Part shown: one piece after another, positions 1-64,000 of the stretch
Layout: each line of letters begins with the position of its first letter
Position numbering within the stretch: the first letter of the stretch is position 1
Assembly (NCBI RefSeq): GCF_020966775.1
Contig: NZ_JAJKFV010000011.1
Location: 485,023-549,022 of the forward strand
DNA: 64,000 nt
Origin: Rhodopirellula halodulae
GTDB taxonomy: Bacteria > Planctomycetota > Planctomycetia > Pirellulales > Pirellulaceae
Direction: 5' to 3'
Notes under the pieces: generated by a model
Told to the model about the DNA's origin: nothing
What the model saw: the letters and a program-made list of their open reading frames with translations, nothing else
Databases searched by the model: none
Translations under genes and position numbers: made by a program

Positions 1-858
1 CGAGACGAAGTTGCTTTGAAAGATGCTTACTTCCGAGCTTCGATGCTGGAGGAAACCGGAATCGACGGGCTGTTGAAGTTTGACGCTTCCGCAGCGGCAA
101 ACGAAATTGACCTGGGCGTGGTGGACGCCCTGCGAAACTTCCTGTTCGGGCCTCCCGGTGCCGGCGGGATGGACTTGGTGGCGATGAACATTCAACGCGG
201 TCGAGACCATGGACTCAGCGACTACAACGCTACGCGCGAAGCTTACGGGCTTCCGCCAGTCAGCACGTTTGCCGACATCACCGGCGACGTGACGCTCCAA
301 AGCAGACTGGCATCGCTTTATGGTTCCGTGGATGACATCGATTTATGGGTGGGCTTGATGGCGGAAGACCATCTGCTGGACGCATCCGTTGGAGAATTGA
401 CCGCAACCATCATTGCCGATCAATTCCAACGAACTCGGGATGGAGACCGCTTCTTCTATCGAAACCTGTGGGAAGGACAAGCTCTGCAAACACTTGAGCG
501 AACGCGACTCAAAGACGTTATCGAACGCAACACTTCGGTGGATGGTCTGCAAGACAACGTGTTTTTCATGCGGACTGAACTTCGCGGACAAGTCTATGCC
601 GATACTTCGCCCAGTTCGGAACCCAACGACCGCCGCGGCATCGAGGATTGCTTGATCGAATTGATGGATCAGGATTCCAAAGTGGTCGCGACGACGCGAA
701 CCGACCGGTTTGGCAACTATCGATTTCGCGGTCTATCTCTTACCGGTGACTATCAAGTCCGTTTTGTAGATTCGGGCGAAACCCTGACCGCCAGCATCAC
801 CAACGGCGATTCGCGAATTCGTCATTTGGATTTCATCGTGGCGGACATCAACGCCTAG
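1..858 (+). CDS. Animal-type heme peroxidase, C-terminal part (5' truncated by window)
   Basis: The reading frame is open from base 1, so only the last 285 residues are seen. They contain the conserved peroxidase segment NIQRGRDHGLSDYN (nt about 187-228), the helical C-terminal part of an animal (myeloperoxidase/peroxidasin-type) heme peroxidase. After the catalytic fold (from about nt 580) comes a roughly 90-residue beta-rich tail with the pattern GNYRFRGL, typical of SdrD-B/Cna-B-like adhesin repeats. This suggests an exported oxidase or bromo/iodo-peroxidase attached to the cell surface or matrix. The catalytic distal histidine and any signal peptide lie upstream of the window. Family assignment is firm; substrate is unknown. 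Confidence 0.85.
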   Translation, partial: RDEVALKDAYFRASMLEETGIDGLLKFDASAAANEIDLGVVDALRNFLFGPPGAGGMDLVAMNIQRGRDHGLSDYNATREAYGLPPVSTFADITGDVTLQSRLASLYGSVDDIDLWVGLMAEDHLLDASVGELTATIIADQFQRTRDGDRFFYRNLWEGQALQTLERTRLKDVIERNTSVDGLQDNVFFMRTELRGQVYADTSPSSEPNDRRGIEDCLIELMDQDSKVVATTRTDRFGNYRFRGLSLTGDYQVRFVDSGETLTASITNGDSRIRHLDFIVADINA

Positions 859-1054
859 CGCAGGCGTGCAGTGAAATCGTCGCGAGAGTGATCTGGCGAA
901 AAACTTCGCGGCAGAGTGACATCCGTCCATGCGTTTTCCCCTTTTCGGGAACAGCCAAGCCCGCAACCGCTTTCGACCAGCGTTTGCATCGCGAATCAAA
1001 GCGAATTTGGCGGTGGCAATGGATTGTTTCTCTTCTCTCGCAGCGTCTTTCGTC

Positions 1055-2860
1055 ATGCCCCAACGTCGCAAGCTCTCCCGTCGGTTGTCCATTCAGTCTC
1101 TCGAAAACCGTCGTGTTCTGGCGGCGAGTTTGGGTTGGGATGGGCCGGGGCTCGGAAGTGCGGACCTGACCTACACAATCAACGGATCGCCTGATTCTCT
1201 AAGCCAAGAAGAGACGAATGCGGCGATTCGTACTGCACTCGATGCCTGGGCTGACGTCGTGGACATCAGTTTCACGCAGACAGACCAAGTTGGCTTGAAC
1301 GACTCGCTGGATATTTCGTTCACTCAACTGGATGGAACCGCAGGCACGTTGGCTCAGGCCTACTTTCCGGACGACGTGAATCCGGCTCGCATCGCCGGCG
1401 ACATTCAGTTTGATTTGGCTGAAAACTGGGAAGTCGGCAACTCACAGGGAGGCTCCGCGTTCGACCTCGTCTGGGTCGCCGTCCATGAAATCGGTCACGC
1501 TCTCGGACTGGATCACTTGGAAGAACAGGAGAGCATCCTAGCGTCCTTTGTTTCCGCCAATCAGTTCTTCACCGAACTGGACAGCAGTGACGTTGCGGCA
1601 ATCACTCAGCTCTACGCGGAAGCCGATCCAACGCTGGTCGAAACCGACGACACGCTGGACACCACGACACCGGACGATGAACTCGACAACAGTGAACCTG
1701 ATAACGATGAACTCGACGACAGCGATTCCGACGACGGTGATTCGGACCCCGTCGACGATGTCGACGATGACACACCGCTACCCGACGATTCTTCGGATAG
1801 CGACGAGCCCACCAATCAACGCCGCCGTTTCTATTGGAGCTGGTGGACGAACAACCGATTCCGTGGACGATTCGCAGGTCGGTTGGATGCCGAATGGAGC
1901 TTCACCAATTACGTTTCACCGACCGATGTGAATCAAGACAACTCCACGTCAGCGCTCGACGCATTGATGATCATCAATGTGCTGAACCAAACTTCCGGTG
2001 AAGACCTGACGAACGAAGACTTTTCGGGCCTTTGCGATGTCAACGGCGATGGGGACATCAGTTCCATTGACGCTCTGATGGTCATCAACGCCATGAACGA
2101 GTCGAGTGTAGAAACCGCGACGAACTCGGCTGAGGAAAATGGCGATGAGACAGACGCATCCGATGAAACGATGGTCGACGAACCATCGGACGCCGTCGAC
2201 GAAGAAGCCAGCATCGATGAAGGTGGTTTGCTCGACGAAGACGCGGACGAAGAAGACACCGTTGTTATCGAACTGGACGATCCAGAACTCGATGACCCAG
2301 AACTCGATGAAGCGGATGATCCGATCGCAGAAGATCCCGCAGATGAAGACGACGCTCAGGAAGAACAAAAGTTTCAACGACATCGTCACGGGCTGTTTCG
2401 AGCGGGCATCTTCCGAGGCGATGCGGAAAGTCTGCTGGAACGTTTGGACGACAATGACGATGGTTCGCTGACGGAAGACGAGACTCCCGAACATTTGTGG
2501 AACAAGCTGATCGAAGCTGACGCGGACCTGGATGCAGACGGCGTTTTGACGACGACGGAACTGGCCGAAACGTTCCTTGGATTCCGCCAAGAGAAATTCG
2601 ACCGACACGATGCGGACGGTGACGGGCTGATCAACGAGTCCGAAGTTCGCGATCGCATTTGGGCAAAGATTTCGGAGGCGGACGCGGACGAAGACGGCGG
2701 AGTCTCGTTCGAAGAACTGGAGGCATTTCGACAGGAACGATTGGCGACGGAGGACACTTCCACGGACACCATCGCCGCCACGTTTCAACGCATCGATTCG
2801 GTATTCGCATCTATGGGACGCCCTACGAATCGCGGCCAAGCACCTCGCCTGAGGCGTTAG
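1055..2860 (+). CDS. Secreted matrixin-like metalloprotease with dockerin and EF-hands
   Basis: A 601-residue protein. The ATG at 1055 is chosen because it puts the planctomycete export-type motif SLENRRVLAASLG within the first 30 residues; an in-frame ATG at 929 would bury it. Domains in order: a matrixin-like fold with the zinc site HEIGHALGLDH at residues 144-154; an Asp/Glu-rich linker; a type I dockerin-like pair of calcium loops (about 290-350, DVNQDNSTSALDALMI and DVNGDGDISSIDALMV); a second acidic linker; and C-terminal EF-hand loops (about 465-560, such as DADGDGLINESE). It probably acts outside the cytoplasm as a calcium-dependent protease that could dock to a cohesin-like partner. 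No cohesin is seen in this window. The protease call rests on the motif; substrate unknown. Confidence 0.8.
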   Translation: MPQRRKLSRRLSIQSLENRRVLAASLGWDGPGLGSADLTYTINGSPDSLSQEETNAAIRTALDAWADVVDISFTQTDQVGLNDSLDISFTQLDGTAGTLAQAYFPDDVNPARIAGDIQFDLAENWEVGNSQGGSAFDLVWVAVHEIGHALGLDHLEEQESILASFVSANQFFTELDSSDVAAITQLYAEADPTLVETDDTLDTTTPDDELDNSEPDNDELDDSDSDDGDSDPVDDVDDDTPLPDDSSDSDEPTNQRRRFYWSWWTNNRFRGRFAGRLDAEWSFTNYVSPTDVNQDNSTSALDALMIINVLNQTSGEDLTNEDFSGLCDVNGDGDISSIDALMVINAMNESSVETATNSAEENGDETDASDETMVDEPSDAVDEEASIDEGGLLDEDADEEDTVVIELDDPELDDPELDEADDPIAEDPADEDDAQEEQKFQRHRHGLFRAGIFRGDAESLLERLDDNDDGSLTEDETPEHLWNKLIEADADLDADGVLTTTELAETFLGFRQEKFDRHDADGDGLINESEVRDRIWAKISEADADEDGGVSFEELEAFRQERLATEDTSTDTIAATFQRIDSVFASMGRPTNRGQAPRLRR

Positions 2861-3197
2861 ACGTCCCCGGCGAGTAGGCTCGAACTCCTCGCCCACCGTG
2901 AGATTTTGACTCCACCAGAATCGATTGTTCGAGCACCGGTCGAGGTAATTCCCGGTCGCCAGGCAATTTCGCTGGTGTCATCGAATGCGGCGAATCCTGG
3001 CAGAGAACGAAGCCGCATCAAAATAATCGTCCATTTGGAAAAAAATGCCGGCGGTTTCCGGCTGACCTCGCAACGATGTCTTTGCGAGCGAAGAAGTCCC
3101 CGCATGGTGGCTTCCGTTTGCTGATGACCGCCTGACGCATCATTCCTCCTTCTCCACAGTTCTTGCTTCTTCTCAACCCTTTTCGAAAGACAACGGG
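2861..3197. other. Intergenic region upstream of the ECF sigma/kinase operon
   Basis: 337 bases without a convincing gene. It must hold the promoter of the sigma factor operon, but no strong sigma-70 hexamer pair stands out. A short GCCGG-N6-CCGGC hairpin lies near 3048-3063; it lacks a T-tract and is not called a terminator. Short open frames on both strands here lack ribosome-binding sites and family resemblance. Confidence 0.5.
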
Positions 3198-3872
3198 ATG
3201 GTTGCGACCGATACCTGGACCCATTCCAACGACTCGTCGGCAGACTCATCGCCCTGGAATGGGGGCGATGGGTTTGTTGCGTTACTCGAGCAAGCGCGGG
3301 CGGGCGACCGCGAAGCGCTCGGCCAAATGCTGCAGTGGTATGCAAATTATCTGACGATCTTGGCCAGCACCCAATTGGATCGCCGGTTGCGAAAACGGGT
3401 CAGTCCCTCTGACATCGTGCAGGAAGCGATGCTGGAGGCCCACCAGGATTTTGATGATTTCCGAGGCGTCAGCCAGGGCGAGTTTCTATGCTGGTTGCGT
3501 ACGATTCTGATTCACACGCTGCACCGCAGTTTCAAACGAAATGTCCAAGTTCAAAAGCGTGACATCCGTCGCGAAATTTCGCTGGAGACGGTGAACAATC
3601 GCATGGAGGAGTCCGGTCTGAATTGGGCGGGACTGCTAGCCGGACGCGAACCTTCGCCCAGCACCCCCATGCGGCAAGAAGAAGGAGCCATCGAACTGGC
3701 AAACCAACTCAGCACACTCAAACCTCATCACCGTGAGGTCATCGTCTTGCGAGTCCTGCATGGACTGTCGTTCGATGAGATCGCGGAAAGAATGGATCGA
3801 AAGAGCGGTGCCGTCCGTATGCTTTGGCTGAGAGCACTGGAGAGCTTCAAAGCTTCCGAAAGAAAAACTTGA
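3198..3872 (+). CDS. ECF-type RNA polymerase sigma factor (planctomycete kinase-linked group)
   Basis: 224 residues. Region 2 is visible around VSPSDIVQEAMLEAHQDF, with the RNA-polymerase-binding/-10-melting helices following (FLCWLRTILIHTLHRSFKR), and region 4 helix-turn-helix at HREVIVLRVLHGLSFDEIAERM. This arrangement, with a spacer between regions 2 and 4, is that of the sigma-70 subfamily expanded in Rhodopirellula and relatives. Its stop codon overlaps the start of the Ser/Thr kinase gene (ATGA at 3869-3874 region), so the two are translationally coupled. The kinase is the likely regulator of the sigma factor, in place of a classical anti-sigma factor; that is inference from context. 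Targets are not evident. Confidence 0.9.
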   Translation: MVATDTWTHSNDSSADSSPWNGGDGFVALLEQARAGDREALGQMLQWYANYLTILASTQLDRRLRKRVSPSDIVQEAMLEAHQDFDDFRGVSQGEFLCWLRTILIHTLHRSFKRNVQVQKRDIRREISLETVNNRMEESGLNWAGLLAGREPSPSTPMRQEEGAIELANQLSTLKPHHREVIVLRVLHGLSFDEIAERMDRKSGAVRMLWLRALESFKASERKT

Positions 3873-6514
3873 TGGTCGCATTCGAGATTCCAAACGATTT
3901 ATCCCAGTCGACTGACCCGTCTTTGCTACGGGGACTGGATGAGGAACAGCAATCTCAATTGACCAAACTGCTCGACGAATATCTGGTTGGGTTGGAACAA
4001 GGTGAACGCCTGGATGAGGACGAAATCGTTCGTTCCAATCCTGACCTGGAATCGGTGTTCCGAGCCTACCTGGAAAAGCTGCGGGCGTTGTACGGCATCG
4101 CCGCCGGCATGAATCCGTCGATGGATGCCTCTGCCACACCGCTGCCCGCCGACAAACGCCTCGGCGATTTTGTGCTGCAACGCGAAATCGGTCGCGGTGG
4201 GATGGGCGTCGTCTACGAAGCCAGCCAAGAGTCGCTTGACCGACGCGTCGCGATCAAACTGCTGCCGTTGGCTTCCATGCTGGACTCCAACCAAATCGCC
4301 CGCTTCAAGAACGAAGCTCACGCCGCCGGTTTGCTGCAACACCCCAACATCGTTCCGATCCACAATGTGGGAAGCCATCAAGGCGTCCACTACTACGCGA
4401 TGGCATACATCGACGGCGTGTCCCTTGATGCATGGGTCGCGACGCACAAGGAACACTCATCCGCCGTCAATTGGCGAGAGGTCGTTCGTTGGGGTGTCGA
4501 CGTCGCCGACGCATTGCACGAGGCTCATGAAAACGGGGTCGTGCACCGAGACATCAAACCATCGAACTTGATGCTTGATGGCCACGGAAAAATCTGGGTC
4601 ACAGACTTTGGTTTGGCTCGCTGTCAAACCGAGTTGTCGCTGACTCGTTCCGGCGATGTCATCGGCACGATGCGGTACATGAGCCCCGAGCAGTCTCGTG
4701 GACAAACGGCTCTGATCGACGGGCGAGCCGATGTGTATTCATTGGCCGTAACGCTGTACGAATGCCTGACGCTTCGACGAGCCCACGAAGGAGAAGACGC
4801 GGCGACCATTCTGAAACAAATCGATGATGGTGAAGTCCAGCCGCTGCGTGCGACACGTCCCGATCTGCCGCTGGATTTGGAAACGGTGATTCGCAAAGCG
4901 ATGTCCAAAAGTCGCGAAGATCGCTACGACACCGCGATGACGTTTGCCGAGGATCTGCAACGCGTGCTGCGTGACGAACCCACGCTCGCTCGGCCGCCTT
5001 CGATCATCGACCGATGCAGCCGGCTGGCTTCCAAACACCGCAAATTGGCGTTCGTCGCGACCATGGTGATCTTGATTGCCTTCGTCGGCTCCGCCATCGC
5101 CAACGCGAAATTGGCGGCTGCGAAATCAGAATCCGATCTGAATGCGGAGCGTGCCACGAAGGTCGAAACGCTGACCCGGGGTGCCTTGGACGAACTGGGA
5201 GCGGAAATCGCGGAACGTTTGGACGATGTCCCCGCCGCGGAACCAGTCCGACGCCAATTGCTGCTGACAATGCTCGAGTATTACGAACGTTTCGCGTCGG
5301 AAGTCAAAGACGATCCGGAGCTACGCGAAGACCTGGCCATGACGCTTGCGAAGGTGGGTGATCTGCAATCCGAACTCGGCGACAGCGAACAAGCCATCGC
5401 GGCACTTCGCCGGAGTGATGTGATCTACAAAGAACTCGCCGCGTCCAGCAGCACCTCCGATTCCATTCGACTCGCTTGGTCCAATTGCCAAAACAACCTG
5501 GCGCAGGCTCTGATGCGAGACGGGCAAATGGAAGAGGCTGCGAGGTTATTGGTCCGTGCCATGGACGCTCAGAAAGACTTGGCGAATTCGTCGGGACTCG
5601 TTTCGACACGAACCGAATCAAAAATCGCATTGGCGACATCACTTAACAACATGGGTTTGTTGCTGATGCAGTCCGGGATCAACAACCAGGCGGAGGACGC
5701 CTTCCGCGACGCCATCGACCGCCTGAAACCGCTCGCTCTCGCCACATCGGACGACGATTCGAAAATCTCCACCAACCGCTTGCGAGTTCAGAAGAAACTG
5801 GCTGCGATCCGATCCAACCTTGCCGGTCTCTTAACCGCCGAGCACCCGGAAAGGGCGATCGAACAAGCCCAATTGGCACTGAAAATTCAGCTCAGCATTT
5901 TGGAAGCCGATCCAAGCAATGTGGATGTGGCCAGCCAGACCATCGTCGCCCTGAACACTCTGGGTGCGGCTCAGTCGGAAGCAGGCCAACCGGCGGAAGC
6001 CATCGCGACGTTGCACCAAGCCATCTCGATTGGCGAACCCATGGTTGAACGCTGGCCTCATCGCCCCAATCATCGACGTGATGTCACGCTCAGCTACAAC
6101 CAACTGGGGCTACTTCATTCCAAACAAGGCATGCTCGAGGACGCCAAAATCGCATTTGAGCAAGCACTGCGACTTGGACGTCCTTTGGTGGAACAGTTCT
6201 CCAACGACGCAGAAACCCTGAGCATGCTTGGGGGAGTCCTCAATAACTACGGTTTCCTACAGCAACAGCGACAGGATTCCGATAGTGCAAACACGGCTTA
6301 CGCGGAAGCCATCCAGTTGCAGACGGCTGCGGTGAACTTGGCCCCCGAGGTTCAACGCTACAATGAGTACCTGCAAAAACACCGAGCCAATCAGCAAAGC
6401 ATTCAGCCGGTCCAGTCTGTTGGCAGCAGGAAGACCAGCGGGAAACTCAAAGCCGAAAAACCGGTAAGCCGCGACGATCAAGCGTCCATCGATTCGCAGG
6501 GGAACACACCATGA
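3872..6514 (+). CDS. Membrane Ser/Thr protein kinase with TPR-rich C-terminus
   Basis: 880 residues. The start at 3872 overlaps the sigma factor stop. Kinase domain at about 100-370: Gly-rich loop GRGGMGVVYEA (from 107), catalytic VHRDIKPSN (His225, Asp227), DFG (Asp245) and an APE-like MSPEQSRG segment, so it should be active. A single transmembrane helix follows at about 391-412, then about 450 residues of tetratricopeptide-like helices (LNNMGLLLMQSG, YNQLGLLHSKQGMLEDA). With the kinase cytoplasmic, the TPR part would sit on the other side of the membrane, as in PknB-like sensors of planctomycetes. It is coupled on both sides: upstream to the ECF sigma gene, downstream by ATGA at 6511 to an exported protein gene. 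Confidence 0.92.
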   Translation: MVAFEIPNDLSQSTDPSLLRGLDEEQQSQLTKLLDEYLVGLEQGERLDEDEIVRSNPDLESVFRAYLEKLRALYGIAAGMNPSMDASATPLPADKRLGDFVLQREIGRGGMGVVYEASQESLDRRVAIKLLPLASMLDSNQIARFKNEAHAAGLLQHPNIVPIHNVGSHQGVHYYAMAYIDGVSLDAWVATHKEHSSAVNWREVVRWGVDVADALHEAHENGVVHRDIKPSNLMLDGHGKIWVTDFGLARCQTELSLTRSGDVIGTMRYMSPEQSRGQTALIDGRADVYSLAVTLYECLTLRRAHEGEDAATILKQIDDGEVQPLRATRPDLPLDLETVIRKAMSKSREDRYDTAMTFAEDLQRVLRDEPTLARPPSIIDRCSRLASKHRKLAFVATMVILIAFVGSAIANAKLAAAKSESDLNAERATKVETLTRGALDELGAEIAERLDDVPAAEPVRRQLLLTMLEYYERFASEVKDDPELREDLAMTLAKVGDLQSELGDSEQAIAALRRSDVIYKELAASSSTSDSIRLAWSNCQNNLAQALMRDGQMEEAARLLVRAMDAQKDLANSSGLVSTRTESKIALATSLNNMGLLLMQSGINNQAEDAFRDAIDRLKPLALATSDDDSKISTNRLRVQKKLAAIRSNLAGLLTAEHPERAIEQAQLALKIQLSILEADPSNVDVASQTIVALNTLGAAQSEAGQPAEAIATLHQAISIGEPMVERWPHRPNHRRDVTLSYNQLGLLHSKQGMLEDAKIAFEQALRLGRPLVEQFSNDAETLSMLGGVLNNYGFLQQQRQDSDSANTAYAEAIQLQTAAVNLAPEVQRYNEYLQKHRANQQSIQPVQSVGSRKTSGKLKAEKPVSRDDQASIDSQGNTP

Positions 6515-8028
6515 GCAACTCAAACATGCTCCCACGCAACGATTCGCGAATTTTGCTTTTGGAACGACTGGAAACGCGCAGCCTGCTCGCGGCCAGTTTG
6601 GGATTGGACCTGGACTTCGGTGAGTTCACTCGCGGTGGTTCCAATTACCAAACGTTCCATGAAGCTTCTACTCAACGGGAAGTGTCCAGCTTCTCGGAAA
6701 ATTCGCAAAAGATTCGTTCAGGTGAACGACTGCAGTTGCCTTCTCAGGGTCACCGACACGCCGAGTTGGATCGATTGGCGGCTGACCTGCATCGTGTTTC
6801 GCATCACGGCGCCGAACGAGTTCGCAACACCCCGGAACGACCTCGCGATCTTTCATCCAGCCCACTGGAAAGTCGCAACCAGAACCAACCATCCCAATCC
6901 CAAAGTGGACCGAAGTCGAACGAACTCACAACCGTCGCGGACAACGTGCTGGAAGTGACTTGGGTGCTGGAGCTTTCCTACATCCCAACATACTCGGCGA
7001 GTGGCACAGACATTGAAGTGTTCCAAGCCAACATTCCTCATGCGACGGAGCACCAGAACCATTCAACCGCCCATTTGTTCACGGGTGCGTCGAACTGGTT
7101 GGGAAGTGCGGCAGCGGGAAGCGAACGGGCGTCTTCCAACGAGACATCTCGCGATACCTCTTCGAACAACCCAAGCCCCACCAGAAACTCTGCGAATGCA
7201 ACGGCTGCGCCCGCGTCATCCGATCGAGGCGGCGTCCAAAGAAACGTTGGCCCGTCATCCGTGATGGAGCGAAACACTGCGAGCTTGTCGAACATGATGC
7301 TTCCCGGCTCCGATGTTGCCGGAACGATCCACGCCTCGACAACTTCACCAAACGAAGTTTACGACACAAACATGTTGAACGCGGCGTCGTTGTTCCAGTC
7401 GGCTGCGACGGAAACGGCAGCCGGCCAAAACGGAACGATCGACTGGCTGCCTCCTTGGAACGCGTCTTCTGCGGATTTCTCGGAGACGGCGTTGGAGGAA
7501 ACTTGGGAGTTGGACGAAGAAACTCTTCGCCAGCTTCGCAAATTGGCGGACACTGCTTCCCCATCCCAAACCGGCGATTCGTCGAATTCGCCTGGTCAGC
7601 CTTTGGCAGATTCCGCGACCGAGTCGGAAACGCTCGACGCCATCATCGCGAATTGGTTTGGTTCGAAAACGGGACTGATCGACAACATTCGTGTCCAATC
7701 CAGTCTGCCAACCATTTCGCCCGCCGGCATGGCGACCCTGTCGCCGCAAATGGTCGACATCGCGTTGGATGCGACCGTCGGCGTGCATCGCACCATCGGC
7801 GTCTTGGCGGTGGAAGATGACAGCGAATCGGGGCTCGACACGGACCAAATTCGAGAAGCCGTCTTGGCGGCGATCGAGCTGGAAACACAGTTGCTCGCTC
7901 AACCCGCTTTGGACACACGCCCCCTGCGTTTCTCTGGATTGACGGCTCCGGGCATCGCCATTGTGGCCGGTACCTTGGCGATCCAGGCACGCCGACGTCG
8001 CCCCGACATGTTGCTGGCGAGCCGCTGA
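6511..8028 (+). CDS. Unknown exported protein with LETRSLLAAS N-terminal motif
   Basis: 505 residues with no recognised catalytic domain. The N-terminus carries LLLERLETRSLLAASLG, the same short planctomycete motif found in the metalloprotease at 1055-2860. The middle is rich in Ser, Thr, Asn and Ala and looks low in structure. The C-terminus has a short hydrophobic stretch (PGIAIVAGTLAI) followed at once by a run of arginines (ARRRRPD), a layout like a membrane-stop or sorting tail. The start codon overlaps the kinase stop (ATGA), so it is made with the sigma factor and kinase. It could be the surface ligand or output of that signalling unit; this is inference. Function unknown. Confidence 0.75.
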   Translation: MSNSNMLPRNDSRILLLERLETRSLLAASLGLDLDFGEFTRGGSNYQTFHEASTQREVSSFSENSQKIRSGERLQLPSQGHRHAELDRLAADLHRVSHHGAERVRNTPERPRDLSSSPLESRNQNQPSQSQSGPKSNELTTVADNVLEVTWVLELSYIPTYSASGTDIEVFQANIPHATEHQNHSTAHLFTGASNWLGSAAAGSERASSNETSRDTSSNNPSPTRNSANATAAPASSDRGGVQRNVGPSSVMERNTASLSNMMLPGSDVAGTIHASTTSPNEVYDTNMLNAASLFQSAATETAAGQNGTIDWLPPWNASSADFSETALEETWELDEETLRQLRKLADTASPSQTGDSSNSPGQPLADSATESETLDAIIANWFGSKTGLIDNIRVQSSLPTISPAGMATLSPQMVDIALDATVGVHRTIGVLAVEDDSESGLDTDQIREAVLAAIELETQLLAQPALDTRPLRFSGLTAPGIAIVAGTLAIQARRRRPDMLLASR

Positions 8029-8239
8029 AGCCATCGGCGATTGGACGGCGGCACAACCAAGAACGTGCCAATCACCGACGAATCGTTCGTTTCGGGCTTG
8101 AATTCGTTTGACGCGCATGAATTCCCGGGAACATCCGCGCTGTTCGGCGGAACCTGTGAGAATGGATCGGGTTGAACCCTTCAAGGGGGACGTTCTGCGC
8201 GTCCTCCGTCACGCCCACTGAGGATACGGAGCCAATATT

Positions 8240-9733
8240 TTGCGACACATTCAATCCCCCCGCCGCCGCACGTCCGTGAGTCGTTTCTTGAGGTCTTCCT
8301 CTCTGCTCGCGGTGACCATGATGGCCGGCGGATCAACATCTTTGGTCCCGACCGCACCGGCCGCCGACATCAATCGAGATTGGCCGCAGTGGCGTGGTCC
8401 CGATGGATCCGGAGTCGCCGAGGATTCCAATCCTCCGATCACCTGGAGTGAGTCTGAGAACATCCGATGGAAAATCGATGTCCCCGGTGTCGGAAGCAGC
8501 ACACCGATCGTGCTGGGTGATCGAGTCTATGTCAGCACCGCCGTCAAAACGGATCGCGTTGCGGAGAAACCCGCCGGCGAAGAATCAGCCGCCGAAGAAA
8601 CACCTCAACCAGAGGCTCCCCCACGACGATCCGCCGAGCCGGGATCCGATGATGATCGACGTGGGCCCGGTCGCGGTGGAAGAGGCCGGGGTCGTGGTCG
8701 AGGACGCGGTGGGTTTGGTGGCGGAGCCCAGCCAACAAACTACTACGACTTCATGGTCATCGCGTACAACCGATCCAACGGCGAAGAAGTGTGGCGCACC
8801 TCGGTCACGCAACAGGTTCCTCACGAAGCCGGACACAACACAAACAACTTCGCCTCGTCGTCACCCGTCACCGATGGAAAACGACTCTACATGTCCTTCG
8901 GTTCGCGAGGTGTGTTTTGCCTTGATCTTGAAGGAAAGCAACTCTGGGATGTGAACCTTGGCCAGATGCAAACCCGCGCCCAATTCGGCGAAGGAAGCTC
9001 TCCCTCCATTCACAACGACGTTTTGGTTGTGCCGTGGGATCATGAAGGCGAATCCTTCATCGTTGCACTGGACGCTCAAACGGGTGAAGAGAAATGGCGT
9101 CAATCCCGCGACGAACAAACGACTTGGTCCACACCACTGATCACCGAATACGACGGACGAACCCAAGTCATCACCAATGGTTCCAAGCGAGTCCGCAGTT
9201 ACGACCTGATGACCGGTGAATTGATTTGGGAGTGCGGTGGCCAAGCGGGCAACCCCATCCCGTCGCCGGTTCGTTTCGAAGACAACGTGATCGTGATGAC
9301 CGGTTTTCGTGGCTACGCGATCTACTCGATTCCATTGAATTCCAAAGGCGACATCACGGATAGCGATCAAATCACCTGGTACGAAGAAGACGCCGCTCCT
9401 TACGTGCCTTCGCCGGTGCTTTACAAAGGCCAACTGTACTTTGTGAAGTCCAACAACGGCGTGTTGGTTTCGCGATCAGCGAAGACGGGTGAATTGTTGA
9501 TCGACCAAACACGCTTGCCCGACATTTCGTCGGTCTACGCGTCGCCCGTCGCGGCGGCGGACCACATCTACTTCACCGGCCGCGACGGAACCACGTTGGT
9601 TCTGAAACATGGAAACGAATTTCAAACCGTCGCCACCAATGAATTGGAAGAAGAAATCGACGCGTCCCCCGCGATCGTGGGTGACGAAATTTTCCTGCGT
9701 GGAAAGTCGCATCTCTACTGCATCGCCAAGTAA
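8240..9733 (+). CDS. Exported PQQ-like beta-propeller protein
   Basis: 497 residues if the TTG at 8240 is used; it leads directly into an Arg-rich n-region and hydrophobic signal peptide ending near APAAD. No better ATG keeps the signal peptide intact; the ATG pair at about 8318 would remove its charged part. The body has repeated propeller blades (WPQWRGPDGSGVAED, GEEVWRTSV, GKQLWDVNLG, GEEKWRQS, GELIWECGGQ), as in the PQQ-binding-like repeat proteins abundant in planctomycetes. A glycine-arginine repeat (GRGGRGRGRGRGRGGFGGG, nt about 8676-8727) is inserted after the first blade. No quinoprotein dehydrogenase active site was identified, so it is probably a structural or binding propeller in the periplasm. 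A strong terminator follows. Confidence 0.85.
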   Translation: MRHIQSPRRRTSVSRFLRSSSLLAVTMMAGGSTSLVPTAPAADINRDWPQWRGPDGSGVAEDSNPPITWSESENIRWKIDVPGVGSSTPIVLGDRVYVSTAVKTDRVAEKPAGEESAAEETPQPEAPPRRSAEPGSDDDRRGPGRGGRGRGRGRGRGGFGGGAQPTNYYDFMVIAYNRSNGEEVWRTSVTQQVPHEAGHNTNNFASSSPVTDGKRLYMSFGSRGVFCLDLEGKQLWDVNLGQMQTRAQFGEGSSPSIHNDVLVVPWDHEGESFIVALDAQTGEEKWRQSRDEQTTWSTPLITEYDGRTQVITNGSKRVRSYDLMTGELIWECGGQAGNPIPSPVRFEDNVIVMTGFRGYAIYSIPLNSKGDITDSDQITWYEEDAAPYVPSPVLYKGQLYFVKSNNGVLVSRSAKTGELLIDQTRLPDISSVYASPVAAADHIYFTGRDGTTLVLKHGNEFQTVATNELEEEIDASPAIVGDEIFLRGKSHLYCIAK

Positions 9734-9760
9734 ACACAGCAATCGATACAGTTGATTCAC

Positions 9761-9802
9761 ACGATCCGCATCATGAACCACTATGATGCGGATCGTTTTT
9801 TA
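9761..9802 (+). terminator. Intrinsic terminator after the PQQ propeller gene
   Basis: A perfect 14-bp stem, ACGATCCGCATCAT paired with ATGATGCGGATCGT, closes an 8-base loop (GAACCACT, 9775-9782) and runs into six T residues (9796-9801). It lies 28 bases after the stop codon at 9733. This is a textbook Rho-independent terminator. Confidence 0.95.
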
Positions 9803-9862
9803 TAGGTCCCGACCTTCGGATCCAAACGACCTCCATCGCCCCCTTCAAAGACGTTGCCAATC

Positions 9863-10711
9863 ATGTGTGATCAGGATCATTTCGAAGAAGATTTGAAGAA
9901 GTATTCACGACGCGACTTGGGAACACTGGCCGCCGCCGGACTGGGAGCGGCCATGATGTTGCCTCGCGTTGCCAATGCGGCCGAGGTGAACGAACAAGAC
10001 GTTTCCATCACGACCCCCGATGGGACTTGCGATGCTTACTTTGTGGCACCACAGTCCGGTGCCCACGCAGCGGTTTTGATTTGGCCAGACATCTTTGGAC
10101 TGCGTCCCGCGTTTCGCGAAATGGGAAAGCGGCTCGCGGAGTCAGGTTACAGCGTTTTGGTCGTGAACCCGTTTTACCGCCAACAAGCCGCTCCCACGGC
10201 CAAGGATGGTGCCAACACGTCCATCTCGGATGTTCGATCGCTGGCCCGCGCGTTGACCCCTGAAACTCACATGACGGACGCGAAAGCGTTTGTGGGTTGG
10301 TTGGATCGACAACCACAAGTCGACACGAACAAGAAGGTGGGAACCACTGGCTACTGCATGGGCGGCCCCATCGTGTTCCGCACGGCCGCTGCCGTCGCGG
10401 ATCGCATCGGAGCCGCGGCCACCTTCCACGGCGGCGGTCTGGTCAAAGACGGCGATGACAGCCCGCACCTGTTGATCCCTCAAATGAAAGCGGACTTTTT
10501 GATCGCCATCGCGGAAAACGATGACGCTCGCGATGCGGAAGCGAAAACGGTTTTGAAGAAGTCTTTCGCGGACGCAGGACTCGATGCTGAGATTGAGGTC
10601 TATCCCGCCGGCCATGGTTGGTGCCCACCGGACACTCGCGTCCACAACCCGGAACAAGCGGAAAAAGCTTGGGCGCGCATGTTGGCTTTGTTCGAGAAGG
10701 CTCTGGCGTAA
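9863..10711 (+). CDS. Tat-exported dienelactone hydrolase family protein
   Basis: 282 residues from the ATG at 9863; a TTG three codons upstream adds nothing. The N-terminus has a twin-arginine signal (SRRDLGTLAAAGLGAAMM) with a cleavage site near ANAAE. The rest is an alpha/beta-hydrolase of the dienelactone hydrolase family: nucleophile Cys165 in GYCMGG, acid in the region VVNPFYR to IAENDD, and His251 in PAGHGWCPPD. The family cleaves lactones or esters such as dienelactone; a periplasmic location argues for a scavenging or detoxifying role instead of the cytosolic chlorocatechol pathway. No catechol genes are nearby. It stands alone between a terminator and the next gene 116 bases downstream. 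Confidence 0.88.
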   Translation: MCDQDHFEEDLKKYSRRDLGTLAAAGLGAAMMLPRVANAAEVNEQDVSITTPDGTCDAYFVAPQSGAHAAVLIWPDIFGLRPAFREMGKRLAESGYSVLVVNPFYRQQAAPTAKDGANTSISDVRSLARALTPETHMTDAKAFVGWLDRQPQVDTNKKVGTTGYCMGGPIVFRTAAAVADRIGAAATFHGGGLVKDGDDSPHLLIPQMKADFLIAIAENDDARDAEAKTVLKKSFADAGLDAEIEVYPAGHGWCPPDTRVHNPEQAEKAWARMLALFEKALA

Positions 10712-10827
10712 CGCCGTATTGCTCGAATGCGGTTCGTCGCTTACACCACCGGCTTATCGTCCAAGTGCTTCATGAATCGAGGACGATATCGCATTGCTCT
10801 ATCTCTCCTTTGACTACGAGTCGCTTC

Positions 10828-11463
10828 ATGACGTCGACTACAATTGAGTTGTATGAATCACTCAACGAATTCGCGAAACAACGCGAAGGCGAATGGGATC
10901 AAATCCTGGATACTCGTCGCGATGAACTCAAACAGATGGCTGGATACATCCGGGATTCCATCTCGAAATCGGGATCCGTTCAGCTGACGTTCATCTGCAC
11001 TCACAATTCCAGACGCAGTCACTTGACTCAAATTTGGGCGAAGGCGGCTGCGGACCGGATGGGTTTGACCGGCGTGCAGACATTCTCCGGTGGTACTGAA
11101 ACAACCGCGATGAACTCACGCATCGCTTCCGCTTTGAAGCGATGTGGTTTTCAGATCACGCAAGAAAAGGAAGACGCGACCAATCCGGTTTACGCCGTTC
11201 GCTACTCCGACGATGCCGACCCATTGCTGTGCTTTTCGAAAGTCTTCCACGAAGCCCCGAATCCCAAGTCAGATTTCGCGGCCGTGATGACTTGCTCCAG
11301 CGCGGATGAAGCATGTCCGATTGTCCCTGGATGCGATCTTCGACTGCCTATCCAATACGAAGACCCCAAGGTGTCGGATGGAACGGACGTCGAGTCCGCC
11401 ACCTACGACGAGCGGAACCGACAGATTGCTCGTGAAATGCTCTACGCGATCTCTCTCGTCTGA
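10828..11463 (+). CDS. Low-molecular-weight phosphatase / arsenate-reductase-like protein
   Basis: 211 residues from the ATG at 10828; upstream in-frame starts lie inside or just after the previous gene. The P-loop CTHNSRRS (Cys57, CX5R-S) in the context FICTHNSRRSHLTQ is that of low-molecular-weight protein tyrosine phosphatases and thioredoxin-type arsenate reductases. The C-terminal half has several further cysteines (CFSK, CSSADEACPIVPGC), which in ArsC-type enzymes could shuttle electrons. It is longer than the usual 130-150 residues because of an N-terminal helix and this C-terminal part. Similar planctomycete and Bacteroidetes proteins are annotated as protein-tyrosine-phosphatases; arsenate activity cannot be decided here. 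A strong terminator follows. Confidence 0.8.
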   Translation: MTSTTIELYESLNEFAKQREGEWDQILDTRRDELKQMAGYIRDSISKSGSVQLTFICTHNSRRSHLTQIWAKAAADRMGLTGVQTFSGGTETTAMNSRIASALKRCGFQITQEKEDATNPVYAVRYSDDADPLLCFSKVFHEAPNPKSDFAAVMTCSSADEACPIVPGCDLRLPIQYEDPKVSDGTDVESATYDERNRQIAREMLYAISLV

Positions 11464-11538
11464 GTTTCCCGCCTCGAACGTGGCCGTTTTGACGTCAGAG
11501 TTCGCCCGGGAAACCGGATTTCATCGACGCTCATCTGC

Positions 11539-11575
11539 AACGAAAACCGGACTTTGATCTGGTTTTCGTTTTTTT
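11539..11575 (+). terminator. Intrinsic terminator after the phosphatase-like gene
   Basis: A 10-bp perfect stem AACGAAAACC / GGTTTTCGTT (11539-11548 with 11561-11570) with a 12-base loop, the right arm running into a T-tract to 11575. It lies 76 bases after the stop codon at 11463. Confidence 0.9.
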
Positions 11576-11709
11576 ATGCGCCGTCGCGACCATCGCCTTC
11601 GTGCGGACGACCGCCGTAGCCGGACATCTACAGTGCGATGTCTCGAAAGCGACATTCGACATTAACGAACCGAAAACCAGACAAACTCATCACATCCAAG
11701 ACCACTGTC

Positions 11710-12828
11710 ATGAACACTCCTGAAACCAAATCTGCTCTGCTGCAACCTTTTCAAATTGGCGATTTGACGCTTCCGAACCGCGTGATCATGGCGCCGCTCA
11801 CTCGCGCTCGAGCGGGTGAGGAACGCCTGCCCAATGCGTTGATGGCGGAGTACTACACCCAGCGTGCTTCGGCTGGATTGATCATCAGTGAGGCCACGGT
11901 GGTTTCGGAACAGGGCATCGGCTGGCCGCAAACACCCGGCATTTACAACGAAACCATGGCGGACCACTGGAAACAGGTGGTGAATTCGGTGCATGAGGCG
12001 GGCGGCCGAATTTTCCTTCAACTGTGGCACACTGGCCGAGCCTCGCACAGCGATTTTCATAACGGCGACCTGCCCGTCGCACCTTCGGCGATCAAGATTG
12101 AAGGGGACGGCGTTCACACCCCTTCTGGGAAAAAACCTTACGAAACGCCACGTGCACTGGAAACTTCTGAACTGCCCGGCGTTGTCGAGGATTACCGCCG
12201 CGCGGCCGAATTCGCCAAGCAAGCTGGATTCGACGGGGTCGAAATTCACTCCGCCAATGGGTATTTGCTCGACGAGTTCTTGCAATCAAAAACCAACCAC
12301 CGGGAAGACAATTACGGTGGTAGCATCGAGAACCGCTATCGATTGCTGGGTGAAGTCGTCGAAGCGGTGACCAGTGTTTGGCAAAACGACCGCGTCGGAG
12401 TTCGTCTGTCACCCAACGGTGCGTTCAACGACATGGGATCGCCGGACTACATCGAACAATTCACTTATGTTGCTCGACAACTGGATGCCTTTGGACTGGC
12501 CTACCTGCATGTGATGGATGGAACTGGTTTCGGCTTTCACGAGCTTGGCCCCGTGATGACGCTGCGAGACATCCGCAAGGTCTTTTCCGGCCCCTTGATG
12601 GGCAATGTTGGCTACACAAGAGAGTCGGCCGAAGAAGCGATCGTGGATGGTGCTGCTGACCTGATCGCCTTCGGACGTCCGTACATCAGCAACCCCGATC
12701 TGGTTGAACGATTTCAAAACGGTTGGCCGTTGGCTGAGGACGCGGATATGTCGGTATGGTATTCGCATGGACCTGAGGGCTACACGGACTTCCCTGCCTA
12801 TCAAGAGGAAGCATGCAGTGTGGACTGA
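11710..12828 (+). CDS. Old Yellow Enzyme family alkene reductase
   Basis: 372 residues from ATG 11710; the longer frame from 11638 begins in non-conserved sequence just after a terminator. It is an FMN TIM barrel: N-terminal LTLPNRVIMAPLTRARA, FMN contact QLWHTGRASH, and the substrate-binding pair in EIHSANGYLLDEFLQ (His and Asn hydrogen-bonding the carbonyl), then FGRPYISNPDL near the end. These match the NemA/OYE class that reduces activated C=C bonds or nitro compounds with NAD(P)H. The gene is followed 64 bases later by a zinc alcohol dehydrogenase on the same strand, so an enal/aldehyde detoxification pair is plausible. Physiological substrate is not known. Confidence 0.92.
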   Translation: MNTPETKSALLQPFQIGDLTLPNRVIMAPLTRARAGEERLPNALMAEYYTQRASAGLIISEATVVSEQGIGWPQTPGIYNETMADHWKQVVNSVHEAGGRIFLQLWHTGRASHSDFHNGDLPVAPSAIKIEGDGVHTPSGKKPYETPRALETSELPGVVEDYRRAAEFAKQAGFDGVEIHSANGYLLDEFLQSKTNHREDNYGGSIENRYRLLGEVVEAVTSVWQNDRVGVRLSPNGAFNDMGSPDYIEQFTYVARQLDAFGLAYLHVMDGTGFGFHELGPVMTLRDIRKVFSGPLMGNVGYTRESAEEAIVDGAADLIAFGRPYISNPDLVERFQNGWPLAEDADMSVWYSHGPEGYTDFPAYQEEACSVD

Positions 12829-12892
12829 ACCGGTTTGAATCGTGCAGTCTGAGTCACACTGCGACGTGTTTTGTGTTTCCAACTGACGACCA

Positions 12893-13921
12893 ATGACCCC
12901 AAACGTTCCAATGAAAACCGTCCATGCTTACGCCGTCAACGAACCCAAAGGCAGCTTTGAACCCTACGAATATGAACTAGGTGATCTGCAACCGGATGAA
13001 GTTGACATTGACGTCGAAACTTGTGGAATTTGCCACAGCGACCTGAGCATGGTCGACAACGATTGGGACATGAGTGAGTACCCGTTGGTTCCCGGGCACG
13101 AAGTGATCGGCAAGGTCTCCGCGATTGGAGACCATGTGACTCACTTGTCCGTGGGAGACCGCGTGGGACTTGGTTGGCATGCGGGATACTGCATGGTGTG
13201 TGATCAATGCATGAGCGGCGATCACAATCTATGTGCCGATGCCAGCTCGACCATCGTTGGACGTCACGGTGGTTTTGCGGATGTTGTGCGAGCCAAATCG
13301 GCGAGCGTCGTCAAAGTTCCTGACGGCTTGGCAGCACAGGAAGCCGGTCCATTGCTCTGCGGTGGGATCACGGTATTCAATCCGTTTGTTCAGTTGGATC
13401 TGTCTCCAACATCGTCGGTCGGCGTGATCGGTATCGGCGGACTGGGGCACATGGCATTGAAATTTGCCAATGCCTGGGGATGCGAGGTGACGGCGTTCAC
13501 ATCAGAAAGCAAACAAGAAGAAGCGCTGGAGATGGGTGCTCATCACACGATCAATTCGAGAGACATGGATGCGATCGCCAGCACCGATCTGCGTTTTGAT
13601 TTGGTGCTGTCGACGATCAACGTGCCGCTGGATTGGAACAAAGTCCTCGGCACGCTGAAGACGCATGGTCGACTGCACATGGTGGGTGCGTTGACGGAGC
13701 CCATGGAGATCGGCCTTCTACCTGACATGCTTTTCAAGCAACTCAGTGTGGGTGCATCGCCCGTTGGGCCGCCGGTCATCATTCGCCGCATGCTGGATTT
13801 CGCGGCGAGACATAAGATCGCTCCGGTGACAGAACACTTCCCGATGAGCAAAGTCAACGACGCGTTCGAGCGACTCCGCAGCGGTGACGCTCGCTATCGC
13901 ATTATCTTGGATCGCGACTGA
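12893..13921 (+). CDS. Zinc-dependent NAD(P) alcohol dehydrogenase (CAD/YahK-like)
   Basis: 342 residues, medium-chain dehydrogenase/reductase. Catalytic zinc: Cys in ETCGICHSD, His in VPGHEVIG and a later ligand; structural zinc: the four cysteines of [17 protein letters not shown] with the standard C-x2-C-x2-C-x7-C spacing. The Rossmann fingerprint is [13 protein letters not shown]. The overall pattern ([18 protein letters not shown]) is closest to cinnamyl-alcohol-dehydrogenase-like broad aldehyde reductases such as YahK/Ahr. It follows the Old Yellow Enzyme gene at 64 bases, giving a possible two-gene reductive pathway for unsaturated aldehydes. It converges on the RND efflux gene, with a small GACGCC/GGCGTC hairpin at 13939-13958 between them. 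Confidence 0.9.
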
Positions 13922-13948
13922 TTCTGAGCTGCCTCGCTGACGCCACCG

Positions 13949-16900
13949 TCAAGGCGTCTCAGTCTTGGCGGTGAACATTCCCTGAATGTCTTCCAAGATG
14001 AGATACAGACAGGGCACCAACACCAGAATGATCGCGGTCGCGAAAAGAATTCCGAAGCCCAACGAAATGGCCATTGGAATGATGTATTGGGCCTGCAGTG
14101 AATCCTCAAAGATCAGTGGCATCAAACCGCCGAACGTGGTCAATGTGGTCAGCATGATTGGGCGGAAACGTCGCAACCCGGCTTGCGAGATCGCATCGAA
14201 CGCGGACTGTGATCCGCGTTGTCGATTGGCGTAATCAATCATGATCAACGAGTCGTTGATCACGACACCAGACAACGCGATGACGCCCATCAGGCTCACC
14301 AACGACAGATCATAGCCCAACATGATGTGGCCGATGATGGCGCCCACCACTCCAAACGGAATCGCAACCAAAACGATCAAGGGTTGCACATATCCACGGA
14401 AGGCGATCGCCAACAACGAGTAAATGACCGCGAGTGCCAACCCGAACGATCCCCACAGAGACGACGTCGCGGCCCGCATTTCCGCATCACTTCCCTCGAA
14501 GGTCCATGTGATCCCGGGGTAGTCCTCACGCAGTCTCGGTAGCTCCTGCGATTTCAGTGCTTCAATGACCTGGGTCACGGCACGCTTGGGCTCGACATCC
14601 ATCGACACATTGATTGCGCGTCGTCCGTCGCGGCGATTGATGGACCGAAACGCGAGCGTTTCCTCCACTTCCGCAACGTCGAGCAGTGGCACCTCCGATC
14701 CGTTCGGGGTGCGAATGATCAGATCTTCCAAGTTGTGAATGTCTTCTCGCTGGTCTTCCGGAAGCTTGACCCGCACCTCCGTTTCGTTGGTGCCGCGAAT
14801 CAGTCGCAGTGCCAACGAACCAAAGAAGGCGCCACGTAGTTGCTCGCCGAGATCTTCGTCCGTCAATCCGAGCGAGCGTCCTTCCGGTCGCAGCTTGAAA
14901 TCGTATTGAGTCTTGCCCTTGTTGTAGTTGTCGCTCACGTCTCGCACGTTGGCGTAGCTTTCAACGCGTTCGACAAACGCCGACGCTGCGGACTCCAACA
15001 CGGAGATGTCGCTATGACTGAGGTCGATGCTGATCGCGCGACGATGACCGCCGGGGCCGCGTTCCGCTTCGAAGGTCACCTGATTCACACCAGGCAAATC
15101 ACCGATGGATTCTCGCCAAAGTTCGATGACTTCATTCGCGGTCATGTCACGCTGATCCGGCGGCTTCATCACGATTTCCACATCAATGAAGCTTTGCCCG
15201 CGAACGTTTGTTTTGATTCCCTCGGCCACCTCGTAGAGGTTGTGTTCCTCGAACATCTTGATGCTGGCTTCGGTCACCGTTTCGGCAATCTTGGCAGCCT
15301 GATCCTGCGTGGTTCCCACTGGCATTCGAACCCCCGCTTCGATCTCATCCGCCGATACCTCAGGCATCAGGATCAGTCCCATGTGGGCGCTCGTCGCATA
15401 GCCACCGATGACGACAAACAGTGCCAGCGCCAACGACGCGGTGACGTAACGAAAACGGAGCGTCAGCATCAGTATCGGTCGATAGAAAAACTCGACCAGA
15501 CGATTGAACGCTTGGCTGAACCGCTGTTGGCCGTGATGAAGCTTGGCACCGATGCTATTGGGATTGCGTCCGGCATCGCGAGCATGAGCGAGGTGGGCAG
15601 GCAGGATGAACAGCGACTCGATCAACGAAAGCGCGAGCACGATGATCACAACGACGGGCAACGGCCCCCAAAATTTGCCGGTTTCTCCTGGGATGAACAG
15701 CAGAGGCACAAACGCCACGATGTTGGTCAGAATGCTGAACGTCACCGGCCCCGAAACCTCTTGCGTTCCCTCAACCGCAGCATTTTCGTGATCCTTCAGC
15801 GATTGACGTTTCTCATAAACGTTCTCGCCAACGACCACGGCGTCATCGACAACGATCCCCAACACCACCAAGAAACCAAACAAGGAAATCATGTTGATGC
15901 TGACACCGGTCACCGGCAGCAGCAGCACGCCGCCGATGAATGAGACCGCCATCCCCATCATGACCCAAAACGCCAAACGGAATTCCAAGAACAACGACAA
16001 GATCACCAGCACGATCACCACCGCCATCGCAGCGTTTTCCGCGACCAACATCAATCGCCGACGAAACTCTTCCGCGTTGTTGCTGTCGATTCGCCATTTC
16101 ACACCGGGCGGCAAAACGGATTCGAACTCGGCCATGGTTTCTTCGACCGCTTCGGCGACATCCATCGGCGACTGATTGCCAACGCGATAGATATCAAGTT
16201 CGACGGACGGTGTTTGGCTGAACTGTGAGTGAAACCCGACTTCCTCAAACCCATCACGAATGATGGCGATGTCACCCAAGGTGACCATCGGCCCATCTCG
16301 TCCCGCCACGATTTCGATTCCGGCGAATTCTTCCGCCCATTGCTTACGAGCCTTGACCCGCAACAGGATCTCACCCGAAGTCGTCTGAACCGAGCCGGCC
16401 GCTACGTCTTGGCTGGATTGCCGAATGATGCCCGCGACATCGGGCAGCGTCAGCCCATACTCTCGGAGTTTTTGCCGAGGAATCTCAACGTGGGTGACGT
16501 ATGCTGGGACGCGACGAAGTTCGACTTGTGTGATCTGTTCTTTGGATTGCAGTTGGTCGCGAAGTTGCTCGGCTAGCTTTCTCAACGCCCAGATATCAAT
16601 CGGACCATAGATCGCGACTTGCATCACTTCTTGCTGACGTGACTGCAGACGCACTTCGGGTTGTTCGATCTGATCCGGAAACGTGCGAATGCGACTGACC
16701 GCTTGGTCGACATCCTGCAGGACCTTCATGCGGTCTTCGCCACCGACCAACTCGATCAGCACTTCACCGCGTCCTTCACGAGCTTCACTGGTGATTTCGC
16801 GAATGCCTTCGACACCTCGGACGGCTTCTTCGATTGGCCGCAGGATCCCCTGTTCAACCTCCTCCGGAGCCGCACCCGGATAGCCGACGGCGACCTCGAC

Positions 16901-17065
16901 AATGTCGAGCTGGAATTGTGGAAAGACTTCTTTTTGGATTGTCAGGGCGGACCAGATTCCACCGCCAAGTAGCAAGATCATCAGCAGGTTGGCCGCAATC
17001 GAATTGCGTGCCATCCAAGCGATCGGACCGCCCTCGGGAACCAACTTCTGCGACAACGAGGTCAC
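13949..17065 (-). CDS. RND-family inner-membrane efflux transporter (AcrB/HAE-like)
   Basis: 1038 residues, the usual length for resistance-nodulation-division pumps. The start is GTG at 17065, overlapping the stop of the adaptor gene (GTGA). The N-terminus shows the first membrane helix ([16 protein letters not shown]). The proton-relay aspartate pair is present in [17 protein letters not shown] (TM4), and the second half repeats the fold ([20 protein letters not shown]). The porter and docking regions between TM1-2 and TM7-8 are full length. It should export hydrophobic or amphiphilic compounds by proton antiport together with the two downstream-mapped partners. The mid-gene text resembles the planctomycete/marine AcrB subclass; substrate unknown. 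Confidence 0.95.
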
Positions 17066-18387
17066 TCCGTTGTCTCCTCTGACTCGGCGTCTTTCGCGTC
17101 GTCATCATCTTCGGCATCGTTGGTGATTTTTCTGAGCCCGACACCCGTTGCGACCGTCGCCAACGTGGTTGTGACAATCTCATCCCCCGCGTCGACACCG
17201 GACCGGATGTAGGCATATTCCGCATCGCGAAAAATCACTTCCGTGTCTCGGATCTCGAGTTTCTCGTCTTTCATGACCCACACGGTGTCTTTGTCGCGAA
17301 CGAACTCCCGAGGCAAACGCACCACGTCCTCGATCATGCGTCCTTCGATTCGGGTTTCAATCAAGGTGTCCAGGATCAACGGCGGTAGGTCGCTTTCTCG
17401 GCCCAATGGATCATTGACCGTGATCAAGACCCGAGCCAAACGAGTTTGTTGATCCAACGTTCCGATCATTCTCTCGACGCGTCCTTCCCGCGTCACGTCG
17501 GGCCCCCACGCATCCGGATCACGCAACAGCACACGCGATCCTTCCACCATCCCATCTTGGAAACCGTTCGCATCTTCAGCGAAGGTATCGCTGCCCAAAT
17601 CTTCACCATCGACCATGCGTTCTTCTTCCGCGGCTTCAGGGAATTGAACCCAACGAAGATTGCGAACCGGCACCGCAGCCATGATCCAGTATTCGTCCAA
17701 ACCGATCAGACGCCCGAGTTCGTCTCCGGGGCCGACTTGCGAACCGATGTTCACCGATCGGGAAAGAATCTGCGCGTCGAATGGAGCGATGACTTCAGTG
17801 CGATCCAAATCCAATTGGGCACGCGCCAAGGCGGCTTTGGCAGCAGCAATCTCCGCTTTGATCGATGCGATCTGCGGTTCGCGAAGCACCAAGGATCGGT
17901 TCGTGTTCTTGATGGTGCTCTCGAGCATCTCGAGTTCTTTGACCGCCAATCGCTGACGAGCCTGCTCGATTTCCCAGGTGGCTTCTTTTTGCAGAAGTTC
18001 ACTGTTGCTGATGGACACCGCATTCTCAAAATCCGCCGGATCAATCCGCAGCAGCAGTTCCCCTTCGCGAACCATGCCTCCAGGCAAAAAGTCCTTGGAG
18101 AGTTCGACGACTTGGCCACTAACACGTGGACTGAGTGTGATATCACGGGCCGCTTCCACGGTCCCCAGCACCACCAGTTGGGGCGCGTAAGAACCACGTT
18201 CGGCGACGATGGTGTTCACCAAAGCCGACGACTTGCGAGTGGCGTTGATCTGTTGAGCGGTGGGTTCGGTTTTGTTGATCACCACGACCGCTGCGGCCGA
18301 TGCTCCCAAGATTGCCAAGCAGGTGATCGCGGTGCCAAGAATGCGAAGCCAGCGCCATTTGGGTCGCTGATTCGACGCATTATTCAT
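17062..18387 (-). CDS. RND efflux periplasmic adaptor (HlyD/AcrA family)
   Basis: 441 residues from ATG 18387, which overlaps the end of the outer-membrane gene by 8 bases; a longer frame to 18462 would overlap more deeply and lacks support. One N-terminal membrane anchor ([21 protein letters not shown]) is followed by a barrel-sandwich half ([26 protein letters not shown]), a long coiled-coil hairpin ([17 protein letters not shown] to [17 protein letters not shown]) and the second half ([22 protein letters not shown]). The C-terminus is acidic. This is the membrane-fusion subunit linking the RND pump to the outer-membrane channel; all three are encoded in one minus-strand operon. Confidence 0.93.
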
Positions 18388-19813
18388 CAACAACGGTCTC
18401 CGAGACAATTTCCACGGTCGATTCCAATAATTCAAAGTCTTGCGGTCGCGTGTCGAAACCACCCGCCAGTGCCAGGTAGAGCGAAACGCGAATGAGCACC
18501 AAGTCTAGTTGAGCCGATAGCGTTTCGCGCTGCAATCTTTGCTGGCCGGTGATGGCACTGAGCACATCCAGGTAATCCGCGTCGCCGATCAGGTACTGCT
18601 CCCGCAATTGCTCGGACGATTGCCGCGCCAACTCGACCTGATTCTCCAGATGTTCAATGCGTTCGAGCTGGTAGCGTTCTTGGGCCAAGGCGTCTTCCAC
18701 CTCGCCGAACGCTTCCAGCATCGTTTGACCATAGAAGTTGAACAACTCTCGCTTGACCGCCGCGGTGCGATCGACCTCCGCCCGACGCTGCCCCCCATCA
18801 AACAAGGGTGCGATCATGGATGCGCCGATGGAAACAAACCAGTCGCGGAAAATGGTTTCCGGAGACTCCGAAACATTCAACAGCGACCCCGACAGATTGA
18901 TGCGCGGGTACTGAGCACTGATCGCCGACGCCAGGTCTCGGTCCGCGGCACGAAACGCCAAGTAGTCACGACGCACATCCGGCCGACGCTGCAGCAATTC
19001 CGACGGCAGCCCCGTGGCGGGAAGCGGCGGCAAACCGGGAAGCTCCGTTCCGGGATCGTACTCCGCGGCCTGAGGCATCTCGCCCAGCAAGACCGCGAGC
19101 TGGTGCTCCAGCACGGCGATGCGAGACTTCACGATGACTCGCTGTTCCAAGGTGGCTTCTAACAGTTGTCGTTGACGCAGGACGTCCGGGCTGAGGATCA
19201 AACCAGATGCAAAACGAGCTTCCTGCAGTGCCAGCCCCATTTCGTTGGAATCGATTTGTTCGTCCAACAAGGCGACCTGCGCGTGGGCTTCGATCAGCGA
19301 AAACCACGTCCGCGAAATTTCGGCGGAAAGCGTCAACGCGATCGCGTGATAGTCTTCGCGAGTCGCCGAGGTCCGCAAGCGTTCCGCGTCCACCCGTGAT
19401 TCGATCTCACCCCACAAGTCGACTTGGTAACCCGCGTCCAAGCCCCATATGAAACTCGACCGATCGTCACCGGGTCCCATCGTGGCACCATAATCAGCGA
19501 CGCCGTTTAGGTCCGGCCACAAATCCGATGCTTCGCGTCGAGTGAGAGCCCGCGCCGCATACAATCGCTGCAAAGCCGCCGCGAGCGTGAAGTTGCCGCT
19601 CATCGCTTGATCGACACGAGCATTCAACTGGATGTCGTTGAACGAGGTCCACCAACGATCGGGCGCGACGATTTCACCATCGGTCGAAAAAGGAGGTGGG
19701 GTCTCCGTGCGAAACGTCCAGGTTCGGTCCGGATTGGCGCACCCGTTCCCAACCAGCAGCATCACAATCAGCCACCGTTTGGAAAAACGCCCGACAACGC
19801 GTAAGGGGTACAT
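18380..19813 (-). CDS. TolC/NodT-family outer-membrane efflux lipoprotein
   Basis: 477 residues from ATG 19813 (an upstream GTG at 19837 is in frame but less likely). The N-terminus has a basic stretch, hydrophobic helix and Cys ([14 protein letters not shown]), fitting a lipoprotein signal with a relaxed lipobox. Two repeats of the outer-membrane efflux protein domain follow, with typical motifs [62 protein letters not shown] split by helices. This is the channel of the tripartite pump and the first gene of the operon, ahead of the adaptor (8-base overlap) and the RND pump (4-base overlap). Confidence 0.92.
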
Positions 19814-19883
19814 GATGGCGGATCTACGAGAATCCACCGCCTCAAATCCAGGCCAATCCAGGACTTGTTACAGATCTCTCGGA

Positions 19884-20933
19884 TCAGCCATCGTGTTTCA
19901 CGGTCGTTGAAAGTGCAATCACCGCCCATGCACTTCCCCAATCATTCGCGGTCGCTGTTGGACGTCCTTTCGCCGATGCTTTCGTGCCGGGAACTTTCCA
20001 GCGTCCGCTGGCCTCCTGCGTGCTGACCAAATGATCTGTTGCAGCCTGTAGCACGGACGCATCGGCGCCGGCAATTGCGAGAGCATACAGGGCGTAACCG
20101 GTGCCGAGCGCGTCGCTGGACTCTCCCGCCTTCCATCCCCAACCACCGTCGTCATTCTGCATCTCGATCAATCGTTCTCGCCAAAGCGATAGCTCCTCAA
20201 CGCCTTTTTCGCGAATGGAGATGTCACCGGTCGTTGCCAGTTGTTTCGTCAGCAAGAGCCTTGCCGCAAGGAACTCGGTCGATTGCGCGTTCTCAATGGC
20301 ATCGATCACCTCCAACGCCGATTGCAAATTAAACACGACGCCTTCGCGAAGCAGAGCCAGGGATGTCCAGGCGGTCGTGGTCGCGGTGGTTTCCGGTTGC
20401 GGACGTCGCTGAGCGGGAAGCTGCCCGCAGGCTCGCCACGAACCATCCGGAGCCTGTTCGTCTTTCAAATGGTTCGCAAATTTCGTTCGCCATGCGGAGT
20501 CCGTACTAGGTCTGGCCGACGTGTTGGTTGGTGGCTCGGGGATCGCCAGCAACAACTGAGTCATTGTGTCGATGTTCGCCGACATCGTGGCGTCATGATC
20601 GACGTCGGCCTTTTGTTCTGGTTTGACAAAGTTGACGACGTTCGTTGACCACTCGCTCCATTGTCGAAGCTTGTCGCGCGCCCCGGGGGCATCCAAATCA
20701 ACCGCGGCTTGATGGCTCCAAATCAGAGTTGGAACCTGATGACAGGACACACAACCTCGCTTTTCGATCCAACGCTCTCCGGCGGACGCGACGTAACGCA
20801 GCCCTTTTTCGATGGCCTGAGCCTTCAGGGAAACGGAAGTTGCTTCCTGCGAAGCGGCTTTTTCCCCACCGGCAAAGAGCGACAAGCCGACGGTGAGGCA
20901 ACAAATTGCCGTGCGGATCAACTGGATATTCAT
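19884..20933 (-). CDS. Exported squalene-cyclase-like repeat protein with a CxxCH heme site
   Basis: 349 residues with an N-terminal signal peptide (IRTAICCLTVGLSLFAGGEKAASQ). Near residue 60 there is a cytochrome-c motif, CVSCHQVPTLIWSHQ. The rest consists of alpha/alpha-barrel repeats like those of prenyltransferases and squalene/hopene cyclases (DDGGWGWKAGESSDALGTGYALYAL). The acidic DXDD motif of class II cyclases was not found, so a cyclase activity is doubtful. Planctomycetes encode many such terpenoid-cyclase-like proteins; the covalent heme attachment is the unusual part. It is 43 bases downstream of the MDP-1 gene and may be co-transcribed with it. Confidence 0.75.
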   Translation of the reverse strand: MNIQLIRTAICCLTVGLSLFAGGEKAASQEATSVSLKAQAIEKGLRYVASAGERWIEKRGCVSCHQVPTLIWSHQAAVDLDAPGARDKLRQWSEWSTNVVNFVKPEQKADVDHDATMSANIDTMTQLLLAIPEPPTNTSARPSTDSAWRTKFANHLKDEQAPDGSWRACGQLPAQRRPQPETTATTTAWTSLALLREGVVFNLQSALEVIDAIENAQSTEFLAARLLLTKQLATTGDISIREKGVEELSLWRERLIEMQNDDGGWGWKAGESSDALGTGYALYALAIAGADASVLQAATDHLVSTQEASGRWKVPGTKASAKGRPTATANDWGSAWAVIALSTTVKHDG

Positions 20934-20976
20934 CGCTCGCCTCTGCGAAGTTCAAAACCGACGCCCCGGTTTCAGT

Positions 20977-21462
20977 TTATCGCGCCGCGAAACGTGAGAG
21001 GCCATCTTCAAATAATTCGCGAGACATTCCGTCCTCAACGAACACGCTGGTCACCCCCAACGAGCCCACCTCGCGGATGTTTCGCATCTCATCGTCAAAA
21101 AACAGCATCTGATCGAACGCCACTCCACTTTCGCGGCTCAACGCATCGAAATGCTTTCGCTTTGACGACGGGTAGATCTCGGCATGACGAAACCGAGAAG
21201 TGATTCCCAACATTTCCACCAATTCGCGAGCCCACGGAGGACGCTCCGTCCGTGACGCGAGCGCCATTGGCACATTGTGCTCATCACAACGGTCCAAGAT
21301 GGCGTGAACATCGTCGTACAAACGAATGTGTCGATCGCCTCGATCCAGCAACCGCGTATCCGATCGACGAAAGGGCGGCGTCAAGCAATCGCACCAAGTG
21401 CCACCACAATCCCACAGCGTGAAATCGAGGTCGAAGACAATCAAACCAGGCAGCGTTTTCAT
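20977..21462 (-). CDS. HAD-superfamily magnesium-dependent phosphatase-1 (MDP-1 type)
   Basis: 161 residues. The catalytic motif is FDLDFTLWDC (nucleophile Asp and acid/base Asp two residues on), diagnostic for the MDP-1 branch of HAD phosphatases (usual form DLDYTLW). Later motifs are present: MALASRTERP (motif II Ser/Thr), SSKRKHFDAL (Lys) and MLFFDDEMRNI (motif III acids). In eukaryotes MDP-1 acts on sugar phosphates or fructosamine-linked phosphates; the bacterial role is unclear. The gene begins 11 bases after the ArsC-like gene, so both lie in one transcript. Confidence 0.85.
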   Translation of the reverse strand: MKTLPGLIVFDLDFTLWDCGGTWCDCLTPPFRRSDTRLLDRGDRHIRLYDDVHAILDRCDEHNVPMALASRTERPPWARELVEMLGITSRFRHAEIYPSSKRKHFDALSRESGVAFDQMLFFDDEMRNIREVGSLGVTSVFVEDGMSRELFEDGLSRFAAR

Positions 21463-21473
21463 TGTCCGCCAAC

Positions 21474-21824
21474 CTACGCGTCCAAAATCTCAGCGATGTT
21501 CTCGGTCGGACGCCCAATGGCGGCTTTGCCGTTGTGGATCACGATGGGCCGCTCGATCAGCTTGGGATGCTCCAACATGGTGGCGATCCATTCTTGCTTG
21601 GTCAGCTTCTTCTCGCCCAGACCAAGCTCTTTGTAGAGAGCTTCTTTCTTCCGCACCAATGCTTCAGCAGGCACATTCAATAGCTTGATGATCTCCGTCA
21701 ACTCTTTCTTTGTCGGCGGGGTTTCCAAGTATTTGATGACTTCCGCTTCCACGCCGCGATCCTGCAACAACTGCAACGCTTGACGTGATTTGGTGCATCG
21801 TGGGTTGTGATAGATCTTGGTCAT
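21474..21824 (-). CDS. arsC: ArsC/YffB-family glutaredoxin-type reductase
   Basis: 116 residues from ATG 21824; a longer frame to 21914 adds an unrelated hydrophobic extension. The sequence MTKIYHNPRCTKSRQAL carries the catalytic Cys10, and the C-terminal signature RPIVIHNGKAAIGRPTENI has the arginines that bind the oxyanion in glutaredoxin-coupled arsenate reductases. KKELTEIIKLL and VRKKEALYKELG are also family-typical. It could reduce arsenate using glutathione/glutaredoxin, although many members (YffB, Spx-like) have no arsenate role, and no ars pump or regulator is adjacent. It sits between an NAD(P)-binding protein gene and an MDP-1 phosphatase gene. Confidence 0.82.
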   Translation of the reverse strand: MTKIYHNPRCTKSRQALQLLQDRGVEAEVIKYLETPPTKKELTEIIKLLNVPAEALVRKKEALYKELGLGEKKLTKQEWIATMLEHPKLIERPIVIHNGKAAIGRPTENIAEILDA

Positions 21825-21910
21825 CGCTGGTGAAAAACAGGGCGGAACGAATAGGACAGAAACACATGTCAAAAGGTGGAAGCACATCAGAAACGCTGAC
21901 TTCCAAGTCA

Positions 21911-22642
21911 TCAATCCCGGTCATACAGCACCGGTGTCTGGGAACGCCATGCAGCCCATGTCTTGTCATCAGTGATCAGTTCCGCGATGAAGTGAGCAAC
22001 ATTCCGGCGACTGGACCTGCCGGAGTTGAATAGTGGACTTCGTATCGGTGACGGTTCTAATCGATATTCAGTCACCCGCTCCGGATCATGCAGTGTGTCA
22101 GGACGCACCGTCGCCCAGTGGATCAACGGATCGTCATCACCAATTTCCGTTTGCAAAACCTTCGCGGCAAGCTCATTGTCGACGTGAGGCGGAACCAACG
22201 TTCGCAGCATTCCAAACGCGGCGCGTTCCGCGAGTGTGCGTTTTTCATTCAAATTTGCATTGCGAACACCGGACGAACTCATCAGCACGAATCGAACCGG
22301 TGACTCGGGACGAAGCTCGCGGACCGTCTGACACAAACGCCGCACCGCGTCGGTAACCAGACGACGTGGATGACCGTACATGCCGCGAAACGTCAGGTTG
22401 TGTCCCAGGCACGATGCAATGGCATCGCAACCTTGAACATGGTCTCGCAATCGTTCGGCCGGCAGATCCAGCAAACTGCCTTTAACGATCGTGCAACGAC
22501 TCTCGTCGAAGTCACCAAGACGCTCTCGAAGACGCTCGACCGAACGCACCACCGTGACCACTCGATGTCCGCGTGAAAGCAATTCCCCCAGGAGCAGGTG
22601 CCCCGTGTTGCCGGTGCCTCCCGCGACAAAAACTTGCGCCAT
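21911..22642 (-). CDS. NmrA/atypical SDR family NAD(P)-binding protein
   Basis: 243 residues. The N-terminal Rossmann signature is VFVAGGTGNTGHLLLGELL, followed by VTVVRS (NADP phosphate-binding arginine) and CDAIASCLGHN. There is no clear YxxxK catalytic pair (VLMSSSGVRN in place of the Ser region), so this belongs to the atypical short-chain dehydrogenases such as NmrA/BVR-B-like proteins, which reduce quinones or flavins or simply sense NADPH. It is first in a minus-strand cluster with the ArsC-like and MDP-1 genes. Confidence 0.82.
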   Translation of the reverse strand: MAQVFVAGGTGNTGHLLLGELLSRGHRVVTVVRSVERLRERLGDFDESRCTIVKGSLLDLPAERLRDHVQGCDAIASCLGHNLTFRGMYGHPRRLVTDAVRRLCQTVRELRPESPVRFVLMSSSGVRNANLNEKRTLAERAAFGMLRTLVPPHVDNELAAKVLQTEIGDDDPLIHWATVRPDTLHDPERVTEYRLEPSPIRSPLFNSGRSSRRNVAHFIAELITDDKTWAAWRSQTPVLYDRD

Positions 22643-22721
22643 CGATACGCCGTGTTGAAAGTGGTTGAAAACAGAATGTGAACTGGACAGAAAGAATGTG
22701 AGCTGGATAGGAAACGATGAC

Positions 22722-24563
22722 TCAACGAGTCAATGTGGGCTCGATCCAGACACCCCAATCTCCGCCCAGCCCGTTTCCACCGTCGGTCACCTTCAACGTC
22801 AAGACTTTCACCTTCGATACATCCAAATCAAGGGTCTTGCCATGACCCGCCGTGACGCGTTTCGCGGCCCAAAGAGATTGACCGTCACCGAGAATCTGAA
22901 AGTCCACTTGCCCAAACCGATCGCCTTGAACACCACACCGGCCTTTCAATCGTTTCCATTGGCGACCCAGTTCATAAACATGCTTCGCGGGAGCATGAGC
23001 GTAGATTCCGCGAGCAAAGTAGTCGCCGCCCAGGGACAGCAGACGCTCCTTCGCGGGAACCGAGTCATAAGTCGGTTGCAGCCAGCCGACTTCCGCTTGT
23101 TTGGGAAGCAAAACAGATAGCGGCATGGAAGAGACATCGCCGGCAACCTCTTTCGCAGCCACACTCAATGGGCGAGGAGAACCCGTCGAGGACGCCGACT
23201 GAAAACGATCCAAGACTTTCCGGCCGATATTGATCAGTCCCGCATCTTCCCCCGCAATGTCTTGCAAGCGTGCCTCCGCCAACGCCAGATCGTCTGTTCG
23301 AAGTGCGTCGATCATGGGTTGCAACTGCAGTTCCATCCGAGCAATCGACAGATCAGGTCGGCCTTCGCGATCGATGTCATACCTCACCGACCGACTGCTG
23401 GTGGTTCCGTTGACATGGCAGGCGACAATGCGAAGCTCACCGGAGACGTTTGTCCCCAATGGACCGCTGCGAAAGGCGAATCGGCCTTGGCTCGACGGGA
23501 CGGTCGATGCCGTGGTCGCGTCGTAGTCACCACCTCCATCAGGATCGAAATAAGCAATGACCGCATGCGTCGGAATGTTGCTTCGAACAACACCGGATAC
23601 CTGAATGGAATTCGAATCGCTGGCATGGACAGAAAGTTGTTTAAAATCGGTGCTGACACGTTGGTGAACGGACTTGGGAACTTGCCGATTGAACACCGGA
23701 TGTGCCGCCAAACGAAACGCATGAGCCTGAGTAAGGAACGTGCCTTTTCCTTCGCCACGCAATTGCTGTGCGTACGTGCGATTGCCTGATCCCATCAACG
23801 CCGTTCCACGCTGAGCTTCGTCGGGACGTTGACGACAATGTGGAAGCGACAATGCGTGGCCCAATTCATGAATCACGCCGCCGATGAAGATCGAGTTATG
23901 ACGACCAATCGTGATGCGGCCGTACTCAGCATCCGTGAGCGGCGTGGCATCTCGAAACCGTTTCGGATCCAGGATCTCGGAATCACACTGCCATGCCGTC
24001 CCCGACAAGTGAGTTCCGCCACCGTAGTAGGGACTGTGGTGAGAGATCTTGCTGGCCACCGGATCGTAGTCCATCAAATTGCAAAACAACAGCAACACGG
24101 AAGCGTCCGCGTCGATGCCTCGTTGGCGAAGCACGGGAACGACTTCGTCGCGGATCCGCTGACCATCCGGTGAATGGTAGTCCGACTCATGTCCTACAAC
24201 ATCGATGACCTCCACTTGCCCGCGAGCATCTCGCAGGACATGCATCGATCGATTTGGAAATCCGTGGCGTTTCAGTTCGGATTCATAGAACTTCGCCGTT
24301 TCTTCAACAATTCGGCGAATGCGTCCGACGTGTTTGGCCGCCGGCAATCGGCCCTGAGGCGTGAAGTAAACCACCACCACTCGCCCGGGTGATTCAATTC
24401 GATCCGTTTGAATGGATTGGCTGATGAGCTTTCGAGCAGCGGTCACCGCCGAAGAAGATGCCTGCATTCGCACGTCGGCTGTGGCTTGAGCCACCAATCG
24501 CGGAGTGCCACAAAACGCAGCCAACGCGGCAAAGACAAGGACGAGACGACAGCTACTCTGCAT
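22722..24563 (-). CDS. Exported zinc metalloprotease-like protein with C-terminal NPCBM domain
   Basis: 613 residues with a signal peptide (LVLVFAALAAFCGTPRLVAQ). Around residues 230-250 is the extended zinc-binding motif HELGHALSLPHC (HExxHxxxxxH), and the Met-turn-like segment GTALMGSGNRTYA follows, as in metzincins. The last 150 residues (PLSVLLPKQAEVGWLQPTYDS to WGVWIEPTL) form an NPCBM/GH98-type carbohydrate-binding module, with the typical YFARGIYAHAPAKHVYEL pattern. The middle has a beta-rich linker (SGVVRSNIPTHAVIAYFDPDGGGDYD). It probably degrades extracellular glycoproteins or is anchored to polysaccharide. The enzyme class is inferred from motifs; no close family was recognised for the middle. 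Confidence 0.8.
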   Translation of the reverse strand: MQSSCRLVLVFAALAAFCGTPRLVAQATADVRMQASSSAVTAARKLISQSIQTDRIESPGRVVVVYFTPQGRLPAAKHVGRIRRIVEETAKFYESELKRHGFPNRSMHVLRDARGQVEVIDVVGHESDYHSPDGQRIRDEVVPVLRQRGIDADASVLLLFCNLMDYDPVASKISHHSPYYGGGTHLSGTAWQCDSEILDPKRFRDATPLTDAEYGRITIGRHNSIFIGGVIHELGHALSLPHCRQRPDEAQRGTALMGSGNRTYAQQLRGEGKGTFLTQAHAFRLAAHPVFNRQVPKSVHQRVSTDFKQLSVHASDSNSIQVSGVVRSNIPTHAVIAYFDPDGGGDYDATTASTVPSSQGRFAFRSGPLGTNVSGELRIVACHVNGTTSSRSVRYDIDREGRPDLSIARMELQLQPMIDALRTDDLALAEARLQDIAGEDAGLINIGRKVLDRFQSASSTGSPRPLSVAAKEVAGDVSSMPLSVLLPKQAEVGWLQPTYDSVPAKERLLSLGGDYFARGIYAHAPAKHVYELGRQWKRLKGRCGVQGDRFGQVDFQILGDGQSLWAAKRVTAGHGKTLDLDVSKVKVLTLKVTDGGNGLGGDWGVWIEPTLTR

Positions 24564-24647
24564 GGTGAGGCCAAAAACAACGCGGGTCGATCATGATTGG
24601 AACCCATCATGATCGATCACCCGCACCGCGGCCATCAAGGGGCTGCG

Positions 24648-26258
24648 TCACTCACCGTTTGATGCTTCTGATTCCTCGGCGGACTCGGACTCCTCCGCAT
24701 CGGCATCCGTTTCGGTCGACTGCGAATCCGCCGGCTTTGCTTCCTCATCTTTCAATTCCAAGCGATAGGCCATCGCAATCGCTTGGCGGCTGTAGTCGAT
24801 CGATTCGCCCAAAATCCGCGCGGCCTCTTGGCTAGCGTGGAAGCCTTTGCTGTTTTCGCTGGCGATGTAGTCCAATCGCCACATCGCTTTGCGTTGCAAG
24901 TCGCGAATGGGTTCGAGCTGATCTTCGGACGCCCCGTTCTCCTGGACCTCAATGATGGCATCGAGCATTTCCGTCATCGCGGCGGCGGCTCGATCGATCA
25001 AAGCTTTCGTGCGGTCTTGGATCACATCCACCCGTGCTTTGATTTCGTCCTCGGGGACCTTGTGACAAGTTTGACATGCCTTGTTGATGTTCAGCATGGG
25101 ACTGCGAACCCAGTGGCTGCTGACTTTGGTGGCCCCCACTTTTTCAAACGGCATGTGGCAATCGCTACAGCTCACCCCCGCCCGCGCGTGAATGCCTTGG
25201 CTCCACAATTCGAACTCGGGATGCTGAGCCTTGTAGACCTTCGTCCCGGTGGTCTTGTGGACGTAGTCGTAAAACTCGCCGCCGTCCGGGAAGGTGGTCG
25301 AATCCCATTCGGCTTCCAAGTCCTCCATCTTCAGGCCGTTGCTCCACGGATACGTCAAAGTCATTTTGTTCGCACAGTAGTACTCAACGTGACATTGACC
25401 GCAGACGAACGAACGCATCTCCTGTCGCGAGGCCATCGTGTTGGGATCGTAGTTGCCTTTTTTCCCGGCCTCTCGCCACGCTCGCACGCTGGGCAAATGC
25501 GGAACTTCCGCGTCGCTCTTGGCAAGCTTGTCGATTCCCAAAATGAATCCAGGACGTGTGACACGAATCGCCATCGTTTCGGGTTCGTGACAATCGACAC
25601 AAGAAACCGGATGGGCGCCGCCCATGTGAGGATCCCCGGAAGCGACGTCCATTCCGTCCGGCGTCTTTTCGACTTCCGCGTGCACTTCTTCATACTTTTT
25701 GGTGCTAACTTCGCGGAATCCCGCCATCACCGCCTCTTGCTGGAACCCATTGGCGAGTGCTTTTGCATCGGCGTTTTCACCTTCTTTTTCCAAACCAATT
25801 CGGCGATAGGTGGCAACGATCGACGCGTGACAATGCAAGCACGCACCGGATTGCTGCACTTCCGTCACACGCTTGGTGACTTCCTGGTCAGCCAACATGT
25901 GCGCGTGTCCACGAGCCTCTCGGTAGTCGATGCTGAACGCGTAACCATTGAACAATCGTTTCAACCATGGTGACTCTTCCAGCTTGCTCGGCGGCAACGC
26001 GTGATTCCCGCCGTAGTCGGTGTACTCATCATCGACCGTCTTCAGATAGTCCTCGTACTGTTGAGGGAAGTTCAGTCCCCAAGGCTTTGGATCCGTACTG
26101 ACTTCCGTGACCTCCACCACACGAGTGAAAGGAGCCCTCGCTTCTTGCTTGCGTTCAAAGATGTTGACCAGCAAAGCCACCACGCCAAAGGTCGCAAGCG
26201 CCGTCAAGGCTGTCAGCAGCACCAGCCATCCAAAACTGCTCGATCGCGAATTGGACAT
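24648..26258 (-). CDS. nrfA: Ammonia-forming cytochrome c nitrite reductase, catalytic subunit
   Basis: 536 residues; ATG 26258 has an AAAGGTG ribosome site just upstream. One N-terminal membrane helix or signal anchor (WLVLLTALTALATFGVVALLV) precedes five CxxCH motifs: CLHCH, CVDCH, CGQCH, CSDCH, CQTCH. The active-site residues of NrfA are all recognisable: Arg in REARGHAHM, the Glu-Tyr calcium/active-site pair in CHVEYYC, and Lys-Ala-Gln-His in YKAQHPEFELW. The first heme motif is CxxCH where E. coli and Wolinella have CxxCK, so the catalytic heme would have a His ligand, a known NrfA variant. The C-terminus is a long acidic tail. It reduces nitrite to ammonium with six electrons from NrfH. 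Confidence 0.95.
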   Translation of the reverse strand: MSNSRSSSFGWLVLLTALTALATFGVVALLVNIFERKQEARAPFTRVVEVTEVSTDPKPWGLNFPQQYEDYLKTVDDEYTDYGGNHALPPSKLEESPWLKRLFNGYAFSIDYREARGHAHMLADQEVTKRVTEVQQSGACLHCHASIVATYRRIGLEKEGENADAKALANGFQQEAVMAGFREVSTKKYEEVHAEVEKTPDGMDVASGDPHMGGAHPVSCVDCHEPETMAIRVTRPGFILGIDKLAKSDAEVPHLPSVRAWREAGKKGNYDPNTMASRQEMRSFVCGQCHVEYYCANKMTLTYPWSNGLKMEDLEAEWDSTTFPDGGEFYDYVHKTTGTKVYKAQHPEFELWSQGIHARAGVSCSDCHMPFEKVGATKVSSHWVRSPMLNINKACQTCHKVPEDEIKARVDVIQDRTKALIDRAAAAMTEMLDAIIEVQENGASEDQLEPIRDLQRKAMWRLDYIASENSKGFHASQEAARILGESIDYSRQAIAMAYRLELKDEEAKPADSQSTETDADAEESESAEESEASNGE

Positions 26259-26313
26259 CACACACCTTTGCAAGAAAACGTGAAGAGGTTCGAAAAAGAA
26301 ATGAATTCAACAG

Positions 26314-26904
26314 TTAGCGATTGCGTGTCGCGTCGACGCGGCCATGACCGGCATGCCCCACGTCCGAATGACAGTGCACGCAATTTTGCATGTCGCCGTT
26401 GCTTGTCGCTGGCAACATGGAGTGAACGAAGTCTCGGTGACAATCAACGCAAGTGCTCTGTGTCACTCGGCGATTGCGGGCTTTGATTTCGATGGGATCT
26501 GAGTAGCCACCCAATGTGAAGGCCAACGAGTGGAAGAACCCGTTTTCGCCCTTGACCACCCACTTTCCGATTTTGTCATGTGGCAGGTGGCAGTCGTTGC
26601 AAACAGCGACGTGGTGATGCGAACTCTGCTGCCATGAATCCAAATGGGACTGCATCACGTGACAGTTCACACACGTGTTGGGATCGTTGCTGAGATAGCT
26701 CGCCCCTTTGCCATAACCAAACGTGAACGTTCCCAAACCCGCTAACAATCCCAACACGACACAAAACACGGCCACCGCCTTCGGATAGCGGTGTCGCATG
26801 GGTCCAGAGACGGACGTTTGTTCGGCTTCATCGTCGTCGCGAAAAGTGGATTGCATGATTTGCCGTCCGCGAAGAGTGCCATCGAATCGAAGAAAATGAT
26901 TCAT
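26314..26904 (-). CDS. nrfH: NrfH-type tetraheme quinol dehydrogenase
   Basis: 196 residues from ATG 26904; ATG 26856 is an equally possible start and neither has a strong ribosome site. One membrane helix (YPKAVAVFCVVLGLLAGLGTF split at its ends) is followed by four CxxCH motifs: CVNCHVM, CNDCHLP, CVDCH and CVHCH. The Met after the first heme motif (CVNCHVM) matches the unusual distal ligand of NrfH. The protein takes electrons from menaquinol and passes them to NrfA. The gene is directly upstream of nrfA (55 bases), the standard nrfHA order. Together they give dissimilatory nitrite reduction to ammonium or nitrite/NO detoxification. Confidence 0.92.
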   Translation of the reverse strand: MNHFLRFDGTLRGRQIMQSTFRDDDEAEQTSVSGPMRHRYPKAVAVFCVVLGLLAGLGTFTFGYGKGASYLSNDPNTCVNCHVMQSHLDSWQQSSHHHVAVCNDCHLPHDKIGKWVVKGENGFFHSLAFTLGGYSDPIEIKARNRRVTQSTCVDCHRDFVHSMLPATSNGDMQNCVHCHSDVGHAGHGRVDATRNR

Positions 26905-27045
26905 GGTTTGCGTTTCGTCTGACAAGCAGGAATGTAACAACACTCGCCGATGCAATTTCCACCTTGAGCGTGAATTTCCATCACGATTCCGGAAAAGATT
27001 CCCGCAAGCTTTGACGCGGGACTGCTCTGCATCAGAAAAGCGCGC

Positions 27046-27528
27046 TCATTCGCCCACTCTGTGCCCAGAGTCACACTTTCTGTTGACTTGTTGATAACCA
27101 GTGGGCGCACCGAACCATCGGTTGTGCGTGTGAACGTTGTGAGTGACCTCCCCGGTCGGCGATTCCAATTCGAGCCCCGACTCACACCACCCCAAAATGC
27201 CGTCTTGATGGTTCACCGCGTTCATTCCCTGACGGATGCAGCGGTGTGCAAAGAACCAACTGCGGCCGCCCACGGTGCAGGACGCCACGACGCAGCGTTC
27301 GCCAAACTCGGTGGATCGACGTTGAAACTCATCCACCGAAATCGCACCAGGAATTCGTGAGACACTTCGTTCGGCATCCGACCTCGCGTCCACCAAAATC
27401 AACGATGGGTCTCGGGCGCGAATCCGATGTGCCAACTCTTCAGTGCTGATCACGGGGACCCGATGTCCGCCGCCCCATGGAGCGATCCTGTTTAGCCAAA
27501 AGACAAATTGCTTGGAAAGCCATTTCAT
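27046..27528 (-). CDS. Rhodanese-domain protein
   Basis: 160 residues from ATG 27528, preceded by GGTGGAG. The single rhodanese domain spans about residues 25-120 with ISTEELAHRIR, LILVDARSDAERSVSRIPGA and the active-site loop VVASCTVGGRS holding the sulfur-accepting cysteine. Instead of ending after the domain, the chain continues for about 40 residues. Rhodaneses move sulfane sulfur; the loop CTVGGRS resembles that of rhodaneses annotated in thiosulfate or sulfide handling. It is divergent from the MerR-type regulator gene, with 104 bases between the starts, and upstream of nrfHA on the same strand at a 141-base gap. Confidence 0.85.
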   Translation of the reverse strand: MKWLSKQFVFWLNRIAPWGGGHRVPVISTEELAHRIRARDPSLILVDARSDAERSVSRIPGAISVDEFQRRSTEFGERCVVASCTVGGRSWFFAHRCIRQGMNAVNHQDGILGWCESGLELESPTGEVTHNVHTHNRWFGAPTGYQQVNRKCDSGHRVGE

Positions 27529-27603
27529 CGCTTGTTGCTCCACCCATCGAACATCGGCGTTTTGACGTGCAAAATACGCTTCGATTTTCTGGCAATTTTG
27601 CGT

Positions 27604-27634
27604 TTGACTCTCCCCTTGGAGGAGGCCGTAGCAT
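27604..27634 (+). promoter_or_regulatory. MerR-type promoter with 19-bp spacer
   Basis: TTGACT (27604-27609) and TAGCAT (27629-27634) are separated by 19 bases, the over-long spacer typical of promoters opened by MerR-family activators. The spacer holds CTCC-CCTT-GGAG (27612-27623), a short dyad like MerR-family operators. The -10 overlaps the annotated ATG (27633), so transcripts from it would begin near 27641, just at the next in-frame ATG (27642), suggesting leaderless translation or a slightly later start. Alternatively the GGAGGAGG at 27618-27625 serves as a ribosome site for a transcript starting upstream. Confidence 0.65.
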
Positions 27635-28460
27635 GACTGACATGTTCAGCATCGGCGAATTTTCGAAGATTACCGGACTGACGATCAAGTCACTACGGTT
27701 CTATCACGAGCAAGGTGTTTTGAATCCGACCCACGTGGAAGCCGGCAGCGGCTATCGCTACTACTCGGAGTCGCAAATTGATCTTGCTCGGGTGATCGCG
27801 CAACTGCGTGCACTCGAATTCACCGTCGCTGAAGTTCGAAAAATGGTCAGCGAACACGACGATGACGCGGACATCCTGGAACGACTCGCCTCGCAACGAA
27901 GTGCGATCAAGTCGCGAATGAAAAGGGACCGCGAAATCGCTGGGTTGCTTGACCGCATCATCACCCATGAAACCGAGGCCACACGCACGATGAACCAGTC
28001 CACCTATGCCGTCGAAGAAAAAGAATTCGCTCCATGTTTAATCGCCAGCATTCGAATGAAGGGGGCCTACCACGAATGCGGCAAAGGATTCGCGAAAATT
28101 GGCCGCAAGCTGGGACGCTTCATCCAAGGCAAACCGATGTTGCTGCATCACGACAGCGAATACAAAGAACATGACGCGGATTTCGAAGCCTGCATGCCGA
28201 TCAAGAAAGGCGATTCCACGGATGAAATCACGGTCAAAGAACTTCCGGGTGGACGGGCACTCTCGCTGATGCACCTGGGACCGTACGAAGACCTCGGCCG
28301 ATCGTACGAACGCATCATCTCTCACGCCAAAGAACACAACCTTCGCTATCAATCGCCCACTCGAGAGATCTACCACAAGGGTCCTGGGATGATTTTCAAA
28401 GGTAACCCGAAAAAGTATCTGACCGAGATCGTGTTCTTGATCGACAACAAATCTACCTAG
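27633..28460 (+). CDS. MerR-family regulator with GyrI-like effector domain (BmrR type)
   Basis: 275 residues from ATG 27633 (ribosome site GGAGGAGG). N-terminal MerR helix-turn-helix and wing: FSIGEFSKITGLTIKSLRFY, then HEQGVLNPTHVEAGSGYRYY; a dimerisation coiled coil at about 75-125; and a C-terminal GyrI-like/SOUL-fold domain (about 135-275: LIASIRMKGAYHECGKGFAK, GGRALSLMHLGPYEDLGRSYE, with Glu-Tyr residues that could bind cationic drugs). This is the BmrR/Rob architecture of multidrug-sensing activators. The promoter overlapping its own start codon suggests autoregulation. Target genes beyond itself are unknown; the divergent rhodanese gene is a candidate. Confidence 0.9.
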   Translation: MTDMFSIGEFSKITGLTIKSLRFYHEQGVLNPTHVEAGSGYRYYSESQIDLARVIAQLRALEFTVAEVRKMVSEHDDDADILERLASQRSAIKSRMKRDREIAGLLDRIITHETEATRTMNQSTYAVEEKEFAPCLIASIRMKGAYHECGKGFAKIGRKLGRFIQGKPMLLHHDSEYKEHDADFEACMPIKKGDSTDEITVKELPGGRALSLMHLGPYEDLGRSYERIISHAKEHNLRYQSPTREIYHKGPGMIFKGNPKKYLTEIVFLIDNKST

Positions 28461-28465
28461 AGCGG

Positions 28466-28486
28466 ATGATCGACTTGGACGATCAT
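28466..28486 (+). terminator. Weak hairpin after the MerR-type gene
   Basis: Seven-bp stem ATGATCG / CGATCAT with a 7-base loop (28473-28479), starting 5 bases after the stop codon. No T-run follows beyond TT, so termination would be partial and the next gene may be read through. Confidence 0.35.
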
Positions 28487-28535
28487 TTCCTTGGTGAATC
28501 GTCTCTTTGGAACAATCCTGGCCGGACCGGCAATC

Positions 28536-28928
28536 ATGCAAAACGCCATCTCTGATTTTCTATCCTCATCGACCTACGCCGTCGCGGGGGCTTCGGCTCG
28601 TCAGCACAAATACGGCAACAAGGTTTTTCGAGCCCTGCTGGGGTCCGGTCGAACCGCGTTTCCATTGAATCCGGTCACCGAAGAAATCGAAGGCCATCGT
28701 GCGTACCCGCGACTTCAGGATCTTCCGGAAGTCCCGGAGGCGGTGTCGATCATCACACCGCCGGAGGTGACACGGCGGGTTGTTGACGACGCGATCGCGG
28801 CAGGCGTGAAGCATTTATGGATGCAGCCAGGTGCGGAACACGAAGAAGCCAGCCAAGCTGCTCGCGATGCGGGTTTGACCGTCATCGACGACGGCAGCTG
28901 CATTCTTGTGCTTCTCGCCCGCGAATGA
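28536..28928 (+). CDS. CoA-binding protein (YccU-like)
   Basis: 130 residues from ATG 28536. It is a stand-alone CoA-binding Rossmann domain as in YccU and the N-terminus of succinyl-CoA synthetase alpha: YAVAGASARQHKYGNKVFRALLG, FPLNPVTEEIEGHRAYPRLQDLP, AVSIITPPEVTRRVVDDAIAAG split by short loops, and KHLWMQPGAEHEEA. Such proteins bind CoA or acyl-CoA; their cellular role is not settled, though they are often near redox and stress genes. Here it lies between the MerR-type regulator and the first universal stress protein gene. Confidence 0.88.
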   Translation: MQNAISDFLSSSTYAVAGASARQHKYGNKVFRALLGSGRTAFPLNPVTEEIEGHRAYPRLQDLPEVPEAVSIITPPEVTRRVVDDAIAAGVKHLWMQPGAEHEEASQAARDAGLTVIDDGSCILVLLARE

Positions 28929-28957
28929 ACCTTGGTCACCCCCAAAAACGCGCTCCC

Positions 28958-29029
28958 GCGACACACAAAAGCCTCGAGCAATGTGTCGCAATCACGTTGC
29001 AATCCGCTCTGTCGTGCACACCCGCACGC
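28958..29029 (+). promoter_or_regulatory. Candidate upstream activator sites for the first usp gene
   Basis: An 8-bp inverted repeat GCGACACA (28958-28965) / TGTGTCGC (28982-28989), and further on CACACCCGCACGC (29017-29029), which matches CACACACGCACGC (31301-31313) upstream of the second usp gene at 12 of 13 positions. Both lie upstream of sigma-54-like promoters, where an NtrC-type activator would bind. Sequence similarity is observed; the binding role is inference. Confidence 0.45.
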
Positions 29030-29059
29030 AAAGGCACCCAAACACACGACCAATGTGAT

Positions 29060-29075
29060 TGGCATCAGCGTTGCA
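29060..29075 (+). promoter_or_regulatory. Sigma-54 (-24/-12) promoter for the first usp gene
   Basis: TGGCATCAGCGTTGCA matches the sigma-54 consensus TGGCAC-N5-TTGCA with exact GG-to-GC spacing and only the outer C of the -24 box changed. The start of transcription would be near 29086, giving a leader of about 74 bases to the ATG at 29160. A sigma-54 activator is encoded about 3.2 kb away. Confidence 0.75.
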
Positions 29076-29159
29076 TCACTCAAATCCGAGAACGCCGCTG
29101 GGTGCGATCAAGCGACGCCTCTGAGTTTGAGTGATCGCGGTATTTGAGGAGTGAGTGCC

Positions 29160-30071
29160 ATGCGCAACGTACTACTAGCGGTTGATGGATCCAACCCATC
29201 CGAGCAAGCTGCCAAATTCTTAGCTCGGATCCCCCATTTCGATCCAGTCAAACTCACCATCGTCACGGTGGTTCAACCACGATTCGTTCATTCAAGCTAT
29301 GCCACGAATGAACTGATTCAAAAAGCCTACGAACAAGATCGTCAAAACGCAGAGAAGATGCTGGCCAAGATCGAACCATTGTTCGACGGTGCCGATGTCG
29401 ACGTTCAGTGTGAATTGCTGGAAGGCGTGGTCGGCGAATCGATCGTTCAAAAGGCCAAGGAGTTGAACGCCGACTTGGTGGTGGTTGGTGCCACGGGGCA
29501 TTCGCAAATCAGCCGCATGCTCTTGGGCAGCGTCAGCGATTTTGTCGCCACCCATGCTCCCTGCAGCGTGTTGGTCGTCCGCCCGGACTTGCTTCCCAAA
29601 CCAGGATCGCCTCTGCGAGTCTGCTTGGCATACGAGGGCACGGGCCCCTGCCAAGCTGCTTTGGAGGAGTTCCAAGAGTGTCCTTGGCACGGCAACACAG
29701 AACTGCACGTGGTTTCAATTGCCACTTGCTTGAATGATTTGTACAGCGACACGTCGTTCATCCAACACTACAAAGACGATCTCGCCAAAGCCCAAGAACA
29801 ACTCGAGGAAGTTTCCGATCATGTGATCACTCACTTCCTGGAAGACGTTCACTACGGCGAAGGGATCACGCGATTCACCGAAGCCAACGAGATGAATCTG
29901 GTCGTGCTGGGCGAAACGCCAAGGTCGCAGTTCAGTCGGTTTCTGCTCGGCAGCACCTCGCAGTATGTCCTGCGACACGTTCCTTGCAGTGTTTGGATCA
30001 CTCGCAATCGCATGATCAAAAACCTGAAGCAAGGCACTCAAGAGCAGTCCAAGGTGACCGCAAACGGTTGA
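29160..30071 (+). CDS. Universal stress protein, tandem UspA domains
   Basis: 303 residues. ATG 29160 is placed 9 bases after GAGGAG; the GTG at 29151 falls inside that ribosome site. Two UspA domains: 1-145 (NVLLAVDGSNPSEQAAKFL ... VVVGATGHSQISRMLLGSVSDFVATHAPCSVLVV) and about 155-290 (LRVCLAYEGTGPCQAALEEF ... LVVLGETPRSQFSRFLLGSTSQYVLRHVPCSVWI). Domain 1 has the ATP-binding pattern G-2x-G-9x-G-S/T, and domain 2 a near-match (GETPRSQFSRFLLGSTS). Such tandem Usps are induced by oxygen limitation or stress in other bacteria. A sigma-54 promoter lies upstream and a terminator downstream. Confidence 0.92.
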   Translation: MRNVLLAVDGSNPSEQAAKFLARIPHFDPVKLTIVTVVQPRFVHSSYATNELIQKAYEQDRQNAEKMLAKIEPLFDGADVDVQCELLEGVVGESIVQKAKELNADLVVVGATGHSQISRMLLGSVSDFVATHAPCSVLVVRPDLLPKPGSPLRVCLAYEGTGPCQAALEEFQECPWHGNTELHVVSIATCLNDLYSDTSFIQHYKDDLAKAQEQLEEVSDHVITHFLEDVHYGEGITRFTEANEMNLVVLGETPRSQFSRFLLGSTSQYVLRHVPCSVWITRNRMIKNLKQGTQEQSKVTANG

Positions 30072-30098
30072 TCTCGAACGAGTGTCGTTCGTGCCACC

Positions 30099-30137
30099 AA
30101 ACAACGTTACCGACGCTTTTTGTTGGCAACGTTGTTT
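30099..30137 (+). terminator. Terminator hairpin after the first usp gene
   Basis: AAACAACGTT (30099-30108) pairs perfectly with AACGTTGTTT (30128-30137); the following bases are T-rich (CTTTTCT). It begins 27 bases after the stop codon. Confidence 0.75.
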
Positions 30138-30184
30138 CTTTTCTGTCTGGCGTGAACCAATCACCACTTCAGCCAAAACACAAA

Positions 30185-30210
30185 AGGGGCACGCGAAATC
30201 ACGTGCCCCT
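30185..30210 (-). terminator. Terminator hairpin of the second usp gene
   Basis: Read on the minus strand, AGGGGCACG pairs with CGTGCCCCT around an 8-base loop and is followed by TTTGTGTTTT. It lies 9 bases past the end of the minus-strand usp gene. Confidence 0.75.
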
Positions 30211-30219
30211 CGTCCGCGT

Positions 30220-31167
30220 TCAGGCTCCCACAACCGATTGCTGTTGCTGATTGGGTTCGGATTCAGTCTGCCCCTCGTCGGCTCGGACGATCAACGTGCT
30301 GCACTCAGCGTGACGCAGCACATACCGCGACGTGCTTCCCAACAACATTCGCGTTAGCATTCCGCTGTCGCTATCGCCCGTGACGGTCAGGTCGCATCCA
30401 TGTTGTCGAGCGTACTCGACCAAGGCATCGCCCACGTGGTCGGCTTCCACAAGATGCGTCTCCGTGTTCAAGCCCAAGGCTTGCAACTGCGTTTCAAAAT
30501 CAAGGATCTGCGATTGAGCGTGCTCGTACTGCGAATCCCAAACGTCGGAAGCATGTTGACGTAGGTCCTGACGATAAAATGTGAAACGATCCAACACGCG
30601 AACCAAGTGAACCTCCACGCTGGGTTTTAACTTCATCTCTCGCAACCAGGCCAGCATCCGTTCGTCTTCTTTCTGACCAGACAACGCAAGCATGATCTTG
30701 TTCAATTCCACCGGCACATTGCCACTGCCGGGTGACCGGACGATCAACGCACTGCAGCTCGCATGCGTCGCGACGTAGTCCGAAACACTTCCCAGCAGCA
30801 CTCGTTCCATCGCGGAATGACCGATTGCCCCAACGACCACAAGATCCGCCTGGGTACGCTCGGCGACACTCACAATCGTCGAGGCGGGCGGGCCCGTTGG
30901 CACATGCTGGTGAACCGAGTGCACGTGGTCCAGCGTCTCCAACTTCGCCGCCACCTCTTCCATCGCTTCTTTCGAACGCTCCGTTTCAACGTCGAGAAAC
31001 GCTCCCAGATCCAGAGGCATGCTCATTGAGCCGGTGTCCACCATCATGGGCGGCGCGACCACGGAAACGATATCAAAATCGATGGGTTTCCGGATCGGCA
31101 GATTCGAAGCGAATTCGACCGCTCTCTGAGCGTAGGTGGAAGAATCAATCGCCAGCAGAATTCTCAT
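30220..31167 (-). CDS. Universal stress protein, tandem UspA domains
   Basis: 315 residues from ATG 31167, preceded by TTGAGGA. Domain 1: RILLAIDSSTYAQRAVEFA ... VVVGAIGHSAMERVLLGSVSDYVATHASCSALIV; domain 2: IMLALSGQKEDERMLAWL ... TVTGDSDSGMLTRMLLGSTSRYVLRHAECSTLIV. The G-2x-G-9x-G-S ATP signature is present in domain 1 and in modified form in domain 2. It is a paralogue of the neighbouring usp genes but transcribed the other way, converging on the first. It has its own candidate sigma-54 promoter at 31250-31265. Confidence 0.92.
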   Translation of the reverse strand: MRILLAIDSSTYAQRAVEFASNLPIRKPIDFDIVSVVAPPMMVDTGSMSMPLDLGAFLDVETERSKEAMEEVAAKLETLDHVHSVHQHVPTGPPASTIVSVAERTQADLVVVGAIGHSAMERVLLGSVSDYVATHASCSALIVRSPGSGNVPVELNKIMLALSGQKEDERMLAWLREMKLKPSVEVHLVRVLDRFTFYRQDLRQHASDVWDSQYEHAQSQILDFETQLQALGLNTETHLVEADHVGDALVEYARQHGCDLTVTGDSDSGMLTRMLLGSTSRYVLRHAECSTLIVRADEGQTESEPNQQQQSVVGA

Positions 31168-31249
31168 CGTTCTGTCCTCAACCGGGGGAAAAGAAATGGC
31201 GGACACGCGTCAACGCCACAGGTGACGCATCCGCACGTACGAAATTCCT

Positions 31250-31265
31250 TGCAAGAGATAGACCA
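31250..31265 (-). promoter_or_regulatory. Candidate sigma-54 promoter for the second usp gene
   Basis: On the minus strand TGGTCTATCTCTTGCA keeps TGG at -24 and TTGCA at -12 with exact spacing; the CAC part of the -24 box is lost, so the match is weaker than at 29060. Upstream (31295-31313) are GTGTGACACAC and CACACACGCACGC, the latter shared with the first usp gene. Confidence 0.5.
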
Positions 31266-31362
31266 ATCCAAACGATTGCCTAGCAGCTTCATTCGTGTGA
31301 CACACACGCACGCTCAGTCACCGCGGAGACCTGCAAACCACCTGCGGCCGTGACATATTGGC

Positions 31363-32277
31363 TCACTTTCGAGCGATCAGAACGGACTGCTTTGCATGCC
31401 GAACCACATAACGGCTGACGCTGCCCAACAGCACACGTTCCAACAATGGTTGGTCGTGATCGCCCACGATGATCAAATCGCTGTTGTGTTTTTCGGCGTG
31501 TTCCACCACCGCCTGCCCCACATGAGGCGACTCCAATAGCGTGACGTGGGCGTCCATTCCTTTCATTCGCAGTTGCTCACGAGTGGCTTCCATCTGCTTC
31601 CAAGCCACCGAGCGAACCTCCTGCATGTAGGCTGAGATCTTTTTCAGAAGATCCAGGTCGTACTCCGCATGCGTTTCCATGACGTGAATCAACTGAATGT
31701 CACAATTGCCTCGAAAGCCAAGCCGACTGATCCACTGCGGCAATAGGCTGTCGTGCATGTTGTTGCTCAAAGCAATCGTGACGCGTGAGAAGAACGGTTG
31801 ACCGCTCACGTCCAATCGATGTGATGGACGATGCACCAAACAACTGCACGCAGCATGATTGGCAACGTAGTCCGAGGTGCTACCCAGGAACACACGTTCC
31901 ATCGCCGTGCGTCCCACCGATCCGACCAGCACCCAATCTGCGTTCATGTCAGCGGCCTGTTCCACCAAACCTCGCCCCGGATGCCCTTGTGAAAGCAGTG
32001 TTCGGCACCCCGCGAAACGATCTTTGTATTCGTCTCGGATCCGGGACAAAGACGCCTCTTCCGCATCGGCTTGCATTTGAAAAATGTCCGTCGGAATCCA
32101 CGGAGTGACGGCGTCGTCGACGGTGTAGACAGGTGGCGATGGCATGAACCGCATCAGCGTTACGTCGCAGTCTTCCGCGATGGACGACAACGCAAAGGAC
32201 TCCAGTGCTTGACGCGATGGTTCCGATCCATCCATTCCGACCAAGGTGGTGAGTTTCTGTTTGTTGTTAGCCGACAT
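31363..32277 (-). CDS. Universal stress protein, tandem UspA domains
   Basis: 304 residues from ATG 32277, whose A lies on the last base of the upstream activator's stop codon (TGATG), so it is translationally coupled to the NtrC-type regulator. Domain 1: TTLVGMDGSEPSRQALESFA ... VLVGSVGRTAMERVFLGSTSDYVANHAACSCLV; domain 2: VTIALSNNMHDSLLPQWI ... IIVGDHDQPLLERVLLGSVSRYVVRHAKQSVLIA. Being in the regulator's operon, it is a likely constitutive or autoregulated member of the stress response, in contrast to the two usp genes with sigma-54 promoters. Confidence 0.92.
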   Translation of the reverse strand: MSANNKQKLTTLVGMDGSEPSRQALESFALSSIAEDCDVTLMRFMPSPPVYTVDDAVTPWIPTDIFQMQADAEEASLSRIRDEYKDRFAGCRTLLSQGHPGRGLVEQAADMNADWVLVGSVGRTAMERVFLGSTSDYVANHAACSCLVHRPSHRLDVSGQPFFSRVTIALSNNMHDSLLPQWISRLGFRGNCDIQLIHVMETHAEYDLDLLKKISAYMQEVRSVAWKQMEATREQLRMKGMDAHVTLLESPHVGQAVVEHAEKHNSDLIIVGDHDQPLLERVLLGSVSRYVVRHAKQSVLIARK

Positions 32278-33731
32278 CAGCAATCCTCCAGTGGGGCGTT
32301 TGCTTCGAAACGTTCGAGCATGCGGTACAGCTTGCGACGATGAATTCCCAGTTGCCTGGCGGTCTTGGCTTTGTTTCCACCAAGTTGTTCCAAGACCTCG
32401 GTCACGTGGCGTTTGATCAGTTCATCCAGTGGCAAATGACAATCCCCAATCGCAGGCACAGGCGTGACAGAAACGATTTCTTCACTCACGAGATCCACGG
32501 AGTCTTGAATCGGTTCTGCGTTGGGCAGCCCATTCGATGACGTCGCCACGGCACTGGTGTCTTCGTGATCAGTGGCGTGCACGATTTCTCTTGGTAGGTC
32601 ATCCATTGTGATCGTCTGATGATCGGCGAGGATGGTTGCTCGCTCGACCACGTTGATCAATTGCCGAACATTTCCGGGCCAATGGTAAGCTTTCAAAACC
32701 GCCATGGTTTCAGCATCCAGCGACCAACCTCGCGGCAGGAAGTGCTCCAGCAAACATTCGATGTCGCCACAACGCTCCCGCAGCGGCGGCAGCGAGATCG
32801 CCAGGACGTTGATTCGATAGAACAGATCTTCGCGAAATCTTCCGGCCTTCACCTCTTCCACCAAGTCTCGATTCGTCGCGGCAATCAAACGAACTTTGAC
32901 CTTTCGTTCGCGGTGGCAACCGATGCGACGCAGCGAGCCATCTTCCAACACTCGCAACAGCTTGGGCTGCAACGCCAAAGGCAATTCGCCAACTTCATCG
33001 ATGAACAGGGTTCCCCCGTCGGCAACCTCAAACAATCCAGGCTTGTCCGACGTCGCACCCGTGAAAGAACCCTTCAGATGTCCGAACAACTCGGACTCCA
33101 CCAATTGTTCTGGCAACGCCGCGCAATTGATCGTCACAAAAGGTCGCTCGGCCAAGTCGCTTTGCTGCTGAATCAACTGGGCAACTACTTCTTTGCCCGT
33201 TCCGCTTTCGCCCTCGATCAGAACCGTCTTTTTTGTGGGAGCGACTTTGGAAATCATTCGCGACAACTCGGCCACCGCAGCCGATTTCCCGACCAGTTTG
33301 GGAGCCGGACGATTGCGTGTGACCAAATTTTTGAGCTGTTGGTTTTCCTTCTTCAGCAATCGCCGTTGGCGTGCTAGTTGAAGACGATGTTCCAAATCCA
33401 TCAGTGAACAGGGCTTGGTCAAAAAGTCGCTGGCCCCCATCTGCATCGCCTGCACGCAGGTTTCAATGGTGCCTTTCCCGGTCAAGAACACGACTTCAAC
33501 ATCCATCCCGTCTTCTTGGACACGCTGCATCAACTCCAAGCCGTTCATGCCGGGCATATCGATATCGAACACAGCCACATCGAAATCCTCCCGATTCAAA
33601 ATCGTCACCGCTTCGGCGCCGCTTGCCGCGGAGCGCACCGTGTGCCCCAGACGTTCCATGAACTTGCCGCAACTACGGCGGTAGTCATCTTCGTCGTCGA
33701 CGAGCAGCAGTTTGATTCCAGATGAATCCAT
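32277..33731 (-). CDS. NtrC-family sigma-54-dependent response regulator
   Basis: 484 residues. Receiver domain 1-120: acidic pair in LLVDDED, phosphoacceptor Asp56 in VFDIDMPG, and Lys in FLTKP. AAA+ domain about 145-380: Walker A GESGTGKE, the sigma-54-contacting loop GSFTGA in ELFGHLKGSFTGATSD, Walker B GGTLFIDEVGEL, and arginine finger region. C-terminal Fis-type helix-turn-helix about 440-475 (VTEVLEQLGGNKAKTARQLG). All parts needed to activate sigma-54 promoters are intact. It is divergent from a REC-PAS histidine kinase gene (likely partner) and coupled to a usp gene. Two nearby usp promoters fit its sigma factor. Confidence 0.95.
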   Translation of the reverse strand: MDSSGIKLLLVDDEDDYRRSCGKFMERLGHTVRSAASGAEAVTILNREDFDVAVFDIDMPGMNGLELMQRVQEDGMDVEVVFLTGKGTIETCVQAMQMGASDFLTKPCSLMDLEHRLQLARQRRLLKKENQQLKNLVTRNRPAPKLVGKSAAVAELSRMISKVAPTKKTVLIEGESGTGKEVVAQLIQQQSDLAERPFVTINCAALPEQLVESELFGHLKGSFTGATSDKPGLFEVADGGTLFIDEVGELPLALQPKLLRVLEDGSLRRIGCHRERKVKVRLIAATNRDLVEEVKAGRFREDLFYRINVLAISLPPLRERCGDIECLLEHFLPRGWSLDAETMAVLKAYHWPGNVRQLINVVERATILADHQTITMDDLPREIVHATDHEDTSAVATSSNGLPNAEPIQDSVDLVSEEIVSVTPVPAIGDCHLPLDELIKRHVTEVLEQLGGNKAKTARQLGIHRRKLYRMLERFEANAPLEDC

Positions 33732-34068
33732 GAAATTTTTCGATGTGAGAAACGCGGACGAACACCGAGCAAGCGATCATCGTTCCGCAACGCTTGCGAC
33801 GCCAGAAATGCAATTTGTCGAGTCAATTCGTGCGGCAGAGGACACAAGCCGTGCATTATGACACACTCTTGATGATCCAAAACGGCGCGCTCGTCACAAG
33901 AAGTCACACCATTTGAGCCAATTGGAATCGCCAACCGGATCGGTGCGTGCTTTGCGTTGCTCGCCCAAACCGCCGCCGAATTTTTCACTGGCTTGGACAT
34001 TCACCCTGGTGCGCCCGCCTTGCAACGCGGGCACTCGCCACGGCGCACCCTTTCGAGCAGGACGCACG
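33732..34068. other. Divergent regulatory region between NtrC-type regulator and kinase genes
   Basis: 337 bases separating the two start codons. It must carry promoters in both directions. No exact sigma-54 element was found: the closest match near 34008-34025 has 12 instead of 10 bases between GG and GC. A GCGCCCGCC-TTGCAA-GCGGGC-like inverted segment lies near 34010-34035. Nothing else could be assigned. Confidence 0.4.
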
Positions 34069-35595
34069 ATGAACCGCATCCCACCGATTACTCCCGTTCC
34101 CATTCAGACTCCCAATCGTTCCATGCCGTCGCTTCAGAACATTTTGGTCATCGAAGATGATCCCGATGCTGCGGAGTCACTGTCCGACGTTCTTTCGGTC
34201 GAAGGTTACAACGTCACGACAACCGCGTGCGTGCAAGAAGCTCTAAACGTTTTGGGCAGCCAAGCATTCGGTTTGATACTGACTGACCGCCGTTTGCCGG
34301 ATGGGATGATCGAGGACCGACTGCCGGAGATCAAATCCGGTTGCCCAGAAACACCCATCATCGTGGTGACGGGTTACAGCGATCTTCAGGCTGCAATCGT
34401 TGCCTTTCGGCATGGAATCTCGGACTACGTGATCAAGCCCATCATTCCCGAGGACCTGATCCAAACCGTTCGCCGAATCATCGAAAAGCAGGAACTCGAG
34501 TACCAATTCCAGCAAGAGCACGCCTTCGCAGAACGACTTCAATCCACCGCGGAAGCCATCATTCTTGTCCTGGACCCCGATGGCCAAATTGTTCACTTCA
34601 ATCGCTTCTTCACCGAACTGACCGGCTGGTTTCAACAAGATTTGATCGGTGAGAACTGGTTCGACCGCTGCATTTTCGAAGATGACCTCTCACGCCTGCA
34701 TCACGTCCATTCATCGATCATTCGATCCGGTGGGCATCGAGGGATCACCAATCGGATCCGCTGCAAGAACGGCGAAGCTCGAGAGATACGCTGGTCCAAC
34801 GCGAAGCTGGATGGTGATGAATCCGAGTCCGACTACGTCCTGTCCGTCGGCATCGACGTTTCAGATTTGGCCGAGGTCACCAAACGGGCGGTGAGAGCCG
34901 AACGCTTGGCCGCCATCGGCGAAACCGTGGCTGCGTTGGCCCACGAAAGTCGCAACGCGATTCAACGCATGCAAGCCGCCGCGGAAGTTCTGGCACTCGA
35001 CATCCGTGGCAATCACGATTCGGAAGAAGAACTGGCGGTGATCCAACGTGCCGCTTCGGACCTATCGACGTTGCTCGAAAGCGTCCGCGCATTTGCCGCT
35101 CCCATCCACGCCAATTTGGAATGCGCCAACCTGGGCGAAATCATGCAGAGAGCCTGGTCCGATCTGCAGAACAAACGACAGGGACGTGACGCAACGTTGA
35201 CGGTTCCCAGCGATCATTGCCAACATGTGATGGAGGTCGACATCAGTCGGATGGAGCAGGTGTTTCGAAACCTGTTCACGAATTCGCTGGAGGCTTGCGA
35301 AGACCCAGTGGATATCCAGATCAAATGTCAGTGCACCGACGATGACATCCGGCTGTCAGTCATCGACAACGGGCCCGGACTGAACCAAGATCAAGCGACC
35401 CATTTGTTCGAGCCGTTCTACACCACCAAATCGACCGGCACCGGTTTGGGCATGCCCATTTGTCAACGAATTATCGAAGCCCACGGTGGTGACATTCATG
35501 CTGAATCCCATCCCGGACAAACCACCATCAACATCTGTTTGCCGCGAACGCTTCCAGCTTCACATGATCCGTCTTTTGGTCCGAACGATGCGTGA
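34069..35595 (+). CDS. Histidine kinase with N-terminal receiver and PAS domain
   Basis: 508 residues from ATG 34069; the longer frame from 33913 has no conserved sequence. Receiver about 22-140 (LVIEDDPDAAES, phosphoacceptor Asp73 in LILTDRRLP, Lys in YVIKPI); PAS about 155-275 (ILVLDPDGQIVHFNRFFTELTG); DHp helix with His in ALAHESRNAIQRM; HATPase with N box FRNLFTNSLEAC, G1 DNGPGL and G2 GTGLGMP. No membrane helix, so it is a soluble kinase. It is divergent from the NtrC-type regulator and 24 bases ahead of the FixL-like kinase; it could phosphorylate the former and receive phosphoryl groups at its own receiver. Partner assignments are inference. Confidence 0.92.
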   Translation: MNRIPPITPVPIQTPNRSMPSLQNILVIEDDPDAAESLSDVLSVEGYNVTTTACVQEALNVLGSQAFGLILTDRRLPDGMIEDRLPEIKSGCPETPIIVVTGYSDLQAAIVAFRHGISDYVIKPIIPEDLIQTVRRIIEKQELEYQFQQEHAFAERLQSTAEAIILVLDPDGQIVHFNRFFTELTGWFQQDLIGENWFDRCIFEDDLSRLHHVHSSIIRSGGHRGITNRIRCKNGEAREIRWSNAKLDGDESESDYVLSVGIDVSDLAEVTKRAVRAERLAAIGETVAALAHESRNAIQRMQAAAEVLALDIRGNHDSEEELAVIQRAASDLSTLLESVRAFAAPIHANLECANLGEIMQRAWSDLQNKRQGRDATLTVPSDHCQHVMEVDISRMEQVFRNLFTNSLEACEDPVDIQIKCQCTDDDIRLSVIDNGPGLNQDQATHLFEPFYTTKSTGTGLGMPICQRIIEAHGGDIHAESHPGQTTINICLPRTLPASHDPSFGPNDA

Positions 35596-35619
35596 CATGA
35601 TCCTTGCCGGTTCTTTGCC

Positions 35620-36753
35620 ATGATTCAAGACCACGATCACTCACTGCTTGCTGCGATTCTGGCGACTGCGGTCGATGCCATCATTGTCATCGACGATGGC
35701 GGGATCGTTCGTGTGATCAACGATGCCACCGTTCGCATGTTCGGTTACAGCGAATCGGAGATCGTTGGTCAGAACATCTCCATGCTGATGCCATCGCCCT
35801 ATCGAGACGAACACGATGGCTACCTTCGCGATTATCAGCGAACCGGAATCGCGAAGATCATTGGAATCGGACGAGAAGTTCAAGCTCGACGCAAAGACGG
35901 CACGGTGTTCCCCATCAATTTGGCGGTCAGTGAAGTCAAGATGAAAGAGGGACGTTGGTTCGCCGGCATCATCCACGACGTCACGGAAACCAAGCGAACG
36001 CGAGACGAATTGGCAGTACTCAATGACCAGTTGGAGGAACGCGTCCGGGAGAAAACGCGTGAATTAGAAGCGGCACAGGCTGACTTGGTCAAAGCGGAAC
36101 GCTTCGCAACGTTGGGCAAGGTTGCCGGCGGAATCGCTCATGAGATTCGAAACCCTCTGAGCGTCATCCGAACATCCACCTATTTTCTTCGGCACGCGAA
36201 TGATCAACCCGAAGCCAAACGGCAATCACATCTGGATCGGATTGAACGTCAAGTTACCATGATCGACAACGTGGTCACCGCCTTGGTGGATGTGGCTCGA
36301 TTGCCGGAACCGTCCGTGGTCCGCTGCGACGTGGCGTCGGTCGTGGTAGCCGTGAACCAAAGCCTGGAAACACCGGACTCCTTCAAGATCGATCAGCGTC
36401 ACCCGGAAACGCTGCCGCCAGCCAAGATTGACCCGAATCAAGTTTCGATCGTTTTTCAAAACCTGCTGCGCAACGCCATGGATGCCATGCCCGACGGTGG
36501 ATTGGTGCAAATTTCTTCCCGCGAGGAGAATGGATTTGTCGTGGTGCGAGTGACGGACCACGGACCAGGAATCCCACCTGAAAACATGGACCGCATTCTG
36601 GAGCCGCTGTACTCCACCAAGACACGAGGCATGGGCTTGGGACTGGCAATTTGCATGGTCATTCTGCAGAAAAACGACGGTCACCTAACCGTCCACAATC
36701 AACCCAACGCAGGAGCCGCCTTCGAAGTCCATCTGCCGATATTCGGTGAATGA
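35620..36753 (+). CDS. FixL-like heme-PAS oxygen-sensor histidine kinase
   Basis: 377 residues, soluble. PAS domain 8-125 with the FixL-like run ISMLMPSPYRDEHDGYL: His65 aligns with the FixL proximal heme ligand (His200 in Bradyrhizobium numbering) and Arg85 in IIGIGREV with the oxygen-sensing Arg220, exactly 20 residues apart as in FixL. KRKDG-type and LAVSEV segments also match. A coiled coil leads to the DHp helix with His174 in IAHEIRNPLSV, then HATPase (N box FQNLLRNAMDAM, G1 DHGPGIPPE, G2 GMGLGLAI). It should bind heme and switch kinase activity on low oxygen. It follows the REC-PAS kinase gene at 24 bases. No FixJ is seen; the NtrC-type regulator is the nearest candidate target. Confidence 0.85.
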   Translation: MIQDHDHSLLAAILATAVDAIIVIDDGGIVRVINDATVRMFGYSESEIVGQNISMLMPSPYRDEHDGYLRDYQRTGIAKIIGIGREVQARRKDGTVFPINLAVSEVKMKEGRWFAGIIHDVTETKRTRDELAVLNDQLEERVREKTRELEAAQADLVKAERFATLGKVAGGIAHEIRNPLSVIRTSTYFLRHANDQPEAKRQSHLDRIERQVTMIDNVVTALVDVARLPEPSVVRCDVASVVVAVNQSLETPDSFKIDQRHPETLPPAKIDPNQVSIVFQNLLRNAMDAMPDGGLVQISSREENGFVVVRVTDHGPGIPPENMDRILEPLYSTKTRGMGLGLAICMVILQKNDGHLTVHNQPNAGAAFEVHLPIFGE

Positions 36754-36762
36754 AGTCTTCCC

Positions 36763-39300
36763 TCATTCGGCCGACTGGGCTTCGTCTCGAAAGGCATTCA
36801 GGTCGAGGATGTTGATGATGGCGCCTTTGCGTGAACTTCCGCTGATGTAAGGCACAACTCGCAACAGGATGCGTTCCCCGTTAATCGTATCCACCTCGCG
36901 AATGAACTTTTTACCCGAACGAAGAACAATCTCGAGTTGCTCCGGCAAGTCTTCAATCACCATCGAGTGAGTGAAACTCGATAGCGAGCGGCCAATGTCG
37001 TGGTCCACCAAATTGAAATAACGCGTCGCTGCGGGCGTGAACCGACGAATGTAAAGATTTTCGTCGACGAACAGGGTTCCAATGTCCGTGCTGCTGAGCA
37101 GGTTTTCGATATCCTCGGTGACTTCTTGAAGCTCGGTGATCTTGCGGTGGTTTTCCGCATTCACAGAGTACAACTCTTCATTGACGCTATGCAATTCTTG
37201 GTTGGTGCTTTGAAGTTCCTCGTTGGATGCAATCAACTCTTCGTTGGTGGATTGCAATTCTTCATTGCTGGTTTCCAGCTCTTCGATGGTGGCACTCAAG
37301 CTTTCCTTGGCAAATGCCAACTCCGCTTCCAACGCGTCGTATTGGTCCCCCGGCCGCGCGACGCGAACCTCGGTTTCGACCACATTGTGCTTTGTGTCGG
37401 GCACCCCCAGTTCAACGAACCACACAAACGCCGATTGAACGGCGCTGTGCAGCATCCGCACGGTGACATCGGTATCCGCGATCTTTCCGTTGACGAAAAA
37501 CGGCACGTCACGGATCACGATCTTTGACTCGGGCTCCCGAGCCGAACGAACCAACGCCGCGCCCAACGTCGTGCGGGCCTCTCCTTCAATCATCCTCAGC
37601 AAATTGCCACTGAAACGGCCGGCGGTGTTTTGCAGGTACTTGCTGGCGTCGCCGAACACGTGCAGCACATTGCGTTGTTCATCCAGCAGCAACCCACACT
37701 CGACAAATTCACCCAACAACAAGTCATAAGCGTCTAGCAGACCAGTGAAGCTCAGTTGCTCTGGCTTGTCCCGATTCAGGATATTGACCAATCGTCGAGG
37801 CGCTTGCTCTTTCGCCCTCAGTTGTTCGTACGACTTGATGGCCACCGGCAATGATCGAAGTTTGCGATAGATTCGCCACGTCGGGTCCAACGTTTCAAAC
37901 TCGTCTTGCAGCTTGCCGGGCGTCTCGCTGCTTCCGAGCATCATCAGGCCATCTTTTTCCAACGAGAAATGCAACGAAGCGATCGCAGCATTCTGGGCCT
38001 GAGGCTTGAAATAGATCAGCATGTTTCGACACGTCACCACATGAATTTTGGTGAACGGCGGATCGACGATTAGGTTGTGCTGTGCGAACACAATCTGCCG
38101 CCGGATCTCGGGCGTGACCTTGTATCGCGTTTTGCTGACCGGAGTGAAGAATCGGTTCTGTCGTTGTCGCGAAACGAATTCCAAGGATTCGGCGGAGAAC
38201 ATCCCGCTGGCCGCTCGGTCCAAAGCTCCTTGATGTGCGTCGGTGGCCAAGACTTTGAAACGCGGCTCTTTGCCCAATCGCTCAAAGGCTTCCGTCCCGA
38301 TCATCGCCATCGTGTAGGCTTCTTCGCCCGACGCACAACCCGCCACCCAGATCCGAAACTCTTCGTCCGGTTTCAGGTGAGCAACCATTCGGTTGATTCG
38401 CGACTGAAGTGAGAAGAACGCTTCCGTATCACGAAAGAACTTGGTCACACCGATCAACAAATCGTGATAGAGCGTGTCGACCTCTGCTTTATCCGAACGC
38501 AATAGCTCGGCGTACTGCTGGATGCTTTTACAGTGACGTGAATGCAGTCGGCGTTCCAGCCGTCGCGCCACGGTGGACTCTTTGTAGCCACTGAAGTCAA
38601 TGCTGTGACGATCTGACAACAGCGAAAAGACGAGGCGAATCCCAGACAGGTCTTCAGAGGTCAATTCTTCCCGACGCGATGGACCATCGGGTTCATTCAG
38701 ATGTTCCCAAAGTGAGACCGCGATCTCTGATGGCGACAAAATATAATTGATGCAATCCGTTGCGATGGCGTTCTTTGGCATCCCGTCGAACTGCGCAGTG
38801 TCCGGAAGCTGCGCGTAGGTGATGCCTCCACTTTCGTAGATAGCACGCACTCCCGCCGTTCCATCGGACCCGGTGCCCGACAAAACAACGCCGAACGCAT
38901 TGGCACCAAAACTCTTCGCAATGGACTGGAACAACAAATCCACCGGACGTTGAATTTGTTCCCGATCCATGTCGCTGGTCACGAAATGACCATCCACGAC
39001 CGTCAGGTTCTTTTTCGGCTGAATCAGGTAAACCGTGTTTGGTTCGAGTATGGTTCCGTTCTCGGTATTGACCACATTCATGTTGGTGAATCGCGAAAGG
39101 ATTTCATCCATTAAACTCTTGAAGTCCGGCGACAGATGCTGAACAACGATGAACGTCATTCCCGTATCACTCGGCAATTTGCCGAAGAACTCCTCCAACG
39201 CTTTCAGCCCACCAGCGGACGCGCCGATCCCCGCCACCGCCCGAATGCGTTGAACGGGTACGTCGACCGCGTCGGGATTTTCCGAGTGAGTGCTATGCAT
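36763..39300 (-). CDS. CheB-CheR-PAS fusion protein without kinase domain
   Basis: 845 residues from ATG 39300 (8-base overlap with the upstream gene; a GTG at 39354 would extend it). Order: CheB methylesterase-like domain (catalytic Ser in GIGASAGG, His in VVQHLSPDF, Asp in LSGTGSDG); CheR methyltransferase (SAM motif VAGCASGEEAYTMAM, VVTCRNMLIYFKPQ); a PAS-like segment; a long [12 protein letters not shown] coiled coil (about 650-715); and a PAS domain at about 720-836. There is no histidine kinase or receiver, so it ends in a sensor domain. Similar CheB/CheR proteins are known but their substrates are unclear. It is the last gene of the minus-strand signalling operon. Confidence 0.9.
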   Translation of the reverse strand: MHSTHSENPDAVDVPVQRIRAVAGIGASAGGLKALEEFFGKLPSDTGMTFIVVQHLSPDFKSLMDEILSRFTNMNVVNTENGTILEPNTVYLIQPKKNLTVVDGHFVTSDMDREQIQRPVDLLFQSIAKSFGANAFGVVLSGTGSDGTAGVRAIYESGGITYAQLPDTAQFDGMPKNAIATDCINYILSPSEIAVSLWEHLNEPDGPSRREELTSEDLSGIRLVFSLLSDRHSIDFSGYKESTVARRLERRLHSRHCKSIQQYAELLRSDKAEVDTLYHDLLIGVTKFFRDTEAFFSLQSRINRMVAHLKPDEEFRIWVAGCASGEEAYTMAMIGTEAFERLGKEPRFKVLATDAHQGALDRAASGMFSAESLEFVSRQRQNRFFTPVSKTRYKVTPEIRRQIVFAQHNLIVDPPFTKIHVVTCRNMLIYFKPQAQNAAIASLHFSLEKDGLMMLGSSETPGKLQDEFETLDPTWRIYRKLRSLPVAIKSYEQLRAKEQAPRRLVNILNRDKPEQLSFTGLLDAYDLLLGEFVECGLLLDEQRNVLHVFGDASKYLQNTAGRFSGNLLRMIEGEARTTLGAALVRSAREPESKIVIRDVPFFVNGKIADTDVTVRMLHSAVQSAFVWFVELGVPDTKHNVVETEVRVARPGDQYDALEAELAFAKESLSATIEELETSNEELQSTNEELIASNEELQSTNQELHSVNEELYSVNAENHRKITELQEVTEDIENLLSSTDIGTLFVDENLYIRRFTPAATRYFNLVDHDIGRSLSSFTHSMVIEDLPEQLEIVLRSGKKFIREVDTINGERILLRVVPYISGSSRKGAIINILDLNAFRDEAQSAE

Positions 39301-42300
39301 GGTCACCGGAGCCTTGCTCCGAGAGGTTTCCTGAACTGAATGGTTTGTATTCACGCAGCGTTAGACAGACGACCGTTCCACCACTTGGACTTCTCTCCAA
39401 CCAGATTCGCCCACCGTGCCGAATCACAATGCGTTTGCAAATCGCCAGCCCCACGCCGATCCCTGGCACGTCGGGTTTGAACCCCAAACGCTTGAAAATC
39501 GTGAACACACGATTCGCGTGACGTTCGTCCACACCGATCCCGTTGTCCGCAACGTTGATCTGAACGAAACCGTCCACCGCGGTGTTGGACAGATGAATTC
39601 GCGGCGGCTGGTCGGAACGATACTTGATCGCGTTATCGATCAAATGGAAGAACAACAACTGAAGTTGCTCTCGATCACCTGCCACCACGGCCAGCTCATC
39701 CATTTCAACTTCGGCACCGTAAAAGTCCAATGTCGTCGATAAGTTGGCCAGGGCATCGCCGATCGCGTCCGTCAACGGAACTCGGTCCAGTGGGCGTCCC
39801 AAAGTGTTGATTCGTGAATACGTCAACAGAGCTTCGATCATCATGCTCAAGTTCGACGCACTGTCGCGAATCACCTTGCCCGACTTCAAAATCTTCTGCG
39901 AGTCATTTTCTTTGGTCGCCGCGTCGAGCATCTCCGCATACTGCGAAATGTGACGCAGAGGCGCTTGCAAATCGTGCGACACCGCATAGGCAAAATCGGG
40001 CAACTCCTCACCCACCTGAGCCAGCGTCATCAACGTCCGTTGAGCCTGCTCGGCCTGCTTGAGTGCCGTGATGTCTGTCGTGGTCAACACGATCCCCCGG
40101 ACCACACCCTCCTCCGTGCGGTACGGTTGCATGCGTTGCAGGTAGACGCGGCCGTCTGAGTTCTGCACTTCGATTTCACGAGATTCGGCAGACGCCAAAA
40201 CAGCCGCGGCATCAGAAAGCAGGTTTGGGCTATCCAACTTGTACGCGATGTGATTGATCGGACGACCGATGTCCTGTTCCATCACATTGAACGCGGCAGA
40301 AATTGCCGGGGTGAACATGCGGATGCATAACTCATTGTCGAGAAAGATCGTTCCGATGTCCGTGCTCTTCAAAAGATTGTCCATGTCACTGGTGAGCTGT
40401 GTCAGCTCTTCAATCTTTTGCTTGTGCTCGGAATTGACCGTGTACAACTCCTCGTTGACGCTGTGTAATTCTTCGTTGGTGCTCTGCAGCTCCTCGTTTG
40501 ATGCGATCAACTCTTGGTTGGTGGCCTGCAATTCTTCGTTGCTGGACTCCAATTCTTCCACCGTCGCCTGCAACGTCTCTCGTGTGTAGGAAAGCTCCAG
40601 TTCAAGGTTGCTGATGCGTTCACTGGACAAATCGTCGGATCGAAAACGCTCGGCCTCCTCATCGTCCGACACCTCATCGTGCATTTCTTCAATGCAAATC
40701 AGATAGAGGCTTTGACTTGACTTCTTGTACGGCTCGACGGTGATTTTGTAGATCCGGTCCGGAGTGGACTCGTCCCCGGCAACGCGAATTCCGTCAAAGA
40801 TCGCCGGCACACCTTTTTGCTTGGCTCGATGCAATGCGGCACTGGTGGCCGTTCTCAATTCCAGGCATAGCATTTTCAAAACATCGAGACTCGGCCGCCC
40901 TTCCGGCTGCACCAGCAGTTTTCGCGCGTCGCCGAAGGTATGAATCACCTCGTTGAATTCGTTGACCATCAAGCTCGGAGGAACATGCTTGGTCAGCAAG
41001 TCTTCCATGGCGGTCGACACCCACGCTTGCCGATCGCCCTGCGGTGCAACCGCAACAAACCCATGTTGTTTTTCTCGAATGACGGTGCTGAGAATGGGCG
41101 TCATTGGTAACCGAGCCGCGTCGGGCAACCGAACATCCCTTCGCTTAGAATACAGACGCCAGTGCCGGTCGAGTGTTTCAAACTCAGGCGCCAAATCGCC
41201 GACGGTTTCACTGGGACCGAGGAAGAGAATTCCTCCCGTCCGCAATCCAAAATGGAACAGCGACAGAATCCGCTTCTGAATCTTTGGTTCCAAATAAATC
41301 AGAACGTTTCGACAACTAATGAAATCCAGTCGAGTGAACGGGGGGTCATTGGTGAGATCATTTGCAGCAAAGATCACGCGCTGTCTCACATCGCGTTTGA
41401 TGTGACACAGGCCACCGGATTGAGTGAAGTATTTGACCTGAAAATCGGTCGGCACGGTGTCCAATGCCGATGTCGGGTAAACACCGGTACTAGCCGTTTC
41501 CAAAGACGTCCGGTGAACGTCCGTTGCAAACACCTTGTAGTCGCAGGTGCGACCTTCTTTTTCCATCGCTTCGTGAAAGAGCATGGCGATGGAATAGGCC
41601 TCTTCTCCCGTTGCACACCCTGGGACCCAAATCCGCAGCTCATCGCCAACCGCAGCGTTCTCCACAATCTTGGGAATGATTTCATTCCGCAGACGGACGA
41701 AGGCCGCTTCGTCACGGAAGAACTGAGTGACCTCAACCAACAGGTCCCGGTAGAGGGCCTCCACTTCTTCTTCGTCATTCTCAAGCAACGCCGCGTACTC
41801 GTTGGCGTCCTTGAATCCGCCCATCTGCATCCGGCGTTCGAGGCGTCGGGTGATGGTGGCCGGTTTGTACAATGCGAAATCCAGACCATGCCGCAGACGA
41901 AACATTCGCAGGATACTGAACAGGGCCGAATCACCGGTGCCCTCACTGATCTCGTCTTGATTCTTGAGCACGTCCCGATCGCGACCCTTGGCGTATTCGA
42001 TCAATCGCGAAGGCATCTCCTCGGGCGTGCAAACGACGTCCACCGCATTGGACTGAATGGCAGCACGCGGCATCCCGTCAAAGCCAGCCGACGCTTCCGT
42101 CTGCACCATCACAACGCCGCCCAATTCGCGAACGTCTTTGATCCCACGCGAACCGTCGCTACCGGTGCCTGACAAAACGATCGCCACCGCGCGAGGTCCC
42201 GCATCTTGTGCCAATGAGCGAAAGAAGATGTCGATGGGCAAGTTCAAACCGCGGGCATGGTCTTGCTGAGTTAGCAACAATTTGCCGGCTGACAAAGCCA

Positions 42301-42562
42301 TGTTCTTTTCAGGTGGGATCAAGTAGATCGTGTCAGGCTCCACCGTCATTCCATCGGTCACCTTGCGGATCGTCATCTTGGTGTGACGAGCCAACAGCTC
42401 ATCCATCAAACTCTTAAAGTCTGGCGAAAGGTGCTGAATAATGACAAACGCCATACCAGAATCGGCTGGCATGTGATCAAAGAAGTCCTCAATCGGCGCA
42501 AGCCCACCGGCGGACGCCCCGATTCCGATGACGAGTAGTGGTTGGTCTTCAGAATCGCTCAT
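39293..42562 (-). CDS. CheB-CheR-PAS-histidine kinase hybrid
   Basis: 1089 residues. CheB domain 1-190 ([28 protein letters not shown]), CheR about 205-475 ([28 protein letters not shown]), a PAS-like region, a NEELQATNQELIASNEEL coiled coil (about 650-720), a PAS domain (about 725-830, STDIGTIFLDNELCIRMF), DHp helix with His near 865 in AYAVSHDLQAPLRHI, and HATPase (FFHLIDNAIKYR, VADNGIGVD, GIGVGLAICKRI). The DHp type is that of phytochrome-like kinases. No membrane helix. Located between a CheY-like receiver gene (52 bases upstream) and the shorter CheB-CheR-PAS gene, it likely donates phosphoryl groups to that receiver. Confidence 0.92.
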   Translation of the reverse strand: MSDSEDQPLLVIGIGASAGGLAPIEDFFDHMPADSGMAFVIIQHLSPDFKSLMDELLARHTKMTIRKVTDGMTVEPDTIYLIPPEKNMALSAGKLLLTQQDHARGLNLPIDIFFRSLAQDAGPRAVAIVLSGTGSDGSRGIKDVRELGGVVMVQTEASAGFDGMPRAAIQSNAVDVVCTPEEMPSRLIEYAKGRDRDVLKNQDEISEGTGDSALFSILRMFRLRHGLDFALYKPATITRRLERRMQMGGFKDANEYAALLENDEEEVEALYRDLLVEVTQFFRDEAAFVRLRNEIIPKIVENAAVGDELRIWVPGCATGEEAYSIAMLFHEAMEKEGRTCDYKVFATDVHRTSLETASTGVYPTSALDTVPTDFQVKYFTQSGGLCHIKRDVRQRVIFAANDLTNDPPFTRLDFISCRNVLIYLEPKIQKRILSLFHFGLRTGGILFLGPSETVGDLAPEFETLDRHWRLYSKRRDVRLPDAARLPMTPILSTVIREKQHGFVAVAPQGDRQAWVSTAMEDLLTKHVPPSLMVNEFNEVIHTFGDARKLLVQPEGRPSLDVLKMLCLELRTATSAALHRAKQKGVPAIFDGIRVAGDESTPDRIYKITVEPYKKSSQSLYLICIEEMHDEVSDDEEAERFRSDDLSSERISNLELELSYTRETLQATVEELESSNEELQATNQELIASNEELQSTNEELHSVNEELYTVNSEHKQKIEELTQLTSDMDNLLKSTDIGTIFLDNELCIRMFTPAISAAFNVMEQDIGRPINHIAYKLDSPNLLSDAAAVLASAESREIEVQNSDGRVYLQRMQPYRTEEGVVRGIVLTTTDITALKQAEQAQRTLMTLAQVGEELPDFAYAVSHDLQAPLRHISQYAEMLDAATKENDSQKILKSGKVIRDSASNLSMMIEALLTYSRINTLGRPLDRVPLTDAIGDALANLSTTLDFYGAEVEMDELAVVAGDREQLQLLFFHLIDNAIKYRSDQPPRIHLSNTAVDGFVQINVADNGIGVDERHANRVFTIFKRLGFKPDVPGIGVGLAICKRIVIRHGGRIWLERSPSGGTVVCLTLREYKPFSSGNLSEQGSGDHA

Positions 42563-42614
42563 GGGGACTTTTCAAGGATGCGTGGCGGGGGTGAGTCAAA
42601 GGATGGTGAAAGAT

Positions 42615-43055
42615 TCACTTCTGCGGCAGTTTGACCACGTTGACCCAGAAGTCCTGGACGCTCTGAATCACGGAAAAGAACTGCGTCAAATCCACCGGCT
42701 TCACGATGTAGTTGTTGGCTGCTAATCCATACGACTCATGAATGTCACGTTCTTGACTGGACGTGGTCAGCACGACAACAGGAATGGCCTTGAGCGCAAC
42801 ATCGGAACGAATCTCTTTGAGCACCGATCGGCCATCCAACTTCGGCATATTCAGATCGAGCAGAATCAAATCAGGACGCACGGCGCCCTCGTACTTGCCC
42901 TGTTTGCGCAAAAACTGCATCACCTCCTCACCATCCCAAACGTGATGGATGTTGTTGCGGATCTTTCCCTGTTGCAGTGCATCGATGGTCAATTCCGCGT
43001 CGGTTTCACTGTCTTCCGCCAGCAAGATATCGATCGGCTTCGGCTGATTTTGCAT
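42615..43055 (-). CDS. Single-domain response regulator (Rcp1-like)
   Basis: 146 residues from ATG 43055, which overlaps the end of the kinase gene by 50 bases. Acidic pair in ILLAEDSETDAEL, phosphoacceptor Asp in LILLDLNMPKLDG, Thr in VVVLTTSSQERD and Lys in NYIVKPVDL. The insert HVWDGEEVMQFLRKQGKYEGA is typical of cyanobacterial Rcp1, the partner of phytochrome Cph1. It has no output domain, so it acts as a phosphate shuttle or interaction switch for the adjacent kinases. Confidence 0.93.
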   Translation of the reverse strand: MQNQPKPIDILLAEDSETDAELTIDALQQGKIRNNIHHVWDGEEVMQFLRKQGKYEGAVRPDLILLDLNMPKLDGRSVLKEIRSDVALKAIPVVVLTTSSQERDIHESYGLAANNYIVKPVDLTQFFSVIQSVQDFWVNVVKLPQK

Positions 43056-44772
43056 ATTCGAATTCGGTAATGGATGAAATGTTGGACGACGGAACGGAAG
43101 CACTTGCCACCGGCAACGAAATACGGAATGAAGCACCTCGTCCCAAGGATGACACGAGAGTCATGGATCCGTTGTGGCGGTCGACGATGCGTTTACAGAG
43201 CGCCAAACCGATTCCCGTCCCGGGAATCTGTTCACGGCGGTGAAGCCGTTTGAAGAGTTCAAAAATTTGCGAGTGATGACTTTGGTCGATCCCGATGCCT
43301 TCATCGGAAACATCAACGACCAATCGACCGTCTTCACGGATTTGATCGATCGTGACTTTGGCCCGCTGACCTGGCTTTCGAAATTTGATCGCGTTGTTGA
43401 TCAAGTTCTGAAACAACTCGACCAACAACCCTTCATGACCTTCGACGACATCGAGATCAGCGACTTGAATGTCAGCGTTGGTTTCCTGGATCAAATGCGA
43501 CAAGTTTTGCATCGCGGTTTGGACGCAATCGTTCAAATCAACCGGAGCGATCTCCAACTCGGATCGTCCGACTCGCGACAGCGCCAGCAGATCATCAATC
43601 AATGCTTTCATGCGTCCGGCGCCATCCACGATGTGCTTCAGGTAGCTCTGACCTTTGTCATCCAGATCTCCCGCATATCGCTGCTGCAGCAATTGGCTGA
43701 AACCGATGATCGCCCGAAGAGGCTCCTGAAGATCATGTGACGCGGCGAAGGCAAACCGCTGAAGTTCTTGGTTACTTTGCTGCAAGTCGTGCTCGTACTG
43801 CTTGCTATCTTCGATATTGAAGATCATCCCGGCAGTCCGAACCGGTGTCCCGACTCCGTTGAACAAGGTGTGTGCGTGCGTTCGAAACCAACGGTAGTCT
43901 CCATCGTGATGCAGCATCCGAAACTCGGCACTGAATGGCTTCTTGCTTTCCCGCTGCTGAACGAGCTGCTCATCGAAGCTTGCTAGGTCCTCTGGATGGA
44001 TCCGGTCGCGGCTGGCTTGGATCGTGTTGGGAATGGACTTCGTGTCATCACCTTCGAACCCCAGCAAACGCCGAAACTTTGGCGCGTACTCAACCTCGTC
44101 GTTTTGACGATTCCAATTCCAAATCCCACCGCTTTCACCCAACAAACGGATGTAGACCACTCGATTTCGCAGATCGTTTAGATGCTGACGGACGCTGAGC
44201 GTCGCCAACAGAATCGCAGTTGCAATCGCGACCGCCACATTCACCAGCATCAGCATTCGGGCTTGCGATTGAAGTTCCTCCGCTTCCAGCCAACATTGGT
44301 CCGTGAACGATTCAATTCGCCGCTCAAGCTCGTCCAAGGTCGGTTGGTCGTCAAATCGAACCTTCGCATCGATCTCACGGGCGCTGGCACCGTTTTCAGC
44401 CATCGCGTGCACGACGGCCAACTGCGAGGTGTAAGCCGTGATCATTGCCGACGTTTCCGGCAATTCAGGTCCCTGGATCTCACCAAATTGAATTTGCCGC
44501 AGCTCCTTGATCTTCTGACGAGCCTTGCGTGCGTTCTCTTGAGCGGCGGCGTAGTACTTCGACTCGTCGGGACGCAGAACGTAGTTCTTGAAGTTGTGGA
44601 TTAGCCCGCCGTAACCAAGTTCGCGATCCAATTGCTCCGATGCATTCACAGCTTGCGACGAAAGCAAGATCACTTCGTGTCGACGTTCATCGGCACGGAT
44701 CATGAACCAACTGATGATCGAGACAGCTGCGACACAGCCTCCAATGCAAAAAACGAGCGTTCGCGTGCGCAT
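43006..44772 (-). CDS. Membrane sensor histidine kinase with PAS domain
   Basis: 588 residues from ATG 44772. First membrane helix about 6-25, an extracytoplasmic helical domain of about 150 residues containing GYGGLIHNFKNYVLRPDES, second helix about 178-196 (LMLVNVAVAIATAILLATL), a PAS domain with PAC (about 220-335, EFRMLHHDGDYRWFRTHAH), DHp His in FAASHDLQEPLRAIIGF, and HATPase (FQNLINNAIKFR, VSDEGIGID, GTGIGLALCKRI). The GLIHNFKNYVLR motif occurs in the sensor part of other kinases and diguanylate cyclases, with unknown ligand. It precedes and overlaps the receiver gene, a kinase/receiver pair. Confidence 0.92.
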   Translation of the reverse strand: MRTRTLVFCIGGCVAAVSIISWFMIRADERRHEVILLSSQAVNASEQLDRELGYGGLIHNFKNYVLRPDESKYYAAAQENARKARQKIKELRQIQFGEIQGPELPETSAMITAYTSQLAVVHAMAENGASAREIDAKVRFDDQPTLDELERRIESFTDQCWLEAEELQSQARMLMLVNVAVAIATAILLATLSVRQHLNDLRNRVVYIRLLGESGGIWNWNRQNDEVEYAPKFRRLLGFEGDDTKSIPNTIQASRDRIHPEDLASFDEQLVQQRESKKPFSAEFRMLHHDGDYRWFRTHAHTLFNGVGTPVRTAGMIFNIEDSKQYEHDLQQSNQELQRFAFAASHDLQEPLRAIIGFSQLLQQRYAGDLDDKGQSYLKHIVDGAGRMKALIDDLLALSRVGRSELEIAPVDLNDCVQTAMQNLSHLIQETNADIQVADLDVVEGHEGLLVELFQNLINNAIKFRKPGQRAKVTIDQIREDGRLVVDVSDEGIGIDQSHHSQIFELFKRLHRREQIPGTGIGLALCKRIVDRHNGSMTLVSSLGRGASFRISLPVASASVPSSNISSITEFEYAKSAEADRYLAGGRQ

Positions 44773-44948
44773 CGAGATCACCAAGTAGCGAAATTTGTGC
44801 GGAAAACGACCATTCTGCTAGGTCCTGCGGAGCAACGCAAGTGAACATGGTCGCGTTAAGCCTCGCCGACGCGAGCACTTAGATGGGCGATCGAACATCC
44901 TCCACACAACAGAATTGACCAATTCGTGCTCCGAACACGACCGACGAG

Positions 44949-47900
44949 TCAGTTGGCCAGAACACATGGCTGCATCTCAGAAAGTTCAGCCAGAATTTGA
45001 TCCAGCTTCTCGGGATTCAGCGGCTTGACCAAATGCAAATCGAATCCGGATTCGCGAACGGCCTCGCGGTCTTTGTCCTGCCCGTAGCCGGTCAACGCCA
45101 CCAACCGAGTCCCGGCCAGCTCCCGATCGGCTCGCACTCGCCTCGCCAACTCGTGGCCGTCCATCACTGGCAATCCGATGTCAATGATCGCAGCATCCGG
45201 ACGCACCTCACGGATTTTTTGCCAACCCGCCGCACCATCCTGCGCCTTGAACACTTTTAGCCCTCGCAACTCCAACAACACCGACAACATTTCGCGAGCG
45301 TCTTCGATGTCTTCGACGAGCACAACGGTTCGCAATTCAGACACCGAATCTTGCGTGGTTTCCTCCGGCTCAACCGTGACCCCGCACGACAACGGCAACG
45401 AAACGGAAAAGGTACTGCCTCGACCAATCCCGTCGCTGGATGCGGTCACGCTGCCGCCGTGCAACTCCACCACCGCCTTGACCAAAGTCAATCCAACTCC
45501 CATGCCTCCATTGGATCGATCCAGGGTCTCATCGGACTGATAGAATAGCGAGAAGATTTCATTCAATTTGTCTCTGGAGATCCCTGCACCGGTGTCTCGC
45601 AAATGAATCAATGCACTTCCTCGGTCGGCCGACAATGAAAGATGGATCGAACCTCCGGCGGATGTGTACTTCACGGCGTTGGTCAGCAGGTTCACCGTGA
45701 CCTGCTCCAACCTGGCAGGGTCGCCTTCCACAATGATGGGATGATCCGGGAGTTCCGCAGACAACTTCAGCCCGGCTTCCTCGGCTCGCCCCGAAATTGT
45801 CCCCACCGCCTGCTCCACCACGACCGCCAAATCGGTCTGTTGCTTTCGCAGCTCAATCTTTCCATGGGTGATTCGCGAAACGTCGAGCAAGTCATCCAGC
45901 AAACGTGACATTTGTCCCAATTGTCGTCCAACGACTCGCAAGGCTTTCTCGGTCACCTCCGGTTCGATCTGGTCCGACGACATGATTGCGATCGCGTTGG
46001 TGACCGCCCCCAATGGGTTCCGCAGCTCATGCGACAGCATTGCCAAGAATTGGTCTCGGCGGGCGACGCCTTGTTTGACCTCTTGTTCCGCCACGCGACG
46101 CTGTGTGACGTCTTCGAAGGATCCCGCCATTCGAGTTTCTTTGCGTCCAGCTTTTCGCTCGGCCGAACCACGCATGTGAAACCATCGGTACTCGCCGGTG
46201 TTTCCATATTCCATTCGATATTCGATATCGAAGGCACTGGATTGCTCGAGATGAGAACTCAATGCTTTCATCACCCGTCCATGATCGTCCGGGTGCATCA
46301 GTTCTTCCCACAAAGAAACCGTCATTTCGTCGCTGGGAGAACGCCCGAGCAGGGTGTACATCCGGCGGGAACACCAAATCGCTTCCTTGGTGACGTCCTT
46401 CCAATCCCAAATGCCCGCATTGCTACCTCGCACTGCCAAATCGAAACGTTCTTCGCTCTTTTGCAACGCTTCGGTAGCGGCCTGGAGCATGGTGACGTCC
46501 ACCAACGTCACCACTGCTCCTTCGACCGTGCCCCGCGACAGATAAGGAAAGATCCGTAGCAGATACCACTGCCCATTTTCGTCTTTGATCTCGCGTTGGA
46601 CCGATTGTTCGGTCTGAATCACTTCGTTGATGCTGTCAATCAATGAAGGATCTTCGAGACGATGCGTGAACGCGTCGATGGGACGCCCGATGTCCTGAGG
46701 AATGAGATTGAACAACTCCGCAATCTGAGGCGTGAATCGACGCAATCGCAGCCGTGAATCCAAGAACAACGTGTGCACGTTCGTGGTGGTCAACAGATTG
46801 TCGATGTCATCATTGAGCTCGGTCAGTTCATCGATTTTGCGCTGGTGCTCCGCATTGACCGTGTAGAGTTCTTCGTTGACCGAATGCAACTCTTCGTTGG
46901 TGCTTTGCAATTCTTCATTGGACGCCGTCAATTGCTCGTTGGCCGACTGCAGCTCTTCGTTGGTCGACTGGTGTTCTTCGATCGTTGACTGCAAATGACT
47001 TTGCGTGAACTGAAGCTCGCGTTCGAGATACTCGACCGCCATGACCTGCTCCGCATTCAGGACGCTCGTTTCCTTTGGGCTGACCCTGGTTGCCTGTCGT
47101 TCCAATTGAATCAGCACGTTCCCTTCACGGCCGTCGCCCATGTCGAACTGCTCGACACTCATACGAACCGCCTGGGGCTGACCATTCAATTCGCACATAA
47201 TGTCTTCGATGGAGACCGGCTTTTCATCCCGCCGAAGCTGCACCAAAGCAATCGATAGAGGCGACCTCAGTTCCGGAGCGATGATCTGCAGCAGATTGTT
47301 CTGAGGGCGTCCGTCGGCAAACGACAGATACTCACCAGCACCGCCGAAGACATGCAAAATCTCTTTTTGGGAATTGACCAAAATCGCGGGTGACAAAAAT
47401 CGCTCGAGCAATTTGTCGTAAGTTTTCAACAACTGGCGCGTCGCCACCCGGCCCTGAACGGTCTCTTGTGGGGGCACCGCGTGAGGAGCCCAGGAACGTC
47501 GGGCATTGATACCGCTGTGAGTCGTCGGGCTGATCTCTCGATGCTTCCGAAAGATTCGCTGCGATTCATCCAGCGGCTGAAACTCGTTTCGCAACGCGCC
47601 CAGCGATTCGCTTCCGCCCAGGCACAACACCCCACCTGACTTCAACCCAAAATGGAACAAAGACAACACGCGTTGCTGCGTCGCCGGTTGCAGGTGAACC
47701 AAGAGGTTTCTGCAGGAGATCAGATCCAACCGCGTGAACGGTGCATCACGGATCACGTTGTGAGGCGTGAACACGACCAGTTTGCGAATTTCAGGCGTGA
47801 GGTGAAATCCGTTTTGACGTTGAATAAAGAAACGCTCGCGTCTCTCGGGTGTGATTGCAGACAGGCGATCTCCGGTGAAAACGCCCCGACCTGCGACGGA

Positions 47901-48980
47901 CAGGGAAGGCTCATGAACGTCGGATGCAAAGATTCGAATGTTCTTTTCCAAACCACGCCGCTCGAACTCCTCCACGAGCTGAATAGCGATGGAATAGGCT
48001 TCTTCGCCAGTCGCTGTTCCGGCCACCCAACATCGAAAATCCTCATCCGGCGCAAGCTCATCGACCAACCGCGGAATGACGTCCAATTCCAATCGGTCAA
48101 ACGCTTTCCCATCTCGGAAGAAATCCGTCACACCGATCAGCATGTCGCAGTACAACTGGTTCAGCTCATCCGCATCTTCCCGAACCAGCTCAACGTATTC
48201 CTGCATCGATTCCTTTTGGGCCAAACGCACGCGTCGTTCGATCCGCCGATGGAACATCTCCGTTTTGTATTGCGAGAATTCAATGTTGAAAGCGTTGTGC
48301 AGCAGGCCAAAGATCATTCGAGCGGGCGAATCAACATATTGGCTGTTATCCAAGGCTCCGATTGAGGCGGGGTCGCTCAACAAAGACGAATCGTCCATCG
48401 CCATCCGCTGCAACGCCTTCGCGATTTCCGGCGGACTGAGCACCAAATCCGCAACGCCCGTTTCGAAAGCACTGCGAGGCATCCCATCAAACGCCGCTGA
48501 CTCAACCGATTCCACGATGACCGTGCCGCCCGCGGCTGCGATATCGCACACGCCGCGGCTGCCGTCCGTTCCCGTCCCTGACAAAATGATGCCAATGGCA
48601 TCCTGCCCCGCGTCCTGAGCCAAGGTCCGAAAGAACTCATCAACCTGAAACGATAGGCTGTGCCCCTTGTTCCGTTCCGCAAGATACAGCCGACGATTGG
48701 AGATGATCACGTGTTGCCCCGGCGGCAACAAGTAAATCTGGTTCGGCTCAACCAGCATCCCGTCTTCGATCAAATGAAGCGGCATGTCCGAATGACGAGA
48801 CAGCAACTGATCCATCATGCTGTCAAAGTCGGGGGACAGATGCTGGATGACGATGATGGCCAATCCGGCGTTGGGATCCAGCTCATCAAACAGCGATTCC
48901 AACGAATGCAACCCACCGGCCGAAGCACCGATGCCAACCAACTTCGTTGGCGCAGCGGACGCGGAAGATTGCTCGTTCAT
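44949..48980 (-). CDS. CheB-CheR-PAS-PAS-histidine kinase-receiver hybrid
   Basis: 1343 residues from ATG 48980 (GGAAGAGAG ribosome site). CheB ([28 protein letters not shown]), CheR about 225-490 ([28 protein letters not shown]), a coiled coil of [13 protein letters not shown] repeats (about 660-730), PAS (about 735-840), a second PAS with PAC (about 850-970), DHp with His in [15 protein letters not shown], HATPase ([28 protein letters not shown]) and a C-terminal receiver (about 1215-1335, [12 protein letters not shown], Asp in [12 protein letters not shown]). It is the most complex of the three paralogues. It lies 84 bases downstream of the CsrA-receiver gene and 176 bases upstream of the membrane kinase gene, all on the minus strand. 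Confidence 0.93.
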
Positions 48981-49064
48981 CGTTCTCTCTTCCGAAGGAA
49001 TCGCAGCGTGGCGAGGAACGCATTTCATCGCGTCCGCTCAACCAAGCTCAATCAAAAAACCTCT

Positions 49065-49817
49065 TCAGCACGCCGACCCGAGATGACTTTCGATGTCAGA
49101 CAAAAATTGTTGGGGCCGAATAGGCTTGGAGAACCACTGGTCGTAAGGGCTTTCACTTTCAGGCGGCGTTTCTTCTGGATCGCATCCGCTGATCACGAAC
49201 AGCTTCAACTCTTGGAACCGAGGGTCACAACGAATCGCCTTGGCCGTATTGGTTCCGTTCATGCGAGGCATGTTCATATCCAGCAGCACGACATCCGGCG
49301 CATGATGCTGAGCCAAATAGTCCATCGCGTCTTCGCCATCTTCGGCCACGCTAACGTCAAAACCATTGACACGTAGATACTCTGCCAACAATTCACGCTC
49401 CTGCGCATTGTCTTCCACGACCAATGCGGTACGGCGACGCTTTTCCGGAGATGTTTCATTGCCGAAAGCCGGAGCGGCTCCCGTGAAAGCATCCAGTTCG
49501 GAAAGCTGAGAAAGAGCCGATTCAAGCGTCTTCTCCGCTTTCTCCAATTGCCCCGATTGAACTTGGTGCTGCAACACCGACAAAGTCAGCGAAGCCGTGT
49601 TCAGCTGGTTCCGGAAAGCATGACGAGTCACTCGACTCGCAACTTCCAATTTCTCGAGCGTTTCTTCCTCGACCAACTCACTTCGCAAAACGCGAACCGA
49701 GTCTGGTGCACTCACGCCGACCTGAACCTTCTTCCCACTGACTCGCAAGATTTCGATCTTGATCCCAAGATTGACGAACGAAAACTCTTGCTTCACTTTT
49801 CTCGATAAGACGAGCAT
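49065..49817 (-). CDS. CsrA RNA-binding domain fused to phosphotransfer-like helix and receiver
   Basis: 250 residues from ATG 49817 with a strong GGAAGGAG ribosome site. Residues 1-52 are a CsrA domain: MLVLSRK, LRVSGKKVQVGVSAPDSV, and RVLRSEL, with Leu4, Arg6 and Arg45 at the RNA-contact positions of E. coli CsrA (Arg45 corresponds to Arg44). Residues 55-110 form two predicted helices with His66 in RHAFRNQL, resembling the H box of histidine phosphotransfer/Spo0B-like domains. Residues 129-248 are a receiver: Glu135-Asp136, phosphoacceptor Asp180 in VVLLDMNMPRMNG, Ser210, Lys231 in WFSKPI. CsrA normally is a 60-70-residue stand-alone dimer; this fusion predicts phosphorylation-controlled RNA binding. 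It heads the CheB/CheR kinase cluster. Domain calls are firm; function is inference. Confidence 0.9.
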   Translation of the reverse strand: MLVLSRKVKQEFSFVNLGIKIEILRVSGKKVQVGVSAPDSVRVLRSELVEEETLEKLEVASRVTRHAFRNQLNTASLTLSVLQHQVQSGQLEKAEKTLESALSQLSELDAFTGAAPAFGNETSPEKRRRTALVVEDNAQERELLAEYLRVNGFDVSVAEDGEDAMDYLAQHHAPDVVLLDMNMPRMNGTNTAKAIRCDPRFQELKLFVISGCDPEETPPESESPYDQWFSKPIRPQQFLSDIESHLGSAC

Positions 49818-49953
49818 GGGAGGTCTCCTTCCCAAGAAGTTAGGTGCCCCTTCATTCGAACTCCGCGTCCGAAAAGGGCGAGCGTCCAGCATCTTGCCGA
49901 ACGTCAGTCGATGAAGACGTGAGGCAGTCCCTTCCTCACAACTCGCCCAATCA
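49818..49953 (-). promoter_or_regulatory. GGA-rich 5' leader of the CsrA-receiver gene
   Basis: About 135 nt between a putative start near 49953 and the ATG. Read on the minus strand it has seven GGA triplets (complement of TCC at 49826, 49830, 49862, 49868, 49885, 49928 and 49933). GGA is the core of CsrA-binding sites. The last two lie in the ribosome site itself, in GGGAAGGAGACCTCCC, whose ends can pair. This predicts translational autoregulation by the CsrA domain. Confidence 0.45.
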
Positions 49954-49959
49954 GTTGCG

Positions 49960-49989
49960 TTTATCCACCCATCCCCGGGGTGTTGTCAA
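49960..49989 (-). promoter_or_regulatory. Candidate sigma-70 promoter of the CsrA-receiver gene
   Basis: On the minus strand TTGACA (49989-49984) is followed after 18 bases by GATAAA (49965-49960). The -35 is perfect; the -10 is moderate. Confidence 0.45.
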
Positions 49990-50078
49990 GAAGATTCTTC
50001 AAAAAAGACCAAAACAGCGAAACTTGACGATTGACAGGCAAGCGATTTCGTCTCACCGAAATGCCACGCCGAGCAAGT

Positions 50079-51602
50079 CTATTGACCAACGTTCAGGCGT
50101 TGCAAATACCCCAACATGGTTTGATTGAAGGTTGTCAAACGCGTTCGATTGAACTGGTCGCCAAGCTTGCGAATGGCTTCTGCCTGCGTTGGATAGGGAT
50201 GAATGCTACTGGCGATGGTGCCCAAACCGATGCCGTTGTTCATCGCCAAGGTGATCTCGGAAATCATGTCACCGGCGTTTCCGGCAACGATGGTTGCCCC
50301 CAGGATTTTGTCCGTTCCCTTCTCGGTCAGGACTTTGACAAACCCGTTCTCCTCGCCCTCCAGGATGGCGCGATCCACCTCATCAAATCGCTGGATGAAC
50401 ACGTCGACCTTCGTCCCATCTGCTTCGGCTTCATGCTCATGCAACCCGACGTGCGCCACTTCGGGAGTGGTGTAAGTCGCCCAAGGGACAATCAGATCGC
50501 TGACCTTTTTTTGCCCGAGTGGCCCCACGGCGAACAAGGCGTTTTGGATGACAATCCTCGCGTGGAAATCGGCCACATGAGTGAACTGATAGCGAGAACA
50601 AACGTCCCCCGCAGCAAAGATGTTCGGATTCGCCGTTCGGAGTTGATCATTGACTTGGATTCCGTTTCGATCGTAGCGAACACCGACCTCATCCAGACAA
50701 AGGTGCTCGACATTGGGAGCCCGCCCCGCAGCGACGAGAAGTTGGTCCAGCGGTTCGTCGACATGCGTTCCATCCGTATCCAATGAGATTCGAATTCCGT
50801 TGTCATTGCGAACGGTGAGCCCCTTCGCCGACGACAGCAGCCGAACTCCGTCGGCCAACATGGATTTCCGCACGATCTCCGCAGCGTCCCGATCTTCTTT
50901 TGACAAAATCCCTTTGCCGGATTCAATCAGCAGTACTTCCGCCCCCAATTGGGCGAACGCCTGAGCCATCTCGCACCCAATCGGCCCCGCCCCGATCACG
51001 CCGAGACGTTTGGGAAGCTCGGTCAATGAAAACAGCGATTCGTTCGTCAAATAATCAACCTGATCGAGGCCCGGAATGGACGGTGCCGCCGCGCGAGCTC
51101 CCGTCGCAATGACCGCACGTTTGAACGGGATTTGAGTCTCGCCCACCTTCAGAGTTTGATCGTCGACGAAGCTGGCTTGACCAAAATAAACATCGACTCC
51201 TAGCTCGCGAAAACGTTTGGCTGAATCGTTGCGGCTGATCTTCGCCCGCAACTCTCGCATGCGACGCATCACCCCCGCGAAATCGACGTTCACCTCACCC
51301 GTGAGTTCGATGTGAAATTGATTGGAATGTCGTAACTGCGAAGCAACGCGAGCGGCACTGATCAACGCCTTGGACGGAACACATCCGACGTTCAAACAAT
51401 CACCGCCCATCAGGTCTCGTTCGATCAGCGCGACCCGGGCTCCCAAACCCGCCGCACCAGCCGCCGTCACCAACCCGGCCGTGCCCGCACCAATCACCAC
51501 CAAATGGTACGGCTGGTTCGGAGTCGGGTTCTGCCAATCATCTGGGTGCACGTTGGACTGCAACTGCTGATTGAATTCGTCATGGGGCTGCAGTGTGTTC
51601 AT
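50079..51602 (-). CDS. Mercuric-reductase/dihydrolipoamide-dehydrogenase-like flavoprotein
   Basis: 507 residues. FAD-binding GAGTAGLVTAAGAAGLG, redox-active disulfide GGDCLNVGCVPSKAL, NAD(P)-binding GAGPIGCEMAQAFAQLG, second FAD motif NIFAAGDVCSRYQF and dimer-interface His in SSIHPYPTQAEAIRKLGD. It lacks an N-terminal heavy-metal-associated domain and a C-terminal vicinal Cys pair, so true mercuric reductase activity is unlikely; this is the class often found beside TVP38/DedA membrane proteins, whose substrate is unknown. Here too it is 79 bases downstream of a TVP38 gene on the same strand. Its end is 261 bases upstream of the CsrA-receiver start. Confidence 0.9.
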   Translation of the reverse strand: MNTLQPHDEFNQQLQSNVHPDDWQNPTPNQPYHLVVIGAGTAGLVTAAGAAGLGARVALIERDLMGGDCLNVGCVPSKALISAARVASQLRHSNQFHIELTGEVNVDFAGVMRRMRELRAKISRNDSAKRFRELGVDVYFGQASFVDDQTLKVGETQIPFKRAVIATGARAAAPSIPGLDQVDYLTNESLFSLTELPKRLGVIGAGPIGCEMAQAFAQLGAEVLLIESGKGILSKEDRDAAEIVRKSMLADGVRLLSSAKGLTVRNDNGIRISLDTDGTHVDEPLDQLLVAAGRAPNVEHLCLDEVGVRYDRNGIQVNDQLRTANPNIFAAGDVCSRYQFTHVADFHARIVIQNALFAVGPLGQKKVSDLIVPWATYTTPEVAHVGLHEHEAEADGTKVDVFIQRFDEVDRAILEGEENGFVKVLTEKGTDKILGATIVAGNAGDMISEITLAMNNGIGLGTIASSIHPYPTQAEAIRKLGDQFNRTRLTTFNQTMLGYLQRLNVGQ

Positions 51603-51681
51603 CAGTCACTCATCGAATCATTTGGTTGTGCTGCCGAACCTCGACAACATACATTTCTTGAAATTCTGCTACACGTACTCG

Positions 51682-52593
51682 CTACCCCGGGGACTTCAAC
51701 CACTGGTTGAGCTGATCTTCGATCGTGGATTGATTTTGCACGACCCACACCGTCAGCGGCACGATCACGGCGGCGACACCGAACAACCACCACAATGTCC
51801 CTCGCGACGAGGCTTGGTCACTCGAATTCGTGTGTCGCCGCGACTCCACTTGATCGACCACGTCTCCATCGCGCAGTTCACCCTGTGGTTCATTCTGCGT
51901 GCCCATGTCGCCAACAGTCTGCTCGCTCAGTTGCCGCCTCGCCAAACGCGTCACATAAACCGTCACCGCAATCGTTGCTAACAAACCCACCCCGAGCAAA
52001 ACCCATTCCGCGGTGGTTCGGTCTCGGTCACCACCAACCGCGGCCCCCGTTACGTGGCCCAAATACACGTAGAGGAAAGTCCCCGGCATCATCGCAATCC
52101 AGCTCGTCAAAACATACGGGCCGAATCGAATGGGCGTTAACCCGTAGAGGTAGTTCTGCAAATTGAAGGGAAGCGCCGGAGATAGACGCAGCAAGCCGAC
52201 AATCTTCCACCCGCCTTCACCGATCGCTCGATCGATCGCCGCGAATCGGGGATTGGATTTCGCAACTTGTGCAACCTTCTCCCGTGCCACATAGCGGGTG
52301 ATCAAAAAGGCAAGGGCTGCCCCAACCGTGGATCCGATCGACACCACCACCATTCCAATTACCAACCCAAACAAAGCCCCGGCCGCCAACGTCAAAATGG
52401 TCCCGGGAACAAACAATACGGTTGCCACGATGTAGAGCAGCACCAGAACCAACGGGCCCCAAACACCCAAGGTCCGCACCCAATCATTCAGCGATTCCAT
52501 GAGCTGGCCCAGCGGCAGCGAGCGAACCATCAAGAGACAGCAGATGGCGATCACGGCGATGCAGCCCCATCGGACCAAAGTGTCGCTCTTCAT
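51682..52593 (-). CDS. TVP38/TMEM64 (DedA-superfamily) membrane protein
   Basis: 303 residues from ATG 52593; a longer frame to 52779 is not supported by the family. Membrane segments include CIAVIAICCLLMV, GPLVLVLLYIVATVLFVPG, LTLAAGALFGLVIGMVVVSIG and the family core FLITRYVAREKV, then RLSPALPFNLQNYLYGLT with the conserved Pro-Phe-x-x-x-N element. After the usual domain (about 30-230) there is an extra soluble stretch and another membrane helix (TLWWLFGVAAVIVPLTVWVV). DedA-superfamily proteins are involved in lipid scrambling or membrane homeostasis. It is paired with the flavoprotein gene downstream. Confidence 0.88.
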   Translation of the reverse strand: MKSDTLVRWGCIAVIAICCLLMVRSLPLGQLMESLNDWVRTLGVWGPLVLVLLYIVATVLFVPGTILTLAAGALFGLVIGMVVVSIGSTVGAALAFLITRYVAREKVAQVAKSNPRFAAIDRAIGEGGWKIVGLLRLSPALPFNLQNYLYGLTPIRFGPYVLTSWIAMMPGTFLYVYLGHVTGAAVGGDRDRTTAEWVLLGVGLLATIAVTVYVTRLARRQLSEQTVGDMGTQNEPQGELRDGDVVDQVESRRHTNSSDQASSRGTLWWLFGVAAVIVPLTVWVVQNQSTIEDQLNQWLKSPG

Positions 52594-52783
52594 CAAGGCA
52601 GATTCTCTCGGGCCGACGAAACAGGAACGTTTGGGCGCCACATGAACGGTTGGAAAGGGAAGTCGCACACAAACGATAGAAAACAGAATAGCCGACGCCC
52701 AAACGCCAACGCGGTTGCCTGCTAACTCCCGGTGGAATGGACGCCCAACCGCGAATTCCGCCGATTGCCAGCAAAACAACTCA

Positions 52784-52811
52784 TTGACACATCAAGACAT
52801 TCCGATATATT
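52784..52811 (+). promoter_or_regulatory. Sigma-70 promoter with operator-like motif for the arsR-type gene
   Basis: TTGACA (52784-52789) and TATATT (52806-52811) are 16 bases apart, a near-consensus promoter. GACATTCCGATA (52796-52807) overlaps the -10 and is repeated, with one change, as GACATTTCGATA (53260-53271) upstream of the ygaP-like gene, suggesting autoregulation. Confidence 0.7.
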
Positions 52812-52837
52812 GAACATAAGCAACCAAAGGAGACAAC

Positions 52838-53176
52838 ATGGCCTCAAAAACCCAAACGAAATCAGAACCAACGTCCAAACCGAGAGGAGGCGTGGATTGC
52901 TTCACCGAAGCCGCCGAATGCCTCAAAGTCTTGGCACACCCGGTGCGTCTGCGAGTGGTGCAGCTCTTGCTTCACGGGCGTTTCACCGTCGGTGAATTGG
53001 CGGAAGACTGTCAAATTGCTGACAATGCCATGTCCGATCACCTGCGGTTGCTGCAGCGATGCGGTTTCCTGAACAGTGAACGTGATGGCCGGCGAGTTTA
53101 CTACCAAATCGCGGAACCTCACCTGCAGCAATTGATGGGGTGTGTGGAAAGCCGGTTTCTTCCCGCTGACGCCTGA
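52838..53176 (+). CDS. ArsR-family transcriptional repressor
   Basis: 112 residues with a clear AAAGGAG ribosome site. Winged helix-turn-helix: CLKVLAHPVRLRVVQLLLHG, FTVGELAEDCQIADNAMSDHLRLLQRCGFL, and wing DGRRVYYQIAEPH. Cysteines at 21, 28, 58, 75 and 102 are candidates for metal or thiol sensing, but the pair spacing does not match BigR/SqrR, nor the CVC motif of ArsR. The gene leads a cluster with a YgaP-like rhodanese and a bacterioferritin; E. coli YgaP is likewise controlled by an ArsR-family protein (YgaV). A role in sulfane-sulfur or redox stress control is therefore inferred. Confidence 0.9.
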   Translation: MASKTQTKSEPTSKPRGGVDCFTEAAECLKVLAHPVRLRVVQLLLHGRFTVGELAEDCQIADNAMSDHLRLLQRCGFLNSERDGRRVYYQIAEPHLQQLMGCVESRFLPADA

Positions 53177-53259
53177 CCGGTCACCCGGACCCGCCAACAA
53201 CGAATTTTCAGTGCGGTTCACGCCGCACTCTTATTTGCACAAACACATCAAACAATCAC

Positions 53260-53276
53260 GACATTTCGATACGAAA
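53260..53276 (+). promoter_or_regulatory. Operator-like inverted repeat upstream of the ygaP-like gene
   Basis: TTTCG-ATA-CGAAA (53264-53276) is a perfect dyad, and its left side is part of GACATTTCGATA, shared with the arsR promoter. ACACATCAA also precedes both copies (52787 and 53243). Probable binding site for the adjacent ArsR-type repressor; inference from repetition. Confidence 0.5.
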
Positions 53277-53296
53277 CACACGAAAGGGCATCCGAT

Positions 53297-53842
53297 ATGA
53301 AAACCATTGATGTCAAACAATGCGCCGAACAACTGCGTCAAAGCAACGCGGAATTGATTGACGTTCGAACGCCAGTCGAATTTCGCGAAGTGCATGCCGA
53401 AGGCGCCACCAACATTCCACTGGATCGTTTGGATCCGAAAGCCTTCGTCGATTCGCGAAATGGCAACTCGGGGCAACCGTTCTACGTCATCTGCCGCAGC
53501 GGAAACCGCTCGACTCAAGCTGCCCAGCGTTTCCTAGACGCGGGTATCAACGAGGTGGTCAACGTCGAAGGTGGAACCTCCGCTTGGGAATCGGCTGGGT
53601 TGCCAGTCCAACGTGGCAAGAAAGCCATTTCACTCGAGCGGCAAGTCCGCATCGCCGCCGGTTTGCTGGTCATCGTCGGGGTCTTGCTGGCGATGTTCAT
53701 TCATCCTTGCTTCATGGGCCTGTCGGCCTTCGTCGGTGCCGGACTCGTTTTCGCGGGCGTCACGGACACCTGCGGAATGGGTATGTTGTTGGCCAAGATG
53801 CCATGGAACCAATGTTCCTCAACGGGATCTTGTTCCGTCTAA
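53297..53842 (+). CDS. YgaP-like membrane rhodanese
   Basis: 181 residues. Rhodanese domain 1-105: AELIDVRTPVEFREVHAEGA, active loop YVICRSGNRSTQAA with the sulfur-accepting Cys, and VVNVEGGTSAWESAGLP. A C-terminal DUF2892 part has two membrane helices (IAAGLLVIVGVLLAMFI and LSAFVGAGLVFAGVTDTCG), as in E. coli YgaP, a membrane sulfurtransferase. The conserved Cys after the second helix (DTCGMG) is present, and the chain ends in a further CSSTGSCSV tail. It is 120 bases after the ArsR-type gene, with an operator-like repeat between. Confidence 0.93.
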   Translation: MKTIDVKQCAEQLRQSNAELIDVRTPVEFREVHAEGATNIPLDRLDPKAFVDSRNGNSGQPFYVICRSGNRSTQAAQRFLDAGINEVVNVEGGTSAWESAGLPVQRGKKAISLERQVRIAAGLLVIVGVLLAMFIHPCFMGLSAFVGAGLVFAGVTDTCGMGMLLAKMPWNQCSSTGSCSV

Positions 53843-53944
53843 AAAATTTCGCGTCGTCTCCCGAACTTGCGTTCCACAGAGCCGATTTGCACCCTTTCTT
53901 GCCGCCTCACACTCAATCGATTCCCTTCTGTTTGGAGACCAACA

Positions 53945-54421
53945 ATGAGTCACACCAAAACCATTGAAAACTTGCAACGTGCGTTGTCCATGGAACTGAC
54001 GGCCACGCATCAATACCAACTCCACGCTTGCGTGTTGGATGATTGGGGAATGGGATTGCTCGCTTCGAAGATGCGAGAGGAATTGCATGAGGAACTGGGA
54101 CACTCCGAGGAATTTCTCAACCGCATTCTCTTCTTGAAAGGCGAACCCAAACTGGACATGCAAAAGACGCCGGTCCAAGCGAAATCGCTGAAGGAGATGT
54201 TTCAATCTGACTTGGCCGACGAACAGGAAGCCATCGAGTTTTACACGACGGCTTCGATCCAAGCCGCTGAAGATCGTGACATTGGAACGCGACAACTCTT
54301 TGAACGCATCGCGGTGGACGAAGAAGGCCACGCCGGTTGGCTGGAATTGCAACTGGATCTGTTGGAACGCATGGGCGAACCCGCTTACATCGCCAAGCAC
54401 ATGCCTGCTGACGGTTCTTAA
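53945..54421 (+). CDS. bfr: Bacterioferritin-like diiron protein lacking the heme-ligand Met
   Basis: 158 residues from ATG 53945 (GGAGACC ribosome site). The four-helix ferroxidase fold is visible with ligands Glu17 (ALSMELTATHQYQLHA), Glu-x-x-His in EELGHSEEFL, Glu in LADEQEAIEFY and Glu-x-x-His in DEEGHAGWLEL. The residue matching heme-ligating Met52 of E. coli bacterioferritin (EMKH) is Leu here (ELGH), so binding of heme at the dimer interface is doubtful. It stores iron or protects DNA and sulfur sites by consuming peroxide. It lies 102 bases after the ygaP-like gene, converging on the next gene through a strong hairpin. Confidence 0.9.
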   Translation: MSHTKTIENLQRALSMELTATHQYQLHACVLDDWGMGLLASKMREELHEELGHSEEFLNRILFLKGEPKLDMQKTPVQAKSLKEMFQSDLADEQEAIEFYTTASIQAAEDRDIGTRQLFERIAVDEEGHAGWLELQLDLLERMGEPAYIAKHMPADGS

Positions 54422-54431
54422 AACGGACAAC

Positions 54432-54459
54432 TCGCATGGCATTTTCAAATGCCATGCGA
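54432..54459. terminator. Bidirectional hairpin between convergent genes
   Basis: Perfect 12-bp stem TCGCATGGCATT / AATGCCATGCGA with loop TTCA, 10 bases after the bacterioferritin stop and just before the stop of the convergent gene. No T-tract on the plus strand, so it may work as a pause or RNA-stability element. Confidence 0.55.
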
Positions 54460-54461
54460 TG

Positions 54462-55904
54462 TCACTGCCGCCGTGCGGGACGTCGCAGATCCACCGTTTG
54501 CGGACGTTGGAGCACACCGTCCTGCACGTCCCGCAACGGCTGGGCCACCACGCCACCAAAGCGTGCTTCGGTGACGATGACCGGTCGACGGTTGACGAAG
54601 CAAATCACCGCCAAACAACTGTGTGGTTTTGGCTCGGGTTCATCGGCGTGGGCATAGTAGAGTCCGCCCGAAAAACTGACGTTCCCGAATGTCAGACGCC
54701 GCCCATCGCCATCTTCTGCCAGCCCCAAGCATTCCGAACAAAGGTACCACGGGTACCGAGGCACGCTTCGCTGAGATGCGCCGCACACCGGACAATGATG
54801 GTCCGGCCATTCACCGGTCGGCGTTTTCTTGTCCTCGATCGGCTGCTCATCAACCGTGAAATTCTGCACTAACGAACGGACGGACGAATCCGAAGATCGA
54901 AAGCTGACAATCTGCACATCCAGATCAGCGGATCGGTACTGCCGGCAAGCCCGTTCAATGGCGTCCAAGATCCACTGGCGGTCATTCCCAAACGCGCCAC
55001 CACCCAGCAGCGTTAGGAACACGTCTCGATTGCCGGTCTGCGACGCGTTCAAGATCCCCACCGCCAATGTGGCCTCGTACGCCGCCTCCAAAATCAACCG
55101 TGCAAACCGTTCCCACTTGGCGGTTGGCAATCGCCTGTACGCGACCGGAAGTGCGGAACAATAGACTTGCGTGACCAAGTGCGTTCGTTGCTGAAGAGTC
55201 ACCTGGGTGCTCCACTGCACACCGATCGCCAGCTTCGACCGCAGCTCGTCACGCTGCGCGGTCGACATCGCCGCAATCATTCGATCGACTTCGTCTAAAC
55301 CATGTTGACTGGGCAAAGCATAACCGTTTCGCATTTCCCACAATCGCCCATCGCCATTCCCCAGCAACTGTCCGATCGATTGCAAACAGTCGATTTGACG
55401 GTTCCCGGATTGGCCTCGCTTACCGTCCAATTCGACAAAATAATTGCGGACGATGGTCCCGGCACCGCAAGCGATGGCACACGCCGGCCCTTGTGTTCGA
55501 TCACGTTCGTAGATGCCGACCCCGCGGTCCGGCGTGACCTCCGGTGACACCATTTCTAATAAATTGAATTGAGACGCCACCTGGAATGTCGCTCCCGCAT
55601 TTGCTGACTCCACATGCAACTCACGGGCATCCCCGACTCGCTCGCGAAGACGAATTGGGGACGTGCCACCACCGAGAGCAGCGACACGTTTCCTTAGATC
55701 CTTCAGTGAAACAACTTCTAACTTTCCCGCTTGGTAACAACGACCATTTCCTTGCGAGTAAAGCATGTTGCCTTGGAAGGTCAACGACTCGCGAACCTGA
55801 TCCGGTGACCGTTCGCGAAATCCGGTCAACCGTTCGAACCAGTCTTGTCGGTCCAAGGATCGATCGCTCGCCAATTCGTCGCATTGCATAGGGTCTTGTG
55901 ACAA
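54462..55904 (-). CDS. Uncharacterised protein, macrodomain-like with C-terminal zinc ribbon
   Basis: 480 residues, not related to any enzyme family I can name with certainty. Conserved-looking blocks are QVASQFNLLEMVSP, DRTQGPACAIACGAGTIVRNY, GQSGNRQIDCLQSIGQLL, THLVTQVYCSALPVAY, EAAYEATLAVGILNA and VFLTLLGGGAFGNDRQWILDA. The last block and its Gly-rich loop resemble the ADP-ribose-binding end of macrodomains, and the combination occurs in scattered bacterial and protist proteins from memory. The C-terminal 120 residues hold a four-cysteine zinc ribbon (CPVCG ... CSECLG) and a further beta-rich part. No signal peptide, so it is cytosolic. A role in ADP-ribose or nucleotide recognition is a guess. 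Confidence 0.7.
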   Translation of the reverse strand: MSQDPMQCDELASDRSLDRQDWFERLTGFRERSPDQVRESLTFQGNMLYSQGNGRCYQAGKLEVVSLKDLRKRVAALGGGTSPIRLRERVGDARELHVESANAGATFQVASQFNLLEMVSPEVTPDRGVGIYERDRTQGPACAIACGAGTIVRNYFVELDGKRGQSGNRQIDCLQSIGQLLGNGDGRLWEMRNGYALPSQHGLDEVDRMIAAMSTAQRDELRSKLAIGVQWSTQVTLQQRTHLVTQVYCSALPVAYRRLPTAKWERFARLILEAAYEATLAVGILNASQTGNRDVFLTLLGGGAFGNDRQWILDAIERACRQYRSADLDVQIVSFRSSDSSVRSLVQNFTVDEQPIEDKKTPTGEWPDHHCPVCGASQRSVPRYPWYLCSECLGLAEDGDGRRLTFGNVSFSGGLYYAHADEPEPKPHSCLAVICFVNRRPVIVTEARFGGVVAQPLRDVQDGVLQRPQTVDLRRPARRQ

Positions 55905-55982
55905 CGTTCTATCTTCTTGCTATGTCAATCAGTTCAAGGCGATCTGGATACGGGAAATCCATTCGCCCCGATCGCCGCAAGT

Positions 55983-57170
55983 TCATGTGAGCTCACGTGG
56001 CAGATATCGTGACAGATTCCCTCGTCGTCCGACGCGAATTTCGTTCAGCCCGAGAAAACTTGCAAGCTCTCGCAAAGCGATCGCGAGCGAATCGGCGACC
56101 TCGCCAGGGTGCTCGTCTGGTTCGTGAAAGCAAGCTTTGGCGAGCAACGTCCCCGACGCTCGATCCGCTTTGACATCCACGCGGCCCGCCAACCGGTCAT
56201 TCAACAAGTAAGGCAAAACGTAGTAGCCATACTTTCGTTTCGATTCCGGCGTATAGATCTCGATCTTGTAGTCAAAGCCGAATAACCGTTTGGCTCGCGG
56301 ACGAAACCACACCACGGGATCAAACGGAGTCAGCAACGTGTTGACTGAAATGGATTTCGGACAACTTGTTCCTGGGATCCAGTACGCATCTTCCTCCCAT
56401 CCGTCGACCGTCACCAATTGCAAACGCTGCTCGTCCACCAGTTCTTTTAGCAGTGGCCGAGCCTCGGGCATCCGAATCCGAAAGTAGTCCGCTAGATCGG
56501 TCGCGGTCCCAATCCCATGAGCCTTGGCCCCGATGAGCAACAGTTGCTTCTGCGCGTCCCGTCGTGCCATCGGTTCAATTGAACGGACCGGTTCCGGGAT
56601 CAGCCGTTCCGGAACATCGTAGTGCGAAACAAAACTGCGATCGCGATGGCAGATGTTGATTCGCCCGGTCGTGTACAACCATTCCAACGTCCGTTTCCCA
56701 ATGGATCCTCCCCACCAAGTCCCGGTTTTCTGTCCGGGGTTCGAAAGATCGCGAACCGAGATGGCTCCGACTTGTCGTACTTCCTCGAGTACCTGCTGGA
56801 CGTACTCCGGGTGCTCTTCCTCGATCTTGGCTCGCCCCCAACGATTCTCTTCGAAGCGATGAGCCAACAGTGGCCGCGTGGACACGGGAGTGATCGAAGC
56901 TTCATGTCCCACGTATTCCAGATTTTCACCGCTCCGCCACAACCACGTGTCCAGTTTTTCACGATCGTAATTTCCCAATCGCGAAAACATCGGCAGGAAG
57001 TGCGACCGACAAACCACGTTGACGGAGTCCAATTGCAAAACTTGCATCCGATCCAAGGCTCGCCGAAAGTGGCGGGCGGTCACCGGCCCCGTGGGGCGTT
57101 TGTCTCGAAAGCCTTGAGACGCCAGCGCAATGCGGCGTGTCTGTTCGATCGAGAATTGTCGGGTTTTCAT
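55983..57170 (-). CDS. YcaQ/AlkX-type DNA glycosylase (HTH_42 family)
   Basis: 395 residues from ATG 57170. The family's catalytic QxD motif is present as QLD in RMQVLQLDSVNVVCRSHFLP, followed by MFSRLGNYDREKLD. Winged-helix modules continue (VGAISVRDLSN, GTATDLADYFRI), and the C-terminal barrel contains LLTPFDPVVWFRPRAKRLFGF and YYVLPYLLNDRLAGRVDVKA, hallmark blocks. YcaQ in E. coli unhooks nitrogen-mustard-type interstrand crosslinks. It is a single gene, divergent from the membrane-GNAT gene with about 250 bases between starts. Confidence 0.92.
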   Translation of the reverse strand: MKTRQFSIEQTRRIALASQGFRDKRPTGPVTARHFRRALDRMQVLQLDSVNVVCRSHFLPMFSRLGNYDREKLDTWLWRSGENLEYVGHEASITPVSTRPLLAHRFEENRWGRAKIEEEHPEYVQQVLEEVRQVGAISVRDLSNPGQKTGTWWGGSIGKRTLEWLYTTGRINICHRDRSFVSHYDVPERLIPEPVRSIEPMARRDAQKQLLLIGAKAHGIGTATDLADYFRIRMPEARPLLKELVDEQRLQLVTVDGWEEDAYWIPGTSCPKSISVNTLLTPFDPVVWFRPRAKRLFGFDYKIEIYTPESKRKYGYYVLPYLLNDRLAGRVDVKADRASGTLLAKACFHEPDEHPGEVADSLAIALRELASFLGLNEIRVGRRGNLSRYLPRELT

Positions 57171-57419
57171 ACGACGCAACGTCCCGCGGGCGGGCTCTCC
57201 AGTCACGGGCGAGTCAGGTGAGTCACCCGTTATCGAACATGCAATGGGCTGAGTCCATCCGACGCATGGGATCGGCGAACCAGAAGAGCACCGACCACTT
57301 GCGAAGCTGTGATACGCTGGAGGAATTCATCGCTAAGAAGTGCATCAATGGGTTTTGCTGCCAACAGGTTTTCGTTGCCAACACCTTTCGACGTGACATT
57401 TGTTTGATCCCCGATTCAC

Positions 57420-58382
57420 ATGAACGATTCCCATAAAAACGCCCTTGGTCGAGCCACCGAACAAGCGATGGGCATGAGCCAGGCCACTTGGGAGCGTCAC
57501 GCGAACCCGTGGAGCGGCTGGACTCGTGTTGCCATCTTTCCATTGTTAACGCTTGCGATCTGGAGCCGCGTCTGGATTGGATGGTGGTCCGTGACCTGCG
57601 TCGCAATCGTCGCGATATGGATCTGGCTCAATCCGCGAGTGTTCCCACCGCCTCAATCGGTCGACAACTGGATGTCACGGGGCGTGCTGGGGGAGCAAAT
57701 TTGGTTGCGCCAGCGGGACGCACTGGCGAGCCACCACCGACACGTCATTCGATCCACCATCACGATCGCATCCGTCGGCGCATTGGTTTGGTTGATCGGT
57801 GTGACCACGCTGAATCTAACCGCGACGCTCACTGGCATGGTGGCATCGATGCTGGGCAAACTCTGGTTCATTGACCGAATGGTTTGGCTGCAACGCGAAG
57901 CGGAAGCTTCCGAACCGAGTTCAAACAGATTGCCACTTCCTTTCCACAACACAGCAACATCGCACGTGAACCTTTCATCCACCGTCGCCTATCAAACAGA
58001 ACCTGATTTAAGTGTTGATGAATTCATTCAGGTGCTGCAACGATCCACGCTTTCCGAACGTCGGCCAGCCGATCGCTCACGTTTGGAAACGATGTTGCGC
58101 CGTGCGGATTTGATCGTCACCGCTCGGACCGAGTTGGGAAAAATCATCGGAATTTCACGTGCGATTTCTGACTTCAGCTACTGCACCTATTTGTCCGATC
58201 TCGCCGTCGACCAGGACTACCAGAAACGTGGCATCGGCCAGCAACTCATCCGCCGGACACATGTTCACGCGGGACTGCAGACCACGTTGATTTTGCTTTC
58301 GGCACCGTCGGCTCAAACGTATTACCCTCACATCGGCATGCATCCACATGATTCCTGTTGGGTCATTCGCTCGGACCAATGA
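57420..58382 (+). CDS. Membrane domain fused to GNAT acetyltransferase
   Basis: 320 residues. The N-terminal 170 residues are a small membrane domain: [59 protein letters not shown] and a second pair of helices ([37 protein letters not shown]), a pattern recalled from a family of unknown function (DUF6653-like). The C-terminal 130 residues are a GNAT fold with the acetyl-CoA loop [16 protein letters not shown]. The two usually occur separately. No frameshift or stop separates them and the codon use is even, so it appears a true fusion. The acetylated substrate is unknown. Confidence 0.75.
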
Positions 58383-58561
58383 CACGAATCTGAATCCGTT
58401 AAAGACGCTGCGAAGGACACAGAATGGGATCACGGAGCCTGAGCCCCATGCAATCTTGGCCGGCATCCTTTCGGCCTTCATGGCATGAGTCATCAGCGGT
58501 AGGGTATTGGGAAAACGAAATCGCCCGACCGAACCCATTCGCCTCGAGGAGTCACCGCATC

Positions 58562-60169
58562 ATGTTTTGCATGCCACGACATCCAGCCATTTCCCTCAGC
58601 ATGCTTCGCGTGCTGTGCTCCACTTGGATCGCAGCCATTTGTCTGGTTGGTTCAACGTGCTTGGCGCAAGATTCCGATTCGAAAGAGGCCTCCGCCGAAA
58701 CGCCCAAGCCGGCTCCGCTGACGACGGCCGATCCACAGGTGCCGCTGGACAATTTGAAGGTGATGGTCAAACCGCTGACTCAAGATGAGCTTGCGATCGA
58801 GGCCGACGCTTGGTTTGAATTGCTTAAGAGCAAAGCTCGCCAGATTGCGGTCGTCAAACTGAGTGTCAAGAAGACCAGCGAAGCACTCGATGCCGACGAT
58901 CAACAAACAGCATCGAAATCACTGGAAGAAGCCGAAAAGGTTCGGCATCTGGCAGACGACGCGGCGGAACGCACGAAGCAATCTGTCACGCAAGCCGCCA
59001 AAGAGAACCTGGGTATCACAGAAGACGATGCCAATGGCACAGACGCGACCAATGAGGATGCCAACGAAGAAGACGCGGAAACCATCGACCAGGACAGCTC
59101 CACCGAATCAGCCGATGACGGTGTCACGCCGACGGCAAATGCCGCCGCGGAAATGAAAACGGAATTGCTGGAGGACATCACGGTCCTGCAAGACGAACGC
59201 ACCTCGTTGAGCGACCGGCTTTCTGTTGTGCTGGATTCCTGGGAGGCCAAGGGCGGGGAGGTGGAAAGCTATCGCCAGTACATCGTGGCGGTCTCCGGAG
59301 TCGAATTCGACACGACGGATGCGGAAGCGGCTTGGTCGACGGTGGTCGGATGGTTCATTTCCAAAGAGGGCGGCCAACGTTGGGCGTGGAACATCCTGAA
59401 GTTCGTTCTAATCTTGTTGATTGCCTATGTGCTTTCAAAGATTTTGGCCGGCATGGTGAATTGGTTGCTGGAAAGAAAGATCCATCTCTCGCAACTGGCG
59501 GAGCGATTGATCGCGAACACGATCCGCAATGTGTTGCTCGCAGTTGGATTCGCCGTGGCTCTGACGGCGTTGGAAGTGGACATCGCGCCGATCCTGGCCG
59601 CGATCGGGGCGACCGGCTTGGTTGTCGGCTTGGCATTGCAAGACACCCTGAGCAACTTTGCCAGCGGATTGATGATCTTGGTCAATCGTCCGTTTGACGT
59701 CGGCGATGTGGTCAACGCGGGAGGCGTGACCGGGAAAGTGCATCAAATGAATCTGGTGTCCACCACCTTTCATACCTTCGACAACCAAACGATCTACGTT
59801 CCCAACAACGAGATCTGGAACAACGTGATCACCAACATCACCGCCAACGACAAACGTCGTGTCGACATGGAGTTTGGGATTGGATACAGCGATGATTTCG
59901 AAGAAGCCGAACAAATCATCACTGATGTTGTGAAGGCTCACGAACTGGTGCTCAGCGATCCCGAACCCGTCGTCGTCACCCACGCGCTGGCCGACTCTTC
60001 GGTCAACATTGTCTGTCGCCCCTGGGCCGCCACGACCGATTGGTGGCAGGTCAAAACGGAGGTGACACGCGAGGTCAAACGACGCTTTGACGCGGCCGGA
60101 ATCTCCATCCCATTCCCACAGCAGGACGTTCACATCTACCAAACCAGTGCACCGAATGGGAACGAGTAG
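58562..60169 (+). CDS. MscS-family mechanosensitive channel with large exported N-terminal domain
   Basis: 535 residues from ATG 58562, 11 bases after GAGGAG; the frame reaches back to 58424 without support. Signal peptide (LCSTWIAAICLVGSTCLAQ), then an acidic coiled-coil domain of about 230 residues in the periplasm, and an MscS core: membrane helices (WNILKFVLILLIAYVLSKILAG, NVLLAVGFAVALTALEV), pore helix GATGLVVGLALQDTLSNFASGLMILVNRPF split around residue 370, and the beta/vestibule domain (GDVVNAGGVTGKVHQMNLVST, YVPNNEIWNNVITN). It releases solutes on osmotic downshift. The pore helix glycine/alanine pattern is intact. Confidence 0.93.
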   Translation: MFCMPRHPAISLSMLRVLCSTWIAAICLVGSTCLAQDSDSKEASAETPKPAPLTTADPQVPLDNLKVMVKPLTQDELAIEADAWFELLKSKARQIAVVKLSVKKTSEALDADDQQTASKSLEEAEKVRHLADDAAERTKQSVTQAAKENLGITEDDANGTDATNEDANEEDAETIDQDSSTESADDGVTPTANAAAEMKTELLEDITVLQDERTSLSDRLSVVLDSWEAKGGEVESYRQYIVAVSGVEFDTTDAEAAWSTVVGWFISKEGGQRWAWNILKFVLILLIAYVLSKILAGMVNWLLERKIHLSQLAERLIANTIRNVLLAVGFAVALTALEVDIAPILAAIGATGLVVGLALQDTLSNFASGLMILVNRPFDVGDVVNAGGVTGKVHQMNLVSTTFHTFDNQTIYVPNNEIWNNVITNITANDKRRVDMEFGIGYSDDFEEAEQIITDVVKAHELVLSDPEPVVVTHALADSSVNIVCRPWAATTDWWQVKTEVTREVKRRFDAAGISIPFPQQDVHIYQTSAPNGNE

Positions 60170-60302
60170 GCAGTGGATCTCTCATGCGTATGACACGCCG
60201 CCAAAGGCGGATTGGCCAACGCAGCTTTCACGAAGCGAATGGCGACATTATTGCGTTCGGGACCGAATCGGTCGGACAGATCGCTCGCATCGCGCGACCG
60301 CT

Positions 60303-61625
60303 TCACTCAAGGTTGCCAATCAACATCAGCGATGACGCGTACCAGGTATGCCCCTGGTACTTTTCGGGCTTTTGGTCGATGTCGGCTTGATTGCGTTCAA
60401 ACAAGATTTCTCGTTTGTCCAATTCGGCTGGAGTGAGTTCGATTCGGACGGTATGTCGACCGGGCATCAAATCCGAACCGAGGTTCAATGTCGCCATGCG
60501 GTGATAGGTGCAGTAGCCATCGATTCGATTGCGTGTCTGCTGTTTGCCATCCAGTTCGATCCGAACTTGCCCACCATCCGGCCCCAGCAAATCAAACACG
60601 CCCGCGTTGATCCCGTTGAAAGTGAATTCAATCGCAGCGCCGGGTTCTTTGGCTTGATACAAGACCGACATATTGCGTTGGAAACGCTTGGCCAAACCGT
60701 CGTTCGAATCAAGCTTTTGCCATGCCCCGCTCAGCATCTCCGGCGTGATAGGAACCATCTTTGCTCCCTGCCAGTTGTCGTCCCGTAGCGGTTGCTTGAG
60801 TTCGTGAGCTTTTGCCGAACCGCTTGCCTTCGAAATCGCAGGCCACGATCGGACAATCGTCTCGGTGTAGACCCTATGCCCCGTTTCCACATGAGGATGC
60901 ACTCCGTCCGTGGAGAACACCATTGGCGTTGCCTGGAAGTCCGCCGGCTTGGGTGCCTGGAACACCAACTCTCCGGCCGACTCCAACCGAGCCACTTCGA
61001 CGCCAAAATGAATCGATGGGATTTGGTAGTGGTCGGCCAACACTTCCATCGCACTGGCGGCTCGCGGCATCTTTCCCGCTTGCAGATCACCCAGCATTTG
61101 TTTGGTCAACGTGTAAAGAAAGCAGATGTCGATGTTCGGATCCGCCGCCCAAGTCTGCCGAACGATTCCCTCCATCGATTGGTGAATGCGTTCGGGTGCA
61201 ACACCCCCATCGTTGACCGCGAATTCCACGAACAACAAATCAGGTTGGTGACGCAGAGCATCTTGCTGCAGACGAAAAACGCCCAGCCCCGAACCGGTCC
61301 CTCCAATCGCCGCATGAATTTCTTCGATCGTTGCGTTGGGGTATCGCTCCGCCAACCAGTCTCGCGATTGGACTCTCCACCCAGGTGCCGCGGTGATGCT
61401 TCCGCCCAGATAAGCGACTCGTACCGTTTCCCCCGCTTCGGCTTTCGCGATGAAGTTGGGCAGTCCCTGCCGAGGATGACACTCAACCGCTTCACGAAGC
61501 GAATCCTCCGCACCCGCCGGGCTCAACGAGCCCACCACGAGCGAGAATACGATTGGCGCGAGCAACGAGGGCGTTGCTGATGAGGACGCTACTGATGGAG
61601 ACGACTCTGACATGAAGAAACGCAT
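60303..61625 (-). CDS. Exported SGNH/GDSL-type esterase
   Basis: 440 residues from ATG 61625 (ATG 61613 also possible; neither has a clear ribosome site). Signal peptide ends near LSPAGAED. SGNH blocks: Ser in AYLGGSITAAPGW (block I), Gly in IGGTGSGLGVFRLQQD (block II), Asn in VEFAVNDGG (block III) and Asp-x-x-His in STDGVHPH (block V). The C-terminal 150 residues form a beta-rich domain (VLYQAKEPGAAIEFTFNGIN). Such planctomycete enzymes are annotated as acetyl-xylan or sialate esterases; the actual substrate is a deacetylated glycan at best guess. It precedes nothing on its strand and is followed upstream by an ECF sigma gene facing away. Confidence 0.88.
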   Translation of the reverse strand: MRFFMSESSPSVASSSATPSLLAPIVFSLVVGSLSPAGAEDSLREAVECHPRQGLPNFIAKAEAGETVRVAYLGGSITAAPGWRVQSRDWLAERYPNATIEEIHAAIGGTGSGLGVFRLQQDALRHQPDLLFVEFAVNDGGVAPERIHQSMEGIVRQTWAADPNIDICFLYTLTKQMLGDLQAGKMPRAASAMEVLADHYQIPSIHFGVEVARLESAGELVFQAPKPADFQATPMVFSTDGVHPHVETGHRVYTETIVRSWPAISKASGSAKAHELKQPLRDDNWQGAKMVPITPEMLSGAWQKLDSNDGLAKRFQRNMSVLYQAKEPGAAIEFTFNGINAGVFDLLGPDGGQVRIELDGKQQTRNRIDGYCTYHRMATLNLGSDLMPGRHTVRIELTPAELDKREILFERNQADIDQKPEKYQGHTWYASSLMLIGNLE

Positions 61626-61842
61626 GGTGGGAAGATTTGGGTGGGAGACAACGCAACCTCGAATGGGTCGCTGGCGGGGACCGTCACGGACGCGACGGCT
61701 GAGCCCAAGCATAGACCGAAGACTCGACGAGTTTCCAGCAAATCACCGTTCCAACGACGACATGACGGTAGAATCGTTTTCTTTTCGAAAATCTGTGTGA
61801 CAAACCTGCGGCGGCCGTGTTTGGCTGGCAGGAGAAAATGTT

Positions 61843-62445
61843 TTGCTTGGACCAGAAACACGAACGTCGCTGATCGGCAACCTCGAGAACCCAGCTTCGG
61901 AAGAAGTATGGACCGAGTTTGTCGCCATTTACCGACCGCTCGTGATTCGCGTGGCCCAAGCCAAAGGGTTGCAACACGCCGACGCGGAAGATCTCTCTCA
62001 AGAGGTCTTTGCCGTCGTTCGCCGTTCCATTGCTTCCTTTCATTCGCGCGGTGATGGATCGTTTCGAGCTTGGTTGTTTCGGATCACTCGCAATTTGGTC
62101 ATCAACCATCTGACTCGGTCCCAAGGGCCGATCGGGTCGGGTGACAGCCAAGTTCATCGGTGGTTGCAACAACAGCCGGATCCAACCCAAGAGACGGCAA
62201 CGCTGTTTGATTTCGAACTGCGTCGTCAACAACTTCACTGGGCCGCGGATCGGGTGCAACCCAAAGTGGAACCGGACACATGGCAAGCGTTCTGGATGAC
62301 CGCTGTGGAAGGGCACTCTTTCTCCGAGGTCGCTCGGTCCCTCGACAAATCGGTGGGAGCCGTGCGGATGGCAAAGTGTCGTGTGATGGCACGATTGCAA
62401 AAAGAAGTCCAGCAACTTTCCAGCCAATGGGAATCCAACCAATGA
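61843..62445 (+). CDS. ECF-type RNA polymerase sigma factor
   Basis: 200 residues. The start is TTG 61843, with the AGGAGA ribosome site 8-12 bases upstream; the nearby ATG at 61838 is out of frame. Region 2: HADAEDLSQEVFAVVRRSIASFH and FRAWLFRITRNLVINHL; region 4: TWQAFWMTAVEGHSFSEVARSLDKSVGAVRMAKCRVM. A typical planctomycete ECF factor linked to a kinase: its stop overlaps the next start (ATGA at 62442). It belongs to a different subgroup from the one at 3198, judged by the lack of the long insert between regions. Confidence 0.9.
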   Translation: MLGPETRTSLIGNLENPASEEVWTEFVAIYRPLVIRVAQAKGLQHADAEDLSQEVFAVVRRSIASFHSRGDGSFRAWLFRITRNLVINHLTRSQGPIGSGDSQVHRWLQQQPDPTQETATLFDFELRRQQLHWAADRVQPKVEPDTWQAFWMTAVEGHSFSEVARSLDKSVGAVRMAKCRVMARLQKEVQQLSSQWESNQ

Positions 62446-64000
62446 TCGCACGACCTCCGATAAAACAGACACACCTTTCCGAAGACACGCTGCATGCCTT
62501 TCTTCATGACGAACTGAAAGACGACACCCGCGAGGTCACGCAGCACATCGAAACGTGCGAACAGTGCCAACGACAAGTGGAACAATTGGCCACGAGCGGT
62601 TGGAATGACGACGATCTCGGGCAGCTTCTTCGCGACCGCGGATCGGCGAATCGACTCGCCCAAGAAAACCCAACCTTGCCACCATCCGGTCGCAACGATG
62701 TTGATACGGACGACTTTCTCACGAACGCAAATCTGAAACACTCAGCGGGTGCTCGGCCTCTGAGCTTTCTGGATGAGCCCACCGACGGTGACTCGATCGG
62801 TCGTTTCGCACGCTATGAAATCAAAGAGATCCTCGGCCGTGGCGGCATGGGTATTGTCATGCGTGCCTTGGACACTTCCCTGGGGCGTCAATGTGCCGTG
62901 AAAGTCTTGTCTCCTGAACTCGCCACTTCCGCCGCAGCTCGCAAACGTTTTTCGCGAGAGGCGCGTAGTGCGGCCGCCGTGGTGCATCCGCATGTGGTGC
63001 CCATTCAAACCGTCGACGAACACAACGGTTTGCCCTACTTGGTCATGCCGGTCGTGGAAGGACAAAGCCTGCAACAACGAGTCGAACAAGGCGGCCCGTT
63101 GTCGCCGTTGGAAGCCGTCCGCATCGCAACTCAAATCGCCGAGGGTTTGACTGCGGCCCACGAACAAGGGCTCATCCATCGCGACATCAAACCCGCCAAC
63201 ATCCTACTGGAGAACGGAGTCGAACGTGTTCAAATCACCGACTTTGGTTTGGCTCGCGCAGTTGACGACGCCAGCATGACTCGCAGCGGAGTGATCGCGG
63301 GAACGCCACAGTACATGTCACCGGAACAGGCTCATGGTGACGCGATGGATCATCGAAGCGACCTGTTTTCTTTGGGCAGTGTCATCTACTTCATGCTGAC
63401 CGGCCGCAGTCCCTTCCGAGCCGAAACCACCATGGGCGTGCTTAACCGCATCGGTAACGACGCCCCACGTTCGCTTCGTGAAATCAATGCGGAGGTTCCG
63501 GATTGGCTGGAATCATTGGTAATGCGTTTGCTCAGCAAAGATCCATCGCATCGCTACCAACGATCCGCAGACGTCGCGGAGGTTCTCAAAGGTTGGCAAG
63601 CGTATTTGCTGGATCCCACTCGCTCGCCACCCGAACCCATAAAACCCATTGCAACCAGTCCGACCAATCCCAAAGGTGGCAGAAGCTTTATCGGAACTCG
63701 TTTCCCCTGGATCTTGGCAGCCGGGATGTTCGGGTTCTTCGCATGGGCCGCGATTGTGTTGGTGTTGCAGTCGGACAATGGCACGCTCCGCATCGAAAGT
63801 CACGCGGAGCAAGATCTGCCCATCCAAGTTCGTCGTGGGGACGAAGTGGTTCAAGAGATGACCGTCACGGACGATGGACAATCGATCCAAGTCCGCTCGG
63901 GTGAATACACCGTCGAAATCGCAGGGCAATACGATGGGATCCAGATCGACAACCAACAAGTCAAGATTGAACGTGGTGATACACACGTCATCACCATTAC
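62442..64000 (+). CDS. Ser/Thr protein kinase with N-terminal anti-sigma zinc finger (3' truncated)
   Basis: Open to the window end, about 519 residues seen. The first 60 residues hold the zinc anti-sigma motif His-x3-Cys-x2-Cys in HIETCEQCQRQ. Kinase domain from about 128: GRGGMGIVMRA, invariant Lys in CAVKVLSPEL, catalytic IHRDIKPAN (His246, Asp248), DFG in ITDFGLAR and SPEQAHG. A membrane helix follows (WILAAGMFGFFAWAAIVLVL), then the beginning of a beta-rich exported domain. The zinc finger probably binds the sigma factor encoded just upstream (ATGA overlap), so one chain would combine anti-sigma and kinase control. That link is inference; domains are clear. Confidence 0.9.
   Translation, partial: MIARPPIKQTHLSEDTLHAFLHDELKDDTREVTQHIETCEQCQRQVEQLATSGWNDDDLGQLLRDRGSANRLAQENPTLPPSGRNDVDTDDFLTNANLKHSAGARPLSFLDEPTDGDSIGRFARYEIKEILGRGGMGIVMRALDTSLGRQCAVKVLSPELATSAAARKRFSREARSAAAVVHPHVVPIQTVDEHNGLPYLVMPVVEGQSLQQRVEQGGPLSPLEAVRIATQIAEGLTAAHEQGLIHRDIKPANILLENGVERVQITDFGLARAVDDASMTRSGVIAGTPQYMSPEQAHGDAMDHRSDLFSLGSVIYFMLTGRSPFRAETTMGVLNRIGNDAPRSLREINAEVPDWLESLVMRLLSKDPSHRYQRSADVAEVLKGWQAYLLDPTRSPPEPIKPIATSPTNPKGGRSFIGTRFPWILAAGMFGFFAWAAIVLVLQSDNGTLRIESHAEQDLPIQVRRGDEVVQEMTVTDDGQSIQVRSGEYTVEIAGQYDGIQIDNQQVKIERGDTHVITI

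What the first reader, a model, noticed from the sequence alone, without database searches (positions are those of the whole stretch)
49065..49817. CsrA fused to a phosphotransfer-like helix and a receiver domain
The first 52 residues are a complete CsrA (MLVLSRK start, Arg45 equal to RNA-binding Arg44 of E. coli), followed by a helical stretch with His66 in HAFRNQL and a full receiver (Asp180, Lys231, Ser210). CsrA is known as a small free dimer regulated by sRNAs or FliW. A receiver-controlled CsrA would link two-component signalling directly to mRNA translation and stability. The gene stands at the head of a kinase-rich operon that offers donor kinases.
Basis: partly seen in the sequence, partly recalled or inferred. 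Interest (0 to 1): 0.88.

Follow-up and report, generated by a model that had tools for sequence, protein, structure and literature searches.

The report
CsrA RNA-regulator fused to phosphorelay domains
In planctomycete bacteria the RNA-binding regulator CsrA is joined in one protein to a histidine-bearing helical hairpin and a receiver domain, often beside a hybrid sensor kinase gene, so a sensed signal may control mRNA use directly.

Summary
The gene is on the minus strand (49817 to 49065, 250 aa): CsrA domain (1-51), two-helix hairpin (about 54-113), receiver (132-240). It is not a one-off: 146 of 151 distinct homologues carry all three parts, and 100 of 397 sampled genomes of the class match. 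Arg45 (148/151), Asp180 (149/151) and Lys231 (144/151) are kept.

The hairpin resembles a histidine-kinase DHp (HisKA) without its ATPase: HHalign probability 96.7%, 40 column shuffles at most 5.2%. The kinase phospho-acceptor His aligns with His66 (129/151).

A kinase or CheB gene lies within 1 kb of 61 of 88 family genes, against 3 of 69 control genes. Most partners are kinases ending in an intact receiver. Most likely chain: kinase His, kinase Asp, His66, Asp180, CsrA. The His66 step is inferred; its test by covariation was not significant.

The gene's leader often carries a CsrA-like GGA site at the start codon (strict motif 46/122, controls 0/193).

CsrA was already listed in print as a response-regulator output domain. 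I did not find the hairpin, partner or leader described in ten searches.

The parts
49065..49817 (-). CsrA-hairpin-receiver gene, 250 aa plus stop
   Evidence: 151 distinct homologues aligned, 146 with all three parts
49665..49817 (-). CsrA domain, residues 1-51; Arg6 and Arg45 conserved
   Evidence: Pfam PF02599 E 2.8e-13; Arg6 149/151, Arg45 148/151
49479..49658 (-). Two-helix hairpin, about residues 54-113, HisKA/DHp-like, His66 in HxxRNxLN
   Evidence: AlphaFold helices 54-87 and 91-113; HHalign with kinase DHp prob 96.7; Pfam HisKA on 12 of 23 hairpins at E<=5
49098..49424 (-). Receiver domain, residues 132-240; Asp136, Asp180, Ser210, Trp228, Lys231
   Evidence: Pfam PF00072 E 1.8e-17; Asp180 149/151, Trp228 147/151, Lys231 144/151
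49818..49833 (-). Leader element GGGAAGGAGACCTCCC directly before ATG: SD-like AGGAG inside an ANGGA site
   Evidence: strict motif 46/122 family leaders, 0/193 controls; own-genome match maps to window 49815-49833; does not fold better than shuffles here
44949..49028 (-). Partner gene: CheB-CheR-PAS-PAS-HisKA-HATPase-REC hybrid kinase, 1359 aa, 36 bp downstream
   Evidence: Pfam; same partner type beside many homologues
43006..44784 (-). PAS-HisKA-HATPase kinase without receiver, 592 aa
   Evidence: Pfam
39293..42562 (-). CheB-CheR-PAS-HisKA-HATPase kinase without receiver, 1089 aa
   Evidence: Pfam
36763..39354 (-). CheB-CheR protein, 863 aa, end of the same-strand run
   Evidence: NCBIfam CheB and CheR models, below their cut-offs

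Best explanation
It is an RNA-acting response regulator. Its output is a CsrA domain, and it carries its own histidine phosphotransfer hairpin, related to a histidine-kinase DHp but without the ATPase. The neighbouring hybrid kinase autophosphorylates on its DHp His and passes the phosphoryl group to its own C-terminal receiver. His66 of the CsrA protein takes it over, as Spo0B or ChpT do (recalled), and it moves to Asp180 of the same protein or of its dimer partner. Phosphorylation of the receiver then changes how the CsrA dimer binds GGA sites in mRNAs, probably including a site in its own leader that overlaps the ribosome-binding site. Shown here from sequence: the fusion, the retained key residues, the DHp similarity, the gene linkage, the leader motif. 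Inferred: phosphoryl flow and its route, the effect on RNA binding, and autoregulation.
For: Fusion conserved in class Planctomycetia-type relatives: 100 of 397 class genomes match at E<=1e-35, 6 of 13 genomes of the genus. Residues: Arg6 149/151, Arg45 148/151, Asp180 149/151, Lys231 144/151. Hairpin: HHalign against the DHp part of 96 kinase domains from the same stretches gives prob 96.7, score 43.4; 40 column-shuffled versions reach at most 5.2 and 14.2, the reversed profile 0.9, the ATPase part 0.9. Pfam HisKA hits 12 of 23 hairpins at E<=5, best 3.1e-6. Linkage: 61 of 88 distinct-locus family genes against 3 of 69 control genes have a kinase or CheB gene within 1 kb (with duplicate loci 64/93 and 3/72); side and strand vary. 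The 96 kinases found within 1 kb keep the DHp His in 95, and the 86 with a terminal receiver keep its Asp and Lys in 86. A kinase that ends in a receiver normally needs a His intermediate to reach a second receiver (general knowledge of phosphorelays): 84 of 88 His-bearing members with a kinase within 1 kb have a receiver-ended nearest kinase. Leader motif 46/122, 0/193 controls, 0/31 kinase genes.
Against: His66-partner covariation is not significant on the tree: 3 independent pairs, 1 for, 0 against, 2 ties. The held-out set brought no His-less member beside a receiver-less kinase and one against the rule (L272, a diverged copy). 19 of 151 have another residue at 66 and 3 a gap. 52 of 151 have no kinase or CheB gene within 1 kb, some on short contigs. 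A hairpin profile search of PDB sequences found no histidine kinase among 36 hits at E<=10, and for the window hairpin alone Pfam FIMAH (0.013) slightly outscores HisKA (0.019), neither over its cut-off. The window's own leader folds no better than shuffles, z 0.15.
Confidence: 0.55

Rival explanations
1. Classical two-component regulator: a neighbouring kinase phosphorylates Asp180 directly. The hairpin is only a dimerisation or spacer element, or (through His66 and Asn70) a dephosphorylation helper, and carries no relayed phosphoryl group.
For: Some members keep CsrA and receiver without the His (19 of 151) or without the whole hairpin (L193 and L194 copies). A His-less clade sits beside kinases without a receiver. 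Asn at H+4, which in HisKA kinases serves phosphatase activity (recalled), is kept in 125/151.
Against: His66 is one of the best kept hairpin positions (129/151), and 86 of 96 nearby kinases carry an intact receiver of their own.
Confidence: 0.29
2. Hairpin and receiver mainly localise or multimerise CsrA, or titrate other CsrA paralogues through mixed dimers, with phosphorylation of little importance.
For: Class genomes carry 2 to 17 CsrA matches (59 genomes), so mixed dimers are conceivable. A few members have a degenerate or cut receiver (L288, L289, L290).
Against: Asp180 149, Asp136 145 and Lys231 144 of 151, as expected if phosphorylation matters.
Confidence: 0.1
3. Artefact: chance ORF, frameshift or misassembly joining two genes.
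For: None found.
Against: 146 of 151 distinct homologues from many assemblies have all three parts.
Confidence: 0.01

Closest known systems
Response regulators with CsrA output (class named in PMC2222644)
   Same: Receiver plus CsrA in one protein
   Different: The one passage read names only the class; no hairpin, partner kinase or mechanism is in it
CsrA/RsmA/RsmE family (Pfam PF02599)
   Same: Domain above curated cut-off; Arg44-equivalent kept; ANGGA leader
   Different: Free CsrA proteins of the own genome are 70-164 aa without a receiver; here CsrA heads a 250-aa protein and most relatives have FPxLG where those have an IGD-type loop
ANTAR response regulators (AmiR/NasR type, EutV)
   Same: RNA-binding output in two-component signalling (start of abstract of PMC3369931)
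   Different: ANTAR is another fold acting in antitermination (recalled); here the output is CsrA and a histidine hairpin lies between
Spo0B and ChpT phosphotransferases
   Same: DHp-derived helical hairpin with a phospho-acceptor His and no working kinase domain (recalled)
   Different: Here fused to CsrA and a receiver with no ATPase remnant; Pfam SPOB_a is weak (3 of 23, best 0.018) and HisKA better (12 of 23, best 3.1e-6)
BarA-UvrY / Gac-Rsm pathway to CsrA
   Same: A two-component system controls CsrA activity
   Different: There the regulator drives transcription of sRNAs that sequester CsrA (start of abstract of PMC4682653); here the receiver is on the CsrA protein itself

Membership tests
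CsrA (PF02599) | Profile match above cut-off | tested here: met
   50 bits against 27
CsrA (PF02599) | RNA-binding Arg44 equivalent | tested here: met
   Arg45 148/151; alignment to solved CsrA; its RNA role is recalled
CsrA (standard free protein) | NCBIfam CsrA equivalog score | tested here: not met
   TIGR00202 41.8 bits against 70.1: it has a CsrA domain but is not a standard CsrA protein
CsrA (PF02599) | Binds GGA RNA as a dimer | not testable with these tools
   needs a binding assay
Response regulator | Receiver with acidic pair, Asp, Thr/Ser, Lys | tested here: met
   Glu135/Asp136, Asp180, Ser210, Lys231
Response regulator | Phosphorylated by a histidine kinase | not testable with these tools
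   linkage only
HisKA/DHp hairpin | Profile similarity to DHp in register with the phospho-acceptor His | tested here: met
   HHalign 96.7 against shuffles at most 5.2; Pfam HisKA 12 of 23 at E<=5; but no kinase among 36 PDB hits
HisKA (PF00512) | Curated Pfam cut-off on the window protein | tested here: not met
   window hairpin 15.5 bits against 26.9; not listed for the whole protein
HisKA/DHp hairpin | Carries a phosphoryl group on His66 | not testable with these tools
   needs a 32P transfer assay
Spo0B-type (SPOB_a) | Pfam SPOB_a match | tested here: inconclusive
   3 of 23 hairpins, best E 0.018; window 13.4 bits against 28.1

The most novel reading that the evidence does not exclude
A complete phosphorelay that ends on mRNA: a CheB-CheR-PAS hybrid kinase passes a phosphoryl group through its own receiver to a DHp hairpin inside the CsrA protein and on to the attached receiver, switching mRNA binding without transcription or sRNAs, and the protein controls its own translation through a GGA site over its ribosome-binding site.
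Probability: 0.4. Interest if true: 0.85.

Novelty: new variant of a known kind. Interest (0 to 1): 0.62.

Why it matters
The routes from sensor kinase to CsrA that I know run through transcription of sRNAs. A CsrA with its own relay hairpin and receiver would let a signal reset mRNA translation and stability in one step, in a phylum whose regulation is little studied. It makes direct post-transcriptional two-component output testable with a few purified proteins, and gives a group of CheB-CheR kinases a predicted target.

Tried and rejected
Frameshift or artefact: rejected (146 of 151 homologues with all three parts). Spo0B membership of the hairpin: weak. PDB sequence search with the hairpin profile: 36 hits at E<=10, the best being designed PPR proteins matched over profile positions 30-46, no histidine kinase. 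Foldseek of the AlphaFold model: the 50 matches shown of 1597 align over about 117-130 columns to receiver proteins, so it says nothing on the hairpin. His66-against-partner-receiver rule: clear in raw counts, not significant on the tree, other half untested by the held-out set, and separate receiver genes stand near four of the six His-less cases as well. Leader motif as a regulon finder in the own genome: 4 matches, 0 in the reversed control; besides this gene they head frames of 18, 127 and 403 aa, so no regulon claim. Rfam on window 34000-60000 at gathering threshold: no match. tRNA: none in the window. L074, whose match spans residues 3-246, is a kinase next to a receiver, not the fusion.

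Outside the phylum nothing else was searched. Only 10, 7 and 6 candidates per genome were scored in the order, phylum and class searches, so absences are lower bounds. Leader controls use mechanically chosen starts with an SD-like match.

Full report
What is there. The gene lies on the minus strand, 49817 to 49065, 250 aa. Pfam finds CsrA at 1-51 (50 bits, cut-off 27) and a receiver at 132-240 (63.9 bits, cut-off 30.2). AlphaFold on the window protein with nine homologues gives strands in the CsrA part, two helices at 54-87 and 91-113, and a confident receiver; mean pLDDT 76.6 but pTM 0.49, so the arrangement of the parts is not resolved. The CsrA piece aligns with solved CsrA/RsmE chains with Arg45 on their conserved Arg (the number Arg44 and its RNA role are recalled). 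The own genome has six CsrA matches; the other five proteins are 70 to 164 aa without a receiver.

How widespread. With a profile of 17 members, 100 of 397 class genomes match at E<=1e-35. In the list of matches 99 of these genomes have one that starts at model position 1, 2 or 4; the remaining one (G777) starts at 83 on a contig end. In the window's genus 6 of 13 genomes match, all candidates scored. In a phylum-wide draw of 343 genomes, matches at E<=1e-25 that begin at model position 1 or 2 are all in genomes of the window's own class; the matches labelled 'same phylum' begin later and look like other receivers. I fetched 80 stretches and, with eight named loci and the window, got 99 matches, 94 distinct proteins. 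Sixty more stretches gave 59 matches, 57 of them new. Of the 151, 146 have all three parts; L193 and L194 each have one copy without the hairpin, L270 and L286 lack the N-terminal end as read (both start at or near a contig end), L288 lacks most of the receiver. Conservation over the 151: Arg6 149, Arg45 148, Asp136 145, Asp180 149, Ser or Thr at 210 145, Trp228 147, Lys231 144, His66 129, Asn70 125.

The hairpin. 129 His-bearing hairpins share HxxRNxLN, Gly89 at the turn (113/129) and a second helix. HHalign of this profile against the DHp part of 96 kinase domains found in the same stretches gives probability 96.7, score 43.4, over 45 columns, with the hairpin His on the kinase phospho-acceptor His. 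Forty column shuffles reach at most 5.2 and 14.2; the reversed profile and the ATPase part give under 1. Pfam HisKA hits 12 of 23 diverse hairpins at E<=5, best 3.1e-6. Against: for the window hairpin HisKA scores 15.5 bits, under its cut-off of 26.9 and just behind FIMAH; on whole proteins HisKA showed in 2 of 17 members, best 0.013; and the PDB sequence search with the hairpin profile brought no histidine kinase.

The partner. In the first set 66 of 94 genes have a kinase or CheB gene within 1 kb, in the second 33 of 57. With stretch edges and duplicate loci left out, 61 of 88 first-set genes do, against 3 of 69 other genes lying more than 5.5 kb away in the same stretches (with duplicates 64/93 and 3/72). 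The commonest partner is CheB-CheR-PAS-kinase-receiver, then a shorter kinase-receiver; it lies upstream or downstream and on either strand. The 96 kinases within 1 kb keep the DHp His in 95; 86 of them end in a receiver, with Asp and Lys kept in 86 of 86.

The relay test. I wrote the rule down before fetching the second set: His66 present where the nearest kinase ends in a receiver. On 150 rows: His with receiver-ended kinase 84; His with receiver-less kinase 4; another residue with receiver-less kinase 6; another residue with receiver-ended kinase 1 (L272); gap with receiver-ended kinase 1 (L270, cut); no kinase within 1 kb 54. Five of the six His-less, receiver-less cases are in one weakly resolved clade, and the tree offers only 3 independent pairs: 1 for, 0 against, 2 ties. 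The second set brought no His-less case beside a receiver-less kinase, and one case against. Separate receiver genes weaken both sides: three of the four His-bearing exceptions have one within 300 bp (the fourth, L217, has an overlapping receiver frame), but so do four of the six His-less cases, within 450 bp, and two of those also have a receiver-ended kinase within 750 bp. So the rule is suggestive, not shown.

The leader. Of 136 non-redundant family leaders, 122 have an SD-like match. Of these 112 have ANGGA near the start, against 64 of 193 controls chosen the same way and 15 of 31 kinase genes. The strict motif GG-N(1-2)-ANGGAG-N(1-2)-CC occurs in 46 of 122, 0 of 193 and 0 of 31. Among leaders of proteins under 50% identical it is 20 of 63. 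In RNA folding the GGA falls in a hairpin loop in 32 of 122 family leaders (shuffled flanks mean 12.8, at most 19), but in 20 of 193 controls (mean 21.6) and 4 of 31 kinase genes (mean 4.5). The two arm pairs -5:+6 and -4:+5 pair more often than dealt-out partners (0/2000 each in 122; 2/2000 and 22/2000 in the thinned 63). Against a definite stem: pairs further out show no excess, pair -3:+4 loses its excess after thinning (302/2000), neighbouring registers pair as often because both arms are runs (0.80 for -5:+5, 0.74 for -4:+6), relatedness may inflate the counts, and the window's own leader folds no better than its shuffles and pairs the GG of the SD. I read it as a probable CsrA-type site over the ribosome-binding site, bound by this protein or another CsrA; the stem is minimal or uncertain.

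What is known. [quoted passage not shown] Two census papers that I tried are not held; that they describe the class is recalled. A 2025 review (PMC12471899, passages read) lists E. coli CsrA itself as an orphan response regulator, which does not fit a 61-residue protein (length; that this chain is the E. coli one is recalled). Ten searches of the paper library (listings and starts of abstracts seen, two empty) showed me no title or abstract on such a protein, its hairpin or its partner kinases; most subscription papers are not in that library.

Judgement. A receiver-controlled CsrA is very likely. A full phosphorelay through His66 is the best single mechanism (0.55). The sign of the effect on RNA binding is unknown.

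Noticed in passing
window 36763-49028, minus strand: Four further same-strand genes: CheB-CheR-PAS-kinase-receiver, PAS kinase, CheB-CheR-PAS-kinase, CheB-CheR. Three of the genome's six CheB matches lie in this cluster.
   Followed up: partly
L189, L190, L192, L232: Clusters with two CsrA-REC paralogues: one without His beside a CheB-CheR kinase lacking a receiver, one with His beside the receiver-ended CheB-CheR kinase.
   Followed up: yes
L193:16572-17144 and L194:2091-2651: CsrA joined to a receiver with no hairpin at all (190 and 186 aa).
   Followed up: partly
L289 and L290, from position 9001: CsrA-hairpin proteins whose receiver part is degenerate (no conserved Lys).
   Followed up: no
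own genome C29:1980352-1981420: A FliW match about 570 bp upstream of one free-standing CsrA match; class genomes carry 2 to 17 CsrA matches.
   Followed up: no
L003 (own genome C29:987587-987733): A CsrA protein with a long tail, 164 aa in all, no receiver.
   Followed up: no
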